Assembly (NCBI RefSeq): GCF_000019805.1
Contig: NC_010525.1
Location: 1,476,618-1,540,617, forward strand
DNA length: 64,000 nt
Direction: 5' to 3'
From: Pyrobaculum neutrophilum V24Sta
Lineage (GTDB): Archaea > Thermoproteota > Thermoprotei > Thermoproteales > Thermoproteaceae
Below, piece by piece: positions 1 through 64,000 of this stretch; position 1 is the first letter of the stretch; each line of letters starts with the position of its first letter. Below the pieces are notes generated by a model. It worked only from the letters and a program-made list of their open reading frames with translations. It did no database searches and had not been told where the DNA came from. The translations under genes and the position numbers were made by a program.

Positions 1-122
1 GAAGCGGGGAGGCCGCGCGGGCCGTGGCGCGGGAGAGGCCCAACGTAATCGTCACTGGCACGCTGGCGGAGGAGAACCCCGAAAAGCTGGGCGAGATAGT
101 GAAGGCGGTCAAGTCGGCCTAG
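1..122 (+). CDS. C-terminal end of a TIM-barrel enzyme, probably geranylgeranylglyceryl phosphate synthase (partial)
   Basis: Only the last 39 codons are in the window; the 5' part lies upstream. The tail has the shape [19 protein letters not shown], which resembles the last phosphate-binding strand and closing helix of archaeal GGGP synthase (joins sn-glycerol-1-phosphate to GGPP, first step of ether-lipid assembly). Other TIM-barrel phosphate binders end similarly, so the family call is an inference. The TAG stop overlaps the stop of the convergent L39e gene by two bases. Confidence 0.45.
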
Positions 123-274
123 GCCTTCAGCTTAACCCTCCTCCAGTGTCTACGCGCGGGGGATCTGACAACCCGCCTCTTGGTCTTAGCCACTACCCAG
201 ACGGGCGGGTTCCTGTTTGACCTAAGGGCGGCGGCGAGCCTGAGCTTTTTGCCAAGAGGCTTGTTACGAGCCAT
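119..274 (-). CDS. rpl39e: 50S ribosomal protein L39e
   Basis: A 51-residue, extremely basic protein beginning [17 protein letters not shown] and containing the [12 protein letters not shown] core typical of L39e, which lines the exit tunnel of the large subunit. Its length is normal for the family. A TATA-like AATTTTTAAAT lies about 24 nt before the ATG, so it is probably transcribed without a leader, separately from or in addition to read-through from the PDCD5-like and S19e genes just upstream on the same strand. Confidence 0.96.
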
Positions 275-303
275 AACGCCGGGTGAAACGCGGATTTAAA
301 AAT

Positions 304-636
304 TTAGAGCCTGAAGCGGTACTCCCTCTTCGACTGGCTGTACACCGCCTCCAGGATCTCCTTGAGGGTGTCCTCGTCGATCGGCACCCTAACTCTGCCC
401 GAGGACGCCAAGGCGATCAGCTGTTGCTCAAGCGCCTCCGCCAGCTCGGGCCTAACCACCCTGATGTTGTCAAGCCTCGCCAAGGCTGCCGGCGTTAGTA
501 TCTTCTTCAGGGCGATCCTCCTCTGGGCAGCCGCAATCTGGGCCTGGCGCTCGAGCTCGGCCTTCTTCTGCAACTCCTCCAGCTTCTTCCTCCTGAGCTC
601 CTCCAGCTCCCTATCTTCGTAGCCCCCCTCAGCCAT
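304..636 (-). CDS. PDCD5/TFAR19-like DNA-binding protein
   Basis: 110 residues. The N-terminus is a long charged helix rich in E, K and R (residues 1-40), followed by the family core [21 protein letters not shown] and a C-terminal segment on inhibition of aggregation of helices typical of archaeal PDCD5 homologues. It is a small DNA-binding protein of uncertain role that is commonly linked to ribosomal genes. The ATG overlaps the S19e stop by one base (TAATG), so the pair is translationally coupled; L39e follows 30 nt later. Confidence 0.93.
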
Positions 637-1112
637 TACTCCTTGGGGGGAGCTAGGTATTTCGCGAGCTCCGGCCTAGCCTTCGCGAGGTCCCTCGCTA
701 TCTTCGCCGCGAGCCTATCCACGAGGGATTTGCCCTCCGGAGTCAACACCCTCCCGCCCTTGGTCTTCGCCACGAAGCCGGCCTGCTCAAGCTGCTGCAG
801 TAGCTTCCTGATGATGGCCCCGCCGGCTTTCCTAGTCCTCTCGGGCCTCGTCTTATCGCCGATCTTCGCCCTGTATCCATAGGCCGTCCTCAAGCTCCCC
901 ACCCCCACCGGGCCGTAGAGGTACAGCTTCCTCATCAGCGAGGCTGCTCTCACGTACCACCAGTCCTGCGTCATGGGAGGCCTCTCCTTGTTGGCGCCCG
1001 TCTTCACAAAGGGCGCCCAGACGGGCGGCTTCACCTGCGGCACGTTCTCCCTTATGTACCTAGCCAGCTCTGCAATTAGCAGATCCGCAGGGACGTCCTT
1101 AACCGAAGTCAC
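636..1112 (-). CDS. rps19e: 30S ribosomal protein S19e
   Basis: 158 residues with the S19e signatures: [12 protein letters not shown] at the start, [14 protein letters not shown] in the middle, GSLRTAYG and a winged-helix C-terminus ([18 protein letters not shown]). It is a small-subunit protein needed for 16S rRNA maturation. A TATA-like CTTATAAAT sits about 23 nt before the GTG start, on the minus strand of the 77-bp gap it shares with the divergent TFS gene. First gene of an S19e-PDCD5-L39e unit. Confidence 0.97.
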
Positions 1113-1189
1113 GCCTCAGCTATAGCCCCGATTTATAAGATTTTTGCCTCGTAAAAGTTTTTATATACCACCTGGCGCTGAGACGCGTC

Positions 1190-1522
1190 ATGAGGTTCTG
1201 CCCAAACGACAGAAGCCTCCTCGTCCCCGTGAAAAGAGGAGATAAGACGGTGCTCAGGTGTCCCAAATGCGGCTACGAGGAGGAGGCATCCGGAGACGTA
1301 AAAAGCAGGTACCAGAGCAAGGCCGCCGTGGAGAACAAAAACCCGGTGATAGTGGTTGCGGACAACCCGGTGAACCTACCCAAGGCGAAGACCAGGGGTT
1401 GCCCCAAGTGCGGCCACGACGAGGCCTACGTTTGGGTCCAGCAGACGAGGGCGGCGGACGAGCCCCCCACCAGGTTCTACAGATGCACAAAGTGCGGCCA
1501 CACCTGGCGGGAGTACGAATAA
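1190..1522 (+). CDS. tfs: Transcription factor S (TFIIS/RPB9-like RNA polymerase cleavage factor)
   Basis: 110 residues with two zinc ribbons. The N-terminal one is RFCPNDRSLL...LRCPKCGYEE (an unusual C-P-N-D first half, with the second cysteine of the first pair replaced). The C-terminal TFIIS-type ribbon is GCPKCGHDEAYVWVQQTRAADEPPTRFYRCTKCGHTW, including the acidic RAADEPPT loop that enters the polymerase active site and stimulates transcript cleavage. The TATA box TTTTATATA lies 27 nt before the ATG, giving a leaderless mRNA. Confidence 0.96.
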   Translation: MRFCPNDRSLLVPVKRGDKTVLRCPKCGYEEEASGDVKSRYQSKAAVENKNPVIVVADNPVNLPKAKTRGCPKCGHDEAYVWVQQTRAADEPPTRFYRCTKCGHTWREYE

Positions 1523-1626
1523 AGCCTGCCGCGCCGGAATTGAGCGCCGCTCTAGGCGTGAGACCGCCTAGGGACAGACGGTCGTAATATCCCACTATCT
1601 TTTAAAGCCGGGATAATGTGGTTGTC

Positions 1627-2376
1627 ATGTCTAAACACGTCATAACCTATCTAGATGCCAAGGAATTCGCCTACATCGTCGACGCCGTTTCCGTGTTGGT
1701 GGAGGAGGCCAACTTCGTCGTTAGAAGCGACGGTCTCTACTTGAGGGCCTTAGACCCGTCGAGGACCGCCATGGTTGACCTCTCCATACCTAAGGAGGCG
1801 TTCGACGAGTTTCCAGAGGTCGAGGAGCTGCGGGTGGGGGTCAACTTCAAGGACCTCAAGAAGATCCTCAGGCGCGTCAAAAAAGGCGACAAGATCTCCA
1901 TGGAGGTGGAGGAGGGGAGGATAAGGATCAAGCTGGTGGGCAAGTCCGTGAGGTCGATAACCCTGCCCTCGATAGAGGTGGTGGGGGAGGAGCTCCCAAC
2001 GCCTAAGGTGGTGTATACGGCGATGGTGAAAACCGCAAGCGACGTCTTAGCTTCGGCGATAAAAGACGCAGACGCCGTGGCGGACGAGGTGAAGTTCGAG
2101 GCTAACGAGGAGGCGCTGGTGATAGGGGCGACGAGCGACAAGGGAGAGGTGGAGGTGAGGCTCGACAAAAACAGCGAGCTGGTCTACGAGTTCGACGTGA
2201 AGGAGCCGGCGTCTGCCAGGTACTCGCTGGAGTACCTCGTGGACATGGTGGGGAGGACGTCGAAGATCAGCGACATAGTGACCATCGAGCTTGCCACAGC
2301 CAAGCCGCTGTTGCTCACCTTCGACATACCGGCCGGCGGCAAGATAGCCTACTTCCTAGCCCCAAGGGTGGAGTGA
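1627..2376 (+). CDS. pcn: DNA polymerase sliding clamp PCNA
   Basis: 249 residues from ATG 1627, the usual PCNA length, with [23 protein letters not shown] at the N-terminus, the [16 protein letters not shown] strand and the C-terminal [13 protein letters not shown]. The clamp tethers polymerase, Fen1 and ligase to DNA. An in-frame GTG exists 9 nt upstream, but TCTTTTAAAG is centred 23 nt before the ATG, which favours the ATG. Its TGA overlaps the GTG start of priS, so the replication genes PCNA, PriS and GINS form one operon. Crenarchaea usually have several PCNA paralogues; which one this is cannot be told from the window. Confidence 0.96.
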
Positions 2377-3311
2377 TAGTCGAGGTCTTTTTCCGCAACT
2401 ACTACAGGAACTACGCCAAGTTCGACGTAGACGCGGTGGAGAAGAGGGAGTTCGCCTTCCAGCCCTTCGGAGGGGGGATGGTGAGGCACAAGGCCTTCAA
2501 GTCGGTGGAGGAGCTGCGGAGGTTCGCCGTTGAGAAAACGCCGAGGCACATGTACCACTCCTCCGCCTACTACGAGAGGCCGGACGAGGGAGATATGGAG
2601 CGCAAGGGCTGGCTGGGGGCGGATCTGATCTTCGACATAGACGGCGACCACCTCGACACGGAGGCGTGTAGAGAGAGCAAGCTCGTGTCCATCGCCTGTC
2701 TAAACGACGCGCGGGAGGAGGCCAACAAGCTCCTCGACGTCTTGACCAGGGAGCTGGGGCTGAAGCCCAGGCGCATAGTCTTCTCCGGCAACCGCGGATT
2801 CCACGTCCACGTCGCCGACGAGGAGGTGCTGGCGCTGGGCGCTAGGGAGAGGAGGGAGCTGGTCAACTACCTAAAGGCAGCCGGCTTCGACCCCACCCGC
2901 TTCGCCGCCAAGCTTGGGAGGAGGAAGGTGCTCCTCTACGAGGAGGAGGTCGAGGGCAACCTCCTCAGGATTAGGCAGGGGGTGGAGGACCCCAGGGCGT
3001 TGAAGGTGGAGATAGACGAGGTGGTCACCCAGGACATCCACAGGCTTATCCGGTTGCCAGGCTCCCTAAACGGCAAGACGGGCCTCGCGGCGCTCCCCCT
3101 AACCCAGCAGGACCTGGAGAAAGACGCCGGCGAGATAGTGGAGAAGGCGGTCGCGTTTAGGAAGGGCAACCTAAAGGTGAGGTTCACCAAGGACCTGAGG
3201 GGGCCCGTCCTCTTCGACAGGATCGACGCCGGGGAGGGAGACGTCAAGGTCCTCCCCGCATATCTAGCAATATATTTAGAGCTGCAGGACTTCGGCAAGA
3301 TATATGATTGA
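2373..3311 (+). CDS. priS: DNA primase catalytic (small) subunit PriS
   Basis: 312 residues. The AEP catalytic motifs are visible: [10 protein letters not shown] (the metal-binding D-x-D), [10 protein letters not shown] (the SGxRGxHxH nucleotide site) and [15 protein letters not shown] near the C-terminus. It makes the primers for replication together with PriL, which is not in this window. The GTG start overlaps the PCNA stop (GTGA). The 3' end overlaps the GINS start by 8 nt. The PCNA-PriS-GINS order is that known from other crenarchaea. Confidence 0.96.
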
Positions 3312-3780
3312 GAAGCTGAGGCTCTGGCTCTCGGCCGAGGTAAACTCGCGCTTCTTGACAGACCCCCCCTACGGCTCCTACGCCGAAGCCGCCGAGGAGT
3401 TCGCAAGGGAGCTCCAGAGGTCCCCCCTTCCGCAGGCCCTCCAGGATAGAGTGAAGGAGCAGGCGGCGTCTATGCTCCTCACGATAATGGAGATCAGGAC
3501 GAGGAAGATCCTCTGGGAGCTCAGCCAGGGGAGGGTCCCGGGGAGGATGACGGCCGAGGAGGAGAGGCTGGTGGGCCCCATAGCCAAGATAAAACAGGCC
3601 GGGCCGCAGAGGAGGAGGGCTCAGGACTACGTGGTGGTGCAGTTCCTGGTCCCCCACCCCGCCATCGTGACGGAGGAGTTCGTCCAGATAGGGCCCTTCG
3701 CCAAGGGGGACCTCGCCAAGCTCCCGGCTAGAGACGCCAGAGACCTCGAGGAGAGGGGGGTGGCGAGGAGGTTCCCCTAA
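3304..3780 (+). CDS. GINS complex subunit, Gins15/51 type
   Basis: 158 residues: a helical N-terminal half (about 1-105), then a short beta domain ([17 protein letters not shown]...[28 protein letters not shown]). The A-then-B domain order is that of Sld5/Psf1, hence Gins15/51 rather than Gins23. GINS bridges MCM and Cdc45/GAN in the replicative helicase. Its place behind PriS supports the call strongly, since sequence conservation in this family is low. The start codon lies inside the priS end, so translation is coupled. Confidence 0.85.
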
Positions 3781-3817
3781 GGCGAAAGGTTTATTTTGAC
3801 GCAAATTCGCCAAGCAC

Positions 3818-4093
3818 ATGAAGTTTCCCAAGGCCGTCAACATGTACTGCCCCCGTTGCAACACATATACGAAACACAACGTGTCTAACTACCACGCCGG
3901 CCAGAGGCGCACGCTTGCCGAGGGTCAGAGGAGGTATGAGAGGAAGCTAAAGGGCTACGGCTCCACCCCCAAGCCGAAGCAGAAGCGCTTCGCCAAGGTG
4001 AACAAGAAGGTGACCCTCGTCTTTACATGTAGCAAGTGCGGCTACAAAACCGTGAAGAGCCTCGGCAGGATGAAGAAGGTGGAGCTGGTCTAG
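3818..4093 (+). CDS. rpl44e: 50S ribosomal protein L44e
   Basis: 91 residues, [20 protein letters not shown] at the start and [18 protein letters not shown] at the end, giving the C-P-x-C...C-x-x-C zinc site of L44e, with the basic [19 protein letters not shown] middle. GGTTTATTTTG is centred 26 nt before the ATG, so it starts a new leaderless transcript after the GINS gene. S27e begins one base after its stop. Confidence 0.97.
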
Positions 4094-4094
4094 T

Positions 4095-4298
4095 ATGCCC
4101 GCCAGATTCGGCAAAACCCTAATCCCGCAGCCCCGCTCCAGGTTCATAAAGGTGAGGTGCCCAGACTGCGGCAACGAGCAGGTGACCTTCTCCCACGCCG
4201 CCATGGTGGTCCGCTGCCTAGTCTGCGGCAGAGTCCTCGCCCAGCCCACTGGCGGGAAGGCGAGGCTCGCCGGACACGTCATAAAGGTCCTAGAGTAG
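4095..4298 (+). CDS. rps27e: 30S ribosomal protein S27e
   Basis: 67 residues with a single zinc ribbon, [19 protein letters not shown]...[18 protein letters not shown], which is the S27e signature. The ATG follows the L44e stop directly, so the two are co-translated, the usual L44e-S27e order of archaea, followed by aIF2-alpha. Confidence 0.97.
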
Positions 4299-4326
4299 GG
4301 TTTTAAACCCCCGCCCCCCGGAGGCC

Positions 4327-5121
4327 ATGAGGCTTTCGAGGAAGGAGCTCCCAGACGTGGGCGAGGTGGTGATAGGGACCGTCAAGAAGATAGCTGAACA
4401 CGGGGCCTACATCTACCTCGACGAGTACGAGCTGGAGGCCTTCGCCCCAACCCAGGAGATCATACAGTCTTGGTTCCACTCCATCAGGGACTACGTGAAG
4501 GAGGGCAACAAGACTGTGTTTAAGGTAATCAGCGTAAACCCGAGGATGAGGGTCGTGGAGGTTTCGCTGAAGCGCGTCCGCGTCGACGAGAAGGAGAAGA
4601 AGCTCCTGCTCTACCGCCACAAGGTCAGGGTGCTCAAGATGCTCGAGATAGCCATGAAGAAGCTAGGCAGGCCCCCCGAGGAGGCGCTCAAGACGCTGTG
4701 GTACCTGGAGGAGCAGTTCGGAGACCCCTTCAAGGTGTTTGAAGAGGTGGTGAAGACGGGTCCCCACGTCCTCGACGACCTGGAGCTGGACCCCCAGCTC
4801 AAGGAGCAGATCGCGGAGCTCGCGAGGCAGCAGGTGGAGATACCCCCCACCAAGATATCCGGCATAATAAAGGCCGTCAGCGTCGAGGGAGACGGGGCGG
4901 AGCGGATAAAAGCCGCCCTGGGGGAGCTGGCGAAAGCCCTACATGAGAAGTACCCCGGCGTCTCCGCGAAGATATACGTCGTGGGGCCCCCGAGGTACCG
5001 CGTAGACCTCGTGGGCCAGGCGCCTAAGCAGGTGGAGGCCGCCTTCACAGAGCTGGCCAACATACTACAGACGTTGCAGAAGAAGCACAAGGTGATAGCC
5101 ACGGTGCAGCGCCTAGAATGA
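4327..5121 (+). CDS. eif2a: Translation initiation factor aIF2, alpha subunit
   Basis: 264 residues in three regions: an N-terminal S1/OB fold (PDVGEVVIGTVKKIAEHGAYIYLDEY, residues 9-85), a helical domain, and the C-terminal alpha/beta domain (IIKAVSVEGDGAERIKAALGEL). With aIF2-beta and gamma it delivers initiator Met-tRNA to the small subunit. TTTTAAA lies 23 nt before the ATG. Nop10 overlaps its 3' end by 4 nt, the conserved archaeal L44e-S27e-aIF2a-Nop10 block. Confidence 0.97.
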   Translation: MRLSRKELPDVGEVVIGTVKKIAEHGAYIYLDEYELEAFAPTQEIIQSWFHSIRDYVKEGNKTVFKVISVNPRMRVVEVSLKRVRVDEKEKKLLLYRHKVRVLKMLEIAMKKLGRPPEEALKTLWYLEEQFGDPFKVFEEVVKTGPHVLDDLELDPQLKEQIAELARQQVEIPPTKISGIIKAVSVEGDGAERIKAALGELAKALHEKYPGVSAKIYVVGPPRYRVDLVGQAPKQVEAAFTELANILQTLQKKHKVIATVQRLE

Positions 5122-5342
5122 GGTCGCTCCTGAGGCGCTGCACAAAATGCGGGGCCTACACGCTGTCTAAGGAGAGGTGCCCCAGGTGCGGAGGCCCCGT
5201 CAAGGTGCCGCACCCGCCCAAGTACTCGCCGGAGGATAAATACCAGAGGTATAGAATCCTGCAGAAGCTGTCGACGGGCGCCCTCCCCGTCAGAGAGGAG
5301 ACAAAGGAGAGAATTCTGAAAGACCTCCTCGGGGGGCCCTAG
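5118..5342 (+). CDS. nop10: H/ACA ribonucleoprotein Nop10
   Basis: 74 residues with the short zinc ribbon RRCTKCGAYTLSKERCPRCG followed by HPPKYSPEDKYQRYRI, the helix that contacts Cbf5. It is a component of the pseudouridylating H/ACA RNP. The ATG lies within the end of the aIF2-alpha gene (ATGA overlap). Its last 4 nt overlap the stop of convergent aglB. Confidence 0.96.
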   Translation: MRSLLRRCTKCGAYTLSKERCPRCGGPVKVPHPPKYSPEDKYQRYRILQKLSTGALPVREETKERILKDLLGGP

Positions 5343-7684
5343 CTCCCCTCCACCTCGTACACCACCACCCAGCCGTAGGGCTTGGAGACGTACACAAGCC
5401 TCAGAGGCCGCGGGTCGGCCGTAACCAGGGGGATCCTCTGGGTGGCGTTCGTCAACGGGTCAACGACTACGTCTACCCCGCCGCGGTCCCAGCCCTTAAT
5501 CACGTAGGCCCCCAAGCTCTGGAGCTGCGGCGTTATGTCGGTCGGCAGATAGACGTTGCCCCCGACGAGCCTCAGAGATCTAAACGACGTGAAGCCCCCG
5601 CCTGGCTGCTCCACGCCCTCGAAGATCCAGGGGAGGAACTGGCTGTAGTTGCCATATATGGGGAAGAACCTCTCCTTGGAGAAGAGCATAGCGTACAACG
5701 TCCTGTTTAAATCCAGCGGCACTGGGTAGTAGCTACCCCCGATGGTGAAGTAGGCATACGCCGCGTTAGGTGGAGGACCCGGGTAAGACATCGCCCTCGT
5801 GTATATATAGTCCTCGGGGCTCATGCCGCGCGCCTTTAACACATCCGCGGCGTCGCGCACGTTCTCCAGAGCTATCCTCGTCATCCAGTAGGACTTTAGG
5901 AAGTCGCCGCCAGGCGGATACTCGTGCACAAGCAGAGGCGTCTGCAGGCCCGTGGGCAAGGTGGCGGGGTATATGGCGTAGGGCATGATGGCGAGGACGT
6001 ACTTGGTGCCGAACTGCTTTGTAAATATGGCGGCGCCTACCTGAGGCGGCGCCATAAACGCAAGGCCTATTTCGCCGATCTGCGTCGCGTTTATCGTCGA
6101 GTTGTCGGCGAGGCTCGTCTTGTTCCCGACGACAGAAATCCAGTAGCCGTAGTCCCACCACGACGCCACGGGCTCGTAAGGCGGCAGACGGGTCTTAAGC
6201 CACATCAACGCGTCTATGAAGTCGTCGCTCACCGCCCCAACGGCCGAGGTGGCTATCTGTGTAGGCTGCCTAGCGAGGCCTAGGACAAAGCCCTGGCCCT
6301 GCGAGACGGCCGGCATCACGGCGGAGAGCAACATCACTGTGGAGACCACGGCCGCCGCCATTACGATATGGCCAAACCTCCTGTTGTCAAAGAGCTTAAC
6401 CATGCCCACGGCGGCCGCGATCAACGCGCCGGGGGCCAGGAGCACGAGGAGGCGCACCATGGTGGCGGCGGCGTAGCCCGCGGTAACTAGGTAAGTCAGC
6501 GCCAGCAAGCCGCTGGGCGTGAAGAGATACGGCAGAGAGGCCACTATGAACGGGATTAGGGGGCCGTACCTACTCAAGATCTGTATAAACTGAGTCGTCG
6601 AGTGCTCCGCGACGCTGGCCACGATGGCCGATCTGCCGAAGGGCAGGAGGGTGGCGAGGAACTTCCCTCCGATGAGCCCAGCGGCGATAGCCGCCGCGAA
6701 CGCCGCCAAGCCGACGGCTACGACGCCCGCCACGGCCCATATGTAGCGCCTAAGTAGCTCGGCTGTTCTGGCGGCGCCGAGCTTTAAGCCAAGCGCCCAC
6801 GTCAACGCCGCCGAGGCGAGGCCGAAAGTCGGCAGTATGTTGAAGGCGCTCGCCACCGTGTGCACGCCGTATCTAGGTATAGACGCCACAAAGGCCGCGT
6901 ACACCGCGTAGAAGAGGAGGTAGGACAGGAAGAAGTTCCTCGCGTCGAAGGGCAGCTCCGGGGGCCTGCTCTTCTTCCCCGGCTTCGCCAGGGCTAGCTT
7001 TAGGTAGTAGTAGGCGGGGAGGACCATGGCGTATAGGCCCACTAGGTTCCAGACGTAGAAGTGCCCACCCCACGTCCACACCACGTAGCCCAACGCGGCT
7101 CCTGCCAAAGCCCCGGCCCACGGCCTCCTAAGGCCGTCTATCAACAGGGCAAGGCCCAGGGGGATTAGGAAGAGGCTTATCGGCTCGTCGTCGAACCAGG
7201 CGGCGAAGCCGCGTTCGACGAAGGCCGGCGCTATGGCGGTGAGCAACGCGGCGGCTAGGCCAACTCTAACCCCGCCGTTTGGTATACCCAGCTCGCCCCC
7301 CACCCTGTACCCCAGGTAGAACATGGAGAAGACGGCTAGGGAGTTCACCACCGCCGGGGCCGCTATGACGGCGTGCCACAGATCCACCCCGAAGGGGCGC
7401 AGGAGGGCGTAGATGAAGAGGCCGTAGAGGGAGGTGCCCGGGAGGAGCACCCTGCCCCAGTCTATGCCGTAGGGGTGCCAGAACTGGGTAAACTGCGCGC
7501 CGCTCCACCACCACCCAACGCCGTGTTCAAGCATGTACTTGGCCAGGTAGTACCTCACGTAGGGGTCGAACTCGTCCAGCCACCACCCCCAGAGAAACAC
7601 CCTATACATCCTGGCGTAGAGGGCGATGGCAAACGCCGCCAGGAGGCCGGGAACAACTACCAGCAACTTCTCCCTTCTGTCCAT
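5339..7684 (-). CDS. aglB: Oligosaccharyltransferase AglB (STT3 family)
   Basis: 781 residues. The first 470 or so hold about a dozen membrane segments; the rest is an extracytoplasmic domain. Key motifs: EFDPYVRYY near residue 38 (first loop, metal-binding Asp) and ASWWDYGYWISVVGNKTS near residue 507, the WWDYG catalytic signature. It transfers lipid-linked glycans to Asn-X-Ser/Thr of secreted proteins; several secreted proteins in this window carry such sequons. AGATATATT lies 26 nt before the ATG. Convergent with Nop10. Confidence 0.96.
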   Translation of the reverse strand: MDRREKLLVVVPGLLAAFAIALYARMYRVFLWGWWLDEFDPYVRYYLAKYMLEHGVGWWWSGAQFTQFWHPYGIDWGRVLLPGTSLYGLFIYALLRPFGVDLWHAVIAAPAVVNSLAVFSMFYLGYRVGGELGIPNGGVRVGLAAALLTAIAPAFVERGFAAWFDDEPISLFLIPLGLALLIDGLRRPWAGALAGAALGYVVWTWGGHFYVWNLVGLYAMVLPAYYYLKLALAKPGKKSRPPELPFDARNFFLSYLLFYAVYAAFVASIPRYGVHTVASAFNILPTFGLASAALTWALGLKLGAARTAELLRRYIWAVAGVVAVGLAAFAAAIAAGLIGGKFLATLLPFGRSAIVASVAEHSTTQFIQILSRYGPLIPFIVASLPYLFTPSGLLALTYLVTAGYAAATMVRLLVLLAPGALIAAAVGMVKLFDNRRFGHIVMAAAVVSTVMLLSAVMPAVSQGQGFVLGLARQPTQIATSAVGAVSDDFIDALMWLKTRLPPYEPVASWWDYGYWISVVGNKTSLADNSTINATQIGEIGLAFMAPPQVGAAIFTKQFGTKYVLAIMPYAIYPATLPTGLQTPLLVHEYPPGGDFLKSYWMTRIALENVRDAADVLKARGMSPEDYIYTRAMSYPGPPPNAAYAYFTIGGSYYPVPLDLNRTLYAMLFSKERFFPIYGNYSQFLPWIFEGVEQPGGGFTSFRSLRLVGGNVYLPTDITPQLQSLGAYVIKGWDRGGVDVVVDPLTNATQRIPLVTADPRPLRLVYVSKPYGWVVVYEVEGS

Positions 7685-7714
7685 GGCTGGGCGGGAGGCC
7701 CCCCCAATATATCT

Positions 7715-7885
7715 TTAACTCACCTTCTTGACGAGGCCGATCCCTATCTTTATCGGCCTCCTCTCGAGGGGGGAGAGGCACTTGGGGCACACCCCGCCCC
7801 ACATCTTGAGCACAGCCTCCACCGTCTTGGGGTCGGGCCCCCTATATAGCACAAACCCGCACGAGTCGCACTTCACCACAAACAC
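7715..7885 (-). CDS. Small zinc-ribbon protein, function unknown
   Basis: 56 residues from a GTG start: VVKCDSCGFVLYRGPD near the N-terminus and GGVCPKCLSPLERRPIKIG near the C-terminus, forming one four-cysteine zinc ribbon. An in-frame stop lies a short way upstream, and TAATAAA is centred about 25 nt before the GTG, which fits a leaderless start. It ends 30 nt before aglB on the same strand, but aglB has its own TATA box in the gap. Homologues of this kind are common hypothetical genes in Thermoproteales; no function can be assigned. Confidence 0.8.
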   Translation of the reverse strand: MFVVKCDSCGFVLYRGPDPKTVEAVLKMWGGVCPKCLSPLERRPIKIGIGLVKKVS

Positions 7886-7928
7886 CGACTCTCCCCAGGC
7901 CCCCGTTTATTAGAGTTTCGCGGTAATA

Positions 7929-8462
7929 TTAGCATATGGAGGCGGCCACCCCGCCGTAGTAGGTGAAGGCCAGCGCGTCCACCTCGTCCTCCTCCAGCTC
8001 CGGGTACCTCGCCCTGATCCACCTCCTGGACCAGCTGGCGGCTAGCTCGTCCACCAGCCTAACCTCCCGGCAGCCGGCCAAGGCGGCGGCCTTCTTGACG
8101 TCTACGTAGGGGGAGGAGCCGATGTATATCTCGAGAGGCCCCGCGTTTCGCAGCACAGCCTCCACCGTCTGCCAGTCAACCACGGCGTGTAAGACGGGCT
8201 CCCCCCGCCAGACGTAGGCCAGCCCGTTCCTCGCCGCGCCTAGGTCCACCCCCAGGCTCCCGCCCCCCAGCAGCTTGGGCAGAGCCGTGAAGAGCTCCCG
8301 CGCGACGCAGCGGTAGTCGCCGCAGCTCAGAACCACGTCCCCCCTCTCCCGGTACATCGCGTCTACGACGGTTATATCGCCCCGCTCAAAAAGCGCGACG
8401 TTGAAGGCAACTCTCCTCACCACCTCGAAAAGGCTCCTCCTCCCCAAGTAGCCCAGCCTCAA
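7929..8462 (-). CDS. RNase H-fold-like hypothetical protein
   Basis: 177 residues from a TTG start. After an N-terminal region the sequence shows GVDLGAARNGLAYVW (residues 94-109, resembling the first beta-strand Asp motif of the RuvC/YqgF fold), IYIGSSPYVD, and near the end ELEEDEVDALAFTYYGG, where acidic residues could complete a metal site. This reading is an inference. It is divergent from a DHH phosphoesterase and shares one symmetric TATA box with it, so the two are probably expressed together. The unusual TTG is chosen because it lies 21.5 nt from that box. Confidence 0.7.
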   Translation of the reverse strand: MRLGYLGRRSLFEVVRRVAFNVALFERGDITVVDAMYRERGDVVLSCGDYRCVARELFTALPKLLGGGSLGVDLGAARNGLAYVWRGEPVLHAVVDWQTVEAVLRNAGPLEIYIGSSPYVDVKKAAALAGCREVRLVDELAASWSRRWIRARYPELEEDEVDALAFTYYGGVAASIC

Positions 8463-8477
8463 CGCCTCTAGAAAGAC

Positions 8478-8489
8478 AAATAAATTTAT
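8478..8489. promoter_or_regulatory. Symmetric TATA box shared by two divergent genes
   Basis: AAATAAATTTAT reads as a TATA box on both strands. Its centre is 21.5 nt from the TTG of the minus-strand RNase-H-like gene and 21.5 nt from the ATG of the plus-strand DHH gene. No other TATA-like element lies in the 42-bp gap. Confidence 0.7.
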
Positions 8490-8504
8490 GTCTAACGGCG
8501 GCGT

Positions 8505-9455
8505 ATGTTGCTGACCGCGCTTAAGGCCAAGCTAGCCCGGAGGCCGCTCGCCCTCTGCGACGCCGGCGACGTAGACGGCGTTGCCTCCGCCGCCCTCTTC
8601 AAGAGGGCCTACCCCCGGGGGGCCGTGGTGCTGGCGGGGCCCACCGACGTGAGGAGGTGGTGGGTCAAGGCGCTGAGGTGGGACTTCGTGGCGGACCTCC
8701 CGTGCCCCGGCAAGGCGAGGGTTAGAGCCGACCACCACAAGACAAACAAGCCCTGCGCCGAGGTCGAGTTCTACGACCCAGACGCCCCAGCCGCCGCCGT
8801 GTTAGCCGCCAAAGCCCTCGGCCTCGAAAACGACGAGGTGGCCCGGCAGCTCGTGGACGCCGCCGTCCAGACAGACACCGCAGACGTCAGAGACCCCAAG
8901 GTCAAGCTCCTGGACCTGGCCATAAGATATGCAGACATGCGGGAGAAGCTGGCCGCGGTGGAGAAGCTGGCGCAGAGGGGCCTCGCGGCGCTTGAGGAGG
9001 AGCCCCTCAAGTCGGCGGCCCAGAGGGGGCTGGAGAGGGACAGGCTGGTCCAGCAGATCGCGGCGGCGATACCCCCCGAGGAGGTCCTGGTCATCTACAG
9101 CCCCACGCGCCTCGGCATCTCCTACCGCGCCTTAGCTATAGAGCTGGAGAAGAGGGGCTCCTCCTTCGTGAACATACTAGTCAAGAGGGGCTGGAGGACC
9201 TACAGGCTCTACTGCGGCGCCCACAGAGACAGCCCCTACGACTGCACACAGGTGGCGGGGAGGCTGGGGGGCGGAGGCCACAAATACGCGGCGGGGGCCC
9301 TCGTGAAGGCCCCCATCTACCGCAGGGCCAAGCCGCTTGAGGACCTCCTAGAGATGGTGAAGCCGCGGGCGGTGTACGTCCTGGGGCCCTGCAACGGTTT
9401 AAAAATACCCTGTAGAAGCGTGGAGGTGATGAGGAGAGGTTCAAGCGAGGCGTGA
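8505..9455 (+). CDS. DHH family phosphoesterase (RecJ-like)
   Basis: 316 residues. DHH motifs: CDAGDVDGVASAALF (residues 18-32, motif I), RADHHKTNKP (the DHH triad), VQTDTADVRDP (motif IV) and a C-terminal DHHA1 domain with RLGGGGHKYAAGA. These enzymes are Mn-dependent exonucleases or nano-RNases; the archaeal RecJ-like branch is linked to the replisome (GAN/Cdc45 relatives), but the exact substrate is not readable here. A candidate C/D sRNA and its TATA box lie within the last 60 nt of the gene. Confidence 0.9.
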   Translation: MLLTALKAKLARRPLALCDAGDVDGVASAALFKRAYPRGAVVLAGPTDVRRWWVKALRWDFVADLPCPGKARVRADHHKTNKPCAEVEFYDPDAPAAAVLAAKALGLENDEVARQLVDAAVQTDTADVRDPKVKLLDLAIRYADMREKLAAVEKLAQRGLAALEEEPLKSAAQRGLERDRLVQQIAAAIPPEEVLVIYSPTRLGISYRALAIELEKRGSSFVNILVKRGWRTYRLYCGAHRDSPYDCTQVAGRLGGGGHKYAAGALVKAPIYRRAKPLEDLLEMVKPRAVYVLGPCNGLKIPCRSVEVMRRGSSEA

Positions 9456-9475
9456 GCGCCCTTCAGCGGCACTGA
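9426..9475 (+). ncRNA. Candidate C/D box guide sRNA
   Basis: Seen in order: box C GTGATGA (9426-9432), a 12-13 nt guide, a D'-like GCGA, a 3-nt loop, C' GTGAGCG (9452-9458), a 13-nt guide and box D CTGA (9472-9475). The total of 50 nt and the guide lengths are those of archaeal C/D sRNAs. TTTAAAAATA at 9398-9407 is placed to start transcription at box C. The RNA would overlap the stop codon of the DHH gene, an arrangement known for Pyrobaculum sRNAs. D' is non-canonical. Nop5 and fibrillarin, its protein partners, are encoded at 42.6-44.6 kb. Confidence 0.6.
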
Positions 9476-9505
9476 ACCTATATATAGGGGGACCCCGAGG
9501 AAGCT

Positions 9506-11308
9506 GTGTGCGGCATCTTCGGCATAGTATACGCCGATAGGCCGAGGAGGAACCTCGGCGAGGTCCTCAGGAAGGCCCTCGAGCGTCTTGAATACAGGGG
9601 GTACGACTCAGCCGGCATAGCCGTGGTGGACCGGGGGCTCGTGGTGAGGAAAGACGCCGGCAAGGTGGCCGAGGTGGCCGCGAGATACGGCTTCGACTCC
9701 ATACAGGGGGTGGCTGGGCTGGCCCACACCCGCTGGGCCACCCACGGCAAGCCCGACCAGGCCAACGCCCACCCCCACACCGACTGCCGCGGCGTAATCG
9801 CGGTGGTGCACAACGGCATTGTGGAAAACTACGCAGAGCTGAGGGAGGAGCTCGCCGCCAGGGGCCACGTCTTCCGCTCCGAGACAGACACGGAGGTCAT
9901 CGCCCACCTAGTCGAGGAGTACAAGAGGCAGGGCCTCGACACCTTCGCCGCGTTTAAGAAAGCCCTCTCGAGGGTGAGGGGGGCCTACGCCGTGGCCTTG
10001 ATAGATGCGGAGAACCCCAAGGCGATATACTTCGCCAGGAACCTGTCCCCCCTCATAATCGGCGTAGGAGACGGCTTCAACATAGTCGCCAGCGATATAC
10101 CCACCGTCCTCGACCACACGAGGAGGGTGATCGCGGTGAGAGACGGGGAGTACGGCTATATAACCCCCCACCAGGTTTACATAGAGGCAGACGGCGTGCC
10201 GCAGGACGCGTCCAGCCGCGTGGAGGAGATCCCCTGGAGCGCGGAGATGGCGACGAAGGGCGGCTACGCCCACTTCATGCTCAAGGAGATATACGAGCAG
10301 CCGGAGTCTCTGGCCACCACGGTGGCGGGCCTGGAGGGGCTAGAGGCCGCCGCCGCCTCCCTCCTATCGGCGAGAAACATATACGTGGTGGGGGCCGGCT
10401 CGTCGCTACACGCCGGGCTGGTCTTCGCCCAGCTCCTCCTGAGGATAAAGGCGACGCCGGTGCCCGTCGTGGCCTCGGAATACGCCGCCTACGAGCCCCT
10501 CTTCGACAAGGGAGACGCGGCCGTGGCCATATCCCAATCCGGCGAGACCATAGACACGATAAAGGCCGTGAGAGCCATGAGGGAGAGGGGGGTCAGGGTG
10601 CTCTCCGTCACCAACGTCGTCGGAAGCACGATAACTAGGGAAAGCGACGTCGTGGTCTACACCAGGGCGGGGCCGGAGATAGGCGTAGCCGCCACCAAGA
10701 CCTTCACCACCCAGGTGGCCACCCTCTCGGCCATCTACGCCGCAATGCTCAAAGCCCTGGGCTACGACACAGCCCCCATGGAGCGCGAGATAAAGGCGCT
10801 CCCCGACCTAGCCAGGAAGGCCGTGGAGAACACGGCGGGAGCCGCCAAGGACCTAGCCAGGAGGCTCAAGGCCAAGCCCAGCGCCTACTACCTCGGCAGA
10901 GGCTCCGCCGTCCCCGTCGCCATGGAGGGGGCGCTCAAGCTCAAGGAGGTGGCCTACATACACGCCGAGGCCTACCCCGCAGGCGAGTCCAAACACGGCC
11001 CCATAGCCCTCGTGGAGGACGGCTTCCCAGTCCTCTTCGTCTTCTCCGACCCAAACACGAGGGAGAAGACCCTAAGCAACGTCGCAGAGATGAAGGCCAG
11101 GGGGGCCTACACCATAGGGACGGTGCCCGCCAGAAGCGACATCGCGAAGAGGCTGGACTACGCCATAGAGGTCCCCGAGTCCGGAGAGCTGGCGGCCCCC
11201 ATACTCCACGTCATCCCCCTGCAGCTCCTGGCCTACTTCACCGCGGTGGAGAGGGGCTACGACCCCGACAAGCCGAGAAACCTCGCAAAAACCGTCACCG
11301 TGGAGTGA
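9506..11308 (+). CDS. glmS: Glutamine--fructose-6-phosphate aminotransferase (isomerizing)
   Basis: 600 residues, full length. The N-terminal nucleophile Cys is residue 2 (MCGIFGIVY), followed by the glutaminase domain with YRGYDSAGIAV and HTRWATHGKP, then two SIS sugar-isomerase domains (GAGSSLHAGLVFAQ; SQSGETIDTIKA; GRGSAVPVAMEGALKLKE). It makes glucosamine-6-phosphate for UDP-GlcNAc. CTATATATAGG sits 23 nt before the GTG start. Its TGA overlaps the ATG of the next gene, so the two form an operon for amino-sugar nucleotide supply, plausibly for the N-glycans transferred by AglB. Confidence 0.97.
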   Translation: MCGIFGIVYADRPRRNLGEVLRKALERLEYRGYDSAGIAVVDRGLVVRKDAGKVAEVAARYGFDSIQGVAGLAHTRWATHGKPDQANAHPHTDCRGVIAVVHNGIVENYAELREELAARGHVFRSETDTEVIAHLVEEYKRQGLDTFAAFKKALSRVRGAYAVALIDAENPKAIYFARNLSPLIIGVGDGFNIVASDIPTVLDHTRRVIAVRDGEYGYITPHQVYIEADGVPQDASSRVEEIPWSAEMATKGGYAHFMLKEIYEQPESLATTVAGLEGLEAAAASLLSARNIYVVGAGSSLHAGLVFAQLLLRIKATPVPVVASEYAAYEPLFDKGDAAVAISQSGETIDTIKAVRAMRERGVRVLSVTNVVGSTITRESDVVVYTRAGPEIGVAATKTFTTQVATLSAIYAAMLKALGYDTAPMEREIKALPDLARKAVENTAGAAKDLARRLKAKPSAYYLGRGSAVPVAMEGALKLKEVAYIHAEAYPAGESKHGPIALVEDGFPVLFVFSDPNTREKTLSNVAEMKARGAYTIGTVPARSDIAKRLDYAIEVPESGELAAPILHVIPLQLLAYFTAVERGYDPDKPRNLAKTVTVE

Positions 11309-12399
11309 TGAAGATCGCCCCAGTGGTGCTGGCGGGCGGGAGGCCCGGCCCCTTCGAAAAACTGACGGGCCCCCTCCCCAAGACCTACGTGAGGGTGGGA
11401 GGCCGCAGGCTCTACCAATACGCCGCGGACCCCCTCGCCGCCACCTTCGGCAGAGTGTACGTAGTGACCCCCCACCCCGAGCGGGGGCCCTACATATACG
11501 TCGAGGAGAAAGGCCAGGGCATAGAGCAGGCCATAGCCGCCGCCGAATCCCACCTAGGCGCCGAGACCCACATCCTCCTGGCATACGGCGACGTGTACGT
11601 GGACCCAGCCGCCTTCAGAACGCTAGTGGAGAGCGCGATATCCGCAGGAGCAGACGGCGCCATCTTGGCCGTCCCCAGAAAAACCACCAAGGGCTACGGC
11701 GCAGTGGAGACAAAGCCGGGAGGCCTCCTGGCCAAGATAGGGGGAGAAAGCCAGTGGATCTACGCAGGCGCCGCCCTCCTCCCACGCGACGTGGCCAAAG
11801 CCGCCGCCCAAGCCGGCTTCTACGAGGCCTTAAACGAGGCGGCGAAAAACAAGAAGATAGCCGTGGCGCCCTGGGGCGGCGTGTGGCACGACGTAAACTA
11901 CCCCGAGGACCTCCTACCCCTCCTCGAACACGTAGCCCCCCGCCACACCTACATAGCCGAGGGCGCCAGGGTAAGCCCCACTGCCGTCCTCCAAGGGCCG
12001 GTGGTCGTGGAGGAACAAGCCGAGGTGGACCACTACGCGGTGGTGAAAGGCCCTGCCTACATAGGAAAGAGGGCCTTCGTGGGGAGCCACTCCCTAGTCC
12101 GCAACTACGCCTATATAGAGGAGGAGGCCGTCGTTGGAAGCGCCGCCGAGATAAGCCACAGCCTAATAGGCCAGAGAGCCACGGTCGGCCGCGCCTCCTT
12201 CATCTCATACAGCGTAGTCGGCGAAGAGGCGGTGGTGGAGCCAAACGCCATCACCATGTCCGTCCTAAGGGAAGGCAGAGAAAGGCTAGAGCCCGTGGAG
12301 GTAAGAGGCGCCAGGTACTACAAACTCGGGGCACTCATCCCACGAGGCGCCAGGATACCCGCCGCCGCCGTCCTCAAGCCAGGCACCGGCTGGCAATAG
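11308..12399 (+). CDS. Sugar-phosphate nucleotidylyltransferase with left-handed beta-helix (GlmU-like)
   Basis: 363 residues from the ATG that overlaps the glmS TGA (a GTG three bases earlier is possible). The N-terminal Rossmann-type pyrophosphorylase domain begins KIAPVVLAGGRPGPFEKLTGPLPK with YGDVYVDPAAF as the metal-binding strand. From about residue 215 there are hexapeptide repeats (IAEGARVSPTAVLQGPVVVEE...) of a left-handed beta-helix, the layout of archaeal GlcNAc-1-P uridylyltransferase/GlcN-1-P acetyltransferase. Coupling to glmS supports a role in UDP-GlcNAc synthesis. The nucleotide and sugar used are inferred. Confidence 0.88.
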   Translation: MKIAPVVLAGGRPGPFEKLTGPLPKTYVRVGGRRLYQYAADPLAATFGRVYVVTPHPERGPYIYVEEKGQGIEQAIAAAESHLGAETHILLAYGDVYVDPAAFRTLVESAISAGADGAILAVPRKTTKGYGAVETKPGGLLAKIGGESQWIYAGAALLPRDVAKAAAQAGFYEALNEAAKNKKIAVAPWGGVWHDVNYPEDLLPLLEHVAPRHTYIAEGARVSPTAVLQGPVVVEEQAEVDHYAVVKGPAYIGKRAFVGSHSLVRNYAYIEEEAVVGSAAEISHSLIGQRATVGRASFISYSVVGEEAVVEPNAITMSVLREGRERLEPVEVRGARYYKLGALIPRGARIPAAAVLKPGTGWQ

Positions 12400-12437
12400 C
12401 GGCAAAAAGTTTAAAACCCACACCAAAGAAACAGACG

Positions 12438-12549
12438 AGCCCGGTCGTCTAGCGGCCAAAGGACAACCCGGCTTGGGATGCGGGGCTCTGGACAGTGCCG
12501 CCGGCACCCACAACCCGTGGCCCGGGTTCGAATCCCGGCCGGGCTACCA
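12438..12549 (+). tRNA. tRNA-Gln (CUG) with two apparent introns
   Basis: Acceptor AGCCCGG pairs with CCGGGCU, discriminator A, CCA encoded, T-arm CCGGG-TTCGAAT-CCCGG. A normal cloverleaf forms only if about 14 nt in the D-arm (around 12463-12476) and about 20 nt in the anticodon arm (around 12494-12513, after C39) are removed; then D-stem GTCT/GGAT, anticodon stem CGGGG/CCCCG and loop CUCUGGA result, with anticodon CTG at 12488-12490. Exact splice sites are uncertain by a few bases. AGTTTAAAACC lies about 26 nt upstream. GatE, needed to make Gln-tRNA, is at 40.8 kb. Confidence 0.85.
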
Positions 12550-12614
12550 CCACCCTCCTACCTACGGCCCCCAGCGGGAGAACCCACCCGCAGACCCACA
12601 GAAGAACCCCCCCC

Positions 12615-12965
12615 ACCCAATCCGGCGCCTCGAACCCGTCAACGTCCAGGCAGGGCCTTACATCCAAGACGGGGCTCCCACCCCCCCCCCCTCCACGCGT
12701 CTAGCCCAAGCACCCTCCGGGCGGGCCCACCATATCCACAATCGCAAGCACGGGGCGCTACGGAAACCGCGTGGCATACCCCCCCCACCTCGGGAAGACC
12801 CCCCTCCCCCACGGCCTAAGACGCGGCCCCCCGCCTCGCGGAATGCCAGAGGATAAAGGCGCGGATGCACGCCTCAACCCCCACCACCCACAAACTCGTC
12901 AAACACCCCAACCACAGACACGAAGTCAAACCAATCCACCCTCCCCCACCTCCACCCACCCCCCC
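12615..12965 (-). pseudogene. Decayed copy of trmO (tRNA t6A methyltransferase)
   Basis: Read on the minus strand in shifting frames, pieces match the intact TrmO of this window (19.6 kb) in order: VDWFDFVSVVGVFDEFVGG, RAFILWHSA, a GRGVFPRWG stretch, RRVLGLDAW, and SPVLDVRPCLDVDGFEAPDWV against SPVLDIKPYDHLDVVNEFRTPDWF. Frame breaks lie mostly in runs of G or C that are longer than in the intact gene. It has no open frame. A second trmO that decayed, or the ancestral locus after transfer to its present place, are both possible. Confidence 0.75.
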
Positions 12966-13266
12966 TACGCGCCGCCAGACACGCCTCCACATCTACCGAC
13001 GAATAGCCGGCGGTGCACCATGGCCTCAACGACGCCAGCCAAGCACGCGAAGGACATCAGAAGCCACCCCCCGTTAGAGGCGGAAAGCGGCACCGCCACC
13101 GCGAACCCCCCAAAGCAACAATCGACAAGGACATAAGGCGGCACGCCGGCGAAAATACCACCCACAACAACCACAAGAACACAGGCAGGAAAGCGCCAAG
13201 AGACGCAAAAGGAAAAACGCCGAGAAAGACGACACGCCCCCACCCAAACCGCCACCAGCCGCTCAA
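12966..13266. other. Non-coding stretch, no recognisable gene
   Basis: Purine/pyrimidine-skewed sequence with very few T on the plus strand. Open frames on both strands are long only because stop codons are rare at this composition, and their products have no family resemblance. It may be further decay of the neighbourhood of the trmO copy. Nothing else is seen. Confidence 0.5.
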
Positions 13267-13269
13267 GGT

Positions 13270-13286
13270 ATGTACTGGCGGTACAT
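13270..13286. promoter_or_regulatory. Perfect palindrome just upstream of the protease promoter
   Basis: ATGTAC-TGGCG-GTACAT: 6-bp arms around a 5-bp spacer, ending 4 nt before the TATA box GTATAAAAAG (centred at 13292, 26 nt before the ATG of the protease gene). Position against BRE/TATA fits a dimeric regulator site. The regulator is unknown. Confidence 0.45.
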
Positions 13287-13318
13287 CAAGTATAAAAAGC
13301 CTGGTCTCGGCCATCGCC

Positions 13319-14766
13319 ATGAGGTTGGGCGTGGCGGTGGTTGCGGCGGCGCTGGCGCTGGCACTGGCGGTATACATCGCGGCGGCCGCCGGCTCGGACA
13401 GCAAAGCGCAGCCCGCGCAGAGCGCCTCAGACAGCCAACAATATACACAAGACGCGGCGGTCGAGGGGCTGACCATCGGGGGTAACGACCCCTTCTGGTA
13501 TATGGAGGGTAGACTGCCTAAGAAGATGAACATAGAGGTGGACGACGTGGTTAGGCGTATCCTGGAGAGGCCGGTTAGGGCTCCCGGCCCTGCGAGAGGC
13601 GAGTTTCAGATTGACGAGAGGCTTAGGGAGTGGTTTCACAACGACACGGCGGGTAGGGAGGTTTACGAGAGGTGCTATGGGGGGATGTTTGTAGACGCGG
13701 CGAGGATATACATCGTGGTGACAGACAGAGCCTGCGGAGAGAAGATAAGAAGAGCCGTGGAGGATCTCGCCAGCCGATACGGCACAGAGCTCGTCATCCT
13801 CAAGGGCAAATACACATACAGACAGCTAAGCCAGTGGGCAGACGCGCTGTTTCACAGGGTTAAGGAGGGGCTTGAGGATAGGCTGAAGCAGATATGCGGA
13901 AAATACGTCGTCACTATGCTCATGGTAGACCAAGCAACTAACCAGATCGTCGTGGGCATAAACCCAGACTGCACAAGCCAAGCGGTCGTCAAAGAGATAG
14001 CCAAAGCCCTAGACGAGCTGGGAATCCCAAAAGACGCAGTGGTCCTAGAAAAATTCCCCGGTTTTGTGCTGTTGTCTGACTAATTTACAGCGGTCGCCAG
14101 ATTTATAGCTACAGCGACGAGGTTAAGACAACGGGGTCTTGCTCCCTCGGGTTTACTGGGGTTGACGCCTCCGGAAACCCCGTCGCCATCACGGCCGACC
14201 ACTGCGTAGCGCTTAACGTAGAGGTGCAGTATTACCACCCGACGAATGGGTGGATAAAGCTGGGTAAGGTAGTTAGGGAGGGCGGCGTCTATAGCGACTC
14301 CGCCTTGATTCAGCTGTACCCGGGCAACTACCCCTCCTACGCCGTATGGTCCTACGGTAGCGATCCAACGAGAGACATTCTACGTAACGGGAGAAATACC
14401 CAGCAGCGGCCAAAAGGAGGGCTGGGGAGTTGGAAAAAGCGGCTTTAAGACTGGGGTTACGTGGGGCAGATTACAGGGCTGTGGTCCTGCGCGGGTAGAA
14501 GAAACTGGCGCGTGGTACTATGGATGTCTGGTGAATTCGACTAGCGTTATAGCGGCGAAGGGGGATAGTGGGGCGCCCGCCTTCATCCCGGGGTTGTCCC
14601 GGCCGGCCAACCGCCAGACTACTGGCTCTACGACGACTCTGTCCACGCGCTGGGGATACTATTCGGGGGCGCGGGCTGTTCACCTGATGGATACTGCACG
14701 TCCTACGGCTACTCGCCTATTGACTACGTTAAGCTAGATCTCGGATACGTGAAGCTGACGCGGTAA
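13319..14766 (+). pseudogene. Secreted S1-type (streptogrisin-like) serine protease, frameshifted
   Basis: From ATG 13319 the frame encodes a signal peptide (LGVAVVAAALALALAVYIAAAA) and a prodomain ending FPGFVLLSD, then stops. One missing base near 14080 moves the catalytic domain to the next frame: CSLGFTG...VAITADHCVAL (His) and SDSALIQLY (Asp). One extra base near 14380 restores the first frame: GVTWG...VIAAKGDSGAPAFI (Ser). A missing base near 14590 gives the end HALGILFGGAGCSPDGYCTSYGYSPIDYVKL. All three catalytic residues survive, so decay is recent or the breaks are sequencing or programmed events. TATA and palindrome upstream look intact. Confidence 0.85.
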
Positions 14767-14941
14767 ACCCACCCGCTCCCCCCCCCCTCTCCCGCCTTTT
14801 TAGCCGCCTCTCCACCCACCAGGGGCGTCGCTCTCGGGGGCAAGGGCTGGGGATTGAGGCGGTTTTCTTCATCACGCCGACGGCCGAGGAGGCACCCGCG
14901 AGCAGTCGGCAGCTGTCGGCGGCGGGCCTAGGTGCAATGGC
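14767..14941. other. Gap between protease and nitrilase pseudogenes
   Basis: C-rich tract followed by mixed sequence; it ends at the stop codon of the convergent nitrilase pseudogene. No gene, RNA or clear repeat seen. Confidence 0.5.
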
Positions 14942-15698
14942 CTATAGGCCGACTAAATCAACGCCACCCATGGCCTTTACATCGTCTAAATACCTCCTCC
15001 TAGCCCTAGCCGCAATGACCTCCCCCCGGTCCAGCTCGGCCACATAAACCCCAGCCTCTGAACCAAAGCCCCTAAAGCCGCCGTTGGGAGAAGCCACGTA
15101 AGACCCCCCAGCCACAGGCCTGCCGTCGGCGTACACAAACCCCGTCCCCACCGCAGAGGCGACGTAGATCGAGTTCTCAAAGGCGCGCACAAGCCCCACA
15201 GCCCCCCACAGCCCCCTCCTGTCGGCCGGGATGCTCGCCGGGTTCACAACCAGCTCAGCCCCAGCCAACGCAAGCCTCCGCACCAGCTCCGGATATCACG
15301 AGATCTACGCAGACCAAACACCCCACAGCCCACCCCGAGACGGCAAAAAGCGCAAGCCTAGAGCCGGCAGACAGCCACCCCCTCTCCCCCGTCGCAGCCG
15401 ACGGGAAGATCTTCTCACCCCATGTCAAAAGCCCCTCCCGCCCCACCACCGGACAAACCCCCCTCACAGACGACCCAACAGCCACCGCCACCCCACCCGC
15501 CACGACAACCCCACCCACAGCAGAAGCCACATCCACAAAAGCCCCCACAAGCCCCCGCAAGCCATCCCCATCCAGCACAGATCTCCCAAGCCAATACTCC
15601 GGCAAAACCACCACATCAGCCCTAGGCAGCCGCTCCAGAAGCCAGCGAACCCCCTCCCCAAGCCCAACCCTAGGCATCTGGACAAGAGCAACCCTCAC
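14942..15698 (-). pseudogene. Carbon-nitrogen hydrolase (nitrilase family), single frameshift
   Basis: From a GTG start the first part reads VRVALVQMPRVGLGEG...VVVLPEYW (catalytic Glu), LTWGEKIFPS (catalytic Lys) and GCLVCVDL (catalytic Cys), then one surplus base in GTGA moves the rest, YPELVRRLALAGAELVVNPASIP...AFENSIYVASAVG, to another frame. Apart from that one base the gene looks complete (about 250 codons) and undecayed. It would hydrolyse an amide or nitrile of unknown identity. Either a young pseudogene, a sequencing error or, less likely, recoding. Confidence 0.85.
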
Positions 15699-15745
15699 AC
15701 CAAAAACAACCCAAAAGTTAATAAACACGCCCCAACAGACCCACA

Positions 15746-15842
15746 GGGGCCGTAGTCTAGCCTGGCTAGGATGCCGGCCTGGGGACAAACCCCGTAGTTG
15801 CCAGCGCGCCGGTGATCCCGGGTTCAAATCCCGGCGGCCCCA
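15746..15842 (+). tRNA. tRNA-Pro (GGG) with a 22-nt intron
   Basis: Acceptor GGGGCCG/CGGCCCC, discriminator A, no encoded CCA. D-arm GTCT/GGAT, anticodon stem CCGGC/GCCGG, T-arm CCGGG-TTCAAAT-CCCGG. Anticodon GGG at 15781-15783. The loop closes to seven bases when 22 nt after position 37 (15785-15806) are spliced out, the canonical 37/38 site; a one-base shift to 38/39 is possible. GTTAATAAAC upstream is a plausible TATA box. Confidence 0.9.
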
Positions 15843-15978
15843 CTACCTTTATAGTATAAAACAACGTGTCAGCTCCGCCGGAATGGTCACAACTCCGCGC
15901 GGCGAGGAGGCCATCACAACGCCATCTATACGGCTTAACAAGGTCTAGACCCCCGCCCACCACGGTACATACAACCTC
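15843..15978. other. Spacer downstream of tRNA-Pro
   Basis: TTTATAGTATAAAAC after the tRNA resembles a TATA box on the plus strand, but no plausible gene follows it. Nothing else is seen. Confidence 0.4.
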
Positions 15979-17322
15979 CTAAGGTAACCCGGGGATGTTG
16001 CCGTATATCTTATCGGCGATCCACCTGAGCTCCTCCTCGGTCGTTGCCTTGAGCATGCCGGACTTCTCCCACGCCTTGACCCCCCTCTCCACCACGGCCA
16101 AACCCCTCCATATGGCGCGGTGGAGACGCCCTAGATAAACGTCGAGAAGCTCCTCCAACCTCCTAAGGTCCAGCTCGGCCCCTCTGCAGGAGGCGTCAAA
16201 ACACATACACTCGCCCACCCTCTCCCCAGGCCTGTAGCGCCTAACGGCGAACTCGACGGACTTAGCAAGGGAGGCCGGCCACTCATCCTCCGGGACCTCA
16301 GGATCCTCGCCCAACATACAGACGCAGTAGGAGCCCGGCAGAAGGAGAGTCAACTCCGCAATATAATCCCATTTCTCAAAAAACTCCCACCGCCACTTGC
16401 GGTACGCCTTCTTTAGCCTCGGCTTATCTATACACTCATCCACGGTGTCGGACATCTCGTCAAATATCACGTAGCCTAGGCCGGCCGCGCAGCCGAACCT
16501 CATTCCAAAGTCCATACCCGCGTCGGTGTCTATCCCCTCTCCCTTGAGCTTTTTGTACAGTGCTTTGACTATCGCGTCTGGTATGGAGATCCTCCCCTTG
16601 GGCGTTATGACGGGCCCGAACTCGAACGCGGCGCCCTCTACCCCGACCCCCGCCGCTTCGAAGAACCTCATGTCCTCCTCCGAGTACTCCACCCGGGTCT
16701 CCCTGGCCAGCTCCTCCAGCCTGTCCCACACGGGCGCCAGCTCCGGCGTCCGCTCCCTCAGCAGATCCCCAGCCTCCGGATTGTCGAAGAGAGACAGGAG
16801 AGTGACCGCGTTGTACGCCCATGTGTAGAAGTACATGTTGCCGTCCGGCATACGCTCGTTGTAGAGGAGGAGCAGGCTCGAGAGCTCCACGTAATCGAGG
16901 ACGTCCTCGTACTCGATGTAGTCGTGTATCAGCTTCAGCCCGGGCCACTTAGGGGCCGGCGGATTTGTATCTACCTTGAGCGCCCTCACCGGGCCGATGT
17001 ACATGCCGCTCCTTGGATCAACGCGTAGCTCCGAGGATTCTATATATAGGCTGGGCGTCGGGTGAGAGATAAACAATTTGAGAGGATCCAAGTCGATTGA
17101 GGGTATGTATCCTACGCGGCTACCGTAGTACACATCTGCCGAGAGCCCGACGTGGTCGAGTACGCTGTACACATCTTCCGGCAGCTCTCCGTCCAGCCGG
17201 AAGAGGGGGTATTCTAACGTCACCGGCGGTATTGGGAGGCCCATGGCCTCTACGCCTAGGTAGTTGTTCGCCCTATACGCCATGAGCAGCTTGTCCACGA
17301 TGGGTCTCGGCAGCTCGATCAT
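15979..17322 (-). CDS. Hypothetical protein of 447 residues, second gene of a two-gene unit
   Basis: No family recognised. The protein is acidic and Trp/Tyr-rich without signal peptide or membrane segments, so probably cytoplasmic. Features: MIELPRPIVDKLLMAYRAN at the start; a helical centre; and five cysteines late in the chain in the pattern SYCVCMLGEDPEVPEDE (about residue 350) and GECMCFDASCRGAEL (about 390), which could form a metal site. Its ATG overlaps the TGA of the upstream gene (ATGA), so the two are made together. It is intact in a region otherwise full of pseudogenes, which suggests selection. Confidence 0.75.
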   Translation of the reverse strand: MIELPRPIVDKLLMAYRANNYLGVEAMGLPIPPVTLEYPLFRLDGELPEDVYSVLDHVGLSADVYYGSRVGYIPSIDLDPLKLFISHPTPSLYIESSELRVDPRSGMYIGPVRALKVDTNPPAPKWPGLKLIHDYIEYEDVLDYVELSSLLLLYNERMPDGNMYFYTWAYNAVTLLSLFDNPEAGDLLRERTPELAPVWDRLEELARETRVEYSEEDMRFFEAAGVGVEGAAFEFGPVITPKGRISIPDAIVKALYKKLKGEGIDTDAGMDFGMRFGCAAGLGYVIFDEMSDTVDECIDKPRLKKAYRKWRWEFFEKWDYIAELTLLLPGSYCVCMLGEDPEVPEDEWPASLAKSVEFAVRRYRPGERVGECMCFDASCRGAELDLRRLEELLDVYLGRLHRAIWRGLAVVERGVKAWEKSGMLKATTEEELRWIADKIYGNIPGLP

Positions 17323-18035
17323 GCCCCCTCAACCAGCTTCTTCAGCCTTTCCCTCGCCCTATCGTCGCTGGCCCTCTCTATGAGGTGCGTCAACAGCGCG
17401 GCCGCCTCCTCCCTCGCCCTTGGATCCTCGGCGTGTTTTGCTATATAGGCCAACCTTCTGACGCCGTCTGGCGTGATCCGGAGGCGCTCCATGTTCCTCC
17501 CGGAGTACCTCCTGTAGTCTGCCCCCTCGGCGAGACCCAGGGCCCTCAGCTTGGCAACAACCTCCTCCATCCGCTCCCTTCTGCGGGTGTTGTGCTCAAC
17601 GCGTAGCTCGCCCTTGTCCACCCGCACCGAGAAGTCCGGCCAACCGGGCGGGCTGGGCGACCTGAGCTTCCTCAGCCAGCCCTCCGCCACCTCCTTCTCC
17701 ACCGCCCCCCTTTCTGCGGCGGCTTCCACTGCGCGGGCTACGGCTTCTCTCAGCGCCTTGTGGGCTGAGGCTATGGCGTTTGTGGTCACGTACACCCTCC
17801 ACCTGCCCCCGTGCTGGCGCGGCTCGGCCTCCACCCCCAGCGCCCTAAGGACGCGCGCCGCCTCCTCAGCCCTCTCCCTAGTGGAGGGGCCGAAGACCAG
17901 CTCAAGCTTCTCCCCAACCCTAATGCCCAGGCGGAACCTGACCGCGGAGCCGCCCGCCTTGACGACTAGGTGGGCGGAGGGCGATCCGCCCTCCAGCTTC
18001 AGATCCTCCACCGAGACCTCCACATCGCTGGACAC
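17319..18035 (-). CDS. Hypothetical protein, possibly of the Pyrobaculum PaRep2b-like paralogous family
   Basis: 238 residues, GTG start; GTTTATCT is centred about 25 nt upstream. Two similar-looking halves: RFRLGIRVGEKLELVFGPS...EEAARVLRALGVEAEPRQ and VRVDKGELRVEHNTRRRERMEEVVAKLRALGLAEG, joined by a Lys/Glu-rich helical linker and followed by RLRITPDGVRRLAYIAKHAEDPRAREEAAALL. The style (RALGVEA, TPDGVRRLAYI, long Ala/Arg/Glu helices) recalls PaRep2b proteins, which are multicopy genes of unknown function in Pyrobaculum; this is an impression, not a proven match. Translationally coupled to the 447-residue gene. Confidence 0.6.
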   Translation of the reverse strand: MSSDVEVSVEDLKLEGGSPSAHLVVKAGGSAVRFRLGIRVGEKLELVFGPSTRERAEEAARVLRALGVEAEPRQHGGRWRVYVTTNAIASAHKALREAVARAVEAAAERGAVEKEVAEGWLRKLRSPSPPGWPDFSVRVDKGELRVEHNTRRRERMEEVVAKLRALGLAEGADYRRYSGRNMERLRITPDGVRRLAYIAKHAEDPRAREEAAALLTHLIERASDDRARERLKKLVEGA

Positions 18036-18914
18036 TCTAAAAGACCCAGCGCCGCCAGATAAACCTTTCGCTAATTCTCAACCGCGCCGAGCCGCGGCCG
18101 GCGTCTGAAGTGCTCCAGCTCTTCCGTTATCAGCTGTGGAATTTGGGCTTCCTCTCCGCGGGCTTCTGCCGGTTAGCTGGACGTAGACGCCGTCTAAGCC
18201 CTTGGCCTCGTTCCCGTCGGCGGCGAGAGGGGCGGTGGCCACGCCTACGAGGGACCTACCGACCGCTATCTCGACGGCCTCCGTGGTACACCGACCTGTC
18301 ACTCACCACAAGCCCCTCGTGGCGTATCTAAAGCCCTCCTTGTCGCAGTTGGCCATTAACTCTGCCTGCATCAGAACCTTGCGGATTGCTTATTTCTGGC
18401 CTTCTCCCTTCTGGTTTGTCCCTCTCGGCTCTCAGAAGAGCGGGAAATTCCCAAGGCGGGCTACAAAGTCGCGCGCTGTAGGAAGTGCGGCGGGGAGTTC
18501 GGCAATCCTACTTATCCCAGAATAGCGTAGCTGTGGACAGCCCCCGTTGCTTGGCCGAAGTTCAAAGGGGACCCCTGTCGTGTGTCTGCTCGCTTCATGG
18601 ACCGCCTGGAGGAGGCGCCCAGGTGAGCCATGGGGCGGCGTCCTACCCCCGCGAGGGCGTGCCACCAGGTCTCTGCGGTGGATATCCGCTGACTGGTCCA
18701 CGCTGAAGTACCTGACCGCTGTGCAGGTTCTAGAGCGGTACTGCCAGAGAAGCCTCCTGCCGGCGGACGCAAGACGCTAACCTGTCGGGTCGGCTGTAGC
18801 GCCACCCGGCGTTGTGGAGAGGGCTAATTGGTGCCTGGCCGCGGTAGTGGAGACCGGCGGCGTGTGCATGGCGGGGGGACAAAATTTTTAAAAATCACTG
18901 CCTTTTTCTACCCA
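18036..18914. other. Gene-poor, degenerate stretch
   Basis: No intact gene. Two coding-like scraps: on the minus strand around 18110-18300, EIAVGRSLVGVATAPLAADG then, in another frame, EAQIPQLITEELEHF; on the plus strand around 18440-18530, IPKAGYKVARCRKCGGEFG, a zinc-ribbon-like piece ending at a stop. Both look like ends of decayed genes. The last 30 nt contain AAATTTTTAAAAA, the tRNA-Thr promoter. Confidence 0.5.
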
Positions 18915-19006
18915 GCCCCGGTAGCTCAGCCTGGTGGAGCGCCTCACTGGTAATGGCGGTCAGCCGCCTAGTGAGGAGGTCCCGGGTTCGAATCCCGGCC
19001 GGGGCT
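18915..19006 (+). tRNA. tRNA-Thr (GGU) with an 18-nt intron
   Basis: Acceptor GCCCCGG/CCGGGGC, discriminator T, no encoded CCA. D-arm GCTC/GAGC, anticodon stem CCTCA/TGAGG, anticodon GGT at 18949-18951, T-arm CCGGG-TTCGAAT-CCCGG. An 18-nt intron (18953-18970, or shifted by one) after position 37 must be removed to make a 7-base loop. TATA box AATTTTTAAAAAT about 26 nt upstream. Confidence 0.92.
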
Positions 19007-19059
19007 CTGGCTTCCCATTTCATCTACGGTGTGTGAAATCGTTTGTGTCTACCCCCTAC

Positions 19060-19500
19060 AGACTTCTTTGAAACGATGGGCTTCAGTTCTGCTCTGCGGC
19101 TATCTCTTTGGCTTGAGCCTCCCGTAGGCTTGTGTCCGCCCATTTTGATATGGTGGGCTTCGTCCAGGTTTATCCTTTGACATCTATATGACGTATTCCG
19201 CCACCCAGCCAGCTCTGGCTTCGCCTGGGGTGGGGCCGGGCGTCGCTGGCGAGCTCGAGGGGTGGGGTGCCGCAGATGGCCGCATCTCCTGCTGGGGGTT
19301 CGCCGAAGATGGGGGCTGTGAAGTGGGGGTCCCACTCCCTCAGCTCTATCTTCCCGTAGGCCCTCGCCTTGGTGACTAGGGCGGCAAGGTTGACGGCGGC
19401 GGTTTCTCTGGCTTTGAGCTCCTGGGCCGTCGTGTAGCACCGCCGCCTTGCCCTGGCCTAGTGGTGGAGGTTGAGGGGCTCTAAGGGCTTGAGGGGGCCG
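19060..19500 (-). pseudogene. Decayed paralogue of the unknown protein encoded at 32.1-32.7 kb
   Basis: One long frame reads RCYTTAQELKARETAAVNLAALVTKARAYGKIELREWDPHFTAP, against RCYGSAEDLRRREMATAKLAALVIKARVYGKIDLREWDTYFSRP in the intact protein. It continues with a diverged AAICGTPPLE, then after a stop the end piece NLDEAHHIKM against NLDEAYHKLI. The N-terminal third is missing or unreadable and internal stops follow. It shows that this unknown family has at least two copies in the genome. Confidence 0.75.
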
Positions 19501-19577
19501 AGGCGGCGGTGTCTGGAGGACGTGGCGGGGGGGGGGGCGCCGGAGGTTGACTTAAATACCCACGGCCTACAGGCGAC

Positions 19578-20060
19578 GTGTCGTGTCCAATCTGCCTAAG
19601 GCCTGTGGGGGTTGTGGAGGTGGGCCTCCCGCGGCTGGGGCGGGTGGATAAGTACGACTTCGTGTCTGTGATTAGGATTTTCGACGAGTATGTGGAGGGG
19701 CTTGGGGGGCTGGAGGAGTACAGCCACGCCTTCATAATATGGCTCTTCCACGAAACGCCGGGCGTCAGGCTGAGGCTGAGGCCCTGGGGTCGGGAGGACT
19801 TCCCCGAGGTGGGCATATTCGCGACGCGCTTCACGCAGAGGCCCAACCCCATCGCCCTCTCCATAGTCAAGATCGTGGAGGTGGACCCGCCCAGGCTCAG
19901 AGTCCTAGGCCTCGACGCGTGGAGCGGGAGCCCCGTGCTGGACATAAAGCCCTACGACCACCTCGACGTCGTCAACGAGTTCAGAACCCCCGACTGGTTC
20001 GAGGAGTTTTTCAAAGAGACACGCGGCGGGCTCCCCAGGTGGCTAGGCCCAAGCCGCTGA
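19578..20060 (+). CDS. trmO: tRNA N6-threonylcarbamoyladenosine methyltransferase TrmO-like
   Basis: 160 residues, GTG start with CTTAAATAC centred about 24 nt upstream. Family motifs: VGVVEVGLPRLGRVDKYDFVS, YSHAFIIWLFHET, the signature TRFTQRPNPIALSIVKI and GLDAWSGSPVLDIKPY. TrmO uses SAM to methylate t6A37 in tRNA-Thr; a tRNA-Thr lies 600 bp upstream and the t6A enzyme Sua5 is at the far end of the window. A decayed second copy is at 12.6-13.0 kb on the opposite strand. Confidence 0.92.
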   Translation: MSCPICLRPVGVVEVGLPRLGRVDKYDFVSVIRIFDEYVEGLGGLEEYSHAFIIWLFHETPGVRLRLRPWGREDFPEVGIFATRFTQRPNPIALSIVKIVEVDPPRLRVLGLDAWSGSPVLDIKPYDHLDVVNEFRTPDWFEEFFKETRGGLPRWLGPSR

Positions 20061-20297
20061 GCCGCGCACCTATCGCACACCCACGCCCCCCACGAGGCCC
20101 CGCCAGTCCACGGCGAAGCCGCCGTCGGCGGCGTTCGGGTGGAGGTCTTCTAGCTACGCGCCTGGGATGACGCCGGCGTCGTGAATCGACCACGCCGGGC
20201 CGCGGTTGCGGCTGCCGGCGCCGCTGGATGAATGTGAGAGAGCACCGCGCCGCGGGTCTAGACGGGGTAGCACCTACCGCCCCGTCCAATTCGTCGT
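20061..20297. other. GC-rich spacer without recognisable gene
   Basis: High-GC sequence with short inverted repeats (for example around the GCCGCCGTCGGCGGC stretch near 20118). No coding or RNA feature could be supported. It ends where the 72-bp promoter repeat begins. Confidence 0.4.
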
Positions 20298-20369
20298 GTT
20301 TTACGTTGTATCTCCGCAGCTGTTGTAGACTTGGAGTAGACAAGGTTTATATGGCCCGGCACAGCGGCG
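20298..20369 (+). repeat. 72-bp promoter repeat, copy A
   Basis: First of four near-identical 72-bp copies (others at 22032, 28644 and 30297). It runs from GTTTTACGTTGTATCTCCGC through TTGTAGACTTGGAGTA and a TATA box (GGTTTATATGG) to CGGCACAGCGGCG. Start codons lie a few bases after each copy, so each copy is a complete promoter. Here it leads into a broken leader fragment. Confidence 0.9.
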
Positions 20370-20373
20370 TTTC

Positions 20374-20530
20374 ATGAAGGTACCGAGATCCGGCGGTTGC
20401 GTTGGCGGCTATTGTGCTGGTGGTTGCGTTAACACAATTGTCTATGTCAAGATCCGCTGTTTTCGGGGGTGAAGATTGCGAGACCAGATATGTAAATAGA
20501 TTCTACGGTCTTGGTAGGTATGGCAACTAG
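20374..20530 (+). pseudogene. Broken leader of a secreted protein behind promoter repeat A
   Basis: ATG AAG follows the TATA box at the usual leaderless distance, but after one base the frame must shift to read YRDPAVALAAIVLVVALTQLS, a clear signal peptide, then GGEDCETRYVNRFYGLGRYGN and a stop. It resembles the N-termini of the other genes behind this repeat. The remainder of its gene is gone. The end of the fragment carries the TATA box (ATATGTAAATAG) of the next intact gene. Confidence 0.6.
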
Positions 20531-21545
20531 GTTGCTGATTCTCCTACTGCTGGCGGCTGCGGTTTTAACGGCCGTAGAGGTGTATCACGGCCAAGTTGTA
20601 GAGTTTGGCAACCTCACTGTGGTGTACTCTGTTTACGAACTCCCGGCGGTGGGAGTTGAGCTAAACGGATGTGTCTACTACGTAGTACGTGGCCACGACC
20701 CGAAGGTTGTAGATATGTGGAGCCGCACGCAGAGAGAGCTCGCCGAGTTTTACAATTTCACAGAGAGGTGGCGGAGGGAGTTTCAATACGGGACGTGGCC
20801 TATTATAGCTGAGGAGCTTAGATCTGCCAACTACAGCGGATACCTAGATTTCTACTACTGTTGCGGCCCTCTTGTAAATAAGTCTATCGCGGAGAGGCTC
20901 TCAAAATCAAGCAGGTGGGTAAATAGGACGGTTTCGCTCGCCGACGCCGTAAGTAAGACGCTTAAGGCCGCAGGTCTAGACGTTGGGGGCGTCTACATCA
21001 ACGTGTGGCAGGGCTTCATAAGCGTGGAGGCCTTCACAGACCCCCGCAGAGGCCTCAGCCAATATGCCAAGGTGAGAGGCGATCTTGACAGCGTATTTAA
21101 GGCGTATAAAGATAAACTGCTAGTGATTATAAACATAAAAGAGGCACCGGCTCCATCGCCTTATGTGGTGGGGCTGGATCCTGAGTCGGTCAGGAAGAAG
21201 CTCGCTAGGCTTAAAGAGGCTATATTCCAAGCGTATAGAGAAGTGGGAGTAGATGTGAATCCCATTGACGTCGTCACTGGCATAGGCGCCAGGGAGGGGC
21301 TCTACCTAGTTTTAATAGCACCGCCTAACGAAACGCACCTCCTAAGAGCACTTACAGAGAGAAGCGTCAAGGAGCTGGGGATATGCCCCAACGGCTCCGT
21401 AGTGATATTCTTTAAGACCGGCGCCCTTAAACCTGTCGGCGTCGACATACCGTGGCGCCTAGCGGCGCTGGAGGCCGCGGCAATGGCGACGGCCATCTCC
21501 GCCGCTGTCTACGTTGTCAAGAAGAAGTTGGTTAAGCCGAAATAA
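20520..21545 (+). CDS. Secreted, membrane-anchored protein of unknown function (paralogue of the gene at 28.7 kb)
   Basis: 341 residues from ATG 20520, chosen because ATATGTAAATAG is centred 26 nt upstream (a TTG 9 nt earlier is also open). Signal peptide LLILLLLAAAVLTAVEVYHG; large outside domain with sequons (GNLT, YNFT, ANYS, NKS, NRT, NET, NGS); C-terminal membrane anchor LEAAAMATAISAAVYVV followed by KKKLVKPK. It shares with the 28.7-kb protein the pattern E-NLT...G-C--YVYV-R near the start and P-NGT/NET...ELSG-C...V-IFFKTG near the end. It also recalls the prodomain of the S1 protease pseudogene. AglB could glycosylate it. Confidence 0.8.
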   Translation: MATRLLILLLLAAAVLTAVEVYHGQVVEFGNLTVVYSVYELPAVGVELNGCVYYVVRGHDPKVVDMWSRTQRELAEFYNFTERWRREFQYGTWPIIAEELRSANYSGYLDFYYCCGPLVNKSIAERLSKSSRWVNRTVSLADAVSKTLKAAGLDVGGVYINVWQGFISVEAFTDPRRGLSQYAKVRGDLDSVFKAYKDKLLVIINIKEAPAPSPYVVGLDPESVRKKLARLKEAIFQAYREVGVDVNPIDVVTGIGAREGLYLVLIAPPNETHLLRALTERSVKELGICPNGSVVIFFKTGALKPVGVDIPWRLAALEAAAMATAISAAVYVVKKKLVKPK

Positions 21546-22031
21546 GGGTCCCGCGGGGGCGTTAACCCCCCTAGCCGCTTCAACAGTTGGATGCGACTAT
21601 TACGACGCCTCAAGCCCCGTTGGGTTTGATCCGATACATAAGGCAATACTGACGTGCCGCCTCTTGTGTTAACCTCTAATGCGAAGAGGCGCGGCACTTT
21701 TCTGCGGCAATAGTTGAGATAGCTAACATAGAGCGCCTCCTGGAAATCTAATACCGCCGCCCTTCCGCGCCGCTTTGGCTAGACTGGGAAACACCCATGG
21801 CTAGCTGAGAGCTATTTAGTAGGAGATTTTCCGCGGAGTCCGGGACCCAGTGGCTAAAAGGTTGTAGGCTTTGTTTTTACGGCACTTCAGCCGATGTGTA
21901 GTAGAGGCTGATCTTTTCTTTATAGGTGTTTTACAGCGGGTCGCCGCTGGCTCTACATGTGGTTTACCGCCAAGGACTTACAACGCCGTTGCTATGTCTC
22001 ACACCACCTCTAGCCCAACTCTTCCCGCCGC
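21546..22031. other. Intergenic stretch, no supported gene
   Basis: A short inverted repeat (GGGGGCGTTAACCCCC, near 21559) follows the preceding gene closely and could act in termination. The rest holds many stops in all frames; a few coding-like bits in the last 100 nt cannot be assigned. It ends at repeat copy B. Confidence 0.4.
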
Positions 22032-22103
22032 GTTTTACGTTGTATCTCCGCTGCTGTTGTAGACTTGGAGTATGCAAGGCCTATATATCCCGGCACAGCG
22101 GCG
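22032..22103 (+). repeat. 72-bp promoter repeat, copy B
   Basis: Same 72-bp unit as copy A with TATA variant GCCTATATATCC. The GTG of the next gene starts 4 nt after the repeat and 22 nt after the TATA centre. Confidence 0.9.
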
Positions 22104-22106
22104 GGC

Positions 22107-22556
22107 GTGGAAAAGAGATCCAAAACGGTCAAGCTGGCGGCGCTCCTCGCCGCATTGGCGGCCGCGGTGATGGCCGTCGCCCTGAGCGCCGGCGCGTTTA
22201 AAGTGACGTACACATATGAGAACGGGGTTGTGAAGATGGTAGATCCCCAGGGCAGTGTACACACAGTTGCGCTGAATCTAAAGGAGGGGGTTAAGAAGGC
22301 TGAGATAAGGCTGTTGCCAAACGGCTCCGCCGTGTTGCTAGAGGGTGGGAGGCCCATTGCCATAATTAAGGAAATAGTCATGAAAGGGGGTGAGGCCAGG
22401 CGAGTCGAGTTCAAGTTGTTGCCCAACGGCACACTTCTGGTAATAGACGGCGGCAGGATCTGGTCTAGGGGTAGAATCGAGTGGAAAGGCGGCGCAGAGG
22501 GCGCCGGCCAGGCCGGTGAGAAGCCGAGTCCAGACATAATCAAATCGCCACGCTAA
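22107..22556 (+). CDS. Small secreted protein behind promoter repeat B
   Basis: 149 residues from the GTG that follows the promoter repeat; the open frame extends upstream through the repeat, but that part would be promoter. Signal peptide VKLAALLAALAAAVMAVALS-AGAF, almost the same as in the 30.4-kb gene at both DNA and protein level. The mature part is beta-rich with an internal duplication: AEIRLLPNGSAVLLEGGRPI and VEFKLLPNGTLLVIDGGRIW. Two NGS/NGT sequons lie in these repeats. No anchor at the C-terminus. Function unknown. Confidence 0.75.
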   Translation: MEKRSKTVKLAALLAALAAAVMAVALSAGAFKVTYTYENGVVKMVDPQGSVHTVALNLKEGVKKAEIRLLPNGSAVLLEGGRPIAIIKEIVMKGGEARRVEFKLLPNGTLLVIDGGRIWSRGRIEWKGGAEGAGQAGEKPSPDIIKSPR

Positions 22557-22658
22557 CGCTATACTACCAATAATGCCTCTCCAGAAACCCATCTTTTTCT
22601 CTCGACGTCTCGGTTTGTTTTTCTGCAAATGATATTAAGCAGAGCCCCCCTCCGCCCC

Positions 22659-23318
22659 ATGTCTCTACTTTTCCGTCTGTGCAGGTGGGCCCCTCCCCTC
22701 CTCTACCTAACCCTGGTTCACGTATGGCTGCTGCCTGTCTTGTTCCTCCTCTATGTTGGAGGCGCCGTGGGGGGCTTTGTCTTTCTGGCCACAGCCGCCT
22801 CGGCGGTGGCCGCCGCGGTTGTCGGCCTTCTCCCCGGGAGGAAGGGGGCCGGGGGGCTGGATCTGCTGGAGCTGTTCCACAGACGCGGGGGCGTCTGCGT
22901 CGCGGCTCCTGTTTTGTACGTCGCGTCCTACGCGGCGCTTGCGTTTGTCGCCACCACCTCGCTGTATCTCTACACAACCCCCCTGATAGTGATTGAGGGA
23001 GCTCCGGCGTCTGCCGCGACAAGCGCGGAGGGGCTGGGCAACCACACCGCGGCTCTCGTCGGCAATGTAACAGAGGTGGTGCTCCACGTAAGGGCCGTGG
23101 GAAGCGTGGCCCCGGGTGGGAGGTTTATAGTGGTTGTGAAGGGGGACGTGTTCTGGGGGTCAGCCGGCTGGGTTTTGTACACGGCTCTGTGGGCCGCCTT
23201 CTTCTACAGCGCCTTGGCGGTGGCGTTGGTCCTGGCGTGGAGGCTTGTGATGCGGTCGGCCGAGCTGGCTAGGAGGGCCGAGGTGTTTTATGAAAAGGCG
23301 AGGGAGATTCTATCCTGA
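22659..23318 (+). CDS. Multi-pass membrane protein, function unknown
   Basis: 219 residues from ATG 22659; ATGATATTAAG is centred 25 nt upstream, so the in-frame ATG 30 nt earlier is rejected. About five hydrophobic segments (LLYLTLVHVWLLPVLFLLYVGG; VFLATAASAVAAAVVGLL; VAAPVLYVASYAALAFVATT; and VLYTALWAAFFYSALAVALVLAW near the end), with an outside loop carrying NHT and NVT sequons. The gene's last 29 nt contain the start of a winged-helix gene, suggesting a regulator/membrane-protein pair. Confidence 0.75.
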   Translation: MSLLFRLCRWAPPLLYLTLVHVWLLPVLFLLYVGGAVGGFVFLATAASAVAAAVVGLLPGRKGAGGLDLLELFHRRGGVCVAAPVLYVASYAALAFVATTSLYLYTTPLIVIEGAPASAATSAEGLGNHTAALVGNVTEVVLHVRAVGSVAPGGRFIVVVKGDVFWGSAGWVLYTALWAAFFYSALAVALVLAWRLVMRSAELARRAEVFYEKAREILS

Positions 23319-23565
23319 TCTCTACGTCGTGACGAAAATCCTGCTCCTCCTCGCAGATGGACGTAGCAGGAGAGAGGCGGCGCTGCTGTCCGGGGTGAGC
23401 TACAGCCGCTTTCAGCAATACGTGGAGTATCTAAAGGAGAGGGGGTTCGTAACGGGCGACGAGGAGCTGAGGCTGACGCCCAAGGGGGCAGAGGCCGCGG
23501 CTAGGCTCGCCCAGCTTATAAAAGAGCTAACGGGAGAGGAGCCTAGAGGCGTAAAGAGGAAGTAG
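23290..23565 (+). CDS. Winged helix-turn-helix DNA-binding protein
   Basis: 91 residues, very basic: FYPDLYVVTKILLLLADGRSRREAALLSGVSYSRFQQYVEYLKERGFVTGDEELRLTPKGAEAAARL. This matches the small archaeal winged-helix repressors in which the DNA-reading helix is SYSRFQQYVEYL and the wing precedes LTPKG. It starts inside the membrane-protein gene and is surely co-transcribed, so it may control that gene or the secreted genes around it. Targets unknown. Confidence 0.85.
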   Translation: MKRRGRFYPDLYVVTKILLLLADGRSRREAALLSGVSYSRFQQYVEYLKERGFVTGDEELRLTPKGAEAAARLAQLIKELTGEEPRGVKRK

Positions 23566-23570
23566 CGTGA

Positions 23571-23610
23571 CAACGCAAACGACAAGCCCCGCCTTTAGGG
23601 CGGGGGTGGA
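23571..23610 (+). repeat. Solo TnpB-element end-like hairpin
   Basis: CAACGCAAACGACAA precedes a GCCCCGCC/GGGCGGGG hairpin with loop TTTA. Near copies of both hairpin and leader occur at 28129, 29781 (minus), 30217 and, weaker, 24768 (minus). This copy lacks the AGGnGGTCA tail. It directly follows the winged-helix gene and could also serve as terminator. Confidence 0.6.
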
Positions 23611-23639
23611 TTTAAGCTATTTTCATGGGAGCGGTGAAG

Positions 23640-23808
23640 AGGGCTGAGAAGGGCTTAAACAGCAGTGCGCGCCATGCGGCGGGTCCACGGAAGATGGCCC
23701 CGGCGGGGGACACCCCGCCGCGACGCCCGCCCCAGCCGCGGCCCACCAACCCGGGGCAACGGGCGAGACCCCGGCAAACCCCGCCTCAGGGAGGTCATAT
23801 CCCGATCG
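23640..23808 (+). other. GC-rich structured stretch ending like a TnpB-element right end
   Basis: One frame reads CAPCGGSTEDGPGGGHPAAT, like the last cysteine pair and loose tail of a TnpB. The DNA can fold: GCGGGG-gacac-CCCCGC and CCGGGG/CCCCGG hairpins in succession. It ends CCGCCTCAGG-GAGGTCAT, the same end seen in the solo hairpins. Interpretation as a leftover 3' end of a TnpB unit with its guide-RNA scaffold is an inference. Confidence 0.4.
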
Positions 23809-23936
23809 GGAGGGGGTTCTATGTGTTCCGCTTCGATGGGAGGCGCTGGGCTCTGGCGTCCTCTGAGGACGGGGGCTGTGTATACTACGGCGATGGGATG
23901 CGCCTCCGCCGATTCCAGTGCGCACTGTTTCGGGAT

Positions 23937-24190
23937 TTAAACGACGCGTTTTTCTCGTCGAGGCGATCTCAGGAATTCGGCGATTCTCGGTACGACAGCT
24001 ACTGGGTGGGGAGGCGCCTCTTTGAGAAGCTCCCAGCTCCACAAACCCGCCAGAGACACGCCGGCGGTACCCACGGCGAGGAAAAACGGCTCAATGTTAC
24101 GCTCCACCCTCTTCGAAACAAGCGGCGTCACCACAAGCACAATGAGAAAGACCGTTTAGAGCGAGAACTGCTCAAACGCCGTAGAGGAGC
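23937..24190 (-). pseudogene. Fragment of a membrane protein (DUF1646-like N-terminus)
   Basis: On the minus strand VFLIVLVVTPLVSKRVERN, followed by IEPFFLAVGTAGVSLAGLW and SWELLKEA, reads as the first two membrane segments of a transporter-like protein; the V-S-K-R-VE-N-EPF pattern is that of archaeal DUF1646 proteins (putative ion permeases). The rest of the gene is absent: the frame ends after a degenerate PRIAEFLRSPRREK. Family assignment is from memory of the pattern and therefore tentative. Confidence 0.4.
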
Positions 24191-24283
24191 CTCCGCGGCC
24201 CCCATGTCCAGTCCGCCATCACGTACGAGACCTAAGGAGCCTCAAGCGGATGTGCCCCGTACCTACCCTAGGCTTGGACAGCG

Positions 24284-24730
24284 TTAACCTAGCCTTTTAT
24301 GCAGGCACAAGCCCTCCTCTACGTATCTCGGCAACAGCTTTAGATACTTCGAGCCGGGGCCGTGTGTTGCGATGTGTCTAACCGCCTCGTCGCACCGCTG
24401 TACATACAGCCCGCAGCGGAATCGCTCGCCGGTGACGGATCCTTCAACTACCTCGGCCTCCTTGCCCAGCCTGGTGCCGAGGGAGACGCGCCTCCGCCCC
24501 CTCCAGACGCGTAGCGAGGTTTTCACAGCCTTCTCAACAACTGCGTCGAGCGACGGGCATACGAACTGGAGATACGGGGGGTGAAACGGGAGGGGCTGCG
24601 CCGTACCTAAATGGGCGGCGAGGGCGGACCAGCCAGCCAGGGCACAGCCCTCCAAGACATATACGGCCTCGGCTGACAACCTAACAGCTCCGAAAAGCAG
24701 ACACTCCCCTTCTCTAAAGGCGAGTACCAT
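24284..24730 (-). CDS. Hypothetical protein, 148 residues
   Basis: No family recognised. MVLAFREGECLLFGAVRLSAEAVYVLEGCALAGWSALAAHLG at the start suggests a compact alpha/beta protein; four further cysteines are scattered (FVCPSLD, FRCGLYVQRCDEAV, GLCLHKR). No signal peptide. TTTAAACTATATT on the minus strand is centred about 25 nt before the ATG, which supports expression. It lies between a decayed transporter fragment and a TnpB-end-like hairpin, in an accessory region. Confidence 0.6.
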   Translation of the reverse strand: MVLAFREGECLLFGAVRLSAEAVYVLEGCALAGWSALAAHLGTAQPLPFHPPYLQFVCPSLDAVVEKAVKTSLRVWRGRRRVSLGTRLGKEAEVVEGSVTGERFRCGLYVQRCDEAVRHIATHGPGSKYLKLLPRYVEEGLCLHKRLG

Positions 24731-24767
24731 GCACCCTCCGCCATGAAAAATATAGTTTAAATTTAAA

Positions 24768-24799
24768 CACGCCCTAAAGGGCGAAGCTTTCTGTTGTAA
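24768..24799 (-). repeat. Diverged TnpB-element end-like hairpin
   Basis: On the minus strand ACAACAGAAAGCTT is followed by a CGCCC-TTTA-GGGCG hairpin and an AT-rich stretch with the promoter of the 148-residue gene. It matches the leader of the copy at 29781 (ACAACAGAAAGC) but has lost the outer pairs of the hairpin and the GGTCA tail. Confidence 0.5.
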
Positions 24800-24966
24800 C
24801 TGTAGGAGAGTAGAACTAGGGGAACCTTCAAACTACTATTTTAATAAGGAGTGGGAAGTAGACGAAAAGACAAAAATAACCGTGGAACGAGGCTCCCCTA
24901 TGCGGCTCCCGGCCTCCCCGGGAGGATCGGAGGCCGTAGGGAGGTCGCTATCGAGTTGATTTTTCC

Positions 24967-26229
24967 ATGGGAGTATACAGAGCGCTCAAGATCAGACTGC
25001 CCTATCGCCTAGTCGAGGAGCGGCCGGACGTCCTAGACCTCGCTGTAAGGATGCACCTAGCGGCCGAGGAGTACGCCAGGAGGCTGTTGAAAGAGCTGAC
25101 GGGGCAGGAGGAGCTGAAGCTGACGCCGGAGGAGCTTGACGCTCTGTTGACGCCGGACAAGAAGGAGTTGGCGCACCGGATAATAGAAGAGACGTTCCCC
25201 AAGTACGGCCTCAGGAAGTACTTCATAGACCAGGCCAAGGTGTTCTGGCGCGACGTGGTGTTCCACAGGATGATCCCGCTGAACGCCCAACTTAGGATCG
25301 AGAACGAAAGGGACAGGAGCAAAGCCGTCTTCGTCGACCTTAAAAACGGTGTCATCAAAGTGCGGAGGTTAGAGGGGACTTTCGTCATTCGTATCAGGGA
25401 AAAGACAGCCAAGTGGATAAGGGAGAGAATAGCGGAGGGGGCCAAGTTGAAGCTCGCCTTTCTCGGCATAGAGAGGCAGAGGGGCAAGAGGGAGCCGACC
25501 TACAGAAAGTTCTACGTAGCGCTCGTCTTCGCCAGAGAGGTGACGCCTGTGGAGCCCAGAGGCGTTGTAGCCGTCGATGTGAACCGCCTCGACCACGGAA
25601 TTGTCGCCGGCCTCCTTGTGGACGGAAAGCTGAGGCATACGCTGAGGCTCCCCGGCGAGCGGGCAATAAAAGAGCTGAAGAGGCTCCACGAGGAGATAAG
25701 CCGCCTCGACGAGCGGGCCGCAGGGGAGGCGGATCCCGCAAAAAGGAGGCAACTTGAGGATAGAGTCCGCTACCTCAAGTCCAAGCGGTATAGGAAGATA
25801 AGAGGCGTCGTTAAAGACGTCGTTGGCGAGATAATTAAGCTGGCGAGGGAGCATCAAGCCGCCATAGTCGTCGATACGATGGAGGAGGAGACGTACCGGG
25901 AGCTCAAGGAAGGGAGCTGGAGTGGAGAGAAGAAGCACCTCCTCGACGGTTTGGGCCAGCTAAGGAGGAGGTTGAAGGAGCTCGCCGAGTGGTACGGACT
26001 GCCGTACCTTGAGGAGCGCCTCTACAGCACGGTCTGCCCCCGCTGTGGAGCAGAGATGGAGGAGTTGAACAACAGGCGGATGCGCTGTCCTTCTTGCGGA
26101 TTCAACGACGACAGAGACAATATCCCGTTGTTGTGGGCCAAGAGGCTGTACAACGAATTGATCGCCAAAGCCGTAGCCGGAGCACAGACTACTTCCGCCC
26201 AGATGGCGCTATCTCAGACCCAAAACTAA
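24967..26229 (+). CDS. tnpB: TnpB-family RNA-guided nuclease (IS605/IS1341-type OrfB), full length
   Basis: 420 residues. N-terminal helical part MGVYRALKIRLPYRLVEERPD, then the split RuvC domain: VVAVDVNRLDHGIVAGLL (about 200-217, first Asp), AAIVVDTMEEETYREL (about 297-312, where the usual catalytic Glu of the IVxED strand appears to be Asp), a CPRCGAEMEELNNRRMRCPSCGF zinc finger (about 356-380) and DDRDNIP with the last Asp. TnpB proteins cut DNA guided by an RNA encoded at the element's 3' end. No TnpA transposase is nearby, so it cannot move alone. The DNA behind it is strongly structured. Confidence 0.93.
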   Translation: MGVYRALKIRLPYRLVEERPDVLDLAVRMHLAAEEYARRLLKELTGQEELKLTPEELDALLTPDKKELAHRIIEETFPKYGLRKYFIDQAKVFWRDVVFHRMIPLNAQLRIENERDRSKAVFVDLKNGVIKVRRLEGTFVIRIREKTAKWIRERIAEGAKLKLAFLGIERQRGKREPTYRKFYVALVFAREVTPVEPRGVVAVDVNRLDHGIVAGLLVDGKLRHTLRLPGERAIKELKRLHEEISRLDERAAGEADPAKRRQLEDRVRYLKSKRYRKIRGVVKDVVGEIIKLAREHQAAIVVDTMEEETYRELKEGSWSGEKKHLLDGLGQLRRRLKELAEWYGLPYLEERLYSTVCPRCGAEMEELNNRRMRCPSCGFNDDRDNIPLLWAKRLYNELIAKAVAGAQTTSAQMALSQTQN

Positions 26230-26257
26230 GGGTTTTTCTATAATTTTTTTCATGGAA

Positions 26258-26390
26258 GCGAGTCCCGGCCTCGGAGTCCGGCGCAAAGGCGGGGGCGCCG
26301 CCAGCCCCCAATGACCCGGGCTCCCTCGCCTGGGGTTGCCCGAGGGCGGCCCTAGGCGTGTCCGAGCCCTCCCGGAGAGGCCGGGCGCCG
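26258..26390 (+). ncRNA. Candidate structured RNA (guide-RNA scaffold) behind tnpB
   Basis: Starting 28 nt after the tnpB stop. A 9-bp long-range stem, CCCGGCCTC (26264-26272) with GAGGCCGGG (26377-26385), encloses local hairpins GGGGGC/GCCCCC (26291-26309) and CCCTCG/CGAGGG (26323-26346); CTCGGA/TCCGAG offers an alternative inner stem. Size and place fit the reRNA/omegaRNA of a TnpB element. It lacks the GGTCAT end seen in other copies. It overlaps the 3' end of the convergent nucleotidyltransferase frame. Confidence 0.5.
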
Positions 26391-26891
26391 CAAAGGGGGG
26401 CTCCGCCAGATCTTCCACAGCTCCTTATCCAGACCCGCCTGGAGAGCCCTCTTTTTGAGGTAAGATAAGTCGAGCGGCAGTCTGAGAAGCCTCTTCAAGT
26501 CATCTATGTCTTTACGCTCGCCGCTGGCAAGCTTTAAGATAACTAGATCCTCCGGGGATGGGATAAAGACGCCTCCCGCCTCTCTACACCTGGAAATAAA
26601 GTCGCTGTCTAGCATGAGGGGCGCGTGGTATATATGGACGCCCGCCGCGTCGACGTACAGTCCCCACTTCCTCCACTGCACAGCGTAGCCTGCCCCCCTC
26701 AACGCTTCGGTGAGCCTATCCCTCACCTCCACAGTGAACGGCTGATCTATAGCCAGGTCCCAATCGGCCGTGTGCCTCACCACGCCGTAGAACTCCAAAG
26801 CCCGGGCCCCGATTAGAAATACCTTAAACCCCATGGAGCGGCATATCTCCACGACCCTCTTGACGCTGGGCGGTAGCCTCAGCTCGCTCAC
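26352..26891 (-). CDS. Nucleotidyltransferase-fold protein (AbiEii/MNT-like)
   Basis: 179 residues, GTG start with CATATAAAAGC centred 24 nt upstream. GARALEFYGVVRHTADWDLAID shows the G-A/S...D-x-D nucleotidyltransferase motif (here DWDLAID), and KDIDDLKRLL near the end is typical of minimal nucleotidyltransferases and AbiEii relatives, often toxins. The last 20 residues or so (RSPPLRRPASPGGLGHA) are encoded by the structured sequence behind tnpB, so the natural C-terminus was probably replaced when that element arrived. No antitoxin partner is evident. Confidence 0.75.
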   Translation of the reverse strand: MSELRLPPSVKRVVEICRSMGFKVFLIGARALEFYGVVRHTADWDLAIDQPFTVEVRDRLTEALRGAGYAVQWRKWGLYVDAAGVHIYHAPLMLDSDFISRCREAGGVFIPSPEDLVILKLASGERKDIDDLKRLLRLPLDLSYLKKRALQAGLDKELWKIWRSPPLRRPASPGGLGHA

Positions 26892-27510
26892 ACAGTGTGT
26901 TGAAGAGCGCTTTTATATGGTTAAGCGCCGACGGCCCTCTGAGGTTCTGCTTCACCTCAGCGCCGAGCCGTAGCACATCGCTGTGTTCAGCTTCCAGAGG
27001 CGGACGCTTCGATATCCACACGGCCGCCCTGTATTTCAAAAAAAATCGGTAGCGTTGCTCAAATTAGCCGAGACATCGAACATCAGGCGGGGAGGGGGTC
27101 ATCCCGGGGAATACGGCCGCCTCCGCCGAGCGCGCGGGGGGGTCACCCGTGTGCGCATGCGCGTTGCGGCGGCCCCGACTACGAGGGGGAGCTGAAAACG
27201 GGAATGTTTTCTCGGCGGGTTTACTTCAGGTATCTTCCTGCAAAGAGCGCTTGTTTTCGGCGGATTCATTTCAAGAAATTTCAGCGACTTCAGCGGAGGC
27301 GCCGAAAAAACCTGAAGTAAGTCCCCTGATTTTCGGCGCGCCGTACGGGAGGAAACCTGAAAGGCGTTGTGCAGTGATAAGGGTGGCAGAGACTGGACTG
27401 TAATACCTCTGGGCCTACCAAGCAGTTCTGGCGCCACATCAACGGCGGCTGGAGGCTGAAGACACAAGCCCAAGCTGGACGAGAAGCTGGAATTAGGCCA
27501 GCTGTTGGGT
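26892..27510. other. Degenerate spacer with one TnpB-end-like tail and short repeats
   Basis: At 27081-27102 CATCAGGCGGGGAGGGGGTC-AT matches the second half of the solo hairpins. At 27205-27230 and 27252-27275 a unit of the form TTTTC-GGCGG-TTyAyTTCA occurs twice, and a reversed copy lies near 27305-27330. Frames here carry no recognisable protein. No CRISPR spacing is present. Confidence 0.45.
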
Positions 27511-27924
27511 TTAGCCGCGGCGGGGCCAGCGTTGCGGCTCTACGGAGCTCCTCAACGCCTCCTCATCTTTAAAACGCCAGTGCCCCCTCTTCGCGTCGAG
27601 TATGACGATGCCCAGCTCCCCAGCTAGGAAGTCGCTTATTAAAACCTCGTCGATGTAGGGGTTCACGAGTATGTTTACAGAGGCCCGCCTCCCCTCCACT
27701 TCGATCTCAGCGCCTGCCTCAATATACACCATCTCAACCTCGCCGCCGCCCGTATCGGCCGACACGACTCTGGCCGACTTGGGAGGCCACAAGCCGAGCC
27801 TCCTAGCCACCTCGACGGGAACCGCTACGTCAGGAGCAGAGGACTCAAAGCCGGTGTTTACAAGCGCGGAGGTCTCGACCTCGCGCCTTCCGGCCCTAAG
27901 TCTTATCCTCACCCTCAACGCCAT
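27511..27924 (-). CDS. Retropepsin-like aspartyl protease-fold protein
   Basis: 137 residues from ATG 27924. RVRIRLRAGRREVETSALVNTGFESSAPDVAVPVEVARRLGL shows the clan-AA layout, but the expected catalytic LVDTG is LVNTG, so the Asp is missing. VEGRRASVNILVNPYIDEVLISDFLAGELGIVILD matches the flap and second half. Such small archaeal proteins occur as the second gene of tiny operons. Here the ATG overlaps the end of a 46-residue gene by 29 nt. With Asn for Asp it may bind rather than cut. Confidence 0.75.
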   Translation of the reverse strand: MALRVRIRLRAGRREVETSALVNTGFESSAPDVAVPVEVARRLGLWPPKSARVVSADTGGGEVEMVYIEAGAEIEVEGRRASVNILVNPYIDEVLISDFLAGELGIVILDAKRGHWRFKDEEALRSSVEPQRWPRRG

Positions 27925-28036
27925 AGAAAACACCCACCACCCTCTTCACCCTGATGTAACCTATCTTGATCTGGGGCCTCTTAGCCTCCCTATACGCCTC
28001 GAGCAGAAGCTCCACCTCTCGCGGAAGCTCCTCCAC
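27896..28036 (-). CDS. Small protein (46 residues) upstream of the aspartyl-protease-like gene
   Basis: From GTG: EELPREVELLLEAYREAKRPQIKIGYIRVKRVVGVFYGVEGEDK, a helix followed by a short beta pair. A longer frame exists upstream, but TATATTTAAAAATTT is centred about 22 nt before this GTG, so the longer form would span the promoter. The pairing of a very short first gene with the clan-AA gene resembles antitoxin-like gene pairs of Crenarchaeota; function unknown. Confidence 0.6.
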   Translation of the reverse strand: MEELPREVELLLEAYREAKRPQIKIGYIRVKRVVGVFYGVEGEDKT

Positions 28037-28128
28037 AAACAGAGTGTCGTCTATATTTAAAAATTTTGCTAACGGCGGCGTAGAGGCCGCGTGGCTTTTA
28101 AACTTCGGCCACACCTAACGCTTTGTGG

Positions 28129-28174
28129 CAACGCAAACAACAAGCCCCGCCCTTCAGGGCGGGGAGGGGGTCAT
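28129..28174 (+). repeat. Solo TnpB-element end-like hairpin with full tail
   Basis: CAACGCAAACAACAA, then the hairpin GCCCCGCCC-TTCA-GGGCGGGG, then AGGGGGTCAT. The leader is nearly identical to that of the copy at 23571. No tnpB frame precedes it. Confidence 0.6.
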
Positions 28175-28545
28175 CCCTCTGAGGCCCAGGTGTGGAGGTG
28201 CCACATCTGCGCCTGCCGGCGTGGACGCGGCCCCGCCGGTTTAAATCGTGTCGTCAACGTGGCTGTTCGGACTTAGCCTTCTGCGACACCTCGCGGCGGC
28301 GGGCGGCGTTGTAGGGTCCCAGCCCGGTGGCGTTTACCAAAACCTCAACCCTCACCCCCCTGGTGTAGCCAGCCCTCAGCCAGAGGACCTGCTTTTGTGA
28401 ACCTCGGCTCTGAGACACGCCGTGCGCCTTAGCCACCTCGGCCATGGTGCCCAGCTCGGGAATCCGCTTGCCCTCACCAGCGCCCCCTCGAGGCCGAGGT
28501 GTCTAGGTGGTTCCGTCGAGCCCCCGCAAGGGGGGCTTGGGATAA
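28175..28545. other. Spacer with decayed coding-like sequence
   Basis: A minus-strand frame (about 28254-28445) reads GVRVEVLVNATGLGPYNAAR among basic residues; it has no promoter, no clear family and looks like a remnant. Nothing else could be supported. Confidence 0.35.
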
Positions 28546-28567
28546 GGTTCGAATCCCGGCCAGGGCT
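28546..28567 (+). repeat. tRNA 3'-end-like fragment
   Basis: GGTTCGAATCCCGGCC followed by AGGGCT equals the T-arm and acceptor end of a tRNA, without the rest of a cloverleaf. The last 22 nt of tRNA-Thr at 18.9 kb (ending 19006) differ at one position. It may be an attachment-site remnant of an integrated element, or a scrap of another tRNA gene. Confidence 0.5.
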
Positions 28568-28643
28568 TTTTTACCGGTATGATCCTCAGCGAAGGCAGGT
28601 GTTTATGGGCGATTGCCGACGTGTTGCTCAGTTTTCCTGCCGT

Positions 28644-28715
28644 GTTTTACGTTGTATCTCCGCCGCTGTTGTAGACTTGGAGTATGCAAAGCTTATATAT
28701 CCCGGCACAGCGGCG
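28644..28715 (+). repeat. 72-bp promoter repeat, copy C
   Basis: Same unit as the other copies, TATA variant GCTTATATATCC; the GTG of the next gene follows 4 nt after the repeat. Confidence 0.9.
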
Positions 28716-28718
28716 GGC

Positions 28719-29783
28719 GTGATTCTAACTCAAATATTCAGGCTGGCGGGGGTTGTGTTGCTTGTCGCGTTGGCAACCGTGTTTGCGTCTTCCGCGTCGC
28801 TTATTGAGAAACGTGGCTCGGTTGTGGTGGAGAACCTGACAGCGCTGACGGACGTCCTAAGGCCTACCTATGTGTTTGACTTGGGTGCATGCTCGGCGTA
28901 TGTCTACGTGGCGAGGAGTTTCAACGACACAACCCCCATGCTGTTCCTCTCAAGGATGGAGAGGCCTCTGCCGCCGTTCCCATCACACAGCTTTGAAGAG
29001 CTTGTGGACGCCGTTCTACCTCTCGTGGGTCCAGAGGTGGAGGTGGAGGTCAGCATCTACGGGGTCTCGGACGCAGGTAGGGGGGCATATCAAGTATCTA
29101 AGATCGTGAAAGTAGCCGCTCGCAACTATACAGAGCTTGAGGTTGCTGTAGGCAGGGCGCTTGGGTTGGAAGTCTATAGAGACCCATCCAAGGGGCTTAA
29201 CGGAAATGGGACTGCGCAGAGTGGCCGACGGGAAATTGCAGTGATTGATCGGGTTGTGATGAAGACGCCGAAGGTCAAAGTCTTACTACGGCGCGGCGAC
29301 CCCCTCATTATAGATACTATAAGCTCCGCCGAGGCGGAGGGGATAATCAAAGCGGTTAAAGAGAGGATAGGCGACTTCTCGGCTATCGTAACTGTGGGCC
29401 CATATTGGGCGGGGGGCGACGAGGAGAATGAGAGGCTCAGAAACGCCGCAATGCGACTAGAGGAGGAGATGGGGACTGTGAGAAAAACAGAGAGAGGAGT
29501 TGAGGGCATTATCCACCTCTTTACACTATCCTCCGCAGGCCCCCGGGTATTCGTCTTCCCGTACCCCAACGGCACGAGGCCGCCGGATGAAAAGACGGCG
29601 GAAAAAATAGTGAGGCGCTTCGTCGAGCTTTCTGGGTACTGCAAGTCGCCGCTGATAGTGGAATTCTGGCCTAAGACTGGCTACGAATTTAGAGAGCCCC
29701 GCGATGCGCCGCCTCTATGGGCGGCCGCCGTGTTGGCAGCACTTGTACCACTAGTAGCTATATATCTCCGCAGACGGAAATGA
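28719..29783 (+). CDS. Secreted, membrane-anchored protein behind promoter repeat C (paralogue of the 20.5-kb gene)
   Basis: 354 residues from the GTG after the promoter repeat. Signal peptide RLAGVVLLVALATVFASSAS; outside domain beginning VVVENLTALTDVLRPTYVFD, with LGACSAYVYVARSFNDT; late part RVFVFPYPNGTRPPDEKTA then EFWPKTG; C-terminal anchor LWAAAVLAALVPLVAIYL-RRRK. The order and the late motif pair it with the 20.5-kb protein. Its TGA stop is part of a TnpB-end-like hairpin on the opposite strand, so the last codons may have been altered by that insertion. Function unknown. Confidence 0.8.
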   Translation: MILTQIFRLAGVVLLVALATVFASSASLIEKRGSVVVENLTALTDVLRPTYVFDLGACSAYVYVARSFNDTTPMLFLSRMERPLPPFPSHSFEELVDAVLPLVGPEVEVEVSIYGVSDAGRGAYQVSKIVKVAARNYTELEVAVGRALGLEVYRDPSKGLNGNGTAQSGRREIAVIDRVVMKTPKVKVLLRRGDPLIIDTISSAEAEGIIKAVKERIGDFSAIVTVGPYWAGGDEENERLRNAAMRLEEEMGTVRKTERGVEGIIHLFTLSSAGPRVFVFPYPNGTRPPDEKTAEKIVRRFVELSGYCKSPLIVEFWPKTGYEFREPRDAPPLWAAAVLAALVPLVAIYLRRRK

Positions 29784-29822
29784 CCTCCTCCCCGCCCTAG
29801 AGGGCGGGGCTTTCTGTTGTAG
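29781..29822 (-). repeat. Solo TnpB-element end-like hairpin, minus strand
   Basis: On the minus strand ACAACAGAAA is followed by GCCCCGCCC-TCTA-GGGCGGGG and AGGAGGTCA. The final TCA is the complement of the TGA stop of the 354-residue gene. With the plus-strand copy at 28129 it brackets that gene in inverted orientation. Confidence 0.65.
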
Positions 29823-30216
29823 CGAGGGCTTAATAGCGGCAACCAACGCTTTTTCAAACGTCGATAATCATCTTCCCCTCGACGGAGCCTTCATCATCTC
29901 TAAGCCGCCCAGGCGCCCACAGCGCGATTTCAAGACCCCCCCAACGGCCGTAGGTCTACCGTCTACCCACCTGGCGGGTTGTAAAGAATAGTCATCACAC
30001 GTCCCTGGGAGTCCTTACGACGCTGCCTGTGTTCACCAAGGCAACGAGGACGTCGGCTCTAGGCGTGGAGATCGGGAGAGGCGCAACGTAGCGCCGAGGG
30101 ATACGGCCACCCCATAAGCGACGCCGACGATAGGCGTTGGATGATAAGACAATGGCCGTAGAAGGCCCGCTCCGTGATATGCTTAAGGGACGTCGGCCAC
30201 GAGCTAATCGGGTTTT
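29823..30216. other. Decayed spacer
   Basis: Both strands carry frame-broken coding-like scraps (for example ADVLVALVNTGSVVRTPRDV on the minus strand near 30000-30060), but no family can be named and stops are frequent. No RNA seen. Confidence 0.35.
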
Positions 30217-30257
30217 TACAACCGAAAGCCCCGCCCTTCAGGCGGGGAGGCGGGTCA
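30217..30257 (+). repeat. Solo TnpB-element end-like hairpin upstream of repeat D
   Basis: TACAACCGAAA then GCCCCGCCC-TTCA-GGCGGGG and AGGCGGGTCA. It ends 39 nt before promoter repeat copy D. Confidence 0.6.
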
Positions 30258-30296
30258 GCTGTCCACTTTCACAGGCTACGCACATTTCTCCGCCGC

Positions 30297-30368
30297 GTTT
30301 TACGTTGTATCTCCGCTGCTGTTGTAGACTTGGAGTATGCAGGGTTTATATGGCCCGGCACGACGGTC
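30297..30368 (+). repeat. 72-bp promoter repeat, copy D
   Basis: Same unit with TATA variant GGTTTATATGG, as in copy A, and small changes at the 3' end (CGGCACGACGG). ATG of the next gene is 25 nt after the TATA centre. Confidence 0.9.
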
Positions 30369-30371
30369 ACT

Positions 30372-32009
30372 ATGGCTCATAGAAGCCGAATACTCAAGCT
30401 GGCGGCGCTCCTCGCCGCATTTGTGGCAGTGGTGGTAGCCGTGGCTTTAACCGCCGGCGCGTTTAAAGCGGCGCCTTATTACCAGAGTAAAGACGGGAGG
30501 GTTGTCGCCTACCTAGCTCCTAGCGGTGGTGCAGATCTGGTCTTGGAAGTTGTAGACAGCGAGGGGCGGCCTGTAGATTTCACGGCGTTTCTAAGCGGCC
30601 CCGCTGTTGACAAATTTAGGGATATCGGTGTGGTGAAGGGGAGGGGGAGGGGCAGGATCGCAATCGGCGAGTACGTGGCCGAGGCCGCCCAGCTGGCGAA
30701 AAAACTTGGCTACAAGCCAAACGAGGTGAGGTTCGGCATTGTGGCGTTTATCACAACTATTGAAAAACAGGGGAACGAAACCTACCTCCTCACAGACATA
30801 ATCTCCATCCCGGTGGGCCCCGGCGAGGCGGTGGGCAGAGAAGTCGTGGCGAAGGTTAAATTTAAGCCGAGGTTCAAAGTCAAGGTAGACACAGGCAGGC
30901 CGCCGAACGCCGCCGGCGACGTAGCCCAAGCCGCAAATGCCCAAAATACGCCGCCAGACACGATGGATATGGGCTGCGTCTCGCCCATAGGCCACACCAC
31001 TTGCTACAGATATAGAGCAACAGAGACCTACTCCTCATCTGCAGAAGGCGTACCGCTCCTCATAACGAGAGTAGATAGCTATGACAGTAAATATATATAT
31101 GCAGTCCTGCATAAACACCATATAGATCTAAATTCTCAAACTACAACATCAATTTCATTTGAAATGTCATTTGCAGTATTTAAAAAAGATGTTAATAACA
31201 ACGACTTTGAAGTCCAGGCTATAGGCCCAGGATTCGAAATTGTGCTTGGCCAGCAGACAAAGAAGATATTACTAGATCTTTCATGTCGTTTTGCTCCGGG
31301 TACATCTGCGGTATGCTACTCTGGAACATCTATGTTTACGCCGGCTAATTCTTACTATGCCGGTGATAGTATTCTGGCTACAGGTCTTGTGGGGGATGTC
31401 AGAGCGGTGAAATACGTTTTAGAGGAGAGGTGGTGCTACATTTCCCCCTCGGGAGCCGTCTACTGCGGCCAGTGGACGCCTACGTCAGTAGAGGCGTGGG
31501 GTGTCTGGCTGGCTGGGCTTTGGGGCGGAGACTCCTTCCTCCTTTACGCCGAGGTTAGCAACAGCCCCTACAGCCGGGACGATAAACTTGGCTATCTATA
31601 CCAATCTATGTTGGAACTCTACCAGTTGGGAAAGGTAAATACAAGATGGCTACCGGATTACTATGTTGATTACTATTCAATTAGTTGGAAAACTCTTGTG
31701 TCGAGCTCGCAGTCGAGCAACTACTTTGCCATAGGCATACCCGCCGGGGCTGTTATTAACTGGGTTATTCTCAAGAGGGGCGTTGTCCTGCCTGATCGCA
31801 TTTCAAAGGGACTTGATAGTTTAAGTGTAGGCGTCTCCGTGGGCACATCAAGAATTGATGTATTTAGTTATTATGCTACGTTAGATATTATTGCAAAAAC
31901 CAATGTTTATTGGTCGCCATTTTATTATGAGCTTGAAAACTACTATATCAAAATGGAAGATAAGTACTACAACGTACCTGTCGCTATAGTTAGGCCATAT
32001 ATTTGGTAG
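30372..32009 (+). CDS. Large secreted protein behind promoter repeat D
   Basis: 545 residues from ATG 30372. The signal peptide LKLAALLAAFVAVVVAVAL and its codons match those of the 22.1-kb gene, while the mature parts are unrelated. Residues 35-190 are GC-rich and codon-typical; from about residue 200 the DNA becomes clearly AT-richer (31080-32000) and the protein Tyr/Ser/Asn-rich with few charges, like a surface or adhesin-type domain: MGCVSPIGHTTCYRYR, RWCYISPSGAVYCGQW. No C-terminal anchor. The composition break suggests a foreign 3' part joined to a resident leader. Function unknown. Confidence 0.8.
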   Translation: MAHRSRILKLAALLAAFVAVVVAVALTAGAFKAAPYYQSKDGRVVAYLAPSGGADLVLEVVDSEGRPVDFTAFLSGPAVDKFRDIGVVKGRGRGRIAIGEYVAEAAQLAKKLGYKPNEVRFGIVAFITTIEKQGNETYLLTDIISIPVGPGEAVGREVVAKVKFKPRFKVKVDTGRPPNAAGDVAQAANAQNTPPDTMDMGCVSPIGHTTCYRYRATETYSSSAEGVPLLITRVDSYDSKYIYAVLHKHHIDLNSQTTTSISFEMSFAVFKKDVNNNDFEVQAIGPGFEIVLGQQTKKILLDLSCRFAPGTSAVCYSGTSMFTPANSYYAGDSILATGLVGDVRAVKYVLEERWCYISPSGAVYCGQWTPTSVEAWGVWLAGLWGGDSFLLYAEVSNSPYSRDDKLGYLYQSMLELYQLGKVNTRWLPDYYVDYYSISWKTLVSSSQSSNYFAIGIPAGAVINWVILKRGVVLPDRISKGLDSLSVGVSVGTSRIDVFSYYATLDIIAKTNVYWSPFYYELENYYIKMEDKYYNVPVAIVRPYIW

Positions 32010-32087
32010 TTAATAGGAATTCCCTACCCTTTTTTCGTTCCTGAGAGTTTGGGAGTGGTGTGGGCTGTTTTGGTCTATTTGTTTTTC
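32010..32087. terminator. T-rich tract between convergent genes
   Basis: CCCTTTTTTCG shortly after the stop of the secreted protein, and TTTGTTTTTC further on, are pyrimidine tracts like archaeal termination signals. No hairpin is needed in archaea. Confidence 0.4.
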
Positions 32088-32717
32088 TCACCACTTTGGC
32101 TGTGGCCTCGAGTTGCCTAGTATTGTCTTGTATGTGTTTTCCCAGCCTTCTCTTATGAGTTTGTGGTATGCCTCGTCGAGGTTTATGCTGTCTACTATAT
32201 GTGCTATGAATTTGGTGATCCACGTGGCTAGTTCTGTCTTCTTCTGTGGGGTGAGGGTGTGCCACAGCTCGTGTGCGGCTTCTATTGGGTTGGGTGGGTG
32301 GGCTCCGCATATCACGAGCTCCTCTCCTCCCACGGTGCCGAAGACAAGGGAGGGGGTGGGCGGGGGGCTCGGCGGGCGGCTGAAGTAGGTGTCCCACTCC
32401 CTTAGGTCGATTTTCCCATATACCCTCGCCTTTATGACCAGGGCGGCTAGCTTGGCCGTGGCCATCTCCCTCCGCCGGAGGTCCTCTGCGGAGCCGTAGC
32501 AACGCCAGTCTGCCTCTACCTCGTGGTAGAGGGCTAGGAGTGGCTCTAGGTACCTCTCCAGGGGGCCTAGGTCTACTGGCCGGCCGGCGCAGAGCTCCCT
32601 GGGGAGCGGTAGCCAGAACTCGCCGAGTCTAGGTGCGGTTGCCTCTAGGAAGTCTGCGCAGGCCTCGACGCCTGACCTCGTGAGGGATGTGGTGGCTATG
32701 AACAGGGCTTTCCGCAT
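32088..32717 (-). CDS. Protein of unknown function, last gene of the ridA operon
   Basis: 209 residues. KALFIATTSLTRSGVEACADFL at the start looks like a Rossmann-type first strand and loop. The middle REMATAKLAALVIKARVYGKIDLREW is helical and is the part conserved in the decayed paralogue at 19 kb. The last third AHELWHTLTPQKKTELATWITKFIAHIVDSINLDEAYHKLI carries an H-x3-H. A CRISPR ring-nuclease/CARF-like fold would fit the first lines, but no motif proves it. Its start overlaps the preceding 104-residue gene by 22 nt. Confidence 0.7.
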   Translation of the reverse strand: MRKALFIATTSLTRSGVEACADFLEATAPRLGEFWLPLPRELCAGRPVDLGPLERYLEPLLALYHEVEADWRCYGSAEDLRRREMATAKLAALVIKARVYGKIDLREWDTYFSRPPSPPPTPSLVFGTVGGEELVICGAHPPNPIEAAHELWHTLTPQKKTELATWITKFIAHIVDSINLDEAYHKLIREGWENTYKTILGNSRPQPKW

Positions 32718-33010
32718 CTATACTCGGCGCAGAGGGGGTGGCCCTCCGGCGCCGCCACGACTACCCTGTCCCGGGGGAGGCTGGGGAGTAGCTGGGCGAA
32801 TTCGGGGTAGAGGTATATCTTCTCGGCGGCGTCTAGGAGGAGGATGGCGAGGTTTGGGTCCTCGACGTGTGCCTGGATCCCGCCGTCTACCTCCTCTGGG
32901 TTGACCTCCGCGTATTGGTCTATGTGCACCGCGCCTATCTTCTTGGCGCAGTGCATGGCCTCCCTCCCGCCTCCGATTATGAAGGTGGTCGGAACCCGGT
33001 TCGTCTTCAC
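32696..33010 (-). CDS. Hypothetical protein, 104 residues, middle gene of the ridA operon
   Basis: TTFIIGGGREAMHCAKKIGAVHIDQYAEV reads as a nucleotide- or metal-binding first half with GGGREA; DPNLAILLLDAAEKIYLYPEFAQLLPSLPRDRVVVAAPEG follows; CAEYRCGKPCS at the end has three cysteines. No family recognised. GTG start, 22 nt after the ridA stop, no TATA box of its own, so transcribed with ridA. It overlaps the following 209-residue gene, which indicates joint function. Confidence 0.65.
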   Translation of the reverse strand: MKTNRVPTTFIIGGGREAMHCAKKIGAVHIDQYAEVNPEEVDGGIQAHVEDPNLAILLLDAAEKIYLYPEFAQLLPSLPRDRVVVAAPEGHPLCAEYRCGKPCS

Positions 33011-33032
33011 CTCTCAGCGCTGCGAGTCGTCG

Positions 33033-33407
33033 TCACCTCACGGCTATTACCGCCACCTCTATTAATACGTCTTTCGGCAGGCGGGCTGCCTGTACCGTGA
33101 CGCGGGCGGGGGGCTTTTTGAAGTACTGGCTGTAGACCTCGTTGTATTCCTGGAACGTGCTTAGGTCTGCGAGGAAGACGAAGGCCATGACGACGTCCTC
33201 CAGGTTGTAGCCGGCGGCCTCCAGCACGGCTTTTATGTTCTCCATGACCTGTTTGGTCTGCTCTCTTATTCCGCCTCTCACCACCTCCCCCGTCTTTGGG
33301 TCTACCGGTATCTGGCCTGATACGAAGAGCATGTTGCCTGCCTTGACCGCCTGGGAGTAGGGGCCGATGGGCTTGGGGGCGTTTTCCGTGTATACCACCT
33401 CCTTCAC
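33033..33407 (-). CDS. ridA: RidA/YjgF family enamine/imine deaminase
   Basis: 124 residues, full length, with [26 protein letters not shown] at the start and the C-terminal signature [25 protein letters not shown], including the conserved Arg of the active site. RidA hydrolyses reactive enamines made by PLP enzymes. GTG start 22.5 nt from the centre of a symmetric TATA box shared with the divergent hydrolase gene. First gene of a three-gene unit. Confidence 0.96.
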
Positions 33408-33425
33408 GTCTGGCCGTTTGAACGT

Positions 33426-33433
33426 ATTTAAAT
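33426..33433. promoter_or_regulatory. Palindromic TATA box shared by ridA and the divergent hydrolase
   Basis: ATTTAAAT; its centre is 22.5 nt from the first base of each start codon (GTG 33407 on the minus strand, ATG 33452 on the plus strand). It is the only TATA-like element in the 44-bp gap. Confidence 0.75.
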
Positions 33434-33451
33434 GTGCTTCGGGGCTTTTTC

Positions 33452-34057
33452 ATGTTGCCGGAGGTGGTGCGGGTGCCCAGGGTGAACGTGGTGGATAGGG
33501 TCTCGCTCCCCTCTGGCAAAACGGCTGTGGTGGTGGTGGATATGCAGAACGACTTTGCCCACCCCAGCGGGAGGCTGTACGCGCCTTCCTCCCGCGAGAT
33601 CATCCCGAGGATCGCCTCCCTCCTGGAGAGGGCGAGGAGGAGCGGCGTGCGGGTGATATACACAAAGGACACGCACTACGGGGACGACCCGGTGGAGTTC
33701 CCCATCTGGGGGCCCCACGTCGTTAGGGGAACCTGGGGCTGGGAGATCGTAGACGAGCTGAAGCCCAGGGAGGGGGACGTCGTGGTGGAGAAGATGAGGT
33801 ACGACGCCTTCTTCGGCACGCCCCTCGACCACATACTCCGGATGTACGGCGTCCAGCACCTGGTGGTGACGGGGACCGTGGCCAACATCTGCGTCCTCCA
33901 CACGGTGGCCAGCGCTAGGCTGAGGCTCTACGACGTGGTGGTGCCCGTCGACGCGGTGGCGGCGCTGAACGAGTTCGACTACGCCGCCGCCCTCAGGCAG
34001 ATGGACTACCTCTACCGCGTAACCCTCACCAAGACAGACGGCGTCGAGTTCGTATAG
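33452..34057 (+). CDS. Isochorismatase-family hydrolase, nicotinamidase-like
   Basis: 201 residues from ATG 33452 (a GTG 18 nt earlier would lie inside the promoter). The catalytic triad is visible: VVDMQNDFAHPSGRL (Asp), VVEKMRYDAFFGT (Lys) and GTVANICVLHT (Cys). The region TKDTHYGDDPVEFPIWGPHVVRGTWG matches the metal-binding part of nicotinamidases only loosely, so the substrate could be another amide. A nicotinate phosphoribosyltransferase at 55 kb would use the product of a nicotinamidase. Confidence 0.88.
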   Translation: MLPEVVRVPRVNVVDRVSLPSGKTAVVVVDMQNDFAHPSGRLYAPSSREIIPRIASLLERARRSGVRVIYTKDTHYGDDPVEFPIWGPHVVRGTWGWEIVDELKPREGDVVVEKMRYDAFFGTPLDHILRMYGVQHLVVTGTVANICVLHTVASARLRLYDVVVPVDAVAALNEFDYAAALRQMDYLYRVTLTKTDGVEFV

Positions 34058-34292
34058 GCGCCAGCCTCTGCGCTCGGCGCCCGGGCCGCCTTCATAGCCC
34101 TGACGAGATGGCTCTATACGTCCCCCTATCTTCTTCCTGGCCCCTCCCGGGGGGACTCAGGGGCCCGCCCCGGGTACACCGGGGCAAGGGGGCGGGTCAT
34201 GGGACGGCCGCGAGTCGCCTGTTTTTACAACAGTTTGGCGCCCCCGCCAACCGCCCCCAGGGGGCCGTGCGTCGTTCATGGGTGAGAGGTGG
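34058..34292 (+). other. Structured spacer with a TnpB-end-like terminus
   Basis: Stems GGCCCCT/AGGGGCC (34139-34164), CCCCGG/CCGGGG around GTACA, and CCCGCCCC/GGGGCGGG follow one another, and the folded block ends GGCGGGTCAT at 34200. A TnpB 3' remnant on the minus strand starts just behind. No protein is encoded. Confidence 0.45.
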
Positions 34293-34650
34293 TTACGAGG
34301 TTAAGAATGTGATGGTCGCCGAAAAAGTTTGTTGATTTGTCTTCTGGAGGAGTTCCCAGTAGCGTTTTTCTGCCCATATCACCGGCACGTTGTCGCGGTG
34401 CGCTCTGAAGCCGCAGGCGGGACAACGCATGAAGCGGCCGTTTTCCTCAACCATCCTAGCGTTGCATCTGGGGCAGACGGCTGAAGGCAGGCGCTCCTCC
34501 ATATACGGCAGTCCGTGTAGTTGCGCCAGCCCCCCCTCAGCCCCCTGAGGCCTTCGGACTCCAGCCTCTCCGCGAGGTCTCTCGGGTTCACCCTGTCCTC
34601 CTCCGCGCTCACCACGACCGCGGCCCGGCGCGCTCTGGCCCTCCGCCGGA
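34293..34650 (-). pseudogene. TnpB remnant, C-terminal part
   Basis: In one frame HGLPYMEERLPSAVCPRCNARM, then FMRCPACGFRAHRDNVPVIWAEKRYWELL: the zinc finger and last Asp region of TnpB, close to the full-length copy. Upstream, in another frame, RAAVVVSAEEDRVNPRDLAERLESEG corresponds to the second RuvC segment. The N-terminal two thirds are gone. Confidence 0.8.
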
Positions 34651-34659
34651 GTTGAAACG

Positions 34660-34710
34660 TTCACCCGCCTGACGGCGCCGTCGGGCAAGTGAGCCGAAAT
34701 AGTTAAGAGG
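34660..34710 (+). repeat. Inverted-repeat-containing direct repeat, copy 1
   Basis: CGCCTGACGGC-GCCGTCGGGC palindrome followed by TGAGCCGAAATAGTTAAGAGG. The matching unit at 35176-35228 has the same order, with arms of about 19 bp. The two copies flank the 125-residue membrane-protein gene, and the AT-rich tail AAATAGTTAAGAGG acts as a plausible TATA region for it. Confidence 0.65.
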
Positions 34711-34732
34711 ATGCTTCTGGCTATTCACCTCC

Positions 34733-35110
34733 GTGCCACATGCGGATATGGGCCAATCTGAACGTCGTCTCACAGGGAGACATTCTGTTAGTAAAATAGC
34801 ATATTTTTTAGTGCCTATTATTCCAATTTCATTTTTCTCTTATTTTGTCTTTACTGGCAAGTTTGATATGCTCGTGTTTCTGCTTCACACAGCCGTTTTC
34901 CTGGTGCTGTATTATGTAGCTCTAGCATACTGCGGCCCTGACGGCACCACATTCGTGTTCCTAGCTTATACGACGGCGGCGTCTTTTTCTGATCGCGATA
35001 TAAGTCGCGATATAATTAATATATTGCTTATGTTTGTGTTATACCCTGTATCGCTTGGCTTGGTCTACTTATTCAGGCGCGATTTCTGTAGAGCTGCGCG
35101 TGAGGTGTAG
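34733..35110 (+). CDS. Small membrane protein, AT-rich, between two copies of a palindromic repeat
   Basis: 125 residues from GTG (ATG 34748 is an alternative). Hydrophobic segments: KIAYFLVPIIPISFFSYFVF, MLVFLLHTAVFLVLYYVALAY, FVFLAYTTAASF and IINILLMFVLYPVSLGLVYLF, so probably four passes. The DNA is much AT-richer than the surroundings and no family is recognised; likely acquired. A direct repeat of TCGCGATATAA lies within it (near 34994-35018). Confidence 0.6.
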   Translation: MPHADMGQSERRLTGRHSVSKIAYFLVPIIPISFFSYFVFTGKFDMLVFLLHTAVFLVLYYVALAYCGPDGTTFVFLAYTTAASFSDRDISRDIINILLMFVLYPVSLGLVYLFRRDFCRAAREV

Positions 35111-35175
35111 CGCCGATTTGCCGCGGGGCTCGGCGGAGGCGGCTCTAACGCGGCCTCTTCACAACAGCGCTCCCG
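35111..35175. other. Spacer before the second palindromic repeat
   Basis: GC-rich short spacer; no gene or RNA seen. Confidence 0.4.
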
Positions 35176-35228
35176 ACTCAACCGCCCGACGGCGCCGTCA
35201 GGCAGTTGAGTCAAAATAGTTGAAAGGG
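35176..35228 (+). repeat. Inverted-repeat-containing direct repeat, copy 2
   Basis: GACTCAACCGCCCGACGGC and its near-perfect reverse complement (two mismatches in 19) abut each other, then AAAATAGTTGAAAGG. No intact gene follows at leaderless distance; the next coding-like stretch is a TnpB N-terminal remnant 180 nt on. Confidence 0.65.
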
Positions 35229-35403
35229 TATTTCCGGCTTTTTGTAGTGGCGGGCGGGGGGAGGCGTGAAGCTACCGTGCACACCGCCAGCGCCGCCGGG
35301 CGGATGCTGACCGCGGCTTCCCCGTTTACCCAGCGTCAGCTTTCCGGCGCCCTACTCGCTCAAACCTCGACGCCTAGCTTTCCCCCTCGCGCCCTTTACG
35401 CAT

Positions 35404-35560
35404 ATGAGCCAAGTATACAGAACGTTGAAGGTGGAGATACCGTGGCTTTTCGTCGAGGAGCGGCCGGATACGCGCCTGGGAAGCCGCCGCGGCCGTAGAA
35501 TACGCCGCCTCCGTGTTGGCAATGTACTGGCCGAGCGCGGCGAAGATGATTCTGGACGGC
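35404..35560 (+). pseudogene. TnpB remnant, N-terminal part
   Basis: MSQVYRTLKVEIPWLFVEERPD aligns with MGVYRALKIRLPYRLVEERPD of the full-length TnpB; after a frame break EYAASVLAMYWPSAAKMILDGG continues the helical N-terminal domain and then stops. Everything after is lost. Confidence 0.8.
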
Positions 35561-35816
35561 GGCTAGCGCCTTCTGCGCGTGGGATTCGGCGGAGTCGACG
35601 CGGCATCGCTTGCCGCCACGACGGCAAGCCCGACCTTCGCCCATGCCTCCCTTAACCTCGTAGCTACACTCTTCACATGAACGGCGTCTGGCCCTGGGGC
35701 GGTTGACGGGGGCGGGAGACGGCGAAAATCGTTCGACGCCGGGTCCCCCGGGTGGGCCGTCTCCCCGTCCCGGCGTGTGCGGGGCGGGCCACCGAGTCCC
35801 CAGGCGGCCACGAGAG
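35561..35816. other. Structured GC-rich spacer behind the TnpB remnant
   Basis: CCTGGGG with CCCCAGG as outer stem, GGGAGACGG with CCGTCTCCC (9 bp) inside it, and a GGGTCCCCCGGGT hairpin-like core. It resembles in build, not in sequence, the block behind the full-length tnpB. No protein seen. It ends at the stop of trm14. Confidence 0.4.
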
Positions 35817-36818
35817 TTAGGGGGAGGTGGGGCATATTCTCCCCACTATGATGCTGCTGTATAGGCCTCCTTGGTATATGACTCTTCTCATGATTATCTC
35901 GCCTCCTACTTGGCTTGTGAAGGTTTTGTGTCTGGGGGTTATTGTGACGTAGGTGGCGCAGTGGCGGGTGAGCTTGCGCATGGCTTTTCCGAGGAGGCGG
36001 TATAGCCTTCCTATCTTGCCGGGTATTCTGAAGCCGTATGGGGGGTTGAATATGTATTTGTCGCATATGGGGCGTACCGCTCTATGTAGTTTGGTGGAGT
36101 CGAACCAGAGGAGGTCCACCTGGGGGTAGCGGGCCGTGTTTAAGGCGGCGCCTTTTATGTGTTTTAGGGATATGTCTACGCATATGTATCTGGCCCAGGG
36201 GGCGTATTCGGCCGCCTCTGCGGCTATGGTTCCGCCGCCGCATGTCAGATCGCATATGGTCTCCCCGGGGGCCGGCTTGGCGAGTCTGGCCATGGCGTGG
36301 GCGATTATGGGGTTTAGGCTGGCGTAGTGCTCATAGGCGCGCCAGGGCCTGTCTTTGAGGCTTTTTTTGGCCACGGTGATCCACACCGTGACGTAGTTGT
36401 GTACTACGTCGACGTTTATCTCGACGTCTGGGTCGACTAGGCTTATGACGTACCCCCTCTCCTTTAGCCACCTCCCCACCTCTCTCTCCACGTCGCGTGA
36501 GGTGAAGGGGTGCTGGCCTACTCTTTCGCAGCGGATGCCGGCTGTGGTGTTTCTGGTGAGGTACCTCTCCGCCTTTGGGAGGTGTGTTGCCGCCAGGGCG
36601 ACTACGTCTTGGAGGGTTTGGGCCGTGCCTTCCCCTAGGAGGATGCCGAATCTCTCGGCGGTTTTCAGCTTGTAGAGGTGGGCGGGGGGCGCGTCTATCT
36701 CGGCGGCGACTCTGCCGGTCATGTATATGGCTTTTGCCCGCCTGGCGTGTAGCCTCTCGGCCAGCTCCTCGGCGGCTATGTCCTCGAGGCCTGGGACGGT
36801 GGTTATTAGGTAGTGCAC
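35817..36818 (-). CDS. trm14: tRNA (guanine6-N2)-methyltransferase-like Trm14/TrmN
   Basis: 333 residues. N-terminal THUMP domain (residues about 40-150, ending VDVVHNYVTVWITVAKKSL), then a class I methyltransferase: ICDLTCGGGTIAAEAA (SAM loop), YICVDISLKHIKGAALN and FNPPYGFRIP (the N-P-P-Y catalytic motif for N2-methylguanine). THUMP plus this core identifies the Trm14 family, which methylates G6 in the acceptor stem. Divergent from PINA with a 30-bp gap. Confidence 0.9.
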   Translation of the reverse strand: MHYLITTVPGLEDIAAEELAERLHARRAKAIYMTGRVAAEIDAPPAHLYKLKTAERFGILLGEGTAQTLQDVVALAATHLPKAERYLTRNTTAGIRCERVGQHPFTSRDVEREVGRWLKERGYVISLVDPDVEINVDVVHNYVTVWITVAKKSLKDRPWRAYEHYASLNPIIAHAMARLAKPAPGETICDLTCGGGTIAAEAAEYAPWARYICVDISLKHIKGAALNTARYPQVDLLWFDSTKLHRAVRPICDKYIFNPPYGFRIPGKIGRLYRLLGKAMRKLTRHCATYVTITPRHKTFTSQVGGEIIMRRVIYQGGLYSSIIVGRICPTSP

Positions 36819-36848
36819 AGTGTCTGTAAAATCTTATATATAGAGTGT

Positions 36849-38417
36849 ATGTTGGGTCCGGTGGAGAAGTACGTGGCGGATAGCTCCGTGGTGTTGGACG
36901 GCTCTTTGAAGGAGGCCGTGTTGGGGGGGAGGATACGGGGGACCCTCTTCCTCCTGTCGGAGATGGTGGAGCACTTCGCGTCGCTGGCTAGGAGGGGGGA
37001 TGGGATCGGGCTGGTGGGGATGGAGGAGCTGAGGGACCTCTTCGAGTCTGTGGAGAAGCTGGGGCTGGGGGATTTCCTGAAGGTGGAGGTGGTGTCTGTG
37101 GGGAGGAGGGTGGAGGCGGAGGAGGAGCTGGACGCCTACGTGAGGCGTTTTGCGAGGGAGAACGGCTGCGTCTACGTCACGAGCGACGAGCTGGCGAGGG
37201 ATGCGGCGGCGGTGCAGGGGGTCAAGGTGCTTTTCCTGGGGAGGCCGCGGGAGGTGTTGGCCATAGAGAGGTTCTTCTCAAAGGACGTCATGTCTGTCCA
37301 CTTGAAGGAGGGGCTTCCTCCGTATGGGAAGGTGGGGCGGCCGGGGAGCTGGCGGTTTGTCCAGCTGTCGCCGGAGCCGCTGGATAGGAGGCAACTTGAC
37401 GTGATCGTGAGGGAGCTGGTGTCGGAGGCGGCGAGGCTCAGCCCTAGGACGAGGGTGGAGATCAGGCGGCCCCACTCCTTGATCATCCAGCATAAGGATC
37501 TGAGGATCATCATAGTGTTTCCCCCCGTTTCGGAGAGGCTTGAGATCACGGCGGCGAAGCCCGTGGTGCGGAAGAGCATATGGGACTACGGGCTCGATGG
37601 GAAGGTGGTCGAGCGGCTTGAGAAAAGCGCCGAGGGGATACTGATCGCGGGGGCGCCTGGGGCGGGCAAGACCACCTTCGCCCAGGCCCTCGCGGAGTTC
37701 TACCTGAGCAAGGGCAAGATCGTGAAGACGCTGGAGTCGCCGAGGGATATGGTGCTGAGCCCCGCCATTACGCAGATCTCGAAGAACTTGGCCACGTCTG
37801 AGGAGGTGCACGACATCCTCCTCCTGTCGCGGCCCGACTACACCATCTTCGACGAGATGAGGGACACGGCGGATTTCCAGCTCTACGTGGACCTCAGGCT
37901 TGCTGGGGTGGGGATGGTGGGGGTCGTCCACGCCACCTCGCCTATAGACGCGGTCCAGAGGTTCATCAGGAGGGTGGAGCTGGGCATGATCCCCTCCATA
38001 ATCGACACGGTGATCTTCATGAAAGACGGCGAGGTGAAGAAGATATACGCCCTCTCCATGGTGGTGAAGGTGCCGGCGGGGATGAGGGAGGAGGACCTCG
38101 CCCGGCCGGTTATCTTGGTCAAGGACTTCCTCACGGACGAGGTGGAGTACGAGATCTACGTCTTCGGCGAGGAGACCTTCGTGGTGCCGGTGAAGAGGGG
38201 CGAGGAGAGGGCGCCGAGCCGCAAGATATACTCCATGGTGGTGTCCGCCTTGAAGCGCTACGTGCCCCCCGGCGAGATCAAGCTTGAGGAGAGGGATGGC
38301 CTCATCGTGATCAAGGTGCCCGAGGAGTACCTCGGCGTTGTCCTCTCGAGGGGGGTGACGAAGCTGGAGAAGCTCCGGAGGAAGCTGTCGGTGGACTTCA
38401 GGATAGAGCCGAGGTGA
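36849..38417 (+). CDS. pina: PINA: PIN-domain ATPase (Holliday-junction motor type)
   Basis: 522 residues from ATG 36849; GTG 36861 is an alternative because CTTATATATAG is centred 24 nt before it. Order: PIN domain (KYVADSSVVLDGSLKEAV, CVYVTSDELARDAA), an AAA/VirB11-like ATPase with Walker A GAPGAGKTTFAQ and DYTIFDEMRDTADF (Walker B), and a C-terminal KH-like domain (LEERDGLIVIKVPEEYLG). The Sulfolobus homologue promotes branch migration of Holliday junctions and binds the resolvase. The following methyltransferase overlaps by 4 nt. Confidence 0.92.
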   Translation: MLGPVEKYVADSSVVLDGSLKEAVLGGRIRGTLFLLSEMVEHFASLARRGDGIGLVGMEELRDLFESVEKLGLGDFLKVEVVSVGRRVEAEEELDAYVRRFARENGCVYVTSDELARDAAAVQGVKVLFLGRPREVLAIERFFSKDVMSVHLKEGLPPYGKVGRPGSWRFVQLSPEPLDRRQLDVIVRELVSEAARLSPRTRVEIRRPHSLIIQHKDLRIIIVFPPVSERLEITAAKPVVRKSIWDYGLDGKVVERLEKSAEGILIAGAPGAGKTTFAQALAEFYLSKGKIVKTLESPRDMVLSPAITQISKNLATSEEVHDILLLSRPDYTIFDEMRDTADFQLYVDLRLAGVGMVGVVHATSPIDAVQRFIRRVELGMIPSIIDTVIFMKDGEVKKIYALSMVVKVPAGMREEDLARPVILVKDFLTDEVEYEIYVFGEETFVVPVKRGEERAPSRKIYSMVVSALKRYVPPGEIKLEERDGLIVIKVPEEYLGVVLSRGVTKLEKLRRKLSVDFRIEPR

Positions 38418-39193
38418 AGCCCGCCCAGCCTTCTCGGCCGCCCGCCGCGAAGGCCGTCGCGGAGTACTACGACTCGGTGGCCCGCGCATACGGCGATAAG
38501 TACCTGGGGACGTGGTACTACAGGACGCTGTATAGGAAGCTGGGGGAGGTCCTCGACCTCTACATCAGGAGGGGCATGCGGGTTCTAGACGTGGGGGCCG
38601 GCACGGGGTTCTGGACCTTGTACATGCAGGCGAGGGGCGCCCGCGTCACGGCTCTGGACATATCGGGGGAGTCCCTCAAGGCGTGCCGGTGCGGCGATAA
38701 GGCGCAGGGGGACGCGGCGTCGCTTCCCGTGAGGGCGGGGGCCTACGACGCCGTCACGGCGCTGGGGAGCGTCTACAACCACCTCGGCGATTTGGAGAAG
38801 GCCTTCGCGGCGGCGGCCCACGCGCTGAGGAGAGGGGGGCTCTTTATCGCCGATATAGACAACGCCGTGTGTCTAGACATGCTGTATGAGTACCTGCTCT
38901 TCCAGGGGCTGGGGCGGCTGAGGGACGCCCTTATCCGGGGCGTGGTAAGGGGGGTGTGGGAGTCCGCGGATGGGGAGCTCCCCTTCAACTACTACTCCTA
39001 CTTCTACGTAAAATCGGCGCTGAGGAGGGCGGGGCTGGAGGTGGTGGACGCCCGCCCCATATACCTCGTGCCGCCTCTCCCCTCTAGGCTGTTGCAGAGG
39101 CGGTTTAGGCTGAAGGCCTTTGAGAAGTTCGACCTGCTGAGGAGGCTGGCGCCTCTGGCCACCACAGTGGTGTACGTGGCGGCTAAAGTCTGA
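38414..39193 (+). CDS. Class I SAM-dependent methyltransferase
   Basis: 259 residues. VAEYYDSVARAYGDKYLGTWYY leads into MRVLDVGAGTGFWTLYMQARGARVTALDIS (SAM-binding loop) and AYDAVTALGSVYNHLGDLEKAFAAAAHALRRGG (post-II motifs), a UbiE/small-molecule type. The substrate is unknown. GTG start overlaps the PINA stop (GTGA), so it is co-translated. It overlaps the 3' end of the convergent RNase Z gene by 11 nt. Confidence 0.88.
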   Translation: MKPAQPSRPPAAKAVAEYYDSVARAYGDKYLGTWYYRTLYRKLGEVLDLYIRRGMRVLDVGAGTGFWTLYMQARGARVTALDISGESLKACRCGDKAQGDAASLPVRAGAYDAVTALGSVYNHLGDLEKAFAAAAHALRRGGLFIADIDNAVCLDMLYEYLLFQGLGRLRDALIRGVVRGVWESADGELPFNYYSYFYVKSALRRAGLEVVDARPIYLVPPLPSRLLQRRFRLKAFEKFDLLRRLAPLATTVVYVAAKV

Positions 39194-40046
39194 CGAGGAC
39201 GGTGTCGAAGTCCTCCGGCACGTAGACGTGGGGCGGGGGCTTCACGGAGGCCGCGAGCTCCCTGTGCCTCCTCTTGTCTGGGTACCTAGAGCTGACGTGG
39301 GTGAGGATGAGCACGCCGGCGTTGAGGGCCTTCGCGGCCTCCACCGCGTCGGCGACCGTGGAGTGGCCCTCCTCGTGGGCCTTCTGGGGCTCCACGTCGT
39401 CTGCGAAGGTCGCCTCGTGTATCAACACGTCCACCTCGCCCACCTTCCTCCACATCTCTGGGCAAGGCGCCGTGTCCCCCGTGTAGAGCAGGCGGCGTAG
39501 CCGCTTGTGTCCAGGCTCCGCCACGTCCTCCGGCTTGATCAGCCGGCCCCCCACCTCCACGGGGCTCCCCCTTATCAAGCTGGTGAGCGCCCACCGGGGG
39601 AGGCCGGCCGCCTTGGAGAGATCCAGCTTGTAGCCCACGTCCCACTGGAAGAGCCATCCGCAGGCGTCCACGGTGTGGCACACCTCGACGCAGCTGACCC
39701 TGAGGCGGTCCCCGCCGTAGCTGTCCATCACCTCTACCCCCAGCGCCTCCAGCGCCTTGTGCATCGACCGGGGGGCCAACACGGCGGTTCGCCCCCCGAG
39801 GAACCTGCTGGTTATGACGAGTCCCGGCAGGCCGAGGGTATGGTCCTCGTGCTGGTGGGTGATGGCCACGGCGGTTAGGGAGGCCGGCGACACGCCGATC
39901 TGCAGTAGCCTATACTGCGCCCCCTCCCCCGCGTCTAGGAGGAACCTGTGGCCGAGCCAGTCCTCGAGGTATATGGCTGGGAGCGTCCTGTCCGACCTAG
40001 GCACGGCCCCGCCTGTGCCGAGGAACACCAGCTTCAAAAGAGGCAT
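39183..40046 (-). CDS. rnz: Ribonuclease Z (tRNA 3' processing)
   Basis: 287 residues. LVFLGTGGAVPRSDRTLPAIYL at the start, the zinc motif ITHQHEDHTLGLPGL (HxHxDH with Q and E as the variable positions), YTGDTAPCP, IHEATFADDVEPQKAHEEGHST and the final LTHVSSRY identify RNase Z. It cuts tRNA precursors behind the discriminator base, needed here because two of the three tRNA genes lack encoded CCA. Confidence 0.96.
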   Translation of the reverse strand: MPLLKLVFLGTGGAVPRSDRTLPAIYLEDWLGHRFLLDAGEGAQYRLLQIGVSPASLTAVAITHQHEDHTLGLPGLVITSRFLGGRTAVLAPRSMHKALEALGVEVMDSYGGDRLRVSCVEVCHTVDACGWLFQWDVGYKLDLSKAAGLPRWALTSLIRGSPVEVGGRLIKPEDVAEPGHKRLRRLLYTGDTAPCPEMWRKVGEVDVLIHEATFADDVEPQKAHEEGHSTVADAVEAAKALNAGVLILTHVSSRYPDKRRHRELAASVKPPPHVYVPEDFDTVLVRL

Positions 40047-40064
40047 AGGCGGAGGGCGGCGCCG

Positions 40065-40748
40065 CTACATATGTTTTTTGTACAGCTCCACGATCTCCTC
40101 GAGGGAGAGCTGGTACACTCGCCTGTCCCCCTCCCCGAGCCCAAGCCGCCGGAGGGTCTTGCGCCGCGCCGAGAAGAGCCAGGCGGTGAAGCGCTGGAAC
40201 CCGTCGAAGTCCTCTACGCAGGGCGGTCTGGGGGTGAGGCGCACGACGGCGGAGTAGACCCTTGGGGGCGGCTGGAAGACGCGCGGCGGTAGCGTCCTCA
40301 GCACCTCCACCTCGTAGTGGCACTGGACGGCAACCGTCAGCCTGCCGTAGTTCTCCCCGCCGGGCGCTGCCGCGAGCCTCTCCGCCACCTCCCTCTGGAC
40401 GGTCACGACGGCGGGCATCCTGTGTCTGGCCAGCTTCATGAGGAGGGGGGAGGTGATGGAGTAGGGGATGTTTGAGACGAAGTAGTCCGCCCTGGGCCAC
40501 TCCACCTCAAGCGCGTCCCCCTCGATTACGACGACGTTGGGGGGAGCGGTTTTTCGGAGGAGCTCGGCGAGGCGCCTGTCGACCTCTATGGCGTAGACCG
40601 TCCTGGCCCTCTCGGCCAGGGGGATAGTTAGGGCTCCCCTGCCCGGCCCGACCTCCAAGACGTCGAGGCCTGGGGGGACCAACTCGGCTATGTACCGCGC
40701 CGCCGAGGGATCTCTGAGGAAGTGCTGGCTCCACCGCCTCCTCCGCAC
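40065..40748 (-). CDS. rsmA: 16S rRNA dimethyladenosine transferase KsgA/Dim1
   Basis: 227 residues. WSQHFLRDPSAARYIAEL, the SAM loop VLEVGPGRGALTIPLAERA and the catalytic YFVSNIPYSITSPLL define the family, which dimethylates two adjacent adenines near the 3' end of 16S rRNA. GTG start; the minus-strand TATA GATATAAATACC is centred 22 nt upstream, within the gap shared with gatE. Ends 18 nt before RNase Z on the same strand, likely an operon. Confidence 0.95.
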   Translation of the reverse strand: MRRRRWSQHFLRDPSAARYIAELVPPGLDVLEVGPGRGALTIPLAERARTVYAIEVDRRLAELLRKTAPPNVVVIEGDALEVEWPRADYFVSNIPYSITSPLLMKLARHRMPAVVTVQREVAERLAAAPGGENYGRLTVAVQCHYEVEVLRTLPPRVFQPPPRVYSAVVRLTPRPPCVEDFDGFQRFTAWLFSARRKTLRRLGLGEGDRRVYQLSLEEIVELYKKHM

Positions 40749-40751
40749 GAC

Positions 40752-40776
40752 ATATTTAAAACCGGTATTTATATCG
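40752..40776. promoter_or_regulatory. Interlaced divergent promoters of rsmA and gatE
   Basis: Two TATA boxes cross each other: TATTTAAAA (centre about 40757) serves gatE 24 nt downstream on the plus strand, and ATTTATATC (centre about 40770) read on the minus strand serves rsmA 22 nt away. Each polymerase footprint would block the other, so the two genes may compete. Confidence 0.55.
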
Positions 40777-40780
40777 CCAC

Positions 40781-42604
40781 GTGGACTACAGATCGCTTGG
40801 GCTTAAGACGGGCCTTGAGATACACATACAGCTGAACACCAGGAGGAAGCTCTTCTGCCACTGCCCGCCCGTGTTGAGAGACGACGAGCCTCACTTCCGC
40901 CTCGAGAGGAGGCTCCACGTCTCCGTGAGCGAGCTAGGCGCCGTGGACCCCGCCGTGATGTGGGAGGTGAGGAAGAGGAGGCGCTACGTCTACGAGGGCT
41001 ACCGCGATACCACATGCCTAGTGGAGCTGGACGAGGAGCCACCTCATCTGCCCGACGAGGAGGCTCTGGCGACGGCGGTCGCCGTGGCGAAGATGTTCAA
41101 CGCGAAGCTTTTCGACGAGATCCACGTCATGAGGAAGACCGTCGTCGACGGCTCCAACGTGTCCGGCTTCCAGCGGACCATGCTCGTGGCCTACGGAGGC
41201 AGGGCCAAGATCCTGGGCTACGACATCGGGGTGGAGACCATAGCTCTTGAGGAAGATGCCGCTAGGAAGATAGCGGAGGAGGGCAAGACGGTTATCTACC
41301 GCCTCGATAGACTGGGCGTACCCCTCATAGAGATCGCGACGGAGCCTATGACGTACACGCCGCAGCAGGTGGAGGAGGTGGCCTGGATAATTGGATACAG
41401 CGTGAAGATCACGGGGAGGGCCAAGAGGGGCCTCGGCACGGTTAGGCAAGACGTAAACGTCTCCATCGCTGGGGGCGCCAAGACGGAGATCAAGGGGGTG
41501 CCCGACCTCTCCCTAATACCGAAGGTCATAGAGTACGAGGTGCAGAGGCAGCTCAACCTTCTGAGGATCGCCGAGGAGCTCAAGAGGAGGGGGGTGGGCA
41601 GGGTGGAGCCCTCCCTTGTGGACGTCACGCAGGCCTTCGCCAACACGAAGTCGAAGGTGGTCAAGAGGGTGCTTGAGGCGGGGGGGCGCGTCGTGGCTTT
41701 GAAAACCCCAGGCTTCCAGAAGCTTCTGGGGGCCGAGGTGCAGCCGGGCAGACGCTTCGGCACAGAGCTGGCGGACTACGTGAGGGCTTGGACGGAGCTC
41801 GGCGGCCTCCTCCACAGCGACGAGCTGCCGGGATACGGCATTACGGCGGAGGAGGTGAGGGAGGTGGCGGCTAGGGCGGGCGCGGAGTCCTTCGTCCTCC
41901 TTATGGGCACAGACGAGAGGGAGCTCGCGGAGGCGGCGGCGGTAGTGGCGGAGAGGCTTAACGCGGCTCCGCGCGGCGTGCCGGAGGAGACCAGGGGGGC
42001 TAACCCAGATGGCACAACGCGGTTTCTCAGGCCTAGGCCGGGCGCCGCTAGGATGTACCCGGAGACCGACATCCCGCCTGTGAAGATAACCTTCGAGATT
42101 TTGAGGAAGGCCGAGGAGGTGGCGAAGGCGAGCATCGAGGGGAAGCTTGCCGAGCTGACGTCGATGGGCTTGAGCAGAGATATGGCGCTTCAGTTGATAA
42201 AATCCCCCCACCTGGAGAAGTTCGAAGACCTCGTGGCGAAGTACAAGGTGCCGCCTCAGCAGATAGCCACGATCCTCCTAAACGTCTCCAAGGCCTTGGC
42301 CAGGGAGGGGGTGGAGGTGACCGACGAGAAGATCGCCTCTGTCCTAGACGCCTTGGCGAAGAGGGTCATCACGAAGGAGGCCGTGGAGGAGGTGCTGAGG
42401 AACATGAAGGCCGGCGAATCCGCCGAGGAGGCGGCGAGGAGGCTGGGGCTGCTGAGGATGCCCTACGACGAGGTGAAGAAGGTGGTGGAGGAGGTGGTGA
42501 AGGCTGTGGGGAGGGAGAAGGCGCTGGGGGAGGTCATGAGGAGGTACAGGGGGAGGGTAGACGTGGAGGACGTCAAACGCGCCATCTCTGAGATACATTT
42601 TTAA
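40781..42604 (+). CDS. gatE: Glutamyl-tRNA(Gln) amidotransferase subunit E
   Basis: 607 residues. GLKTGLEIHIQLNTRRKLFCHCPP and VYEGYRDTTCLVELDEEPPHLPDEEAL are the GatB/E kinase-like core; a central inserted domain related to bacterial AspRS (about 280-410, GTELADYVRAW...) distinguishes GatE from GatB; the C-terminal Yqey/tail domain follows PRPGAARMYPETDIPP. With GatD (not in the window) it converts Glu-tRNA(Gln) to Gln-tRNA(Gln). Confidence 0.96.
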   Translation: MDYRSLGLKTGLEIHIQLNTRRKLFCHCPPVLRDDEPHFRLERRLHVSVSELGAVDPAVMWEVRKRRRYVYEGYRDTTCLVELDEEPPHLPDEEALATAVAVAKMFNAKLFDEIHVMRKTVVDGSNVSGFQRTMLVAYGGRAKILGYDIGVETIALEEDAARKIAEEGKTVIYRLDRLGVPLIEIATEPMTYTPQQVEEVAWIIGYSVKITGRAKRGLGTVRQDVNVSIAGGAKTEIKGVPDLSLIPKVIEYEVQRQLNLLRIAEELKRRGVGRVEPSLVDVTQAFANTKSKVVKRVLEAGGRVVALKTPGFQKLLGAEVQPGRRFGTELADYVRAWTELGGLLHSDELPGYGITAEEVREVAARAGAESFVLLMGTDERELAEAAAVVAERLNAAPRGVPEETRGANPDGTTRFLRPRPGAARMYPETDIPPVKITFEILRKAEEVAKASIEGKLAELTSMGLSRDMALQLIKSPHLEKFEDLVAKYKVPPQQIATILLNVSKALAREGVEVTDEKIASVLDALAKRVITKEAVEEVLRNMKAGESAEEAARRLGLLRMPYDEVKKVVEEVVKAVGREKALGEVMRRYRGRVDVEDVKRAISEIHF

Positions 42605-42625
42605 GGGCACTCTTCTAAAGGGCCA

Positions 42626-43888
42626 ATGGCGAAAGTTTACATAGCTACGGACGTGCTGGGGTTTTTCGCCGTGGACGAGGGGGGGAACCTGGTGGATAAA
42701 GAGCTGTACGAGAGGAGGCCTGAGGCCATCGCCGCCAGGTTGCTGGAGCTTGAGAAGTCCAACTACGTCCCTGAGCTTGTCTCTCTGGTGGAGAGGCTGA
42801 GGGACAGGGGGGCCAAGGTGGTGGTGGAGGACCCGGAGCTGGCGAGGAAGCTGGTCTCGGCCGTAAAGGGGGCTGAGATCGTTGCCGAGAGCCCGTCGCC
42901 CGTCCTCGTGGCGTTTAGGCAGAACTTCCCAAGGTATCTGCAGGCCGTTGGGCTGAGCTGGGAGGACTACCGCTCCTTCCTGTTTGAGGTAAGCGATTTA
43001 GTGACTAGGCTGAAGCTGAGGCAGGCGGTGGAGAAGAGGGATCTCTTCATAGCGCAGGCCATAAGCACGCTCGACGACGTCGACAAGATCTTGAACTTAA
43101 TCGCCTCTAGGATTAGGGAGTGGTACGGTCTCCACTTCCCCGAGCTGGAGGAGCTGGTTAGAGACAACAGGGAGTACGTGAAGATAGTCTACCACATCGG
43201 CCACAGATCCGGCATCACGGAGGAGAGCTTGAGGAAGATCGCGGCCGAGATGCCGGAGGAGAGGGTGAAGAGGATCGTTGAGTCGGCTAGGAAGAGCATA
43301 GGCGCGGAGATGTCCGAGTGGGACCTGGCGCAGCTCAAGTCCTACGCGGAGGCCTACCTGAAGCTCGACGCGTATAGGGAGAGCCTCGCCAACTACATCG
43401 ACGAGGCTATGAAGGAGGTGGCGCCCAACATAAGGGAGCTTGTGGGGCCGTTGCTGGGGGCTAGGTTGATCAAGCTGGCCGGCGGGCTCACGAGGATGGC
43501 GTTCCTCCCGGCGTCTACGATACAGGTCCTCGGGGCTGAGAAAGCACTCTTTAGGGCTCTGCGCACGGGGGGCAAGCCGCCTAAACACGGCGTGATATTC
43601 CAGTACCCGGAGATCTTCAGATCGCCTAGGTGGCAGAGGGGCAAGATCGCGAGGGCGCTCGCCGCCAAGCTGGCAATTGCGGCAAAGGCAGACGCCTTCA
43701 CGGGCAACTTCATAGCGCCGCGGCTGAAGGAGGAGCTAATGAAGAGGATCCAGGAGATAAAAACGCTCTATGCCAAGCCTCCCCCCAAGGCTCCGCAGCA
43801 GCAGCCCTCCGCCAAGACGCCCCCGCCGCCTCCTCCGCCTAGGAGGGGAGGAGAGAGGAGGCCGCCTCCGCGGAGGGGCCGCCGTTGA
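42626..43888 (+). CDS. nop5: C/D box RNP scaffold protein Nop5 (Nop56/58 homologue)
   Basis: 420 residues: N-terminal fibrillarin-binding domain, a long coiled coil (about 130-230), and the Nop domain (IRELVGPLLGARLIKLAGGLTRMAFLPASTIQVLGAEKALFRAL) that grips the sRNA and L7Ae. The tail is Pro/Arg-rich (TPPPPPPPRRGGERRPPPRR), typical of crenarchaeal Nop5. It is followed after 37 nt by fibrillarin, its direct partner. Confidence 0.97.
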   Translation: MAKVYIATDVLGFFAVDEGGNLVDKELYERRPEAIAARLLELEKSNYVPELVSLVERLRDRGAKVVVEDPELARKLVSAVKGAEIVAESPSPVLVAFRQNFPRYLQAVGLSWEDYRSFLFEVSDLVTRLKLRQAVEKRDLFIAQAISTLDDVDKILNLIASRIREWYGLHFPELEELVRDNREYVKIVYHIGHRSGITEESLRKIAAEMPEERVKRIVESARKSIGAEMSEWDLAQLKSYAEAYLKLDAYRESLANYIDEAMKEVAPNIRELVGPLLGARLIKLAGGLTRMAFLPASTIQVLGAEKALFRALRTGGKPPKHGVIFQYPEIFRSPRWQRGKIARALAAKLAIAAKADAFTGNFIAPRLKEELMKRIQEIKTLYAKPPPKAPQQQPSAKTPPPPPPPRRGGERRPPPRRGRR

Positions 43889-43925
43889 GGCGATAAGTAT
43901 ATAAATCGCGGCGAGGGGGAGCACT

Positions 43926-44633
43926 ATGTCTATAGAGGTGGTCGAGGTGAGACCTCACGAGCGCCACTTCGGCGTCTACGCCCTCAAGTTCGAGGACGGC
44001 TCGGAACGCCTGGCGACTAGGAACCTCACGCCTGGGAAGAGGGTGTACGGGGAGAGGTTGGTCAAGTGGGGCGGGGCGGAGTACAGGGAGTGGAACCCCT
44101 ACAGGTCGAAGCTGGCGGCGGCTATAGCGAACGGGATAAAGTTCGTCCCCATCCAGGAGGGCACTCATATTCTGTACCTAGGCGCGGCCTCCGGCACGAC
44201 CCCCAGCCACATGAGCGATATCGTGGGGGAGAGGGGCTTGATATATTCGGTGGAGTTCTCGCCGCGTGTGTTCAGGGAGTTCATGGAGAAGCTTGTGGAC
44301 CAGGGGAGGAGGAACGTGGTGCCGATACTGGGAGACGCGAGGTTTCCCTACCAGTACGCCCACTACGTAAAAGGCGTTGACGTGGCGTATATCGACGTGG
44401 CGCAGCCCGCCCAAGCCAAGATACTGGCCGACAACGCCGACTACTTCCTAAAGCCCGGCGGCTACGTTATGCTTGTGATCAAGGCCATGAGCATCGACGT
44501 GACGGCGCCGGCGACGGAGACCTTTAAACAGGAGATAAATACGCTCAAGGAGAGGGGCTTCGAGATCCTCGAAACCGTCCACCTGGAGCCCTACGACACC
44601 GCCCACGCGATGGTCGTCGCTAGGAAGAGGTGA
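43926..44633 (+). CDS. flpA: Fibrillarin-like rRNA/tRNA 2'-O-methyltransferase
   Basis: 235 residues. [21 protein letters not shown] is the SAM loop, [15 protein letters not shown] the following strand, and [21 protein letters not shown] carries the catalytic Asp; [12 protein letters not shown] has the Lys of the K-D-K-E set. It is guided by C/D sRNAs. ATAAGTATATAAATCG gives it its own TATA box in the short gap behind nop5. Its last 14 nt overlap the end of the convergent oxidoreductase. Confidence 0.97.
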
Positions 44634-45669
44634 GAAACTCGTGGATGTGTTGAGCGGCTTTCATACCTGAGCTCAGCGCTTTGCCTATCAGCGAGGGGCC
44701 GATCACCACGTCCCCAGCCGCGAAGACCCCCCGCTTCGTCGTCTGCATCTTCTCGTCCACCTTTATCGTGCCGTCTGGGTTCAGCTCGATCCCTAGGCAC
44801 CTCCCCGGCGGCGTCGGCGCCTCGCCTACCGCCACAAGCGCCGTGTCGAACTCCTCCTCGAACTCGCTGCCGGGCACCGGCTCGGGCCTCGGCCTACCCG
44901 TCTTATCCGGCGGCCCAAGCCTCATCTTGACGAACCTGGCCCTCTCCAGCCTCCTCTCGCCTAGGAAGGCCACCGGGGTTAGGAGCTCCCTGAACTCCAC
45001 TCCCCGGGCCAACAGCTCCTTCTCTATGGTGGATCTGCCGGCGGGCGCCTCGTTGATCGTCCGTCTGTAGGCCACGACGACCTTCTCAGCCCCCTGTAGC
45101 TTCGCCTCAATTGCCGCGTCTACTGCCACAAGCCCCCCGCCCACTACCAGAACCCTCCTCCCAGTTGGGTAGACCTCCTCCCTGGGGAGGTACCCGAGCT
45201 GGTTCGCATAGATTCTGAAGAGGTAGTCCAGGGCTTTGTAGACGCCTTCTAGGTCCTCACCGGGTATGCCCATTTCTCTGCTCCGCCACGTCCCCGTGGT
45301 GATCAACACGGCGTCGTATTTCTCGACGAGGTCCTCAAGCCTTACGAACTGTTTCACGAGGCGGAGGGCCTCGTGGTCGTGCGGCTTCTCGCCGCAGTAT
45401 ACGAAGGTGGACGTGTAGAAGACGGCGCCTGCCTCCGCCAGCTCTTTGACCCCCTCCCTCACCCCCTCCCTGGGGACCCGGAAGGAGGGTATCCCGAAGA
45501 TGAGGAGGCCGCCGGGCTCCGGCAACGCGTCGTAGATGTGCACCTCGTGTCCATTGCAGAGGAGCACCCCAGCCGCCCCGAGGCCGGCTGGGCCTGCCCC
45601 AACAACGGCGACCTTCTTCCCCGTAGGCGGCTTTTTCGTGTTGGGCCTACACCTCAGGAGGAACTTCAT
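44620..45669 (-). CDS. GltD-type NAD(P)H-dependent flavoprotein oxidoreductase
   Basis: 349 residues. First dinucleotide fold [20 protein letters not shown], the GltD signature [25 protein letters not shown], a second fold [33 protein letters not shown], and near the C-terminus [21 protein letters not shown] (FAD). It equals the FAD/NAD(P) half of glutamate synthase small subunit or NfnB-like proteins but lacks the N-terminal iron-sulfur domain, so its electron partner is open. CCATAAAAACC lies 24 nt before the ATG. Confidence 0.88.
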
Positions 45670-45777
45670 ATGGGCGAGAACGCACTGGTTTTTATGGATG
45701 GTACGGCTCTAGGCTAATTGTATATCTCGTAGCGGGTTCAATACAACTGTATCGTTATAATTACGCGAGGCGCGCGT

Positions 45778-46332
45778 TTAGCAGATCTTCTTCGAGTACT
45801 TGATTTCAAGCGTCGTGCATATGTAGTCTAGGCTTATCCTCACTGCGTCGTTGATAGATAGGTAGGAGGTGTCTAGGACGAGGTCGAAAATTGTGAGGTT
45901 GTGGATGTCGATGCCGTAGAGAGATAGGTACCTCTTCCTGTTTAGCTCCTCCCTCTCCCTCACCTCTCTAAGGGCTTCCTCGAAGCTCTTCTTGTCGCGT
46001 ATGGAGACCCTTTTGGCTCTAACCTCGCTAGAGGCCTTGAGGTATATACAGACGTCTGCGTAGGGCCGGGCCACCCAGGCGGCTAGGTGGCCCTCCACCA
46101 CCACGTCTCCTGCCTTCGCCTTTTCGGCGGTTAGCGCGTCGATCATTTTGTCGATTTCCGGGTTTGTCTCCGCGTATCTGTGGAACTCCACCAAGTCCAT
46201 CCCCATCTTCGCCGCAAGCTCCCTGAAGATGGTCCCGGAGGACACCAGCGGTACCTTTAAAACCCTGGCGACCTCCCGCGCTATGGTGGTTTTGCCGCTG
46301 CCCGGCTGTCCAGATACCGCTACTACAACCAC
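45778..46332 (-). CDS. cmk: Cytidylate kinase, archaeal type
   Basis: 184 residues, the short archaeal form. P-loop AVSGQPGSGKTTIAREVARVL, then SSGTIFRELAAKMGMDLVEFHRYAE with the CMP-binding positions and VVVEGHLAAWVARPYADVCIYLKAS. It phosphorylates CMP/dCMP. Starts 4 nt after the L34e stop on the same strand, the L34e-Cmk order common in Crenarchaeota. Confidence 0.95.
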   Translation of the reverse strand: MVVVAVSGQPGSGKTTIAREVARVLKVPLVSSGTIFRELAAKMGMDLVEFHRYAETNPEIDKMIDALTAEKAKAGDVVVEGHLAAWVARPYADVCIYLKASSEVRAKRVSIRDKKSFEEALREVREREELNRKRYLSLYGIDIHNLTIFDLVLDTSYLSINDAVRISLDYICTTLEIKYSKKIC

Positions 46333-46335
46333 GGC

Positions 46336-46590
46336 TTATTTCCTCACGGCCAGGCGGATAGCCCTGGCCAACGCCTTGTGTGAAAAAACGCCGCCGTACG
46401 GCCTAGTCGGCGCTCTGTTGGAAACGCCAAATCTGTAGATCTTCTTGTTCATGCCCCCGATGGCGAGGCCTGTGATGGGGCAACGCGGCGCGCCCTTTGC
46501 CCTCTTCTCGTAGTGTACCGCTGTCCTTCCGCCGGGGGTCCTCACCTTTATTCTCCTGACGCTTCTAGATCGATAGGCTGGACGGGGCAT
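46336..46590 (-). CDS. rpl34e: 50S ribosomal protein L34e
   Basis: 84 residues: [41 protein letters not shown], then [16 protein letters not shown], characteristic of L34e; only one of the cysteines of the zinc-binding form is kept (RCPITG). GTTTTAAAACC is centred about 23 nt before the ATG in the gap shared with EF-1-alpha. Confidence 0.96.
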
Positions 46591-46667
46591 GGGCGGATTT
46601 TTACACGGGTTTTAAAACTTTAGAACCGCTAATCGAAAAATTTATAAGGACGGGCATAAAGCCGCCT

Positions 46668-48002
46668 ATGCCGTCCATAGTACTGCCACCAAAACCAACT
46701 GCTCTACAAAAGCCACACTTGAACCTGGCTGTGGTGGGGCACGTCGACAACGGCAAGTCGACGTTGGTGGGCCGTCTGCTGTATGAGACGGGGTACGTCG
46801 ACGAGAAGGCGTTTAAGGAGATCGAGGAGATGGCGAAGAAGATGGGCAAGGAGGACTTCGCCTTCGCCTGGATACTTGACAGGTTCAAGGAGGAGAGGGA
46901 GCGCGGCGTCACCATCGAGGCCACCCACGTGGGCTTCGAGACGGGGAAGCTCTTCATCACGATCATCGATCTGCCCGGCCACAGAGACTTCGTGAAAAAC
47001 ATGATAGTGGGCGCGAGCCAGGCCGACGCCGCGTTGTTTGTGATATCTGCTCGCCCCGGCGAGTTCGAGACCGCGATAGGGCCCCAGGGCCAGGGCAGGG
47101 AGCACCTCTTCCTCATAAGGACGCTCGGCATACAGCAGCTGGTAGTCGCCGTGAACAAGATGGACGCCGTGAACTACGACCAGAAGAGGTACGAGCAGGT
47201 GAAGGCGGAGGTGTCTAAGCTCCTGAAGCTCCTCGGCTACGACCCGTCCAAGATCCAGTTCGTCCCGGTAAGCGCAATCAAGGGCGACAACATCAAGGCC
47301 AAGTCCTCCAACACGCCGTGGTACAACGGGCCAGCCCTCCTAGAGGTGTTGGACACGTTCCAGCCGCCTCCGAGGCCGACGGACAAGCCGCTTAGGATGC
47401 CCATACAGGACGTCTTCACGATCACCGGCGCCGGCACGGTGGTGGTGGGCAGGGTGGAGACCGGCGTGTTGAAGGTAGGCGACAGAGTGGTGGTGGTGCC
47501 GCCCGCCAAGGTGGGCGACGTGAGATCTATCGAGACCCACCACATGAAGCTGGAGCAGGCGCAGCCCGGCGACAACGTCGGCGTAAACGTTAGAGGCATC
47601 GGCAAGGAGGACGTGAAGCGTGGAGATGTGTTGGGGAAGGTGGACAACGTGCCGACGGTGGCCGAGGAGATCGTGGCTCGTATAGTAATCCTCTGGCACC
47701 CCACCGCCATAGGGCCGGGCTACGCGCCAGTCATGCACATACACACGGCCACGGTGCCTGTCCAGATCACAGAGCTGATCTCGAAGCTCGACCCGCGTAC
47801 CGGCCAGGCGGTTGAGCAGAAGCCGCAGTTTATAAAGCAGGGCGACGTGGCGCTGGTGAAGATAAAGCCTCTTAAGCCGGTGGTCGCCGAGAAGTTCAGC
47901 GACTTCCCGCCGCTCGGCCGCTTCGCCCTCCGCGACATGGGCAGAACCATCGCCGCTGGCCAGATAATCGAGGTCAAGCCGGCCCAGGTGCAGATCAAGT
48001 AA
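46668..48002 (+). CDS. tef1: Elongation factor 1-alpha (aEF1A)
   Basis: 444 residues with all GTPase motifs: VVGHVDNGKSTLVGRLLY (P-loop), ERGVTIEATHVGF (switch I), DLPGHRDFVKNMIVGASQAD (G3), AVNKMDAVNY (G4) and PVSAIKGDNI (G5), followed by two beta-barrel domains. It brings aminoacyl-tRNA to the ribosome. AAATTTATAAGG is centred 26 nt before the ATG. A short N-terminal extension (PSIVLPPKPTALQKPHL) is typical of Pyrobaculum EF-1-alpha. Confidence 0.98.
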   Translation: MPSIVLPPKPTALQKPHLNLAVVGHVDNGKSTLVGRLLYETGYVDEKAFKEIEEMAKKMGKEDFAFAWILDRFKEERERGVTIEATHVGFETGKLFITIIDLPGHRDFVKNMIVGASQADAALFVISARPGEFETAIGPQGQGREHLFLIRTLGIQQLVVAVNKMDAVNYDQKRYEQVKAEVSKLLKLLGYDPSKIQFVPVSAIKGDNIKAKSSNTPWYNGPALLEVLDTFQPPPRPTDKPLRMPIQDVFTITGAGTVVVGRVETGVLKVGDRVVVVPPAKVGDVRSIETHHMKLEQAQPGDNVGVNVRGIGKEDVKRGDVLGKVDNVPTVAEEIVARIVILWHPTAIGPGYAPVMHIHTATVPVQITELISKLDPRTGQAVEQKPQFIKQGDVALVKIKPLKPVVAEKFSDFPPLGRFALRDMGRTIAAGQIIEVKPAQVQIK

Positions 48003-48050
48003 ACGCTCGTTTTCCCCCGTCACGGCGATCGCTCCCGTCTCGTATTTTCC

Positions 48051-49625
48051 TCAGATACGGCTCTCCCTCCTTAGTTTTGGCGTCGCGCCTCCGTGGTGTG
48101 TCCACCTCTCCCCCACCGTGACCAACAGGGGGGCTGGCACGGACACCCCAGTCACCACCGCCTCCGCCTCGTCTAGCGTTCGCAGGGGCCTTGGGTCTTC
48201 CAGGTGTTCTGCGACGGAGGCTACGTACTTTAGGTCGTGTGGGTTTATCATCCTCTTGAATATCTGCGTCATGGCCTGCGACGCCACGTCTTGGTCGAGC
48301 TTGGAGGGCCTTTGGGTGATTAGGCAGAGCCCAAGCCCGAACTTCCTGCCCTCTCTGGCGATCTTTGCAACGTAGCTCTTGCTCACGGCCGCGGCCGCCG
48401 GGGCGAAGTTGTGGGCCTCCTCTATCACTATGAAGGTCGTTAGGTTCTTCCTCTGCACCGCCACTCTGTACATCTGGTCGAGTAGGGCCGCCAGGAATAT
48501 CTGCTGGTCGAGGCTGTCTAGCCCGGATACGTCGAAGACGTGTATGGCGGGGGTCGTGAGGTAGGAGTGGGGGTCGAGGAGCTTTATGGGCTCCCCCTGG
48601 TAGGTTTCGCCGTATCTGGTTATGAAGATCGGGCTTGTGTATAGGAGCGTCCTGAGCCTCCCCTCTAGCCCCCGGAGGGCCATGTCGCCGGCGTAGCCCG
48701 GCGGCGCCGCGTGTCTACCGCCCTCCACGACCTCCTTTATCAGCTCCTCAACTGTGGTCAACGGTTGCCTCTCGCCGTAGCTGGTGGCGGCTTGCCAGCC
48801 CTCCTCCAGTATCCTCCGCTGGGCGTCTGTGAGGCCGTATAGGCTGTCCAGTATTTTTTCAAGTGTGCGGAGGGGGAGGGTCCTCGGGTTTACGCCGACT
48901 CTGGTGTAGCTCCTGGGCCTTCCAAACCTCCTTCTGAAGGCCTCGTCTATAGGCGTGGTGTCCACCTTGCCGACTACATAGATCTTGACCTTCTCCGCGA
49001 CGGCCTTCCCCTCCTCGGAGGCGGGCTGAGACATGGCTGAGTACTCGCCGTGGGGGTCGACCACGACTATGGGTATGTCCAAGGCGCTGATTCTCTCTAT
49101 TATGACCCCCGCCAGCCAGCTTTTGCCCGCCCCAGTGCTGGCGAGTATGGCGCAGTGGTGGGTCACAAGCCTCTCCGCGTCTACCCAGGCCGGGATGTCG
49201 GTCCCCTTTATCCTGCCTATGGTGACGTAGGTGCCCTCGTCAGGCGGGGCAAAAAACTCCTCAAGCTCCCTCTTGGAGGTTCGGTACACGAAAGCCAGCG
49301 GTTTGACGGGCTTCTGTGGCCGCACGATCCGGCGGCCCTCCCTTGCCCCCAGAACCGCGGCCTTGGCCTCCGTGTAGTACAAGGCCTCTTCTATGCCCAA
49401 CACCTCCTTCACCTCCTCCACCGCCTCGGCGTCGTCGAATTGTGAGATGAGGCGCGGCTCGGCGGCGGCGTTTCTGTACCTCAGCGCGACGACACGCGAG
49501 ATGACGCGCCTCCCGTCGATCTCCACAGCTACGAAGGAGCCGACGTCTAGCTCCACTCCTCGGAACGTCTTAAATATGTAGTGGTATATAGAGGGGGATC
49601 TCACCACGACGCCTATCTTCTCCAC
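48051..49625 (-). CDS. herA: HerA-type bipolar DNA helicase/translocase
   Basis: 524 residues. N-terminal HAS-barrel (GVVVRSPSIYHYIFKTFRGVELDVGSFVAVE), Walker A HHCAILASTGAGKSWLAGVII, Walker B IPIVVVDPHGEYSAM, and later TTFIVIEEAHNFAP with FGLGLCLITQRPSKLDQDV (sensor). HerA hexamers work with nuclease NurA in end resection; NurA is not in this window, so assignment to the canonical HerA rather than a paralogue is open. Confidence 0.9.
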   Translation of the reverse strand: MEKIGVVVRSPSIYHYIFKTFRGVELDVGSFVAVEIDGRRVISRVVALRYRNAAAEPRLISQFDDAEAVEEVKEVLGIEEALYYTEAKAAVLGAREGRRIVRPQKPVKPLAFVYRTSKRELEEFFAPPDEGTYVTIGRIKGTDIPAWVDAERLVTHHCAILASTGAGKSWLAGVIIERISALDIPIVVVDPHGEYSAMSQPASEEGKAVAEKVKIYVVGKVDTTPIDEAFRRRFGRPRSYTRVGVNPRTLPLRTLEKILDSLYGLTDAQRRILEEGWQAATSYGERQPLTTVEELIKEVVEGGRHAAPPGYAGDMALRGLEGRLRTLLYTSPIFITRYGETYQGEPIKLLDPHSYLTTPAIHVFDVSGLDSLDQQIFLAALLDQMYRVAVQRKNLTTFIVIEEAHNFAPAAAAVSKSYVAKIAREGRKFGLGLCLITQRPSKLDQDVASQAMTQIFKRMINPHDLKYVASVAEHLEDPRPLRTLDEAEAVVTGVSVPAPLLVTVGERWTHHGGATPKLRRESRI

Positions 49626-49664
49626 TCTAAATGCCGACGCCGCCGTTTTTAAGACCGGCCGCCA

Positions 49665-49970
49665 CTATCCAGCCAGCTTCTTGACCACTTCGGCCAGCTG
49701 GTTGGGCTCCACCACGTATACGTGGCCTCTGCCGTCGACGATCTCGGCCCTGTCTTCGAAGATGTATACCGTATACAGCGGGGGGTCCACCGAGGTGAAG
49801 TGCTCCACGGGGAAGGCCCTCCTCACCACGCCCTGCCTATCTATGTATACTTTTACATAGTGGCTCTCGTGTTGGACTAACACCTCGTGGAGTCCGCCCA
49901 CCGGCTCCTTGTCTATCCTCAGCTCTATCTTGACCTCTCTCCCGCATATTGGACATCTAAACGTAGCCAC
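49665..49970 (-). CDS. Hypothetical protein with a single CPxC pair
   Basis: 101 residues. TFRCPICGREVKIELRIDKEPVGG at the start gives half a zinc ribbon, so it may dimerise around metal; the rest is beta-rich (LHEVLVQHESHYVKVYIDRQGVVRRAFPVEHF...YTVYIFEDRAEIVDGRG). No family recognised. It lies between Dph2 and HerA on the same strand. Confidence 0.75.
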   Translation of the reverse strand: MATFRCPICGREVKIELRIDKEPVGGLHEVLVQHESHYVKVYIDRQGVVRRAFPVEHFTSVDPPLYTVYIFEDRAEIVDGRGHVYVVEPNQLAEVVKKLAG

Positions 49971-49985
49971 GTGGTAATCTGGGGG

Positions 49986-50897
49986 TTAAATTAATCTTAT
50001 GGCGGTTCTCGGGTCCAGCCTGCCCTCTATGAACTCGTGGAAGTTCAACACGGGGGTTCTTATCCTGTCGAGGTCGTCTATCCCTATGCGGGGACACGCC
50101 GTGTTTACGACGAGGTCGAACTGGAGGTCGTCTATGTACTCGGGGGCGGCCTCGTCGAGTAGAACCACGGTGAGGCCGCGTCGGGCGAGCGCCTCGGCTT
50201 TTTCGTCCTGCCGCTGGCCCGGCTTCGTGGTGAGCAAAACCGCGATGCGCCGTGGGGCGGCCACGTGGGCGCGCGCCTTGAGCTTCATAACTCTGGCGAA
50301 GTCCTGCTCGACGTTTCTCACCTCGCCCCGGAAGGGGTCCACCTGGTACACCTCGGCCTCGGGGTAGAAGAACTTGAGCGTCAGCGGGTAGAACAGGCCT
50401 GTGGCTACCACGTACGCCGGCCCCTCCGGCGGCTCCCCCACCCAGCAGCCCGTGATGGGCTCCCTCGCCGTGGGGATGCCGCTCTCCCGCCGGATGGCCT
50501 CGGCTATTTTCCTGTAGGGTAGTGGGAAGTAGAGCTTCCCCGCTCCTTCGATCTTGGGGAGGCGGGGCGGCGGCTTGTAGTATACGGGGATGAAGTATAT
50601 CTGGACGTTCCCCGTCTTAAGCCTGTAGAGGTCCTGCTCTATCTTCTCCAGGTCGCCTCCGAGGTTCCTCTGGAGGAGGTGGGCCACGTTGGGGGGCACG
50701 CCGTGGCCTAGGTGGAATATCCGCCTGTAGCGGGGGTCCGTTCTGACGTCGCAGGACCCCCAGACGGGCCGGCCTGACGCGGTTGCGCCGGTTTTCTCCG
50801 CTATCTCCAACGCCAACCACTTGAAGCCGGGGGGCGCCTCGATGAGGGTGTCCGGCCCCGCCTCCCATGCGAGGGGGTGTACCTCAACCGCCTCCAC
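49986..50897 (-). CDS. dph2: Diphthamide biosynthesis enzyme Dph2
   Basis: 303 residues. Three cysteines in the three homologous domains, as required for the iron-sulfur cluster of archaeal Dph2: PVWGSCDVRTD (about 49), ITGCWVGEPPEG (about 148) and VVNTACPRIGIDDL (about 271). It forms the first C-C bond of diphthamide on EF-2. A little shorter than usual in the N-terminal domain. Its start overlaps the topoisomerase end by 14 nt. Confidence 0.93.
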   Translation of the reverse strand: MEAVEVHPLAWEAGPDTLIEAPPGFKWLALEIAEKTGATASGRPVWGSCDVRTDPRYRRIFHLGHGVPPNVAHLLQRNLGGDLEKIEQDLYRLKTGNVQIYFIPVYYKPPPRLPKIEGAGKLYFPLPYRKIAEAIRRESGIPTAREPITGCWVGEPPEGPAYVVATGLFYPLTLKFFYPEAEVYQVDPFRGEVRNVEQDFARVMKLKARAHVAAPRRIAVLLTTKPGQRQDEKAEALARRGLTVVLLDEAAPEYIDDLQFDLVVNTACPRIGIDDLDRIRTPVLNFHEFIEGRLDPRTAIRLI

Positions 50898-52698
50898 TGC
50901 CGTCCTCCGACATGGATTTTAAAGCCGTTTCGAGGGTCGTCTTGAGGTCCTGCCTGCGCTCCTTCAGCGCTTTGTAGTACCTCTCGAACTCGTCCTTTAT
51001 CTCCTGGATTAGTCTCGTTGGCGCCGCCGCCCCCCTTACGACGTCTTGGAGAGCCTTCTCCATCTTGGCGCGGACTGTCGGCTCTATGAGCTCTGGGGCG
51101 TACTGAAACAGCGCCGTGGCCAAGGCCTCGCCGAGCTTAGTGGGGATGCACTTGCCCCTCTGGAGGCGCATGTAGCCCCTCTTCACGTTGGTATGTATGT
51201 GGTCCTGCATGGTGGCGTCGGTCCCAATTCCGTACTTTTTCATAAGGGCGAGTAGCTCGGACTCGGACATCTGAGGCGGCGGCTCGGTCTCGCGCTCGAC
51301 GACCTCCACGCGGATGGCTTTGGCGGCTTCGCCGGCCTCCACCCTCGGCAGGGGCTTATCCCTCTGCCGCTCCCAGGGGTATATCCTCCAGTAGCCCTCC
51401 TCAATCGTCCTCTGGCCCTCCGCCTCAAGCTCAACACCTCCGAAGGTCGCCACGATCCTCTGCTTTTCTACGAGAGCTGGCGGGCTGAGGGTCGCGAGGA
51501 AGTGCCTAACGACTAGGTCGTATATGGCCCACGCCTGTCTGCCAAGCTTGCCGAAGACCTTGTAGATCTCGCCCTGGGTCGCGCCCCTGGTGGGGTATAT
51601 CGGGGGGTGGGCTCCGTCGTCTGAGTCGCCTCTGGTGGGTTTGAAGCCCCTTTTTAGCAACTCCTCGGCATAGGGGCCGTGTTCCCCGCCCGCCAGCTCC
51701 TTTAAAACCTCCCGAAGGTCCAGCGTGGAGGGGTATATGGTGGTCTCCGTACGCGGGTAGGAGATGTAGCCGGCGCGGTATAGCTCCTCGGCGGTGTCTA
51801 GGGCCTTTTTCGAGCTTATGCCGAGCCACCTGCTGGCTCTGCGCTCCAGCTCAACTGTCTCCAGCGGCTCGGGGGGCTGTACGGCGTGCTGTCTATAGAC
51901 GGCGGTTTTCACCACGCCTCTTTTGACGGAGGCGGCGGCTGTCTCGGCCTCCCTCCTCGTCTTAAACCTCTCGGTTGACGCCATCTCGACGGCGTGACCC
52001 CCTATCTCCACCAGCGCCTTTATGACGTAGTACTTCTCGGGTTTGAAGTTCCTGCGCTGTAGCTCCCTCGTGACCACGATGCCGAGGACCGGCGTTTGAC
52101 AGGGGCCGTAGCTGAGGAACCTCCCCCTCTCAAGCGAGTTTCTGACGGTGAGGGTGAGGAACCTGGTGAAGACGGCGCCCAGCGTTAGGTCTATCTGCAT
52201 CCTCGTGAACACCTTCTCCACCTGTCTCAGGTCCAGCTTCGTGGGCTTCTGGAAGGCCGACCTCACATCTCTATACGTGACCGCGTTGAAGCGCACTCTG
52301 TAGATCTCCGCCCTCCTATTGACGAGTTTTACGACGAGGGCTGCCTCGTACGCGATGGCCTCCCCCTCCACGTCGGCGTCGAGGGCGAGGTACACCCGCT
52401 CCGCCTTCTTCGCCAGCGACCTCAGGGCTTTTACGTAGTTGGCGGTCTCGGGGCGGAAGACGAGGACTGGGGTGGCTCTAAACAGCTCCTCGGGCGGGAT
52501 CCACGTCCACACGTTCTCCCTGGCGGTGAAGTCGTAGTCCATGATGTGGCCGCTTAGGCCGAGCGCCGCGGCTTCTCTGCCGAGGTAGGTGAAGGAATAG
52601 AACGGCACGCCGTAAAGCCTCCCTGACTTGTAGGACCCCCCCAGGTATCTGGCTATGGCCTGGGCGACGGATCTCTTCTCTGCTACGATTAGGTCCAC
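50884..52698 (-). CDS. topA: DNA topoisomerase, type IA (topoisomerase III-like)
   Basis: 604 residues. Toprim domain (MDLIVAEKRSVAQAIARYLGG; YLALDADVEGEAIAYEA, the metal DxDxE), the active-site Tyr in AGYISYPRTETTIYP (about residue 313), and ELLALMKKYGIGTDATMQDHI. There is no reverse-gyrase helicase part and no zinc-finger tail, so it should relax or decatenate DNA. GCTTATATACG is centred 25 nt before the ATG on the minus strand. Confidence 0.95.
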   Translation of the reverse strand: MDLIVAEKRSVAQAIARYLGGSYKSGRLYGVPFYSFTYLGREAAALGLSGHIMDYDFTARENVWTWIPPEELFRATPVLVFRPETANYVKALRSLAKKAERVYLALDADVEGEAIAYEAALVVKLVNRRAEIYRVRFNAVTYRDVRSAFQKPTKLDLRQVEKVFTRMQIDLTLGAVFTRFLTLTVRNSLERGRFLSYGPCQTPVLGIVVTRELQRRNFKPEKYYVIKALVEIGGHAVEMASTERFKTRREAETAAASVKRGVVKTAVYRQHAVQPPEPLETVELERRASRWLGISSKKALDTAEELYRAGYISYPRTETTIYPSTLDLREVLKELAGGEHGPYAEELLKRGFKPTRGDSDDGAHPPIYPTRGATQGEIYKVFGKLGRQAWAIYDLVVRHFLATLSPPALVEKQRIVATFGGVELEAEGQRTIEEGYWRIYPWERQRDKPLPRVEAGEAAKAIRVEVVERETEPPPQMSESELLALMKKYGIGTDATMQDHIHTNVKRGYMRLQRGKCIPTKLGEALATALFQYAPELIEPTVRAKMEKALQDVVRGAAAPTRLIQEIKDEFERYYKALKERRQDLKTTLETALKSMSEDGSGGG

Positions 52699-52769
52699 AT
52701 GTTTTGGCGGTTCGGCCGTATATAAGCAGTTGCAAGAAACCTTTATATAGCGGGGAGTGGGGTTGGGCG

Positions 52770-53231
52770 ATGGCCGTAGACGACAAAGAACAGGACAAGC
52801 CGCTGAGGAGGCCGCCTCCGCCGCGCCAGCCGCCGGTGCAGCCTATTCCGCCTCAGCCCCCGCCTCCGCCGCCGCAGTATCAGCAGCCTATCCCCCCGCC
52901 TCCTCCTCCGCCCGGCGCGTATCCCATCCCGCCGCCTACCGTGAGAACTCAGAGGACGGCCCCTCCGCCGCCACCGCCCCAGCCCTCGCAGCCGGCTTCT
53001 CAGCCTGAGACCGTTGCTAGGAGGGGGGTCAAGGCGGAGAAGACGCAGCCGTTGCCTCTCGTGGGCATCATCATCGCGGTTGTCGCAGCGCTTATGGGCG
53101 TGATAACCACGGTGTTCTCGGTCTTCAACGAGGCGCTTAGCATCCCCCTCCTGGCGGCGGCGGTGGCCGGCACCAACATAGCCATGATCATAATAGCCAT
53201 GGCGATATGGAGGCTCTTGGGCAGGAAGTAG
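52770..53231 (+). CDS. Proline-rich protein with two C-terminal membrane segments
   Basis: 153 residues from ATG 52770; CTTTATATAG is 24 nt upstream. Residues 12-85 are a flexible Pro/Gln tract (blocks such as PPQPPPPPPQYQQPIPPPPP). Then VGIIIAVVAALMGVITTVFSVF and IPLLAAAVAGTNIAMIIIAMAIW form a hairpin in the membrane. No signal peptide, so the Pro tract is probably cytoplasmic. Role unknown; divergent from the topoisomerase. Confidence 0.8.
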   Translation: MAVDDKEQDKPLRRPPPPRQPPVQPIPPQPPPPPPQYQQPIPPPPPPPGAYPIPPPTVRTQRTAPPPPPPQPSQPASQPETVARRGVKAEKTQPLPLVGIIIAVVAALMGVITTVFSVFNEALSIPLLAAAVAGTNIAMIIIAMAIWRLLGRK

Positions 53232-53232
53232 G

Positions 53233-54957
53233 CTAGCCGCCCCCTAGAAAGCGCTCCACCTCGCCGAGGACTTCCTCGACGCTGTTTACCACAAGGGAGC
53301 CCTGCAACACATCTGCGAGGGCGCCCCAGAGCTCCGGCTCTGCATACCTCCTATCTAGGAATATCAACACCCCCCGGTCTTTTGGGCTTCTGAATAGCCT
53401 GCCCATGGCTTGCCTTACGGCCACCACCGCCTGGTATAGATAGACGGCGCCCCACGCCTTTTCTCCCAGCCTAGGCTTCAGCATTTCCACCCGCCTCTCT
53501 AGATACGGCGTTGGCTCGGGATAGGGGACCCCCACCACGACGACCGTAGATAGGAGGTTTCGGCCGTCTCTTACGTACTCCACGCCTTCTGTGTATCTCC
53601 CCCTTGCCACAGCCCCGATGAAGAACTTGTCGGGTAGGTCTCCCAAGCCCGCCTCGCCCCCCTCGTACCAGTGGGGTATCGATATGCGTAGGTACTTCTT
53701 CACCCCCTTCAGCACCTCGTAGGAGGGGAAAACCGCCAACACGCCGCCCGGCGATATGTTGATGGCGTGTGCAAGCCTCCGCGCGATCTCCACATACATC
53801 TCCTCGCCACGCTCGCCGTATCTCGTCGTAACGCCTATATCCACCACCGCGAGGTAGTTCTGCCGCGGGATGTACTCCCCAAAGGGGATGTCGACGTAGC
53901 GGTATTTGGCCTCCCCAAGAGCCTCCGCGAAGAGCTCCACTGGGAGCGTCCCGCTTAGGTAGACAACGCTTTTTACGCCCCTCAGAGCGTTTTTCACCAA
54001 CGTAGCCGGATCCAGCGGTTGCAGGACCAGCCTCCTGCCCCCCTCGCCGTCTTTCACCTCCCCGAAGTATCTAACGCCGCTCCTAAGCGCCTCCCTCAGC
54101 TCCTTCAGCAGGAGGAGGGGGGTGTAGGGGTTGAGCCTCCTCTCGGCCTTCCTCCTCGATATTTCCAAGATAGCGGCGTCTAGCTCGAGATCTCCCACCA
54201 AGCCGAGGACGTCGCCGACTTCGATGACGCCGGACGTCCTCCTGATGAAGGTCAAAACGCCATATATCTTGGCGGCCTCCTCCAGAAAGCCGAACTTCTT
54301 GGCCTCTCTGTAGGCGGCTCTCACCTCAGACTCCGGGATCTCGACTGCGTGTAGATGCGCCACCGCCTCAAACAGGGAGTGGGCCTCGTCGACTATGACG
54401 GCTTTGTTCCACAGGGCGGGGCGCTCCCGCCCAAATACGTAGTAGTACGTCGATATGACCAAGCTGGCGCGCGCAAGCCTCTCTTTAGCGTATTCATACG
54501 GGCAACTCCCAGCTGCGCAGAGGAATCTGACGTAGGCGTCCACGCTCTTGAGGGGGGTCTCCACGTCGCGTGGGGGGTAGTAGGCGCATCTCCCGGAGCT
54601 CCTCAGGAGGTTGCACTCGGCGAGGAACTCCAGGTAGCTCAGTCTCCTGAGCTGGGGGTAGCAACACATGTCTTGTCTGCTCTTGATGACTGCATAGTCT
54701 ACGCCGAAGCCCCGCTGTATTATCCTCGACAGCTCTCTCACCGGCGGCTCGAGCTCGGACCGGGTCCTCACGACGTAGTGGACGGCGCCGCCGCCCTCGG
54801 CTATGTACTTCACGGCGGCGCTTAAGACGGCCGCGGTTTTGCCGAGGCCGGTGGGGGCGTTGATCAGCAGTACCCCCCCAGCGGTAAGCGTTTCGTAAAC
54901 CCTCTCGAAGATCTCCCGTTGCCGTGGTCTAAACTCGCCGTAGGGAAAGGGCTCCAC
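53233..54957 (-). CDS. xpd: XPD-type iron-sulfur helicase
   Basis: 574 residues. GEFRPRQREIFERVYETLTAGG (Q-like motif), Walker A INAPTGLGKTAAVLSAA, four cluster cysteines (QDMCCYP, LAECNLL, SGRCAYY, AGSCPYEYAK), VIVDEAHSLFEAV (DEAH) and the C-terminal motifs YRYVDIPFGEYIPRQ, VVAVRQAMGRLFRSPKDRG. It unwinds 5'-3' in repair. GTG start in the 30-bp gap shared with the NAPRTase gene. Confidence 0.95.
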   Translation of the reverse strand: MEPFPYGEFRPRQREIFERVYETLTAGGVLLINAPTGLGKTAAVLSAAVKYIAEGGGAVHYVVRTRSELEPPVRELSRIIQRGFGVDYAVIKSRQDMCCYPQLRRLSYLEFLAECNLLRSSGRCAYYPPRDVETPLKSVDAYVRFLCAAGSCPYEYAKERLARASLVISTYYYVFGRERPALWNKAVIVDEAHSLFEAVAHLHAVEIPESEVRAAYREAKKFGFLEEAAKIYGVLTFIRRTSGVIEVGDVLGLVGDLELDAAILEISRRKAERRLNPYTPLLLLKELREALRSGVRYFGEVKDGEGGRRLVLQPLDPATLVKNALRGVKSVVYLSGTLPVELFAEALGEAKYRYVDIPFGEYIPRQNYLAVVDIGVTTRYGERGEEMYVEIARRLAHAINISPGGVLAVFPSYEVLKGVKKYLRISIPHWYEGGEAGLGDLPDKFFIGAVARGRYTEGVEYVRDGRNLLSTVVVVGVPYPEPTPYLERRVEMLKPRLGEKAWGAVYLYQAVVAVRQAMGRLFRSPKDRGVLIFLDRRYAEPELWGALADVLQGSLVVNSVEEVLGEVERFLGGG

Positions 54958-54987
54958 ACTTTAAAACCAGCCGCAACATCAATATTA

Positions 54988-56145
54988 ATGTTTTACACGG
55001 CGTCGCCTGAGGATGTAGTCTCGGGGAAGACCACGGACATCTACTTCCTGAGGACGGTGGAGGTTTTAAAAAACGCGGGTCTCACAGACGTCAAAGTGAG
55101 AGCCGAGTTCCACCTCTCCTCCCTCCCCAAGGACTACAGGTGGGGTCTTTTCACGGGGCTTAAGGAGGTGCTCGAGCTGCTGAGGGGCAGGAGGGTCACC
55201 GTCTACGCCATGCCGGAGGGGACAGCATTCTACGAGAACGAGCCGGTTATGGTCATAGAGGGGCCATACCTCGAATTCGCCGTGTTGGAGACGGCCATCC
55301 TGGGCATACTTAGGCACTACTCCAGCATTTCCACAAAGGCGGCTCGGGTGAAAAAGGCCGCTGGGGGCAAGACCTGCCTCTTCTTTGGGGCAAGGGCGTT
55401 GCACCCCGCGGTGCAGCCTATGGCGGATAGGGCTGCCTATATAGGCGGCTGCGACGGCGTGGCCACGGTGAAAGGCGCCGAGATGCTCGGCGTAAAGCCC
55501 TCGGGCACCATGCCCCACGCCCTAATGATAATCTTCCGCGCCGCCATGGGCGACCACACGCTGGCCTGGCTGTGGTTCGACAGGTCGGTGCCCCCGGACG
55601 TGCCCCGGATCGTGCTGGCGGACACCTTCCTCGACGAGAGGGAGGAGGCGCTTCTGGCGGCCAGGATGTTAGGCCCTAGGCTACACGGGGTTAGGCTCGA
55701 CACGCCGGGTAGCAGACGGGGAAATATGAGGAGGATAGTGGAGGAGGTGAGGTGGGCCCTCGATCTGCACGGGTATAGAGACGTCAAGATATACGTCAGC
55801 GGAGGGCTAGACGAGCCTCAGGTGGCTGCGCTACGCGATGTGGTGGACGGCTTCGGCGTGGGGACAGCCATCGCCTTCCCGCCCTCGATAGACCTCTCCA
55901 TGGACATAGTGGAGGTGGAGGTGGGGGGGAGGTGGGTCCCCATAACCAAGAGGGGGAAGCTCCCCGGCTTTAAACAGGTGTACAAATGCGGTAGCCGGCG
56001 CGCGGTTGCCAAATGGGGGGAGCCGGCGCCGTGCGGCGAGCCGCTACTGCAGAAGTGGATCGAGGAGGGGGCCCTGGTGAAGACGCCTCCCAGCGACTCC
56101 GAAATCAGGGAGTACGTCCTAAGGCAACTGGCCGAGCTTGAGTAG
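54988..56145 (+). CDS. Nicotinate phosphoribosyltransferase
   Basis: 385 residues from ATG 54988; CACTTTAAAACC is centred 24 nt before it, so longer starts inside the XPD gene are rejected. TDIYFLRTVEVLKNAGL, VTVYAMPEGTAFYENEPVMVIEGPY, FFGARALHPAVQP, VRLDTPGSRRGNMRRIVEEVRW and the PRPP/phosphate site KIYVSGGLDEPQVAALRDV are those of the archaeal NAPRTase family. A C-terminal zinc-like CG...PCGE region is present. It salvages nicotinate for NAD. Confidence 0.93.
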   Translation: MFYTASPEDVVSGKTTDIYFLRTVEVLKNAGLTDVKVRAEFHLSSLPKDYRWGLFTGLKEVLELLRGRRVTVYAMPEGTAFYENEPVMVIEGPYLEFAVLETAILGILRHYSSISTKAARVKKAAGGKTCLFFGARALHPAVQPMADRAAYIGGCDGVATVKGAEMLGVKPSGTMPHALMIIFRAAMGDHTLAWLWFDRSVPPDVPRIVLADTFLDEREEALLAARMLGPRLHGVRLDTPGSRRGNMRRIVEEVRWALDLHGYRDVKIYVSGGLDEPQVAALRDVVDGFGVGTAIAFPPSIDLSMDIVEVEVGGRWVPITKRGKLPGFKQVYKCGSRRAVAKWGEPAPCGEPLLQKWIEEGALVKTPPSDSEIREYVLRQLAELE

Positions 56146-57222
56146 CTACCTCCTCTCCACCGGCTTTAGGAGGAGGCTGTAGGTCGCCTCCCCCGTGTAT
56201 ACCTTGGAGTAGAGGTTGAGGAGGCGCCTCCCCAGTAGCTTTGCGACCCACCGCATAGTCCCAAGGGTTTTCGCCATGCGGGAGAGCCATCTGGTTTTCT
56301 TCACCTCCTGGACGTAGGGCTCCACGAGCCCCCTGTAGATCTCAAGAGCGCGTTTCTCGTTGCCGTAGATCTTGAGTGCCACGTACGCCGCGGTCGCCGC
56401 CGCGGCGCCGGTGGACACGGCGTAGTAGATGCCCTCGCCGGTGGTGGCGTCTACAAGCCCGGCGGCTTCGCCGGCTAGAAGGACGTTTCCTCTGCCTAAG
56501 CCCGCGGTGTAGCCGAGGGAGAGGGGGTGCCCCAACACGGGGCCCGGCTTGTATCCGGCCCCCTCAGCGTACTCCACGACGAAGCTTCTCAGGTCTAGCC
56601 AGCTGCCCCAGCCGACACCGGCGCCTACGTTGGCGCCTCCCTCCAGGGGGAAGACCCAGGCGTAGCCCGCCCTGCCCGTTTTTCTCACGACGGCGTCGAA
56701 GTCGATTACGCACGTGTCTGTGGTCGGGCCCCTCGCTATTGTCATATACGCTATGGCGTGGCTCTTGTGCTGGCGGTAGTTCACAACGCCGATGGATCTA
56801 GCCACGGCGCTGGTGGCTCCGTCTGCCCCTATGACGACCCTCCCCTGGTACTCCCCGGCCCTCCCCAGGACCCTCCCCCCCTCTACCCCAAGCACGTGGT
56901 CTTTTATAAATTCGGCGTTGCTCTGCCTAAGGATGGCATAGTCGAACTCCGGCCTTCTCGTGATCAAGATAGGCTCTTTCCTAAGGACGTATCTATAGCC
57001 GGCAGCCCTGGTCTCTATGTTCTGGCACGACCCGTAGACGGGGTACTCAACGCCGAGTCTGTTCAACAGCTTCCACGTCCGGGGTGTTAACCCCCCGCCG
57101 CAGGGCTTCTCTCTCGGGGGCTGGAGCCTGTCGATAACCGCCGCCTTAAGCCCCAACCTAGCGGCTACCAACGCCGCTGTGGAGCCGGCCGGCCCCGCGC
57201 CGACTATAACCACGTCGTACAC
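56146..57222 (-). CDS. Geranylgeranyl reductase family flavoprotein
   Basis: 358 residues. DVVIVGAGPAGSTAALVAARLGLKAAVIDR (FAD fold), EKPCGGGLTPR (the PCGG motif of the family), GADGATSAVARSIGV and NVLLAGEAAGLVDATTGEGIYYAVSTG. These enzymes saturate the isoprenoid chains of archaeal lipids or of quinones. GTG start 26.5 nt from a palindromic TATA region shared with the divergent gene. Its stop codon touches that of the convergent NAPRTase. Confidence 0.92.
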   Translation of the reverse strand: MYDVVIVGAGPAGSTAALVAARLGLKAAVIDRLQPPREKPCGGGLTPRTWKLLNRLGVEYPVYGSCQNIETRAAGYRYVLRKEPILITRRPEFDYAILRQSNAEFIKDHVLGVEGGRVLGRAGEYQGRVVIGADGATSAVARSIGVVNYRQHKSHAIAYMTIARGPTTDTCVIDFDAVVRKTGRAGYAWVFPLEGGANVGAGVGWGSWLDLRSFVVEYAEGAGYKPGPVLGHPLSLGYTAGLGRGNVLLAGEAAGLVDATTGEGIYYAVSTGAAAATAAYVALKIYGNEKRALEIYRGLVEPYVQEVKKTRWLSRMAKTLGTMRWVAKLLGRRLLNLYSKVYTGEATYSLLLKPVERR

Positions 57223-57240
57223 AGCTACACCATCTGTGGC

Positions 57241-57256
57241 GGTAAAATATTTTACC
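57241..57256. promoter_or_regulatory. 16-bp perfect palindrome acting as shared TATA region
   Basis: GGTAAAATATTTTACC; its centre is 26.5 nt from the GTG of the geranylgeranyl reductase (minus) and 27.5 nt from the GTG of the cysteine-cluster protein (plus). Its outer GGTAAA/TTTACC resembles half of the riboflavin palindromes nearby, which could be chance. Confidence 0.65.
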
Positions 57257-57275
57257 TACGCATCGGCGGCTGTCC

Positions 57276-57689
57276 GTGTGGAAAAACGCCAGCTGGTTCG
57301 AGGTGAAGTTTAGGTGTATCAAATGCGGCATCTGTTGCATAGGGACTGAGATGGAGCTGCTTGCCGACGACATAGCTCGTATAACGTCGAGGGGCTACAA
57401 ACTGGAGGAATTCGCCGAGGAGCGAGACGGCGTGTATAGGCTGAAGAACGTCGACGGCCACTGCGTCTTCTACGACCCAAGCACCAGGAGCTGTAGGATC
57501 TACGACATAAGGCCCGTGGGGTGCCGCCTCTACCCCCTCATCTACGATGGGGAGAAGGTGGACGTGGATAGGACCTGCCCCACGTGGGACACGGTTCCGC
57601 AGGAGGAGATAAAGAGGCTGGGCAGATACGTCGTGGAGTTCCTTAGGGAGGCGGAGCTGACCAGGATAAAGATCAGGCTAAGGACTTGA
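57276..57689 (+). CDS. YkgJ-type cysteine-cluster protein
   Basis: 137 residues, GTG start. [50 protein letters not shown] and a last Cys in DRTCPTW give the conserved CxxCxxCC...C...C-x2-Y-x3-RP-x2-C-R-x-YP pattern, which binds zinc or an iron-sulfur cluster. No biochemical role is settled for the family. It overlaps the end of ribB by 17 nt. Confidence 0.9.
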
Positions 57690-58332
57690 CCTCCTCCCCC
57701 CTCACAAGGGGGATTCCCAGGGCCTCGGCGAGCTTTTCGGCGTCTTCCAAGGGAAGCGCCTCTTGGCTTTCGCCAAGCGCCTCGATGATCACGAGAGCCG
57801 GCGGGAGCCCCGCGGCCTTGGCCAAGATCAGGGCCAGCTCTGTGTGGCCCCACCTAGCCCCCAGCCTGCCCCCGAGCACGGGGACGTGCCCCGGCATGTA
57901 GAAGCTTTTGGCGAACTCCTCTCTTGCGGCCTCCGGGTTCCTCAACGCGAGTTCCACAACCCTCGAGAGCTCTCTCACGGTGAGGGCCTTGTCTCTATCT
58001 CTAATGCCGGTTTTGGTTTTGACGTGGTTTACGTAGCCCATGAAGGCAGGCTCGTCGCCGTAGGGAGCCCGCGTGGAGAAGCCCCTCCTCCCGTAGTATT
58101 CGCTGAGGAACTCCAGCCCCAGCGCCTCGCCCACCTCCCTTGTCGTGACGAAGCAGAGTAGCCCTCCCGCGTTTCGCCTCAGCCAGTGGACTAGGGCTGG
58201 GGTGACCGCGTCGCCGCGTACCACGAAATCCACCTCAGCCTCTCTGCCGTCGCCGTCGTAGAGCATCACGAGGCGGCCTGCCCTAAGCGCCTTTATCGCC
58301 TCCTCGAGAAGCACAGTAAACTTAGGGTTCAT
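57673..58332 (-). CDS. ribB: 3,4-dihydroxy-2-butanone-4-phosphate synthase
   Basis: 219 residues, monofunctional. [19 protein letters not shown] holds the acidic metal motif (usually DxxxRExE), [13 protein letters not shown] and the C-terminal [34 protein letters not shown] with the His of the active site. It supplies the four-carbon unit of lumazine. The 18-bp palindrome lies just upstream; the TATA-like AAATATAAG next to it would suit a start at GTG 58314 better than the ATG given. Confidence 0.94.
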
Positions 58333-58346
58333 CCTCTTATATTTTT

Positions 58347-58364
58347 TGTAAACTATTGTTTACA
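58347..58364. promoter_or_regulatory. Riboflavin operator candidate 1
   Basis: TGTAAAC-TATT-GTTTACA, perfect 7-bp arms. It lies 15 nt before the ribB start and overlaps the stop codon of arfC. The second copy at 59707 has identical arms. Confidence 0.8.
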
Positions 58365-59006
58365 TCTAACGCGGTATGTCAGCACCACCTCCTGCCCGCA
58401 TTCGCACAGCTTTATGGAGGTGAGCGTTAGGGTGAAGGGGGCGTCCTCCTTCGTCGGGAAGCCGGCTCCCTCCACGAGGGAGACTCCGCTTCCGAAGACG
58501 TAGGGCGTCACGGTGAGCACTATCTCGTCGACGAGGCACTTAGATAGGAACTCCCAGTTCGTCCTCCCGCCTCCCTCCAACAGCGCCTTCCTCACGCCGC
58601 GTTGGTACAGGACGTTGAGAACCTCAGCTGGGTCCACTTGGTCGCCCTCCGCCACGTAGACCTCAACGCCCCGCGCCTTGAGCTCAGCCGCCTTCTCCGG
58701 CGGGGCTTTCCTGGTGGTGAAGACGATGGTGGGGGAGGAGGAGTCGAACATACGTAGGTCAGTTGGCGCCTTTAGGGATCCGTCGATTAGCACGCGGAGG
58801 GGGTTCCTCCCCTCCACGTATCTCACGGTGAGCCTGGGGTTGTCCACTATGGCTGTGTTTGCGCCCACTATCACGGCGTCGACGGCCGCCCTTAGTGCGT
58901 GTAGCCTTCTCAAGTCGTGGGGGCAGGAGAGGCGCGAGTAGCCCGTTTTACTCGCTATCCTGCCGTCTATGGTGGCCGCCGCGGCTAAATAGACGTAGGG
59001 CCTCAT
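58353..59006 (-). CDS. arfC: 2,5-diamino-6-(ribosylamino)-4(3H)-pyrimidinone 5'-phosphate reductase (RibD C-terminal type)
   Basis: 217 residues. PYVYLAAAATIDGRIASKTGYSRLS (substrate strand), LRAAVDAVIVGANTAIVDNPRLTVR (the NADPH-binding G-x-N-T region), VLIDGSL and ALLEGGGRTNWEFLSKCLVDE. This is the archaeal/fungal RibD-like reductase without a deaminase domain. Its start overlaps the end of the GTP cyclohydrolase III gene by 4 nt, so order cyclohydrolase-reductase-RibB follows the pathway. Confidence 0.93.
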   Translation of the reverse strand: MRPYVYLAAAATIDGRIASKTGYSRLSCPHDLRRLHALRAAVDAVIVGANTAIVDNPRLTVRYVEGRNPLRVLIDGSLKAPTDLRMFDSSSPTIVFTTRKAPPEKAAELKARGVEVYVAEGDQVDPAEVLNVLYQRGVRKALLEGGGRTNWEFLSKCLVDEIVLTVTPYVFGSGVSLVEGAGFPTKEDAPFTLTLTSIKLCECGQEVVLTYRVRCKQ

Positions 59007-59668
59007 TTTACCACCTCCACGCCTTCTCTCCCGGCTGATCTAAGTCGGTCTAGTGCCCATGTGGCTCTTACGAAGGCGTTGTATGGCCTTTTCGCAACGC
59101 CGACGCCCACCCTCACCCTTAGATCTACGCCGTCTAATATGCTGTATATTGCGTTGGGGCTTGGGAGGAAAAGCGCTATGTTGTCCCCGCCGAGGTAGAA
59201 GGCCATGCAGCCGAGGTCTTTACACCTCTCCCCCAGCTGGCCGAGGAGCTTAACCACCTTGAGATACACGTCGAGAGGCCCGTTTCGCCTAGTCGCCTCG
59301 GTGCTGTTTATCACGTCCATATGCGCCACAACGGCTGGCGAGGCGGCTCCGCCCCCTCCTCCGCCGCATCTGAGGTAGGCCTCGTAGGGGGTTTCGCCGA
59401 CGCCGAGGCAGAAGCCGGCCCCCACAGGCGAAGCCCTAGCCGCTTTCTCCACGGCGCGTTTTACGAGGTCGAGACTTACCCCGTTTACTAGGGCTATGTA
59501 GAAGTCGTATCTGAAGTGGTGGGGCAGAGCCCCCACGGCTGTGAAGCTCCTCCAGACGGCGGCCTGGATCCTGGATTGGACCTGCTGTATTATGTGCTCC
59601 CGGCGTGGGCCAAGGCTCTCGGTCCACTCCCTATAGCCCTTGAGCTCCACAACCACAACCCCGTGCAC
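59003..59668 (-). CDS. gch3: GTP cyclohydrolase III
   Basis: 221 residues. VVVVELKGYREWTESLGPRREHIIQQVQSRIQ at the start, FRYDFYIALVNGVSLDLV and VAHMDVINSTEATRRNGPLDVYLKV then FYLGGDNIALFLPS are those of the MJ0145 family, a relative of adenylyl cyclases that opens GTP to the formamide FAPy. First step of archaeal riboflavin and F420 synthesis. CATTTAAATATC is centred 27 nt upstream; a TGTAAAC half-site lies between it and the ATG. Confidence 0.93.
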   Translation of the reverse strand: MHGVVVVELKGYREWTESLGPRREHIIQQVQSRIQAAVWRSFTAVGALPHHFRYDFYIALVNGVSLDLVKRAVEKAARASPVGAGFCLGVGETPYEAYLRCGGGGGGAASPAVVAHMDVINSTEATRRNGPLDVYLKVVKLLGQLGERCKDLGCMAFYLGGDNIALFLPSPNAIYSILDGVDLRVRVGVGVAKRPYNAFVRATWALDRLRSAGREGVEVVK

Positions 59669-59706
59669 ATCGCTGTAAACCTTAGTAGATATTTAAATGT
59701 GTAAGT

Positions 59707-59724
59707 TGTAAACTTCTGTTTACA
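59707..59724. promoter_or_regulatory. Riboflavin operator candidate 2
   Basis: TGTAAAC-TTCT-GTTTACA, arms identical to candidate 1. It sits in the divergent gap between gch3 (minus) and arfB (plus), directly upstream of both TATA boxes, where one bound dimer could control both. An extra TGTAAAC half-site is at 59674-59680. Confidence 0.85.
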
Positions 59725-59757
59725 GAAAGGGTTTATAGCGCAGAGGTGCCGCGGACT

Positions 59758-60387
59758 GTGGTCTGCGTGTTGCCCATCGGCTCATATGAGCAACACGGCC
59801 CGCACCTCCCCCCTACTGTAGACGCGGAGGTGGCTCTATACATCGCCTCTAGGCTGGCCGAGCGGTTCGGAGGCCGCCTCCTGCCGCCCATATACTACAC
59901 CTGTAGCGACGAGCATAGGGCGTTTCCCCAGACCATATCTGTGAGGTGCCGAAGCTTCCTCCCATATCTAGAAGACGTGTTGAGATCGGCCGTGGAGAAA
60001 TGCGGGAGAGTTGTGGCGGTGGTCGGCCACGGCGGGGTGTGGGAGGCCGTCAGCCTCACGGCCCAGCAGCTGAACTACGAGCTGGGGCCCTCGGTTTTGC
60101 CGATAAACGTGTGGGCCTACGCCGCCGTGAGAGACCACGCCGGGACAGACGAGACGAGCGTGTATCTGGCCATCGGGGGGAGGCTCACCGGCGACATGCC
60201 GGAGATCTGCGAAGGAGACGTCTCCCTATTCGGGAAGATGGCCGTAGACCGCTTTTCTAAAACCGGCGTTGTAGGCTGTCTCAAGCCGGGGGAGGTTTCG
60301 GCAGACAGAGGCAGGGAAGTTCTGGAAAAAGCGGTGCAAAAAATGGTGGAGCGGGTGGAGTGGTGGCTCAGCCGTTGCACTTCTTAA
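59758..60387 (+). CDS. arfB: Creatininase-family FAPy deformylase ArfB
   Basis: 209 residues from GTG 59758, chosen because GGTTTATAG is centred 24 nt before it; GTG 59746 is 12 nt longer. VLPIGSYEQHGPHLPPTVDAEVALYIA carries the first metal ligands (E-Q-H-G-P-H-L-P, then D), VVAVVGHGGVWEAV the HG(N/G) motif, and GTDETSVYLAI the H/E region of the creatininase fold. Next to GTP cyclohydrolase III and the reductase it is best read as the deformylase acting between them. Confidence 0.9.
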   Translation: MVCVLPIGSYEQHGPHLPPTVDAEVALYIASRLAERFGGRLLPPIYYTCSDEHRAFPQTISVRCRSFLPYLEDVLRSAVEKCGRVVAVVGHGGVWEAVSLTAQQLNYELGPSVLPINVWAYAAVRDHAGTDETSVYLAIGGRLTGDMPEICEGDVSLFGKMAVDRFSKTGVVGCLKPGEVSADRGREVLEKAVQKMVERVEWWLSRCTS

Positions 60388-60559
60388 GGGCCTCCGTCAG
60401 CTCCTGAAGAGCCTTGACAAGCTCCCTAAGCCCCGCTATCTGTATCGTGACCGTGGCCAGTCCCCTCCCCTCTCCGTCTTCCTCCTTCAGCTCAGAGAGG
60501 ATCTTCTCCAGCTCGTCCTCCTCCTCGTCTTCCCTTTTCTTCCTCTTTAGGATTGACAC
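60368..60559 (-). CDS. Small charged coiled-coil protein
   Basis: 63 residues from GTG: a basic start (SILKRKKRE), an acidic helix (DEEEDELEKILSELKEEDGEG) and a second helix (GLRELVKALQELTEALKKCNG) with heptad-like leucines. GATTTAAAG is centred about 22 nt upstream. It overlaps the end of arfB by 20 nt. No family recognised; probably oligomeric and cytoplasmic. Confidence 0.65.
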   Translation of the reverse strand: MSILKRKKREDEEEDELEKILSELKEEDGEGRGLATVTIQIAGLRELVKALQELTEALKKCNG

Positions 60560-60618
60560 GTACTAATGGGTCTTTAAATCCAGCTGAAGGCTTATAAACA
60601 GCCCACGCGGCGAGAAGC

Positions 60619-61629
60619 GTGTTGGTGTACTTCTCAGAGGTGTTCAAAGGCCACGTGCCTCCCTACCGGCACCCCGAGGCGCCGGACCGGCTGGACTTCC
60701 TCATAGAGGGCGCGCGCGAGGCCGGGGCCGACATAAAAGAGCCGAGGATGAGGGAAGACGTCTGGCAACTCGTCGAGTCGGTACACGACAGGAGCTACGT
60801 AGAGCTGGTGAGGCGCTTGTGTAGAAAAGGCGATGTGCAGATAGACGGGGACACCTACGTGTCCGCCGGGACATGCGACGCGGCGGCGCTTGCGGTCTCT
60901 GCCGTGGTAGACGCCGTTGATAGAAAGGAGACGGCCTTGGTCGCGGCGAGACCCCCCGGCCACCACGCCGGCTTTGCGGGCAGAGCGCTTTCGGCGCCTA
61001 GCCAAGGCTTCTGCATATTCAACACCGCGGCCATCGGCGCTCTCTATGTGGGCGAGGGCGCCGCCGTGGTGGACATAGACGTCCACCACGGAAACGGCAC
61101 ACAGGAGATACTATACGACAGAGACCTGCTCTACATCTCCACACACCAGCACCCGCTAACCCTCTACCCAGGCACAGGCTATCCGGAGGAGGTGGGCGTG
61201 GGGAGGGGGGAGGGCTACAACGTGAACGTGCCGTTGCCCCCCCGCACCGGGGACGACCTCTACGCCAAGGCGGTAGACGAGGTGGTGGTTCCCGTCCTCA
61301 AGCAGTACGGCCCCCGCCTAATAATTATCTCCCTGGGATGGGATGCACACAGGGAGGACCCCCTCGCCGACATGAACCTCACCCTCAAGAGCTACCTATA
61401 CGTCTTCGACGCCGTCTTACGCCTCCAAAAGCCGACCATCTTCCTCCTGGAGGGGGGCTACAACCGCGGCGTTATAAAGAGGGGCACCAAGGCCCTCGTA
61501 AGACTCGTTGACGCGGGCGAGTTCGCCCCAGGCGAAAGCCAGACATCCACCGACGGCCACACCGCGAAGAGGTACGAGGAGGTCATGAGGGAGGTGAAGA
61601 GCCACGTGGGGAGGTACTGGAGGTTATAG
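60619..61629 (+). CDS. Histone deacetylase superfamily (AcuC/Hda-like) deacylase
   Basis: 336 residues. [35 protein letters not shown] (catalytic His pair), [18 protein letters not shown] (zinc Asp and His), [18 protein letters not shown] (second zinc Asp) and [11 protein letters not shown] (the GGY motif, here with Tyr) show a complete active site. Substrates in archaea may be acetylated proteins such as Alba or polyamines. CTTATAAAC is centred 24 nt before the GTG. Confidence 0.92.
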
Positions 61630-62481
61630 AAGCCTCTCGAGCTCCCTCCTCAAGATAGGTCCAACCCTCACCTCCGCGAACTCGTTGAGGATGGAGTCTG
61701 TACATATAAGCTTATCTAGGCAACTCCTCACCCTCTCCCGCGCGTCTTTGAGAAGCTGGCAGTGGGTCACCGCGGCGAATACGGCGGCGGCGCCCAGCGT
61801 TTTAGCAGATCTACAGGCGTCCACGAGGGTCCCGCCCGTGGACAATATGTCGTCGACTATAGCCACCTTTTTACCTCTGAGCTCCACGTCGTGTCGGGGG
61901 TAGAGGGCGATGGCGCCCGTCTCCCTATCTCTATACTTCTCGAAGTAGGTGTGGGATACCCCCAGGGCTTTGGCGACGGCCTCCGCCCTGTGGACTGAGC
62001 CGAAGTCGGGGCTCACCACTACGTCTACGCCAGAGAGCCTCTCCGCGTATTCGGTAGCCGGGTAGAGGTTCCTGACGGCCACCCGCGGCACGTAGTCGGC
62101 CACGTACGGCTTGTGTAGATCCAGCGTAACGACGGCAGAAATGGGGTAGCCGCCCAGTATCTTAAGCAGAGCCTTGGAGCTTATAGGCTCCCCAGGCCTA
62201 AAACGCCGGTCCTGCCTAGTATACGGGAGATACGGAGCCACCAACACCACCCTCTGAACCCCCGCGTCGCTCAAGGCGTCAAGCGCCAGAACCAGTTTTA
62301 CAAAGTTGTCGTTGACGTTGGGGTACAGCCTCAGCACCAGGGCCACCTCTCTCCCCACGGGAGGGATGCGGACCAGCACCTCGCCGTCTGGGAAAACCCG
62401 CTCCTCCACCTGCTTCACCTCGCCGAGTCCCTCGAACTCGGCGGCGATGTCGAAGGCGTTTTGAAACGCCAGTATGTCCAT
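61624..62481 (-). CDS. prs: Ribose-phosphate pyrophosphokinase
   Basis: 285 residues, the archaeal class. [33 protein letters not shown] (ATP loop), [13 protein letters not shown], and the PRPP signature [23 protein letters not shown]. It makes PRPP, used here by the nicotinate phosphoribosyltransferase and by nucleotide synthesis. ATTGTTAAATC is centred about 26 nt before the ATG. Confidence 0.96.
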
Positions 62482-62529
62482 GCTCTGGAAAACCGCCGGA
62501 GATTTAACAATTACAGCCAGGGGCCCTGG

Positions 62530-63303
62530 CTACGCGCTCCACTGGGCAGCCTCCCTAAGAGCCTTGGAGACGGCCCCCGTCTTGACGGCGACGACTATCA
62601 GCCTGTCGGAACGCCTGTCGTACCTCTCCCCGTTGAAATCGCCGTATACCTCGACGACGGTGAACCCCACAGCGGAGAGGAGAAGCCGTAGCTCGCCTAG
62701 GCTGTAGAGGGTTAGCTCAAGCGTCCTCTCCCCCACGTATTGGCCCCCCCGGTATATGTGCCTCACCTCCCGGATGCGCGACGTTAGGGGGTTGTAGTAG
62801 GCCGTGCTCAACACCCTGTAGGGCCCCGCCGAGATCCAGAAGTTCCACATCTCGCCGAGCGAGGCGTAGATGTCCTCGATCTTCTCCTTGTTGGCCACAT
62901 CTATGAGCAGGCGGCCGCCCTGTTTTAAAACGCCCGAAAGCCAAGTCAGCATCTCCATCTCAGCCTCTTCTCCAAACATGCCGAAGGTGGAGTGCATTAT
63001 ATAGGCGCCGTGGAAGGCCCCCCTCCTAAAGGGCAGATTTCTCACGTCTGCCTGCACCACATCGCCGTGGCGCTTCGCCTGTCTTAGGTAGAGGGCGTTT
63101 ATATCAACGCCGACGACGGAATCCCTAGGCATGTAGGCCATGTGTCTCCCGTGGCCGCAGGCCACGTCTAAGACCCTAACCCCGGGCTCCACCCCCAAAG
63201 CCCGGCGCACCAGCTCCGCCTCAGCTCTAGACGCCTCCTCGCCCCTGTAGTGTTGCATAAAGTCGAGGTAGACGTCGTCGAAAAACCGATCAACCCAGCT
63301 CAT
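62530..63303 (-). CDS. Class I SAM-dependent methyltransferase
   Basis: 257 residues. FFDDVYLDFMQHYRGEEASRAEAELV, VRVLDVACGHGRHMAYMPRDSVVGVDI (SAM loop with H-G-R-H), GDVVQADVRNLPFRRGAFHGAYIMHSTFGMFGEEAEMEML and GRLLIDVANKEKIEDIY. The type is that of small-molecule methyltransferases; substrate unknown. It overlaps the end of the Sua5 gene by 14 nt, suggesting co-expression. Confidence 0.88.
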   Translation of the reverse strand: MSWVDRFFDDVYLDFMQHYRGEEASRAEAELVRRALGVEPGVRVLDVACGHGRHMAYMPRDSVVGVDINALYLRQAKRHGDVVQADVRNLPFRRGAFHGAYIMHSTFGMFGEEAEMEMLTWLSGVLKQGGRLLIDVANKEKIEDIYASLGEMWNFWISAGPYRVLSTAYYNPLTSRIREVRHIYRGGQYVGERTLELTLYSLGELRLLLSAVGFTVVEVYGDFNGERYDRRSDRLIVVAVKTGAVSKALREAAQWSA

Positions 63304-64000
63304 ACCTCAGCAGATCCTCCAGGTTAAAAGCCTCTCTATGGCCCGCCGCCTTCCTAAGCCTGTTCATGACGGCTAGCCCTATTCCCCTTTCCTCCACCGC
63401 CGGCACGAGGCCTACGTCGACCGAGAGCCTATCGAGCTCCCGGAGCGCCCCGTATAGGTTCTTGGCAACCTCATATATGTCGTCCCCCAGCCTCAGCACC
63501 GCGTCGGCCTCCGCGCATTTCCCCACGGCGCATAACACGGCGACCCTCAAACCCCTCGACCTCAGCGCTGCCGCGGCGGCGCTGAGGTCGAAGTGCACCA
63601 CGACCAGCGGCGTGTCTGGAGCGTAGTGTCTATACTTCATCCCCGGGGCGACGGCCACGTCGGCCTCGGAGAGGCCCCTCGCCACAGGCGGCACCTCGAT
63701 AGGGCCGAAGAACCTCTCCAGCTCCTCCACGGTGAAGGGGCCGGGGCGGAGGAGCAGAGGCGGCCTCTTAGTCACATCGATAATTGTAGACTCCACCCCG
63801 AAAAACGTCGGGCCGCCGTCGACCACCACGTCTACCTCCCCCCCGAGGTCCTCTACTACGTGCTCAGCCGCGGTGGGGCTGGGCCTACCCGCCTTGTTGG
63901 CGCTTGGCCCGGCGATCGGCGCCCCCAGCTCCCTAATGATGGCCAGAGGTACGGGGTGCGCAGGCGCCCTCACGGCCACCGTCTCTAGGCCAGCTGTGAC
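63290..64000 (-). CDS. sua5: Threonylcarbamoyl-AMP synthase Sua5/TsaC (5' end outside the window)
   Basis: The readable 237 residues run from the end of the YrdC domain (APIAGPSANKAGRPSPTAAEHV; VVDGGPTFFGVESTIIDVT; LLRPGPFTVEELERF) through the linker (VAPGMKYRHYAPDTPL) into the C-terminal Sua5 domain (AVEERGIGLAVMNRLRKAA). The frame is open to the last base, so the start lies beyond. It makes the activated threonylcarbamate for t6A37 in tRNA; TrmO in this window modifies the same base. Confidence 0.93.
   Translation of the reverse strand, partial: VTAGLETVAVRAPAHPVPLAIIRELGAPIAGPSANKAGRPSPTAAEHVVEDLGGEVDVVVDGGPTFFGVESTIIDVTKRPPLLLRPGPFTVEELERFFGPIEVPPVARGLSEADVAVAPGMKYRHYAPDTPLVVVHFDLSAAAAALRSRGLRVAVLCAVGKCAEADAVLRLGDDIYEVAKNLYGALRELDRLSVDVGLVPAVEERGIGLAVMNRLRKAAGHREAFNLEDLLRYELG

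Follow-up and report, generated by a model that had tools for sequence, protein, structure and literature searches.

Genes and palindromes of the riboflavin cluster

The window analysed here, a stretch of 64,000 nucleotides covering bases 1476618-1540617 of the Pyrobaculum neutrophilum genome, contains a cluster of riboflavin genes. Read from the minus strand are gch3/arfA, encoding GTP cyclohydrolase III (59003-59668), arfC, encoding an archaeal RibD_C reductase (TIGR01508; 58353-59006), and ribB (PF00926; 57673-58314); arfB, which encodes a creatininase-fold formamide hydrolase, is read from the plus strand (59758-60387). Two perfect palindromes, designated O1, are associated with these genes. 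The first, at the ribB promoter (58347-58364), reads TGTAAAC AATA GTTTACA on the minus strand and TGTAAAC TATT GTTTACA on the plus strand, and is conserved in relatives. It overlaps the stop codon of arfC and is therefore an internal site of the gch3-arfC-ribB gene run. The second (59707-59724; TGTAAAC TTCT GTTTACA) is common to the divergent gch3 and arfB promoters. The initial annotation had described a motif present exactly twice in the cluster, with identical perfect arms and a variable centre, and the sequences at both positions agree with that description.

A motif search of the whole genome, a single contig of 1,769,823 bp, returned two exact copies of TGTAAAC-N4-GTTTACA, both in the riboflavin cluster; the number expected by chance from base composition is 0.0013 per genome. 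The annotation had left room for the motif being frequent away from riboflavin genes, and this is clearly not so, 2 of 2 exact sites being located at such genes. Two further places appeared when up to two mismatches were allowed; one lies within a coding frame, the other in the intergenic region of purD and purC, and both look like chance occurrences. No site within three mismatches was found in the vicinity of ribH, ribC or rbkR in the P. neutrophilum genome; the few matches with four mismatches near these genes also look fortuitous.

The longest open reading frames, beginning at ATG 58332 for ribB and GTG 59746 for arfB, probably extend too far upstream; comparison with relatives favours leaderless starts at 58314 and 59758. 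In the 15 genomes of the family that retain the ribB site, the interval from the start of O1 to the ribB start codon is 50 or 51 bp, which suggests that ATG 58332 belongs to the upstream sequence and that GTG 58314 is probably the true, leaderless start. For arfB, the probable start GTG 59758 aligns with the ATG of relatives, 33 bp past O1. The palindrome at 59707-59724 lies at a fixed distance from both divergent start codons, as is required by the earlier proposal that one site governs the two promoters.

A second palindrome beyond the TATA box

An alignment of 17 family genomes anchored on the perfect palindrome revealed a degenerate second palindrome, O2, at +32/+33 in both the ribB and the gch3 promoters. 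At ribB, O2 (ATGAACCCTAAGTTTACT; 58315-58332, minus strand) lies 32 bp from O1 and ends just before the probable start codon; this element was absent from the initial annotation and is equivalent to the O2 of gch3 (TATCTACTAAGGTTTACA; 59674-59691, minus strand), a degenerate palindrome of 18 bp positioned 33 bp from O1. The extra TGTAAAC half-site noted earlier in front of gch3 does exist (59674-59680), but it does not stand alone: it is the stronger half of this degenerate palindrome. O1 and O2 are separated by 14-15 bp, within which a TATA-like stretch is found at the ribB promoters and at gch3 in Pyrobaculum. In P. neutrophilum the putative boxes are AAATATAA for ribB (58337-58344, minus strand) and TTTAAATA for gch3 (59690-59697, minus strand). 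Both promoters are therefore built in the order operator, TATA, operator, start codon. The arfB promoter, with a putative TATA-like box at 59731-59738 on the plus strand (GTTTATAG), has O1 alone, just upstream of the BRE; the palindrome-anchored scan detected no mirror-image O2 on this side.

When 166 offsets were scanned with a matrix trained each time without the genome under test, the O2 offset came out on top at 22 of the 32 promoters. Those where it did not were the six Thermoproteus gch3 promoters, where there is no clear O2, both promoters of G001, one of the genomes in which O2 is weak, and two cases in which it came second.

One could imagine that the palindromes act as RNA, forming terminator or attenuator hairpins rather than binding a protein as DNA. 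The placement of one of them between arfC and ribB would suit such a role. Their arms, however, are A+T-rich 7-mers with loops of four bases, and their arrangement follows the TATA boxes and recurs before first genes. Moreover, the start codons follow the sites at a short, constant distance, and a TATA-like box intervenes; this suggests that the sites precede the transcription starts and form no part of the mRNA of the downstream gene. We regard a function in RNA as highly improbable.

Distribution of the sites among relatives

The annotation had also suggested searching related genomes, and the association with riboflavin genes holds there. Among 19 family genomes (Pyrobaculum and Thermoproteus), 20 sites were found with at most one mismatch, 19 of them at the riboflavin cluster; the remaining one, inside a HerA-like coding frame in G002, looks like chance. 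In a set of 81 genomes of the class, all seven exact copies lie at riboflavin genes. The second family of the order carries a shorter core, TAAAC-N4/5-GTTTA. Its genus g6 has an O1/O2-type pair spaced 31-32 bp at ribB in 12 of 12 genomes, and a comparable pair, spaced about 31 bp, precedes gch3 in most g6 genomes, where the palindromes overlap the TATA box and the start. Genus g8 mostly has one palindrome, farther upstream of ribB, and in G011 (genus g2), which has RbkR, no clear palindrome was seen at gch3 or ribB. A reversed-pattern control of the tandem search gave zero matches. Of three other tandem-pattern matches (G004, G007 and G024), the two that were inspected, in G004 and G024, showed no link to riboflavin.

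Perfect core sites were counted in the 130 bp before each gene, in genomes that are related, so that the counts do not represent independent events. Such sites precede ribB in 20 of 32 cases, gch3 in 15 of 32, arfB in 5 of 18 and ribU, the gene of the ECF riboflavin importer, in 7 of 8; none was found before ribH (0/29), ribC (0/21) or arfC (0/17; 0/67 for the three together).

Putative operators in front of the importer gene

RibU is encoded in eight Thermoproteales genomes, in all of which ribB went undetected. These organisms are likely to be riboflavin auxotrophs. A look at transporter genes had been recommended in the annotation, and it proved informative: seven of the eight ribU genes are preceded by perfect palindromes with the same core, the exception being that of G020. 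In genus g4, two sites lie 44 bp apart in front of ribU, one helical turn beyond 33 bp. In three genomes of genus g7 the only palindrome sits between the TATA box and the ATG. In G035, where ribB, gch3 and ribH were not detected, a match to the tandem pattern occurs at a gene for an ECF substrate-binding protein, followed by an ECF-type ATPase gene; the protein matches the solved RibU structure 5KBW (E 8e-8) and, weakly, PF12822. The second half of this tandem match lies within a coding region and is probably fortuitous. In relatives lacking the genes for riboflavin synthesis, the shared regulatory mark singles out the protein that probably imports the vitamin. The RibU loci are L181:1518-2803, where the ATPase gene is adjacent, and L199-L205. 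The RibU homologue of G020 (L205, G020:C2:300339-300863) contains an in-frame TAG and has no operator in front; it is possibly a decaying gene or the product of a sequence error.

The candidate regulator

Control of riboflavin genes by RbkR-type regulators is established elsewhere in archaea. The P. neutrophilum genome has one gene for a CTP-dependent riboflavin kinase, and its product of 211 amino acids carries an N-terminal winged helix-turn-helix (HTH). This gene, rbkR (minus strand, G000:C1:1203431-1204066, corresponding to L149:3432-4067), lies some 330 kb from the rib cluster. The kinase domain is recognized with confidence (PF01982, E 2.7e-47), and profile matches to the N-terminal winged HTH are weak. 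The best match in the PDB is 3CTA/5TRD from Thermoplasma acidophilum (E 1.8e-34), which aligns over residues 21-210, from the HTH through the kinase, and outranks the kinase-only MJ0056. The T. acidophilum protein, Ta1064, is the reference RbkR (PMC8305020) and has been recovered among chromosome-associated proteins (PMC7325993); RbkR is also named in PMC10746257. The neighbours of rbkR in P. neutrophilum (L149:880-4624) are an aldolase-like gene and a pair of HerA-like and NurA-like genes, unlinked to the rib cluster.

The proposal that the palindromes are RbkR operators is strengthened by the exclusivity of the motif, by the HTH-kinase fusion that the genome encodes and by the sites at ribU, with binding itself predicted from sequence. 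It could be argued that some other dedicated HTH regulator recognizes the palindromes and that the RbkR of this order has kept a role as kinase only. Consistent with such an arrangement, rbkR lies apart from the rib cluster and appears to lack an operator throughout the order: upstream of rbkR we found perfect sites in 0 of 35 cases and a near match in 1 of 35, with none by rbkR in P. neutrophilum. In addition, no RbkR was found in three genomes that are 76-87% complete (G030, G035 and G036), and palindromes persist in two of these incomplete genomes, G035 and G030. On the other hand, the HTH half is kept in all seven RbkR sequences that were aligned, which represent both families and include genomes without riboflavin synthesis, and G020 (93% complete), in which no RbkR was found, is the one RibU genome whose importer gene lacks a palindrome. 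Together with the precedent for RbkR-type control in other archaea, these observations make a different regulator improbable. Membership of rbkR in its own regulon is common and is not a defining requirement.

Repression or activation

We consider it very probable that the two perfect palindromes are the primary RbkR operators, with O2 as a weaker partner and repression as the most likely mode; this is the reading that best accounts for the observations as a whole. An RbkR dimer would occupy each O1, and O2, 32-33 bp downstream, would provide a second, weaker dimer site. This spacing is about three helical turns, which would place both dimers on the same helical face, flanking the TATA box. 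Cooperation between the dimers and control by ligand are expected features of the model. The shared O1 would control the divergent arfB and gch3-arfC(-ribB) promoters, and the other O1 the internal, apparently leaderless ribB promoter. Repression is the most likely mode: O1 abuts the BRE and O2 fills the stretch from TATA to start, so that bound RbkR would shut out TBP/TFB and polymerase. It is favoured by the position of O2 and by the importer site of genus g7, whose location between TATA and ATG is a blocking one.

Binding by orthologous RbkR proteins is reportedly stimulated by CTP and inhibited or weakened by FMN. Combined with repression, this effect of FMN would amount to induction by the product, an odd outcome for feedback; it would suit activation better. 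RbkR might thus be an activator which, with CTP and little FMN, binds O1 beside the BRE and recruits TFB, until FMN releases it and closes the feedback loop. The ligand effects reported for RbkR orthologues fit this scheme, and so does the geometry of O1: at ribB and arfB it stops 32-33 bp short of the start codon, in a position resembling those that known archaeal activators occupy immediately upstream of the BRE. Nevertheless, O2 covers the segment from TATA to start, and a dimer bound there should stand in the way of polymerase; the sole ribU palindrome of the g7 genomes occupies the same downstream position, and the gch3 palindromes of g6 overlap TATA and start. Activation is in our opinion a real possibility, if a minority one. 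The sign of RbkR control appears to be the main conflict in our analysis, geometry pointing to repression and the reported effect of FMN to activation.

It is tempting to go further and speculate that RbkR, itself a metabolic enzyme, clamps the core promoter of Thermoproteales, two same-face dimers, three or four helical turns apart, directly and cooperatively enclosing the TATA box, one beside the BRE and the other between TATA and the transcription start. We hold this more specific proposal to be rather unlikely. If it were true, and if FMN releases RbkR, flavin synthesis and import would be induced by their product rather than repressed by feedback.

Relation to known systems

Judged from sequence comparisons, the system is an instance of the RbkR regulon, a kind already known, and its sites most likely constitute the RbkR operator set of Thermoproteales. 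Archaeal RbkR regulons likewise combine an HTH fused to a CTP-dependent riboflavin kinase with operators at genes for riboflavin synthesis and uptake. Their operators are said to lie at riboflavin biosynthesis and vitamin-uptake genes and to differ in sequence between lineages. In comparison with these regulons, the Thermoproteales operators form an O1/O2 pair that flanks TATA at a spacing of about three (31-33 bp) or four (44 bp) helical turns, and rbkR is not its own target. The archaeal riboflavin kinase (RibK) MJ0056 shares the CTP-dependent kinase domain but is an enzyme on its own, with no HTH attached (PMC8305020). The FMN riboswitch (RFN) of bacteria also sets the expression of riboflavin genes according to flavin level, yet it is based on RNA, whereas the elements described here are DNA palindromes at promoters.

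Our literature search for riboflavin regulons of Thermoproteales found no paper on them, nor a description of the tandem layout. The Thermoproteales operators may already be listed in the study of archaeal RbkR regulons by Rodionova et al. 2017 (NAR 45:3785, doi 10.1093/nar/gkw1331), which is cited in PMC8305020. Both the tandem layout and the sites found at the importer gene in relatives that do not make riboflavin extend the original finding. For vitamin B2 control in a major order of hyperthermophiles, the result is a small set of operators open to experiment. The shared O1 shows how two divergent promoters can be run from a single site, and with operators arranged in tandem around TATA the sign of RbkR control can be put directly to the test.

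Gene order around the sites varies. In G006 (L135) the arfC-ribB junction is without a palindrome, the ribB match beginning about 14 bp after arfC, which suggests loss of the internal promoter. In Thermoproteus (L141-L146), arfB precedes gch3 on the same strand, in contrast to the divergent arrangement of Pyrobaculum, and the gch3 operator (O1) lies inside the last codons of arfB.
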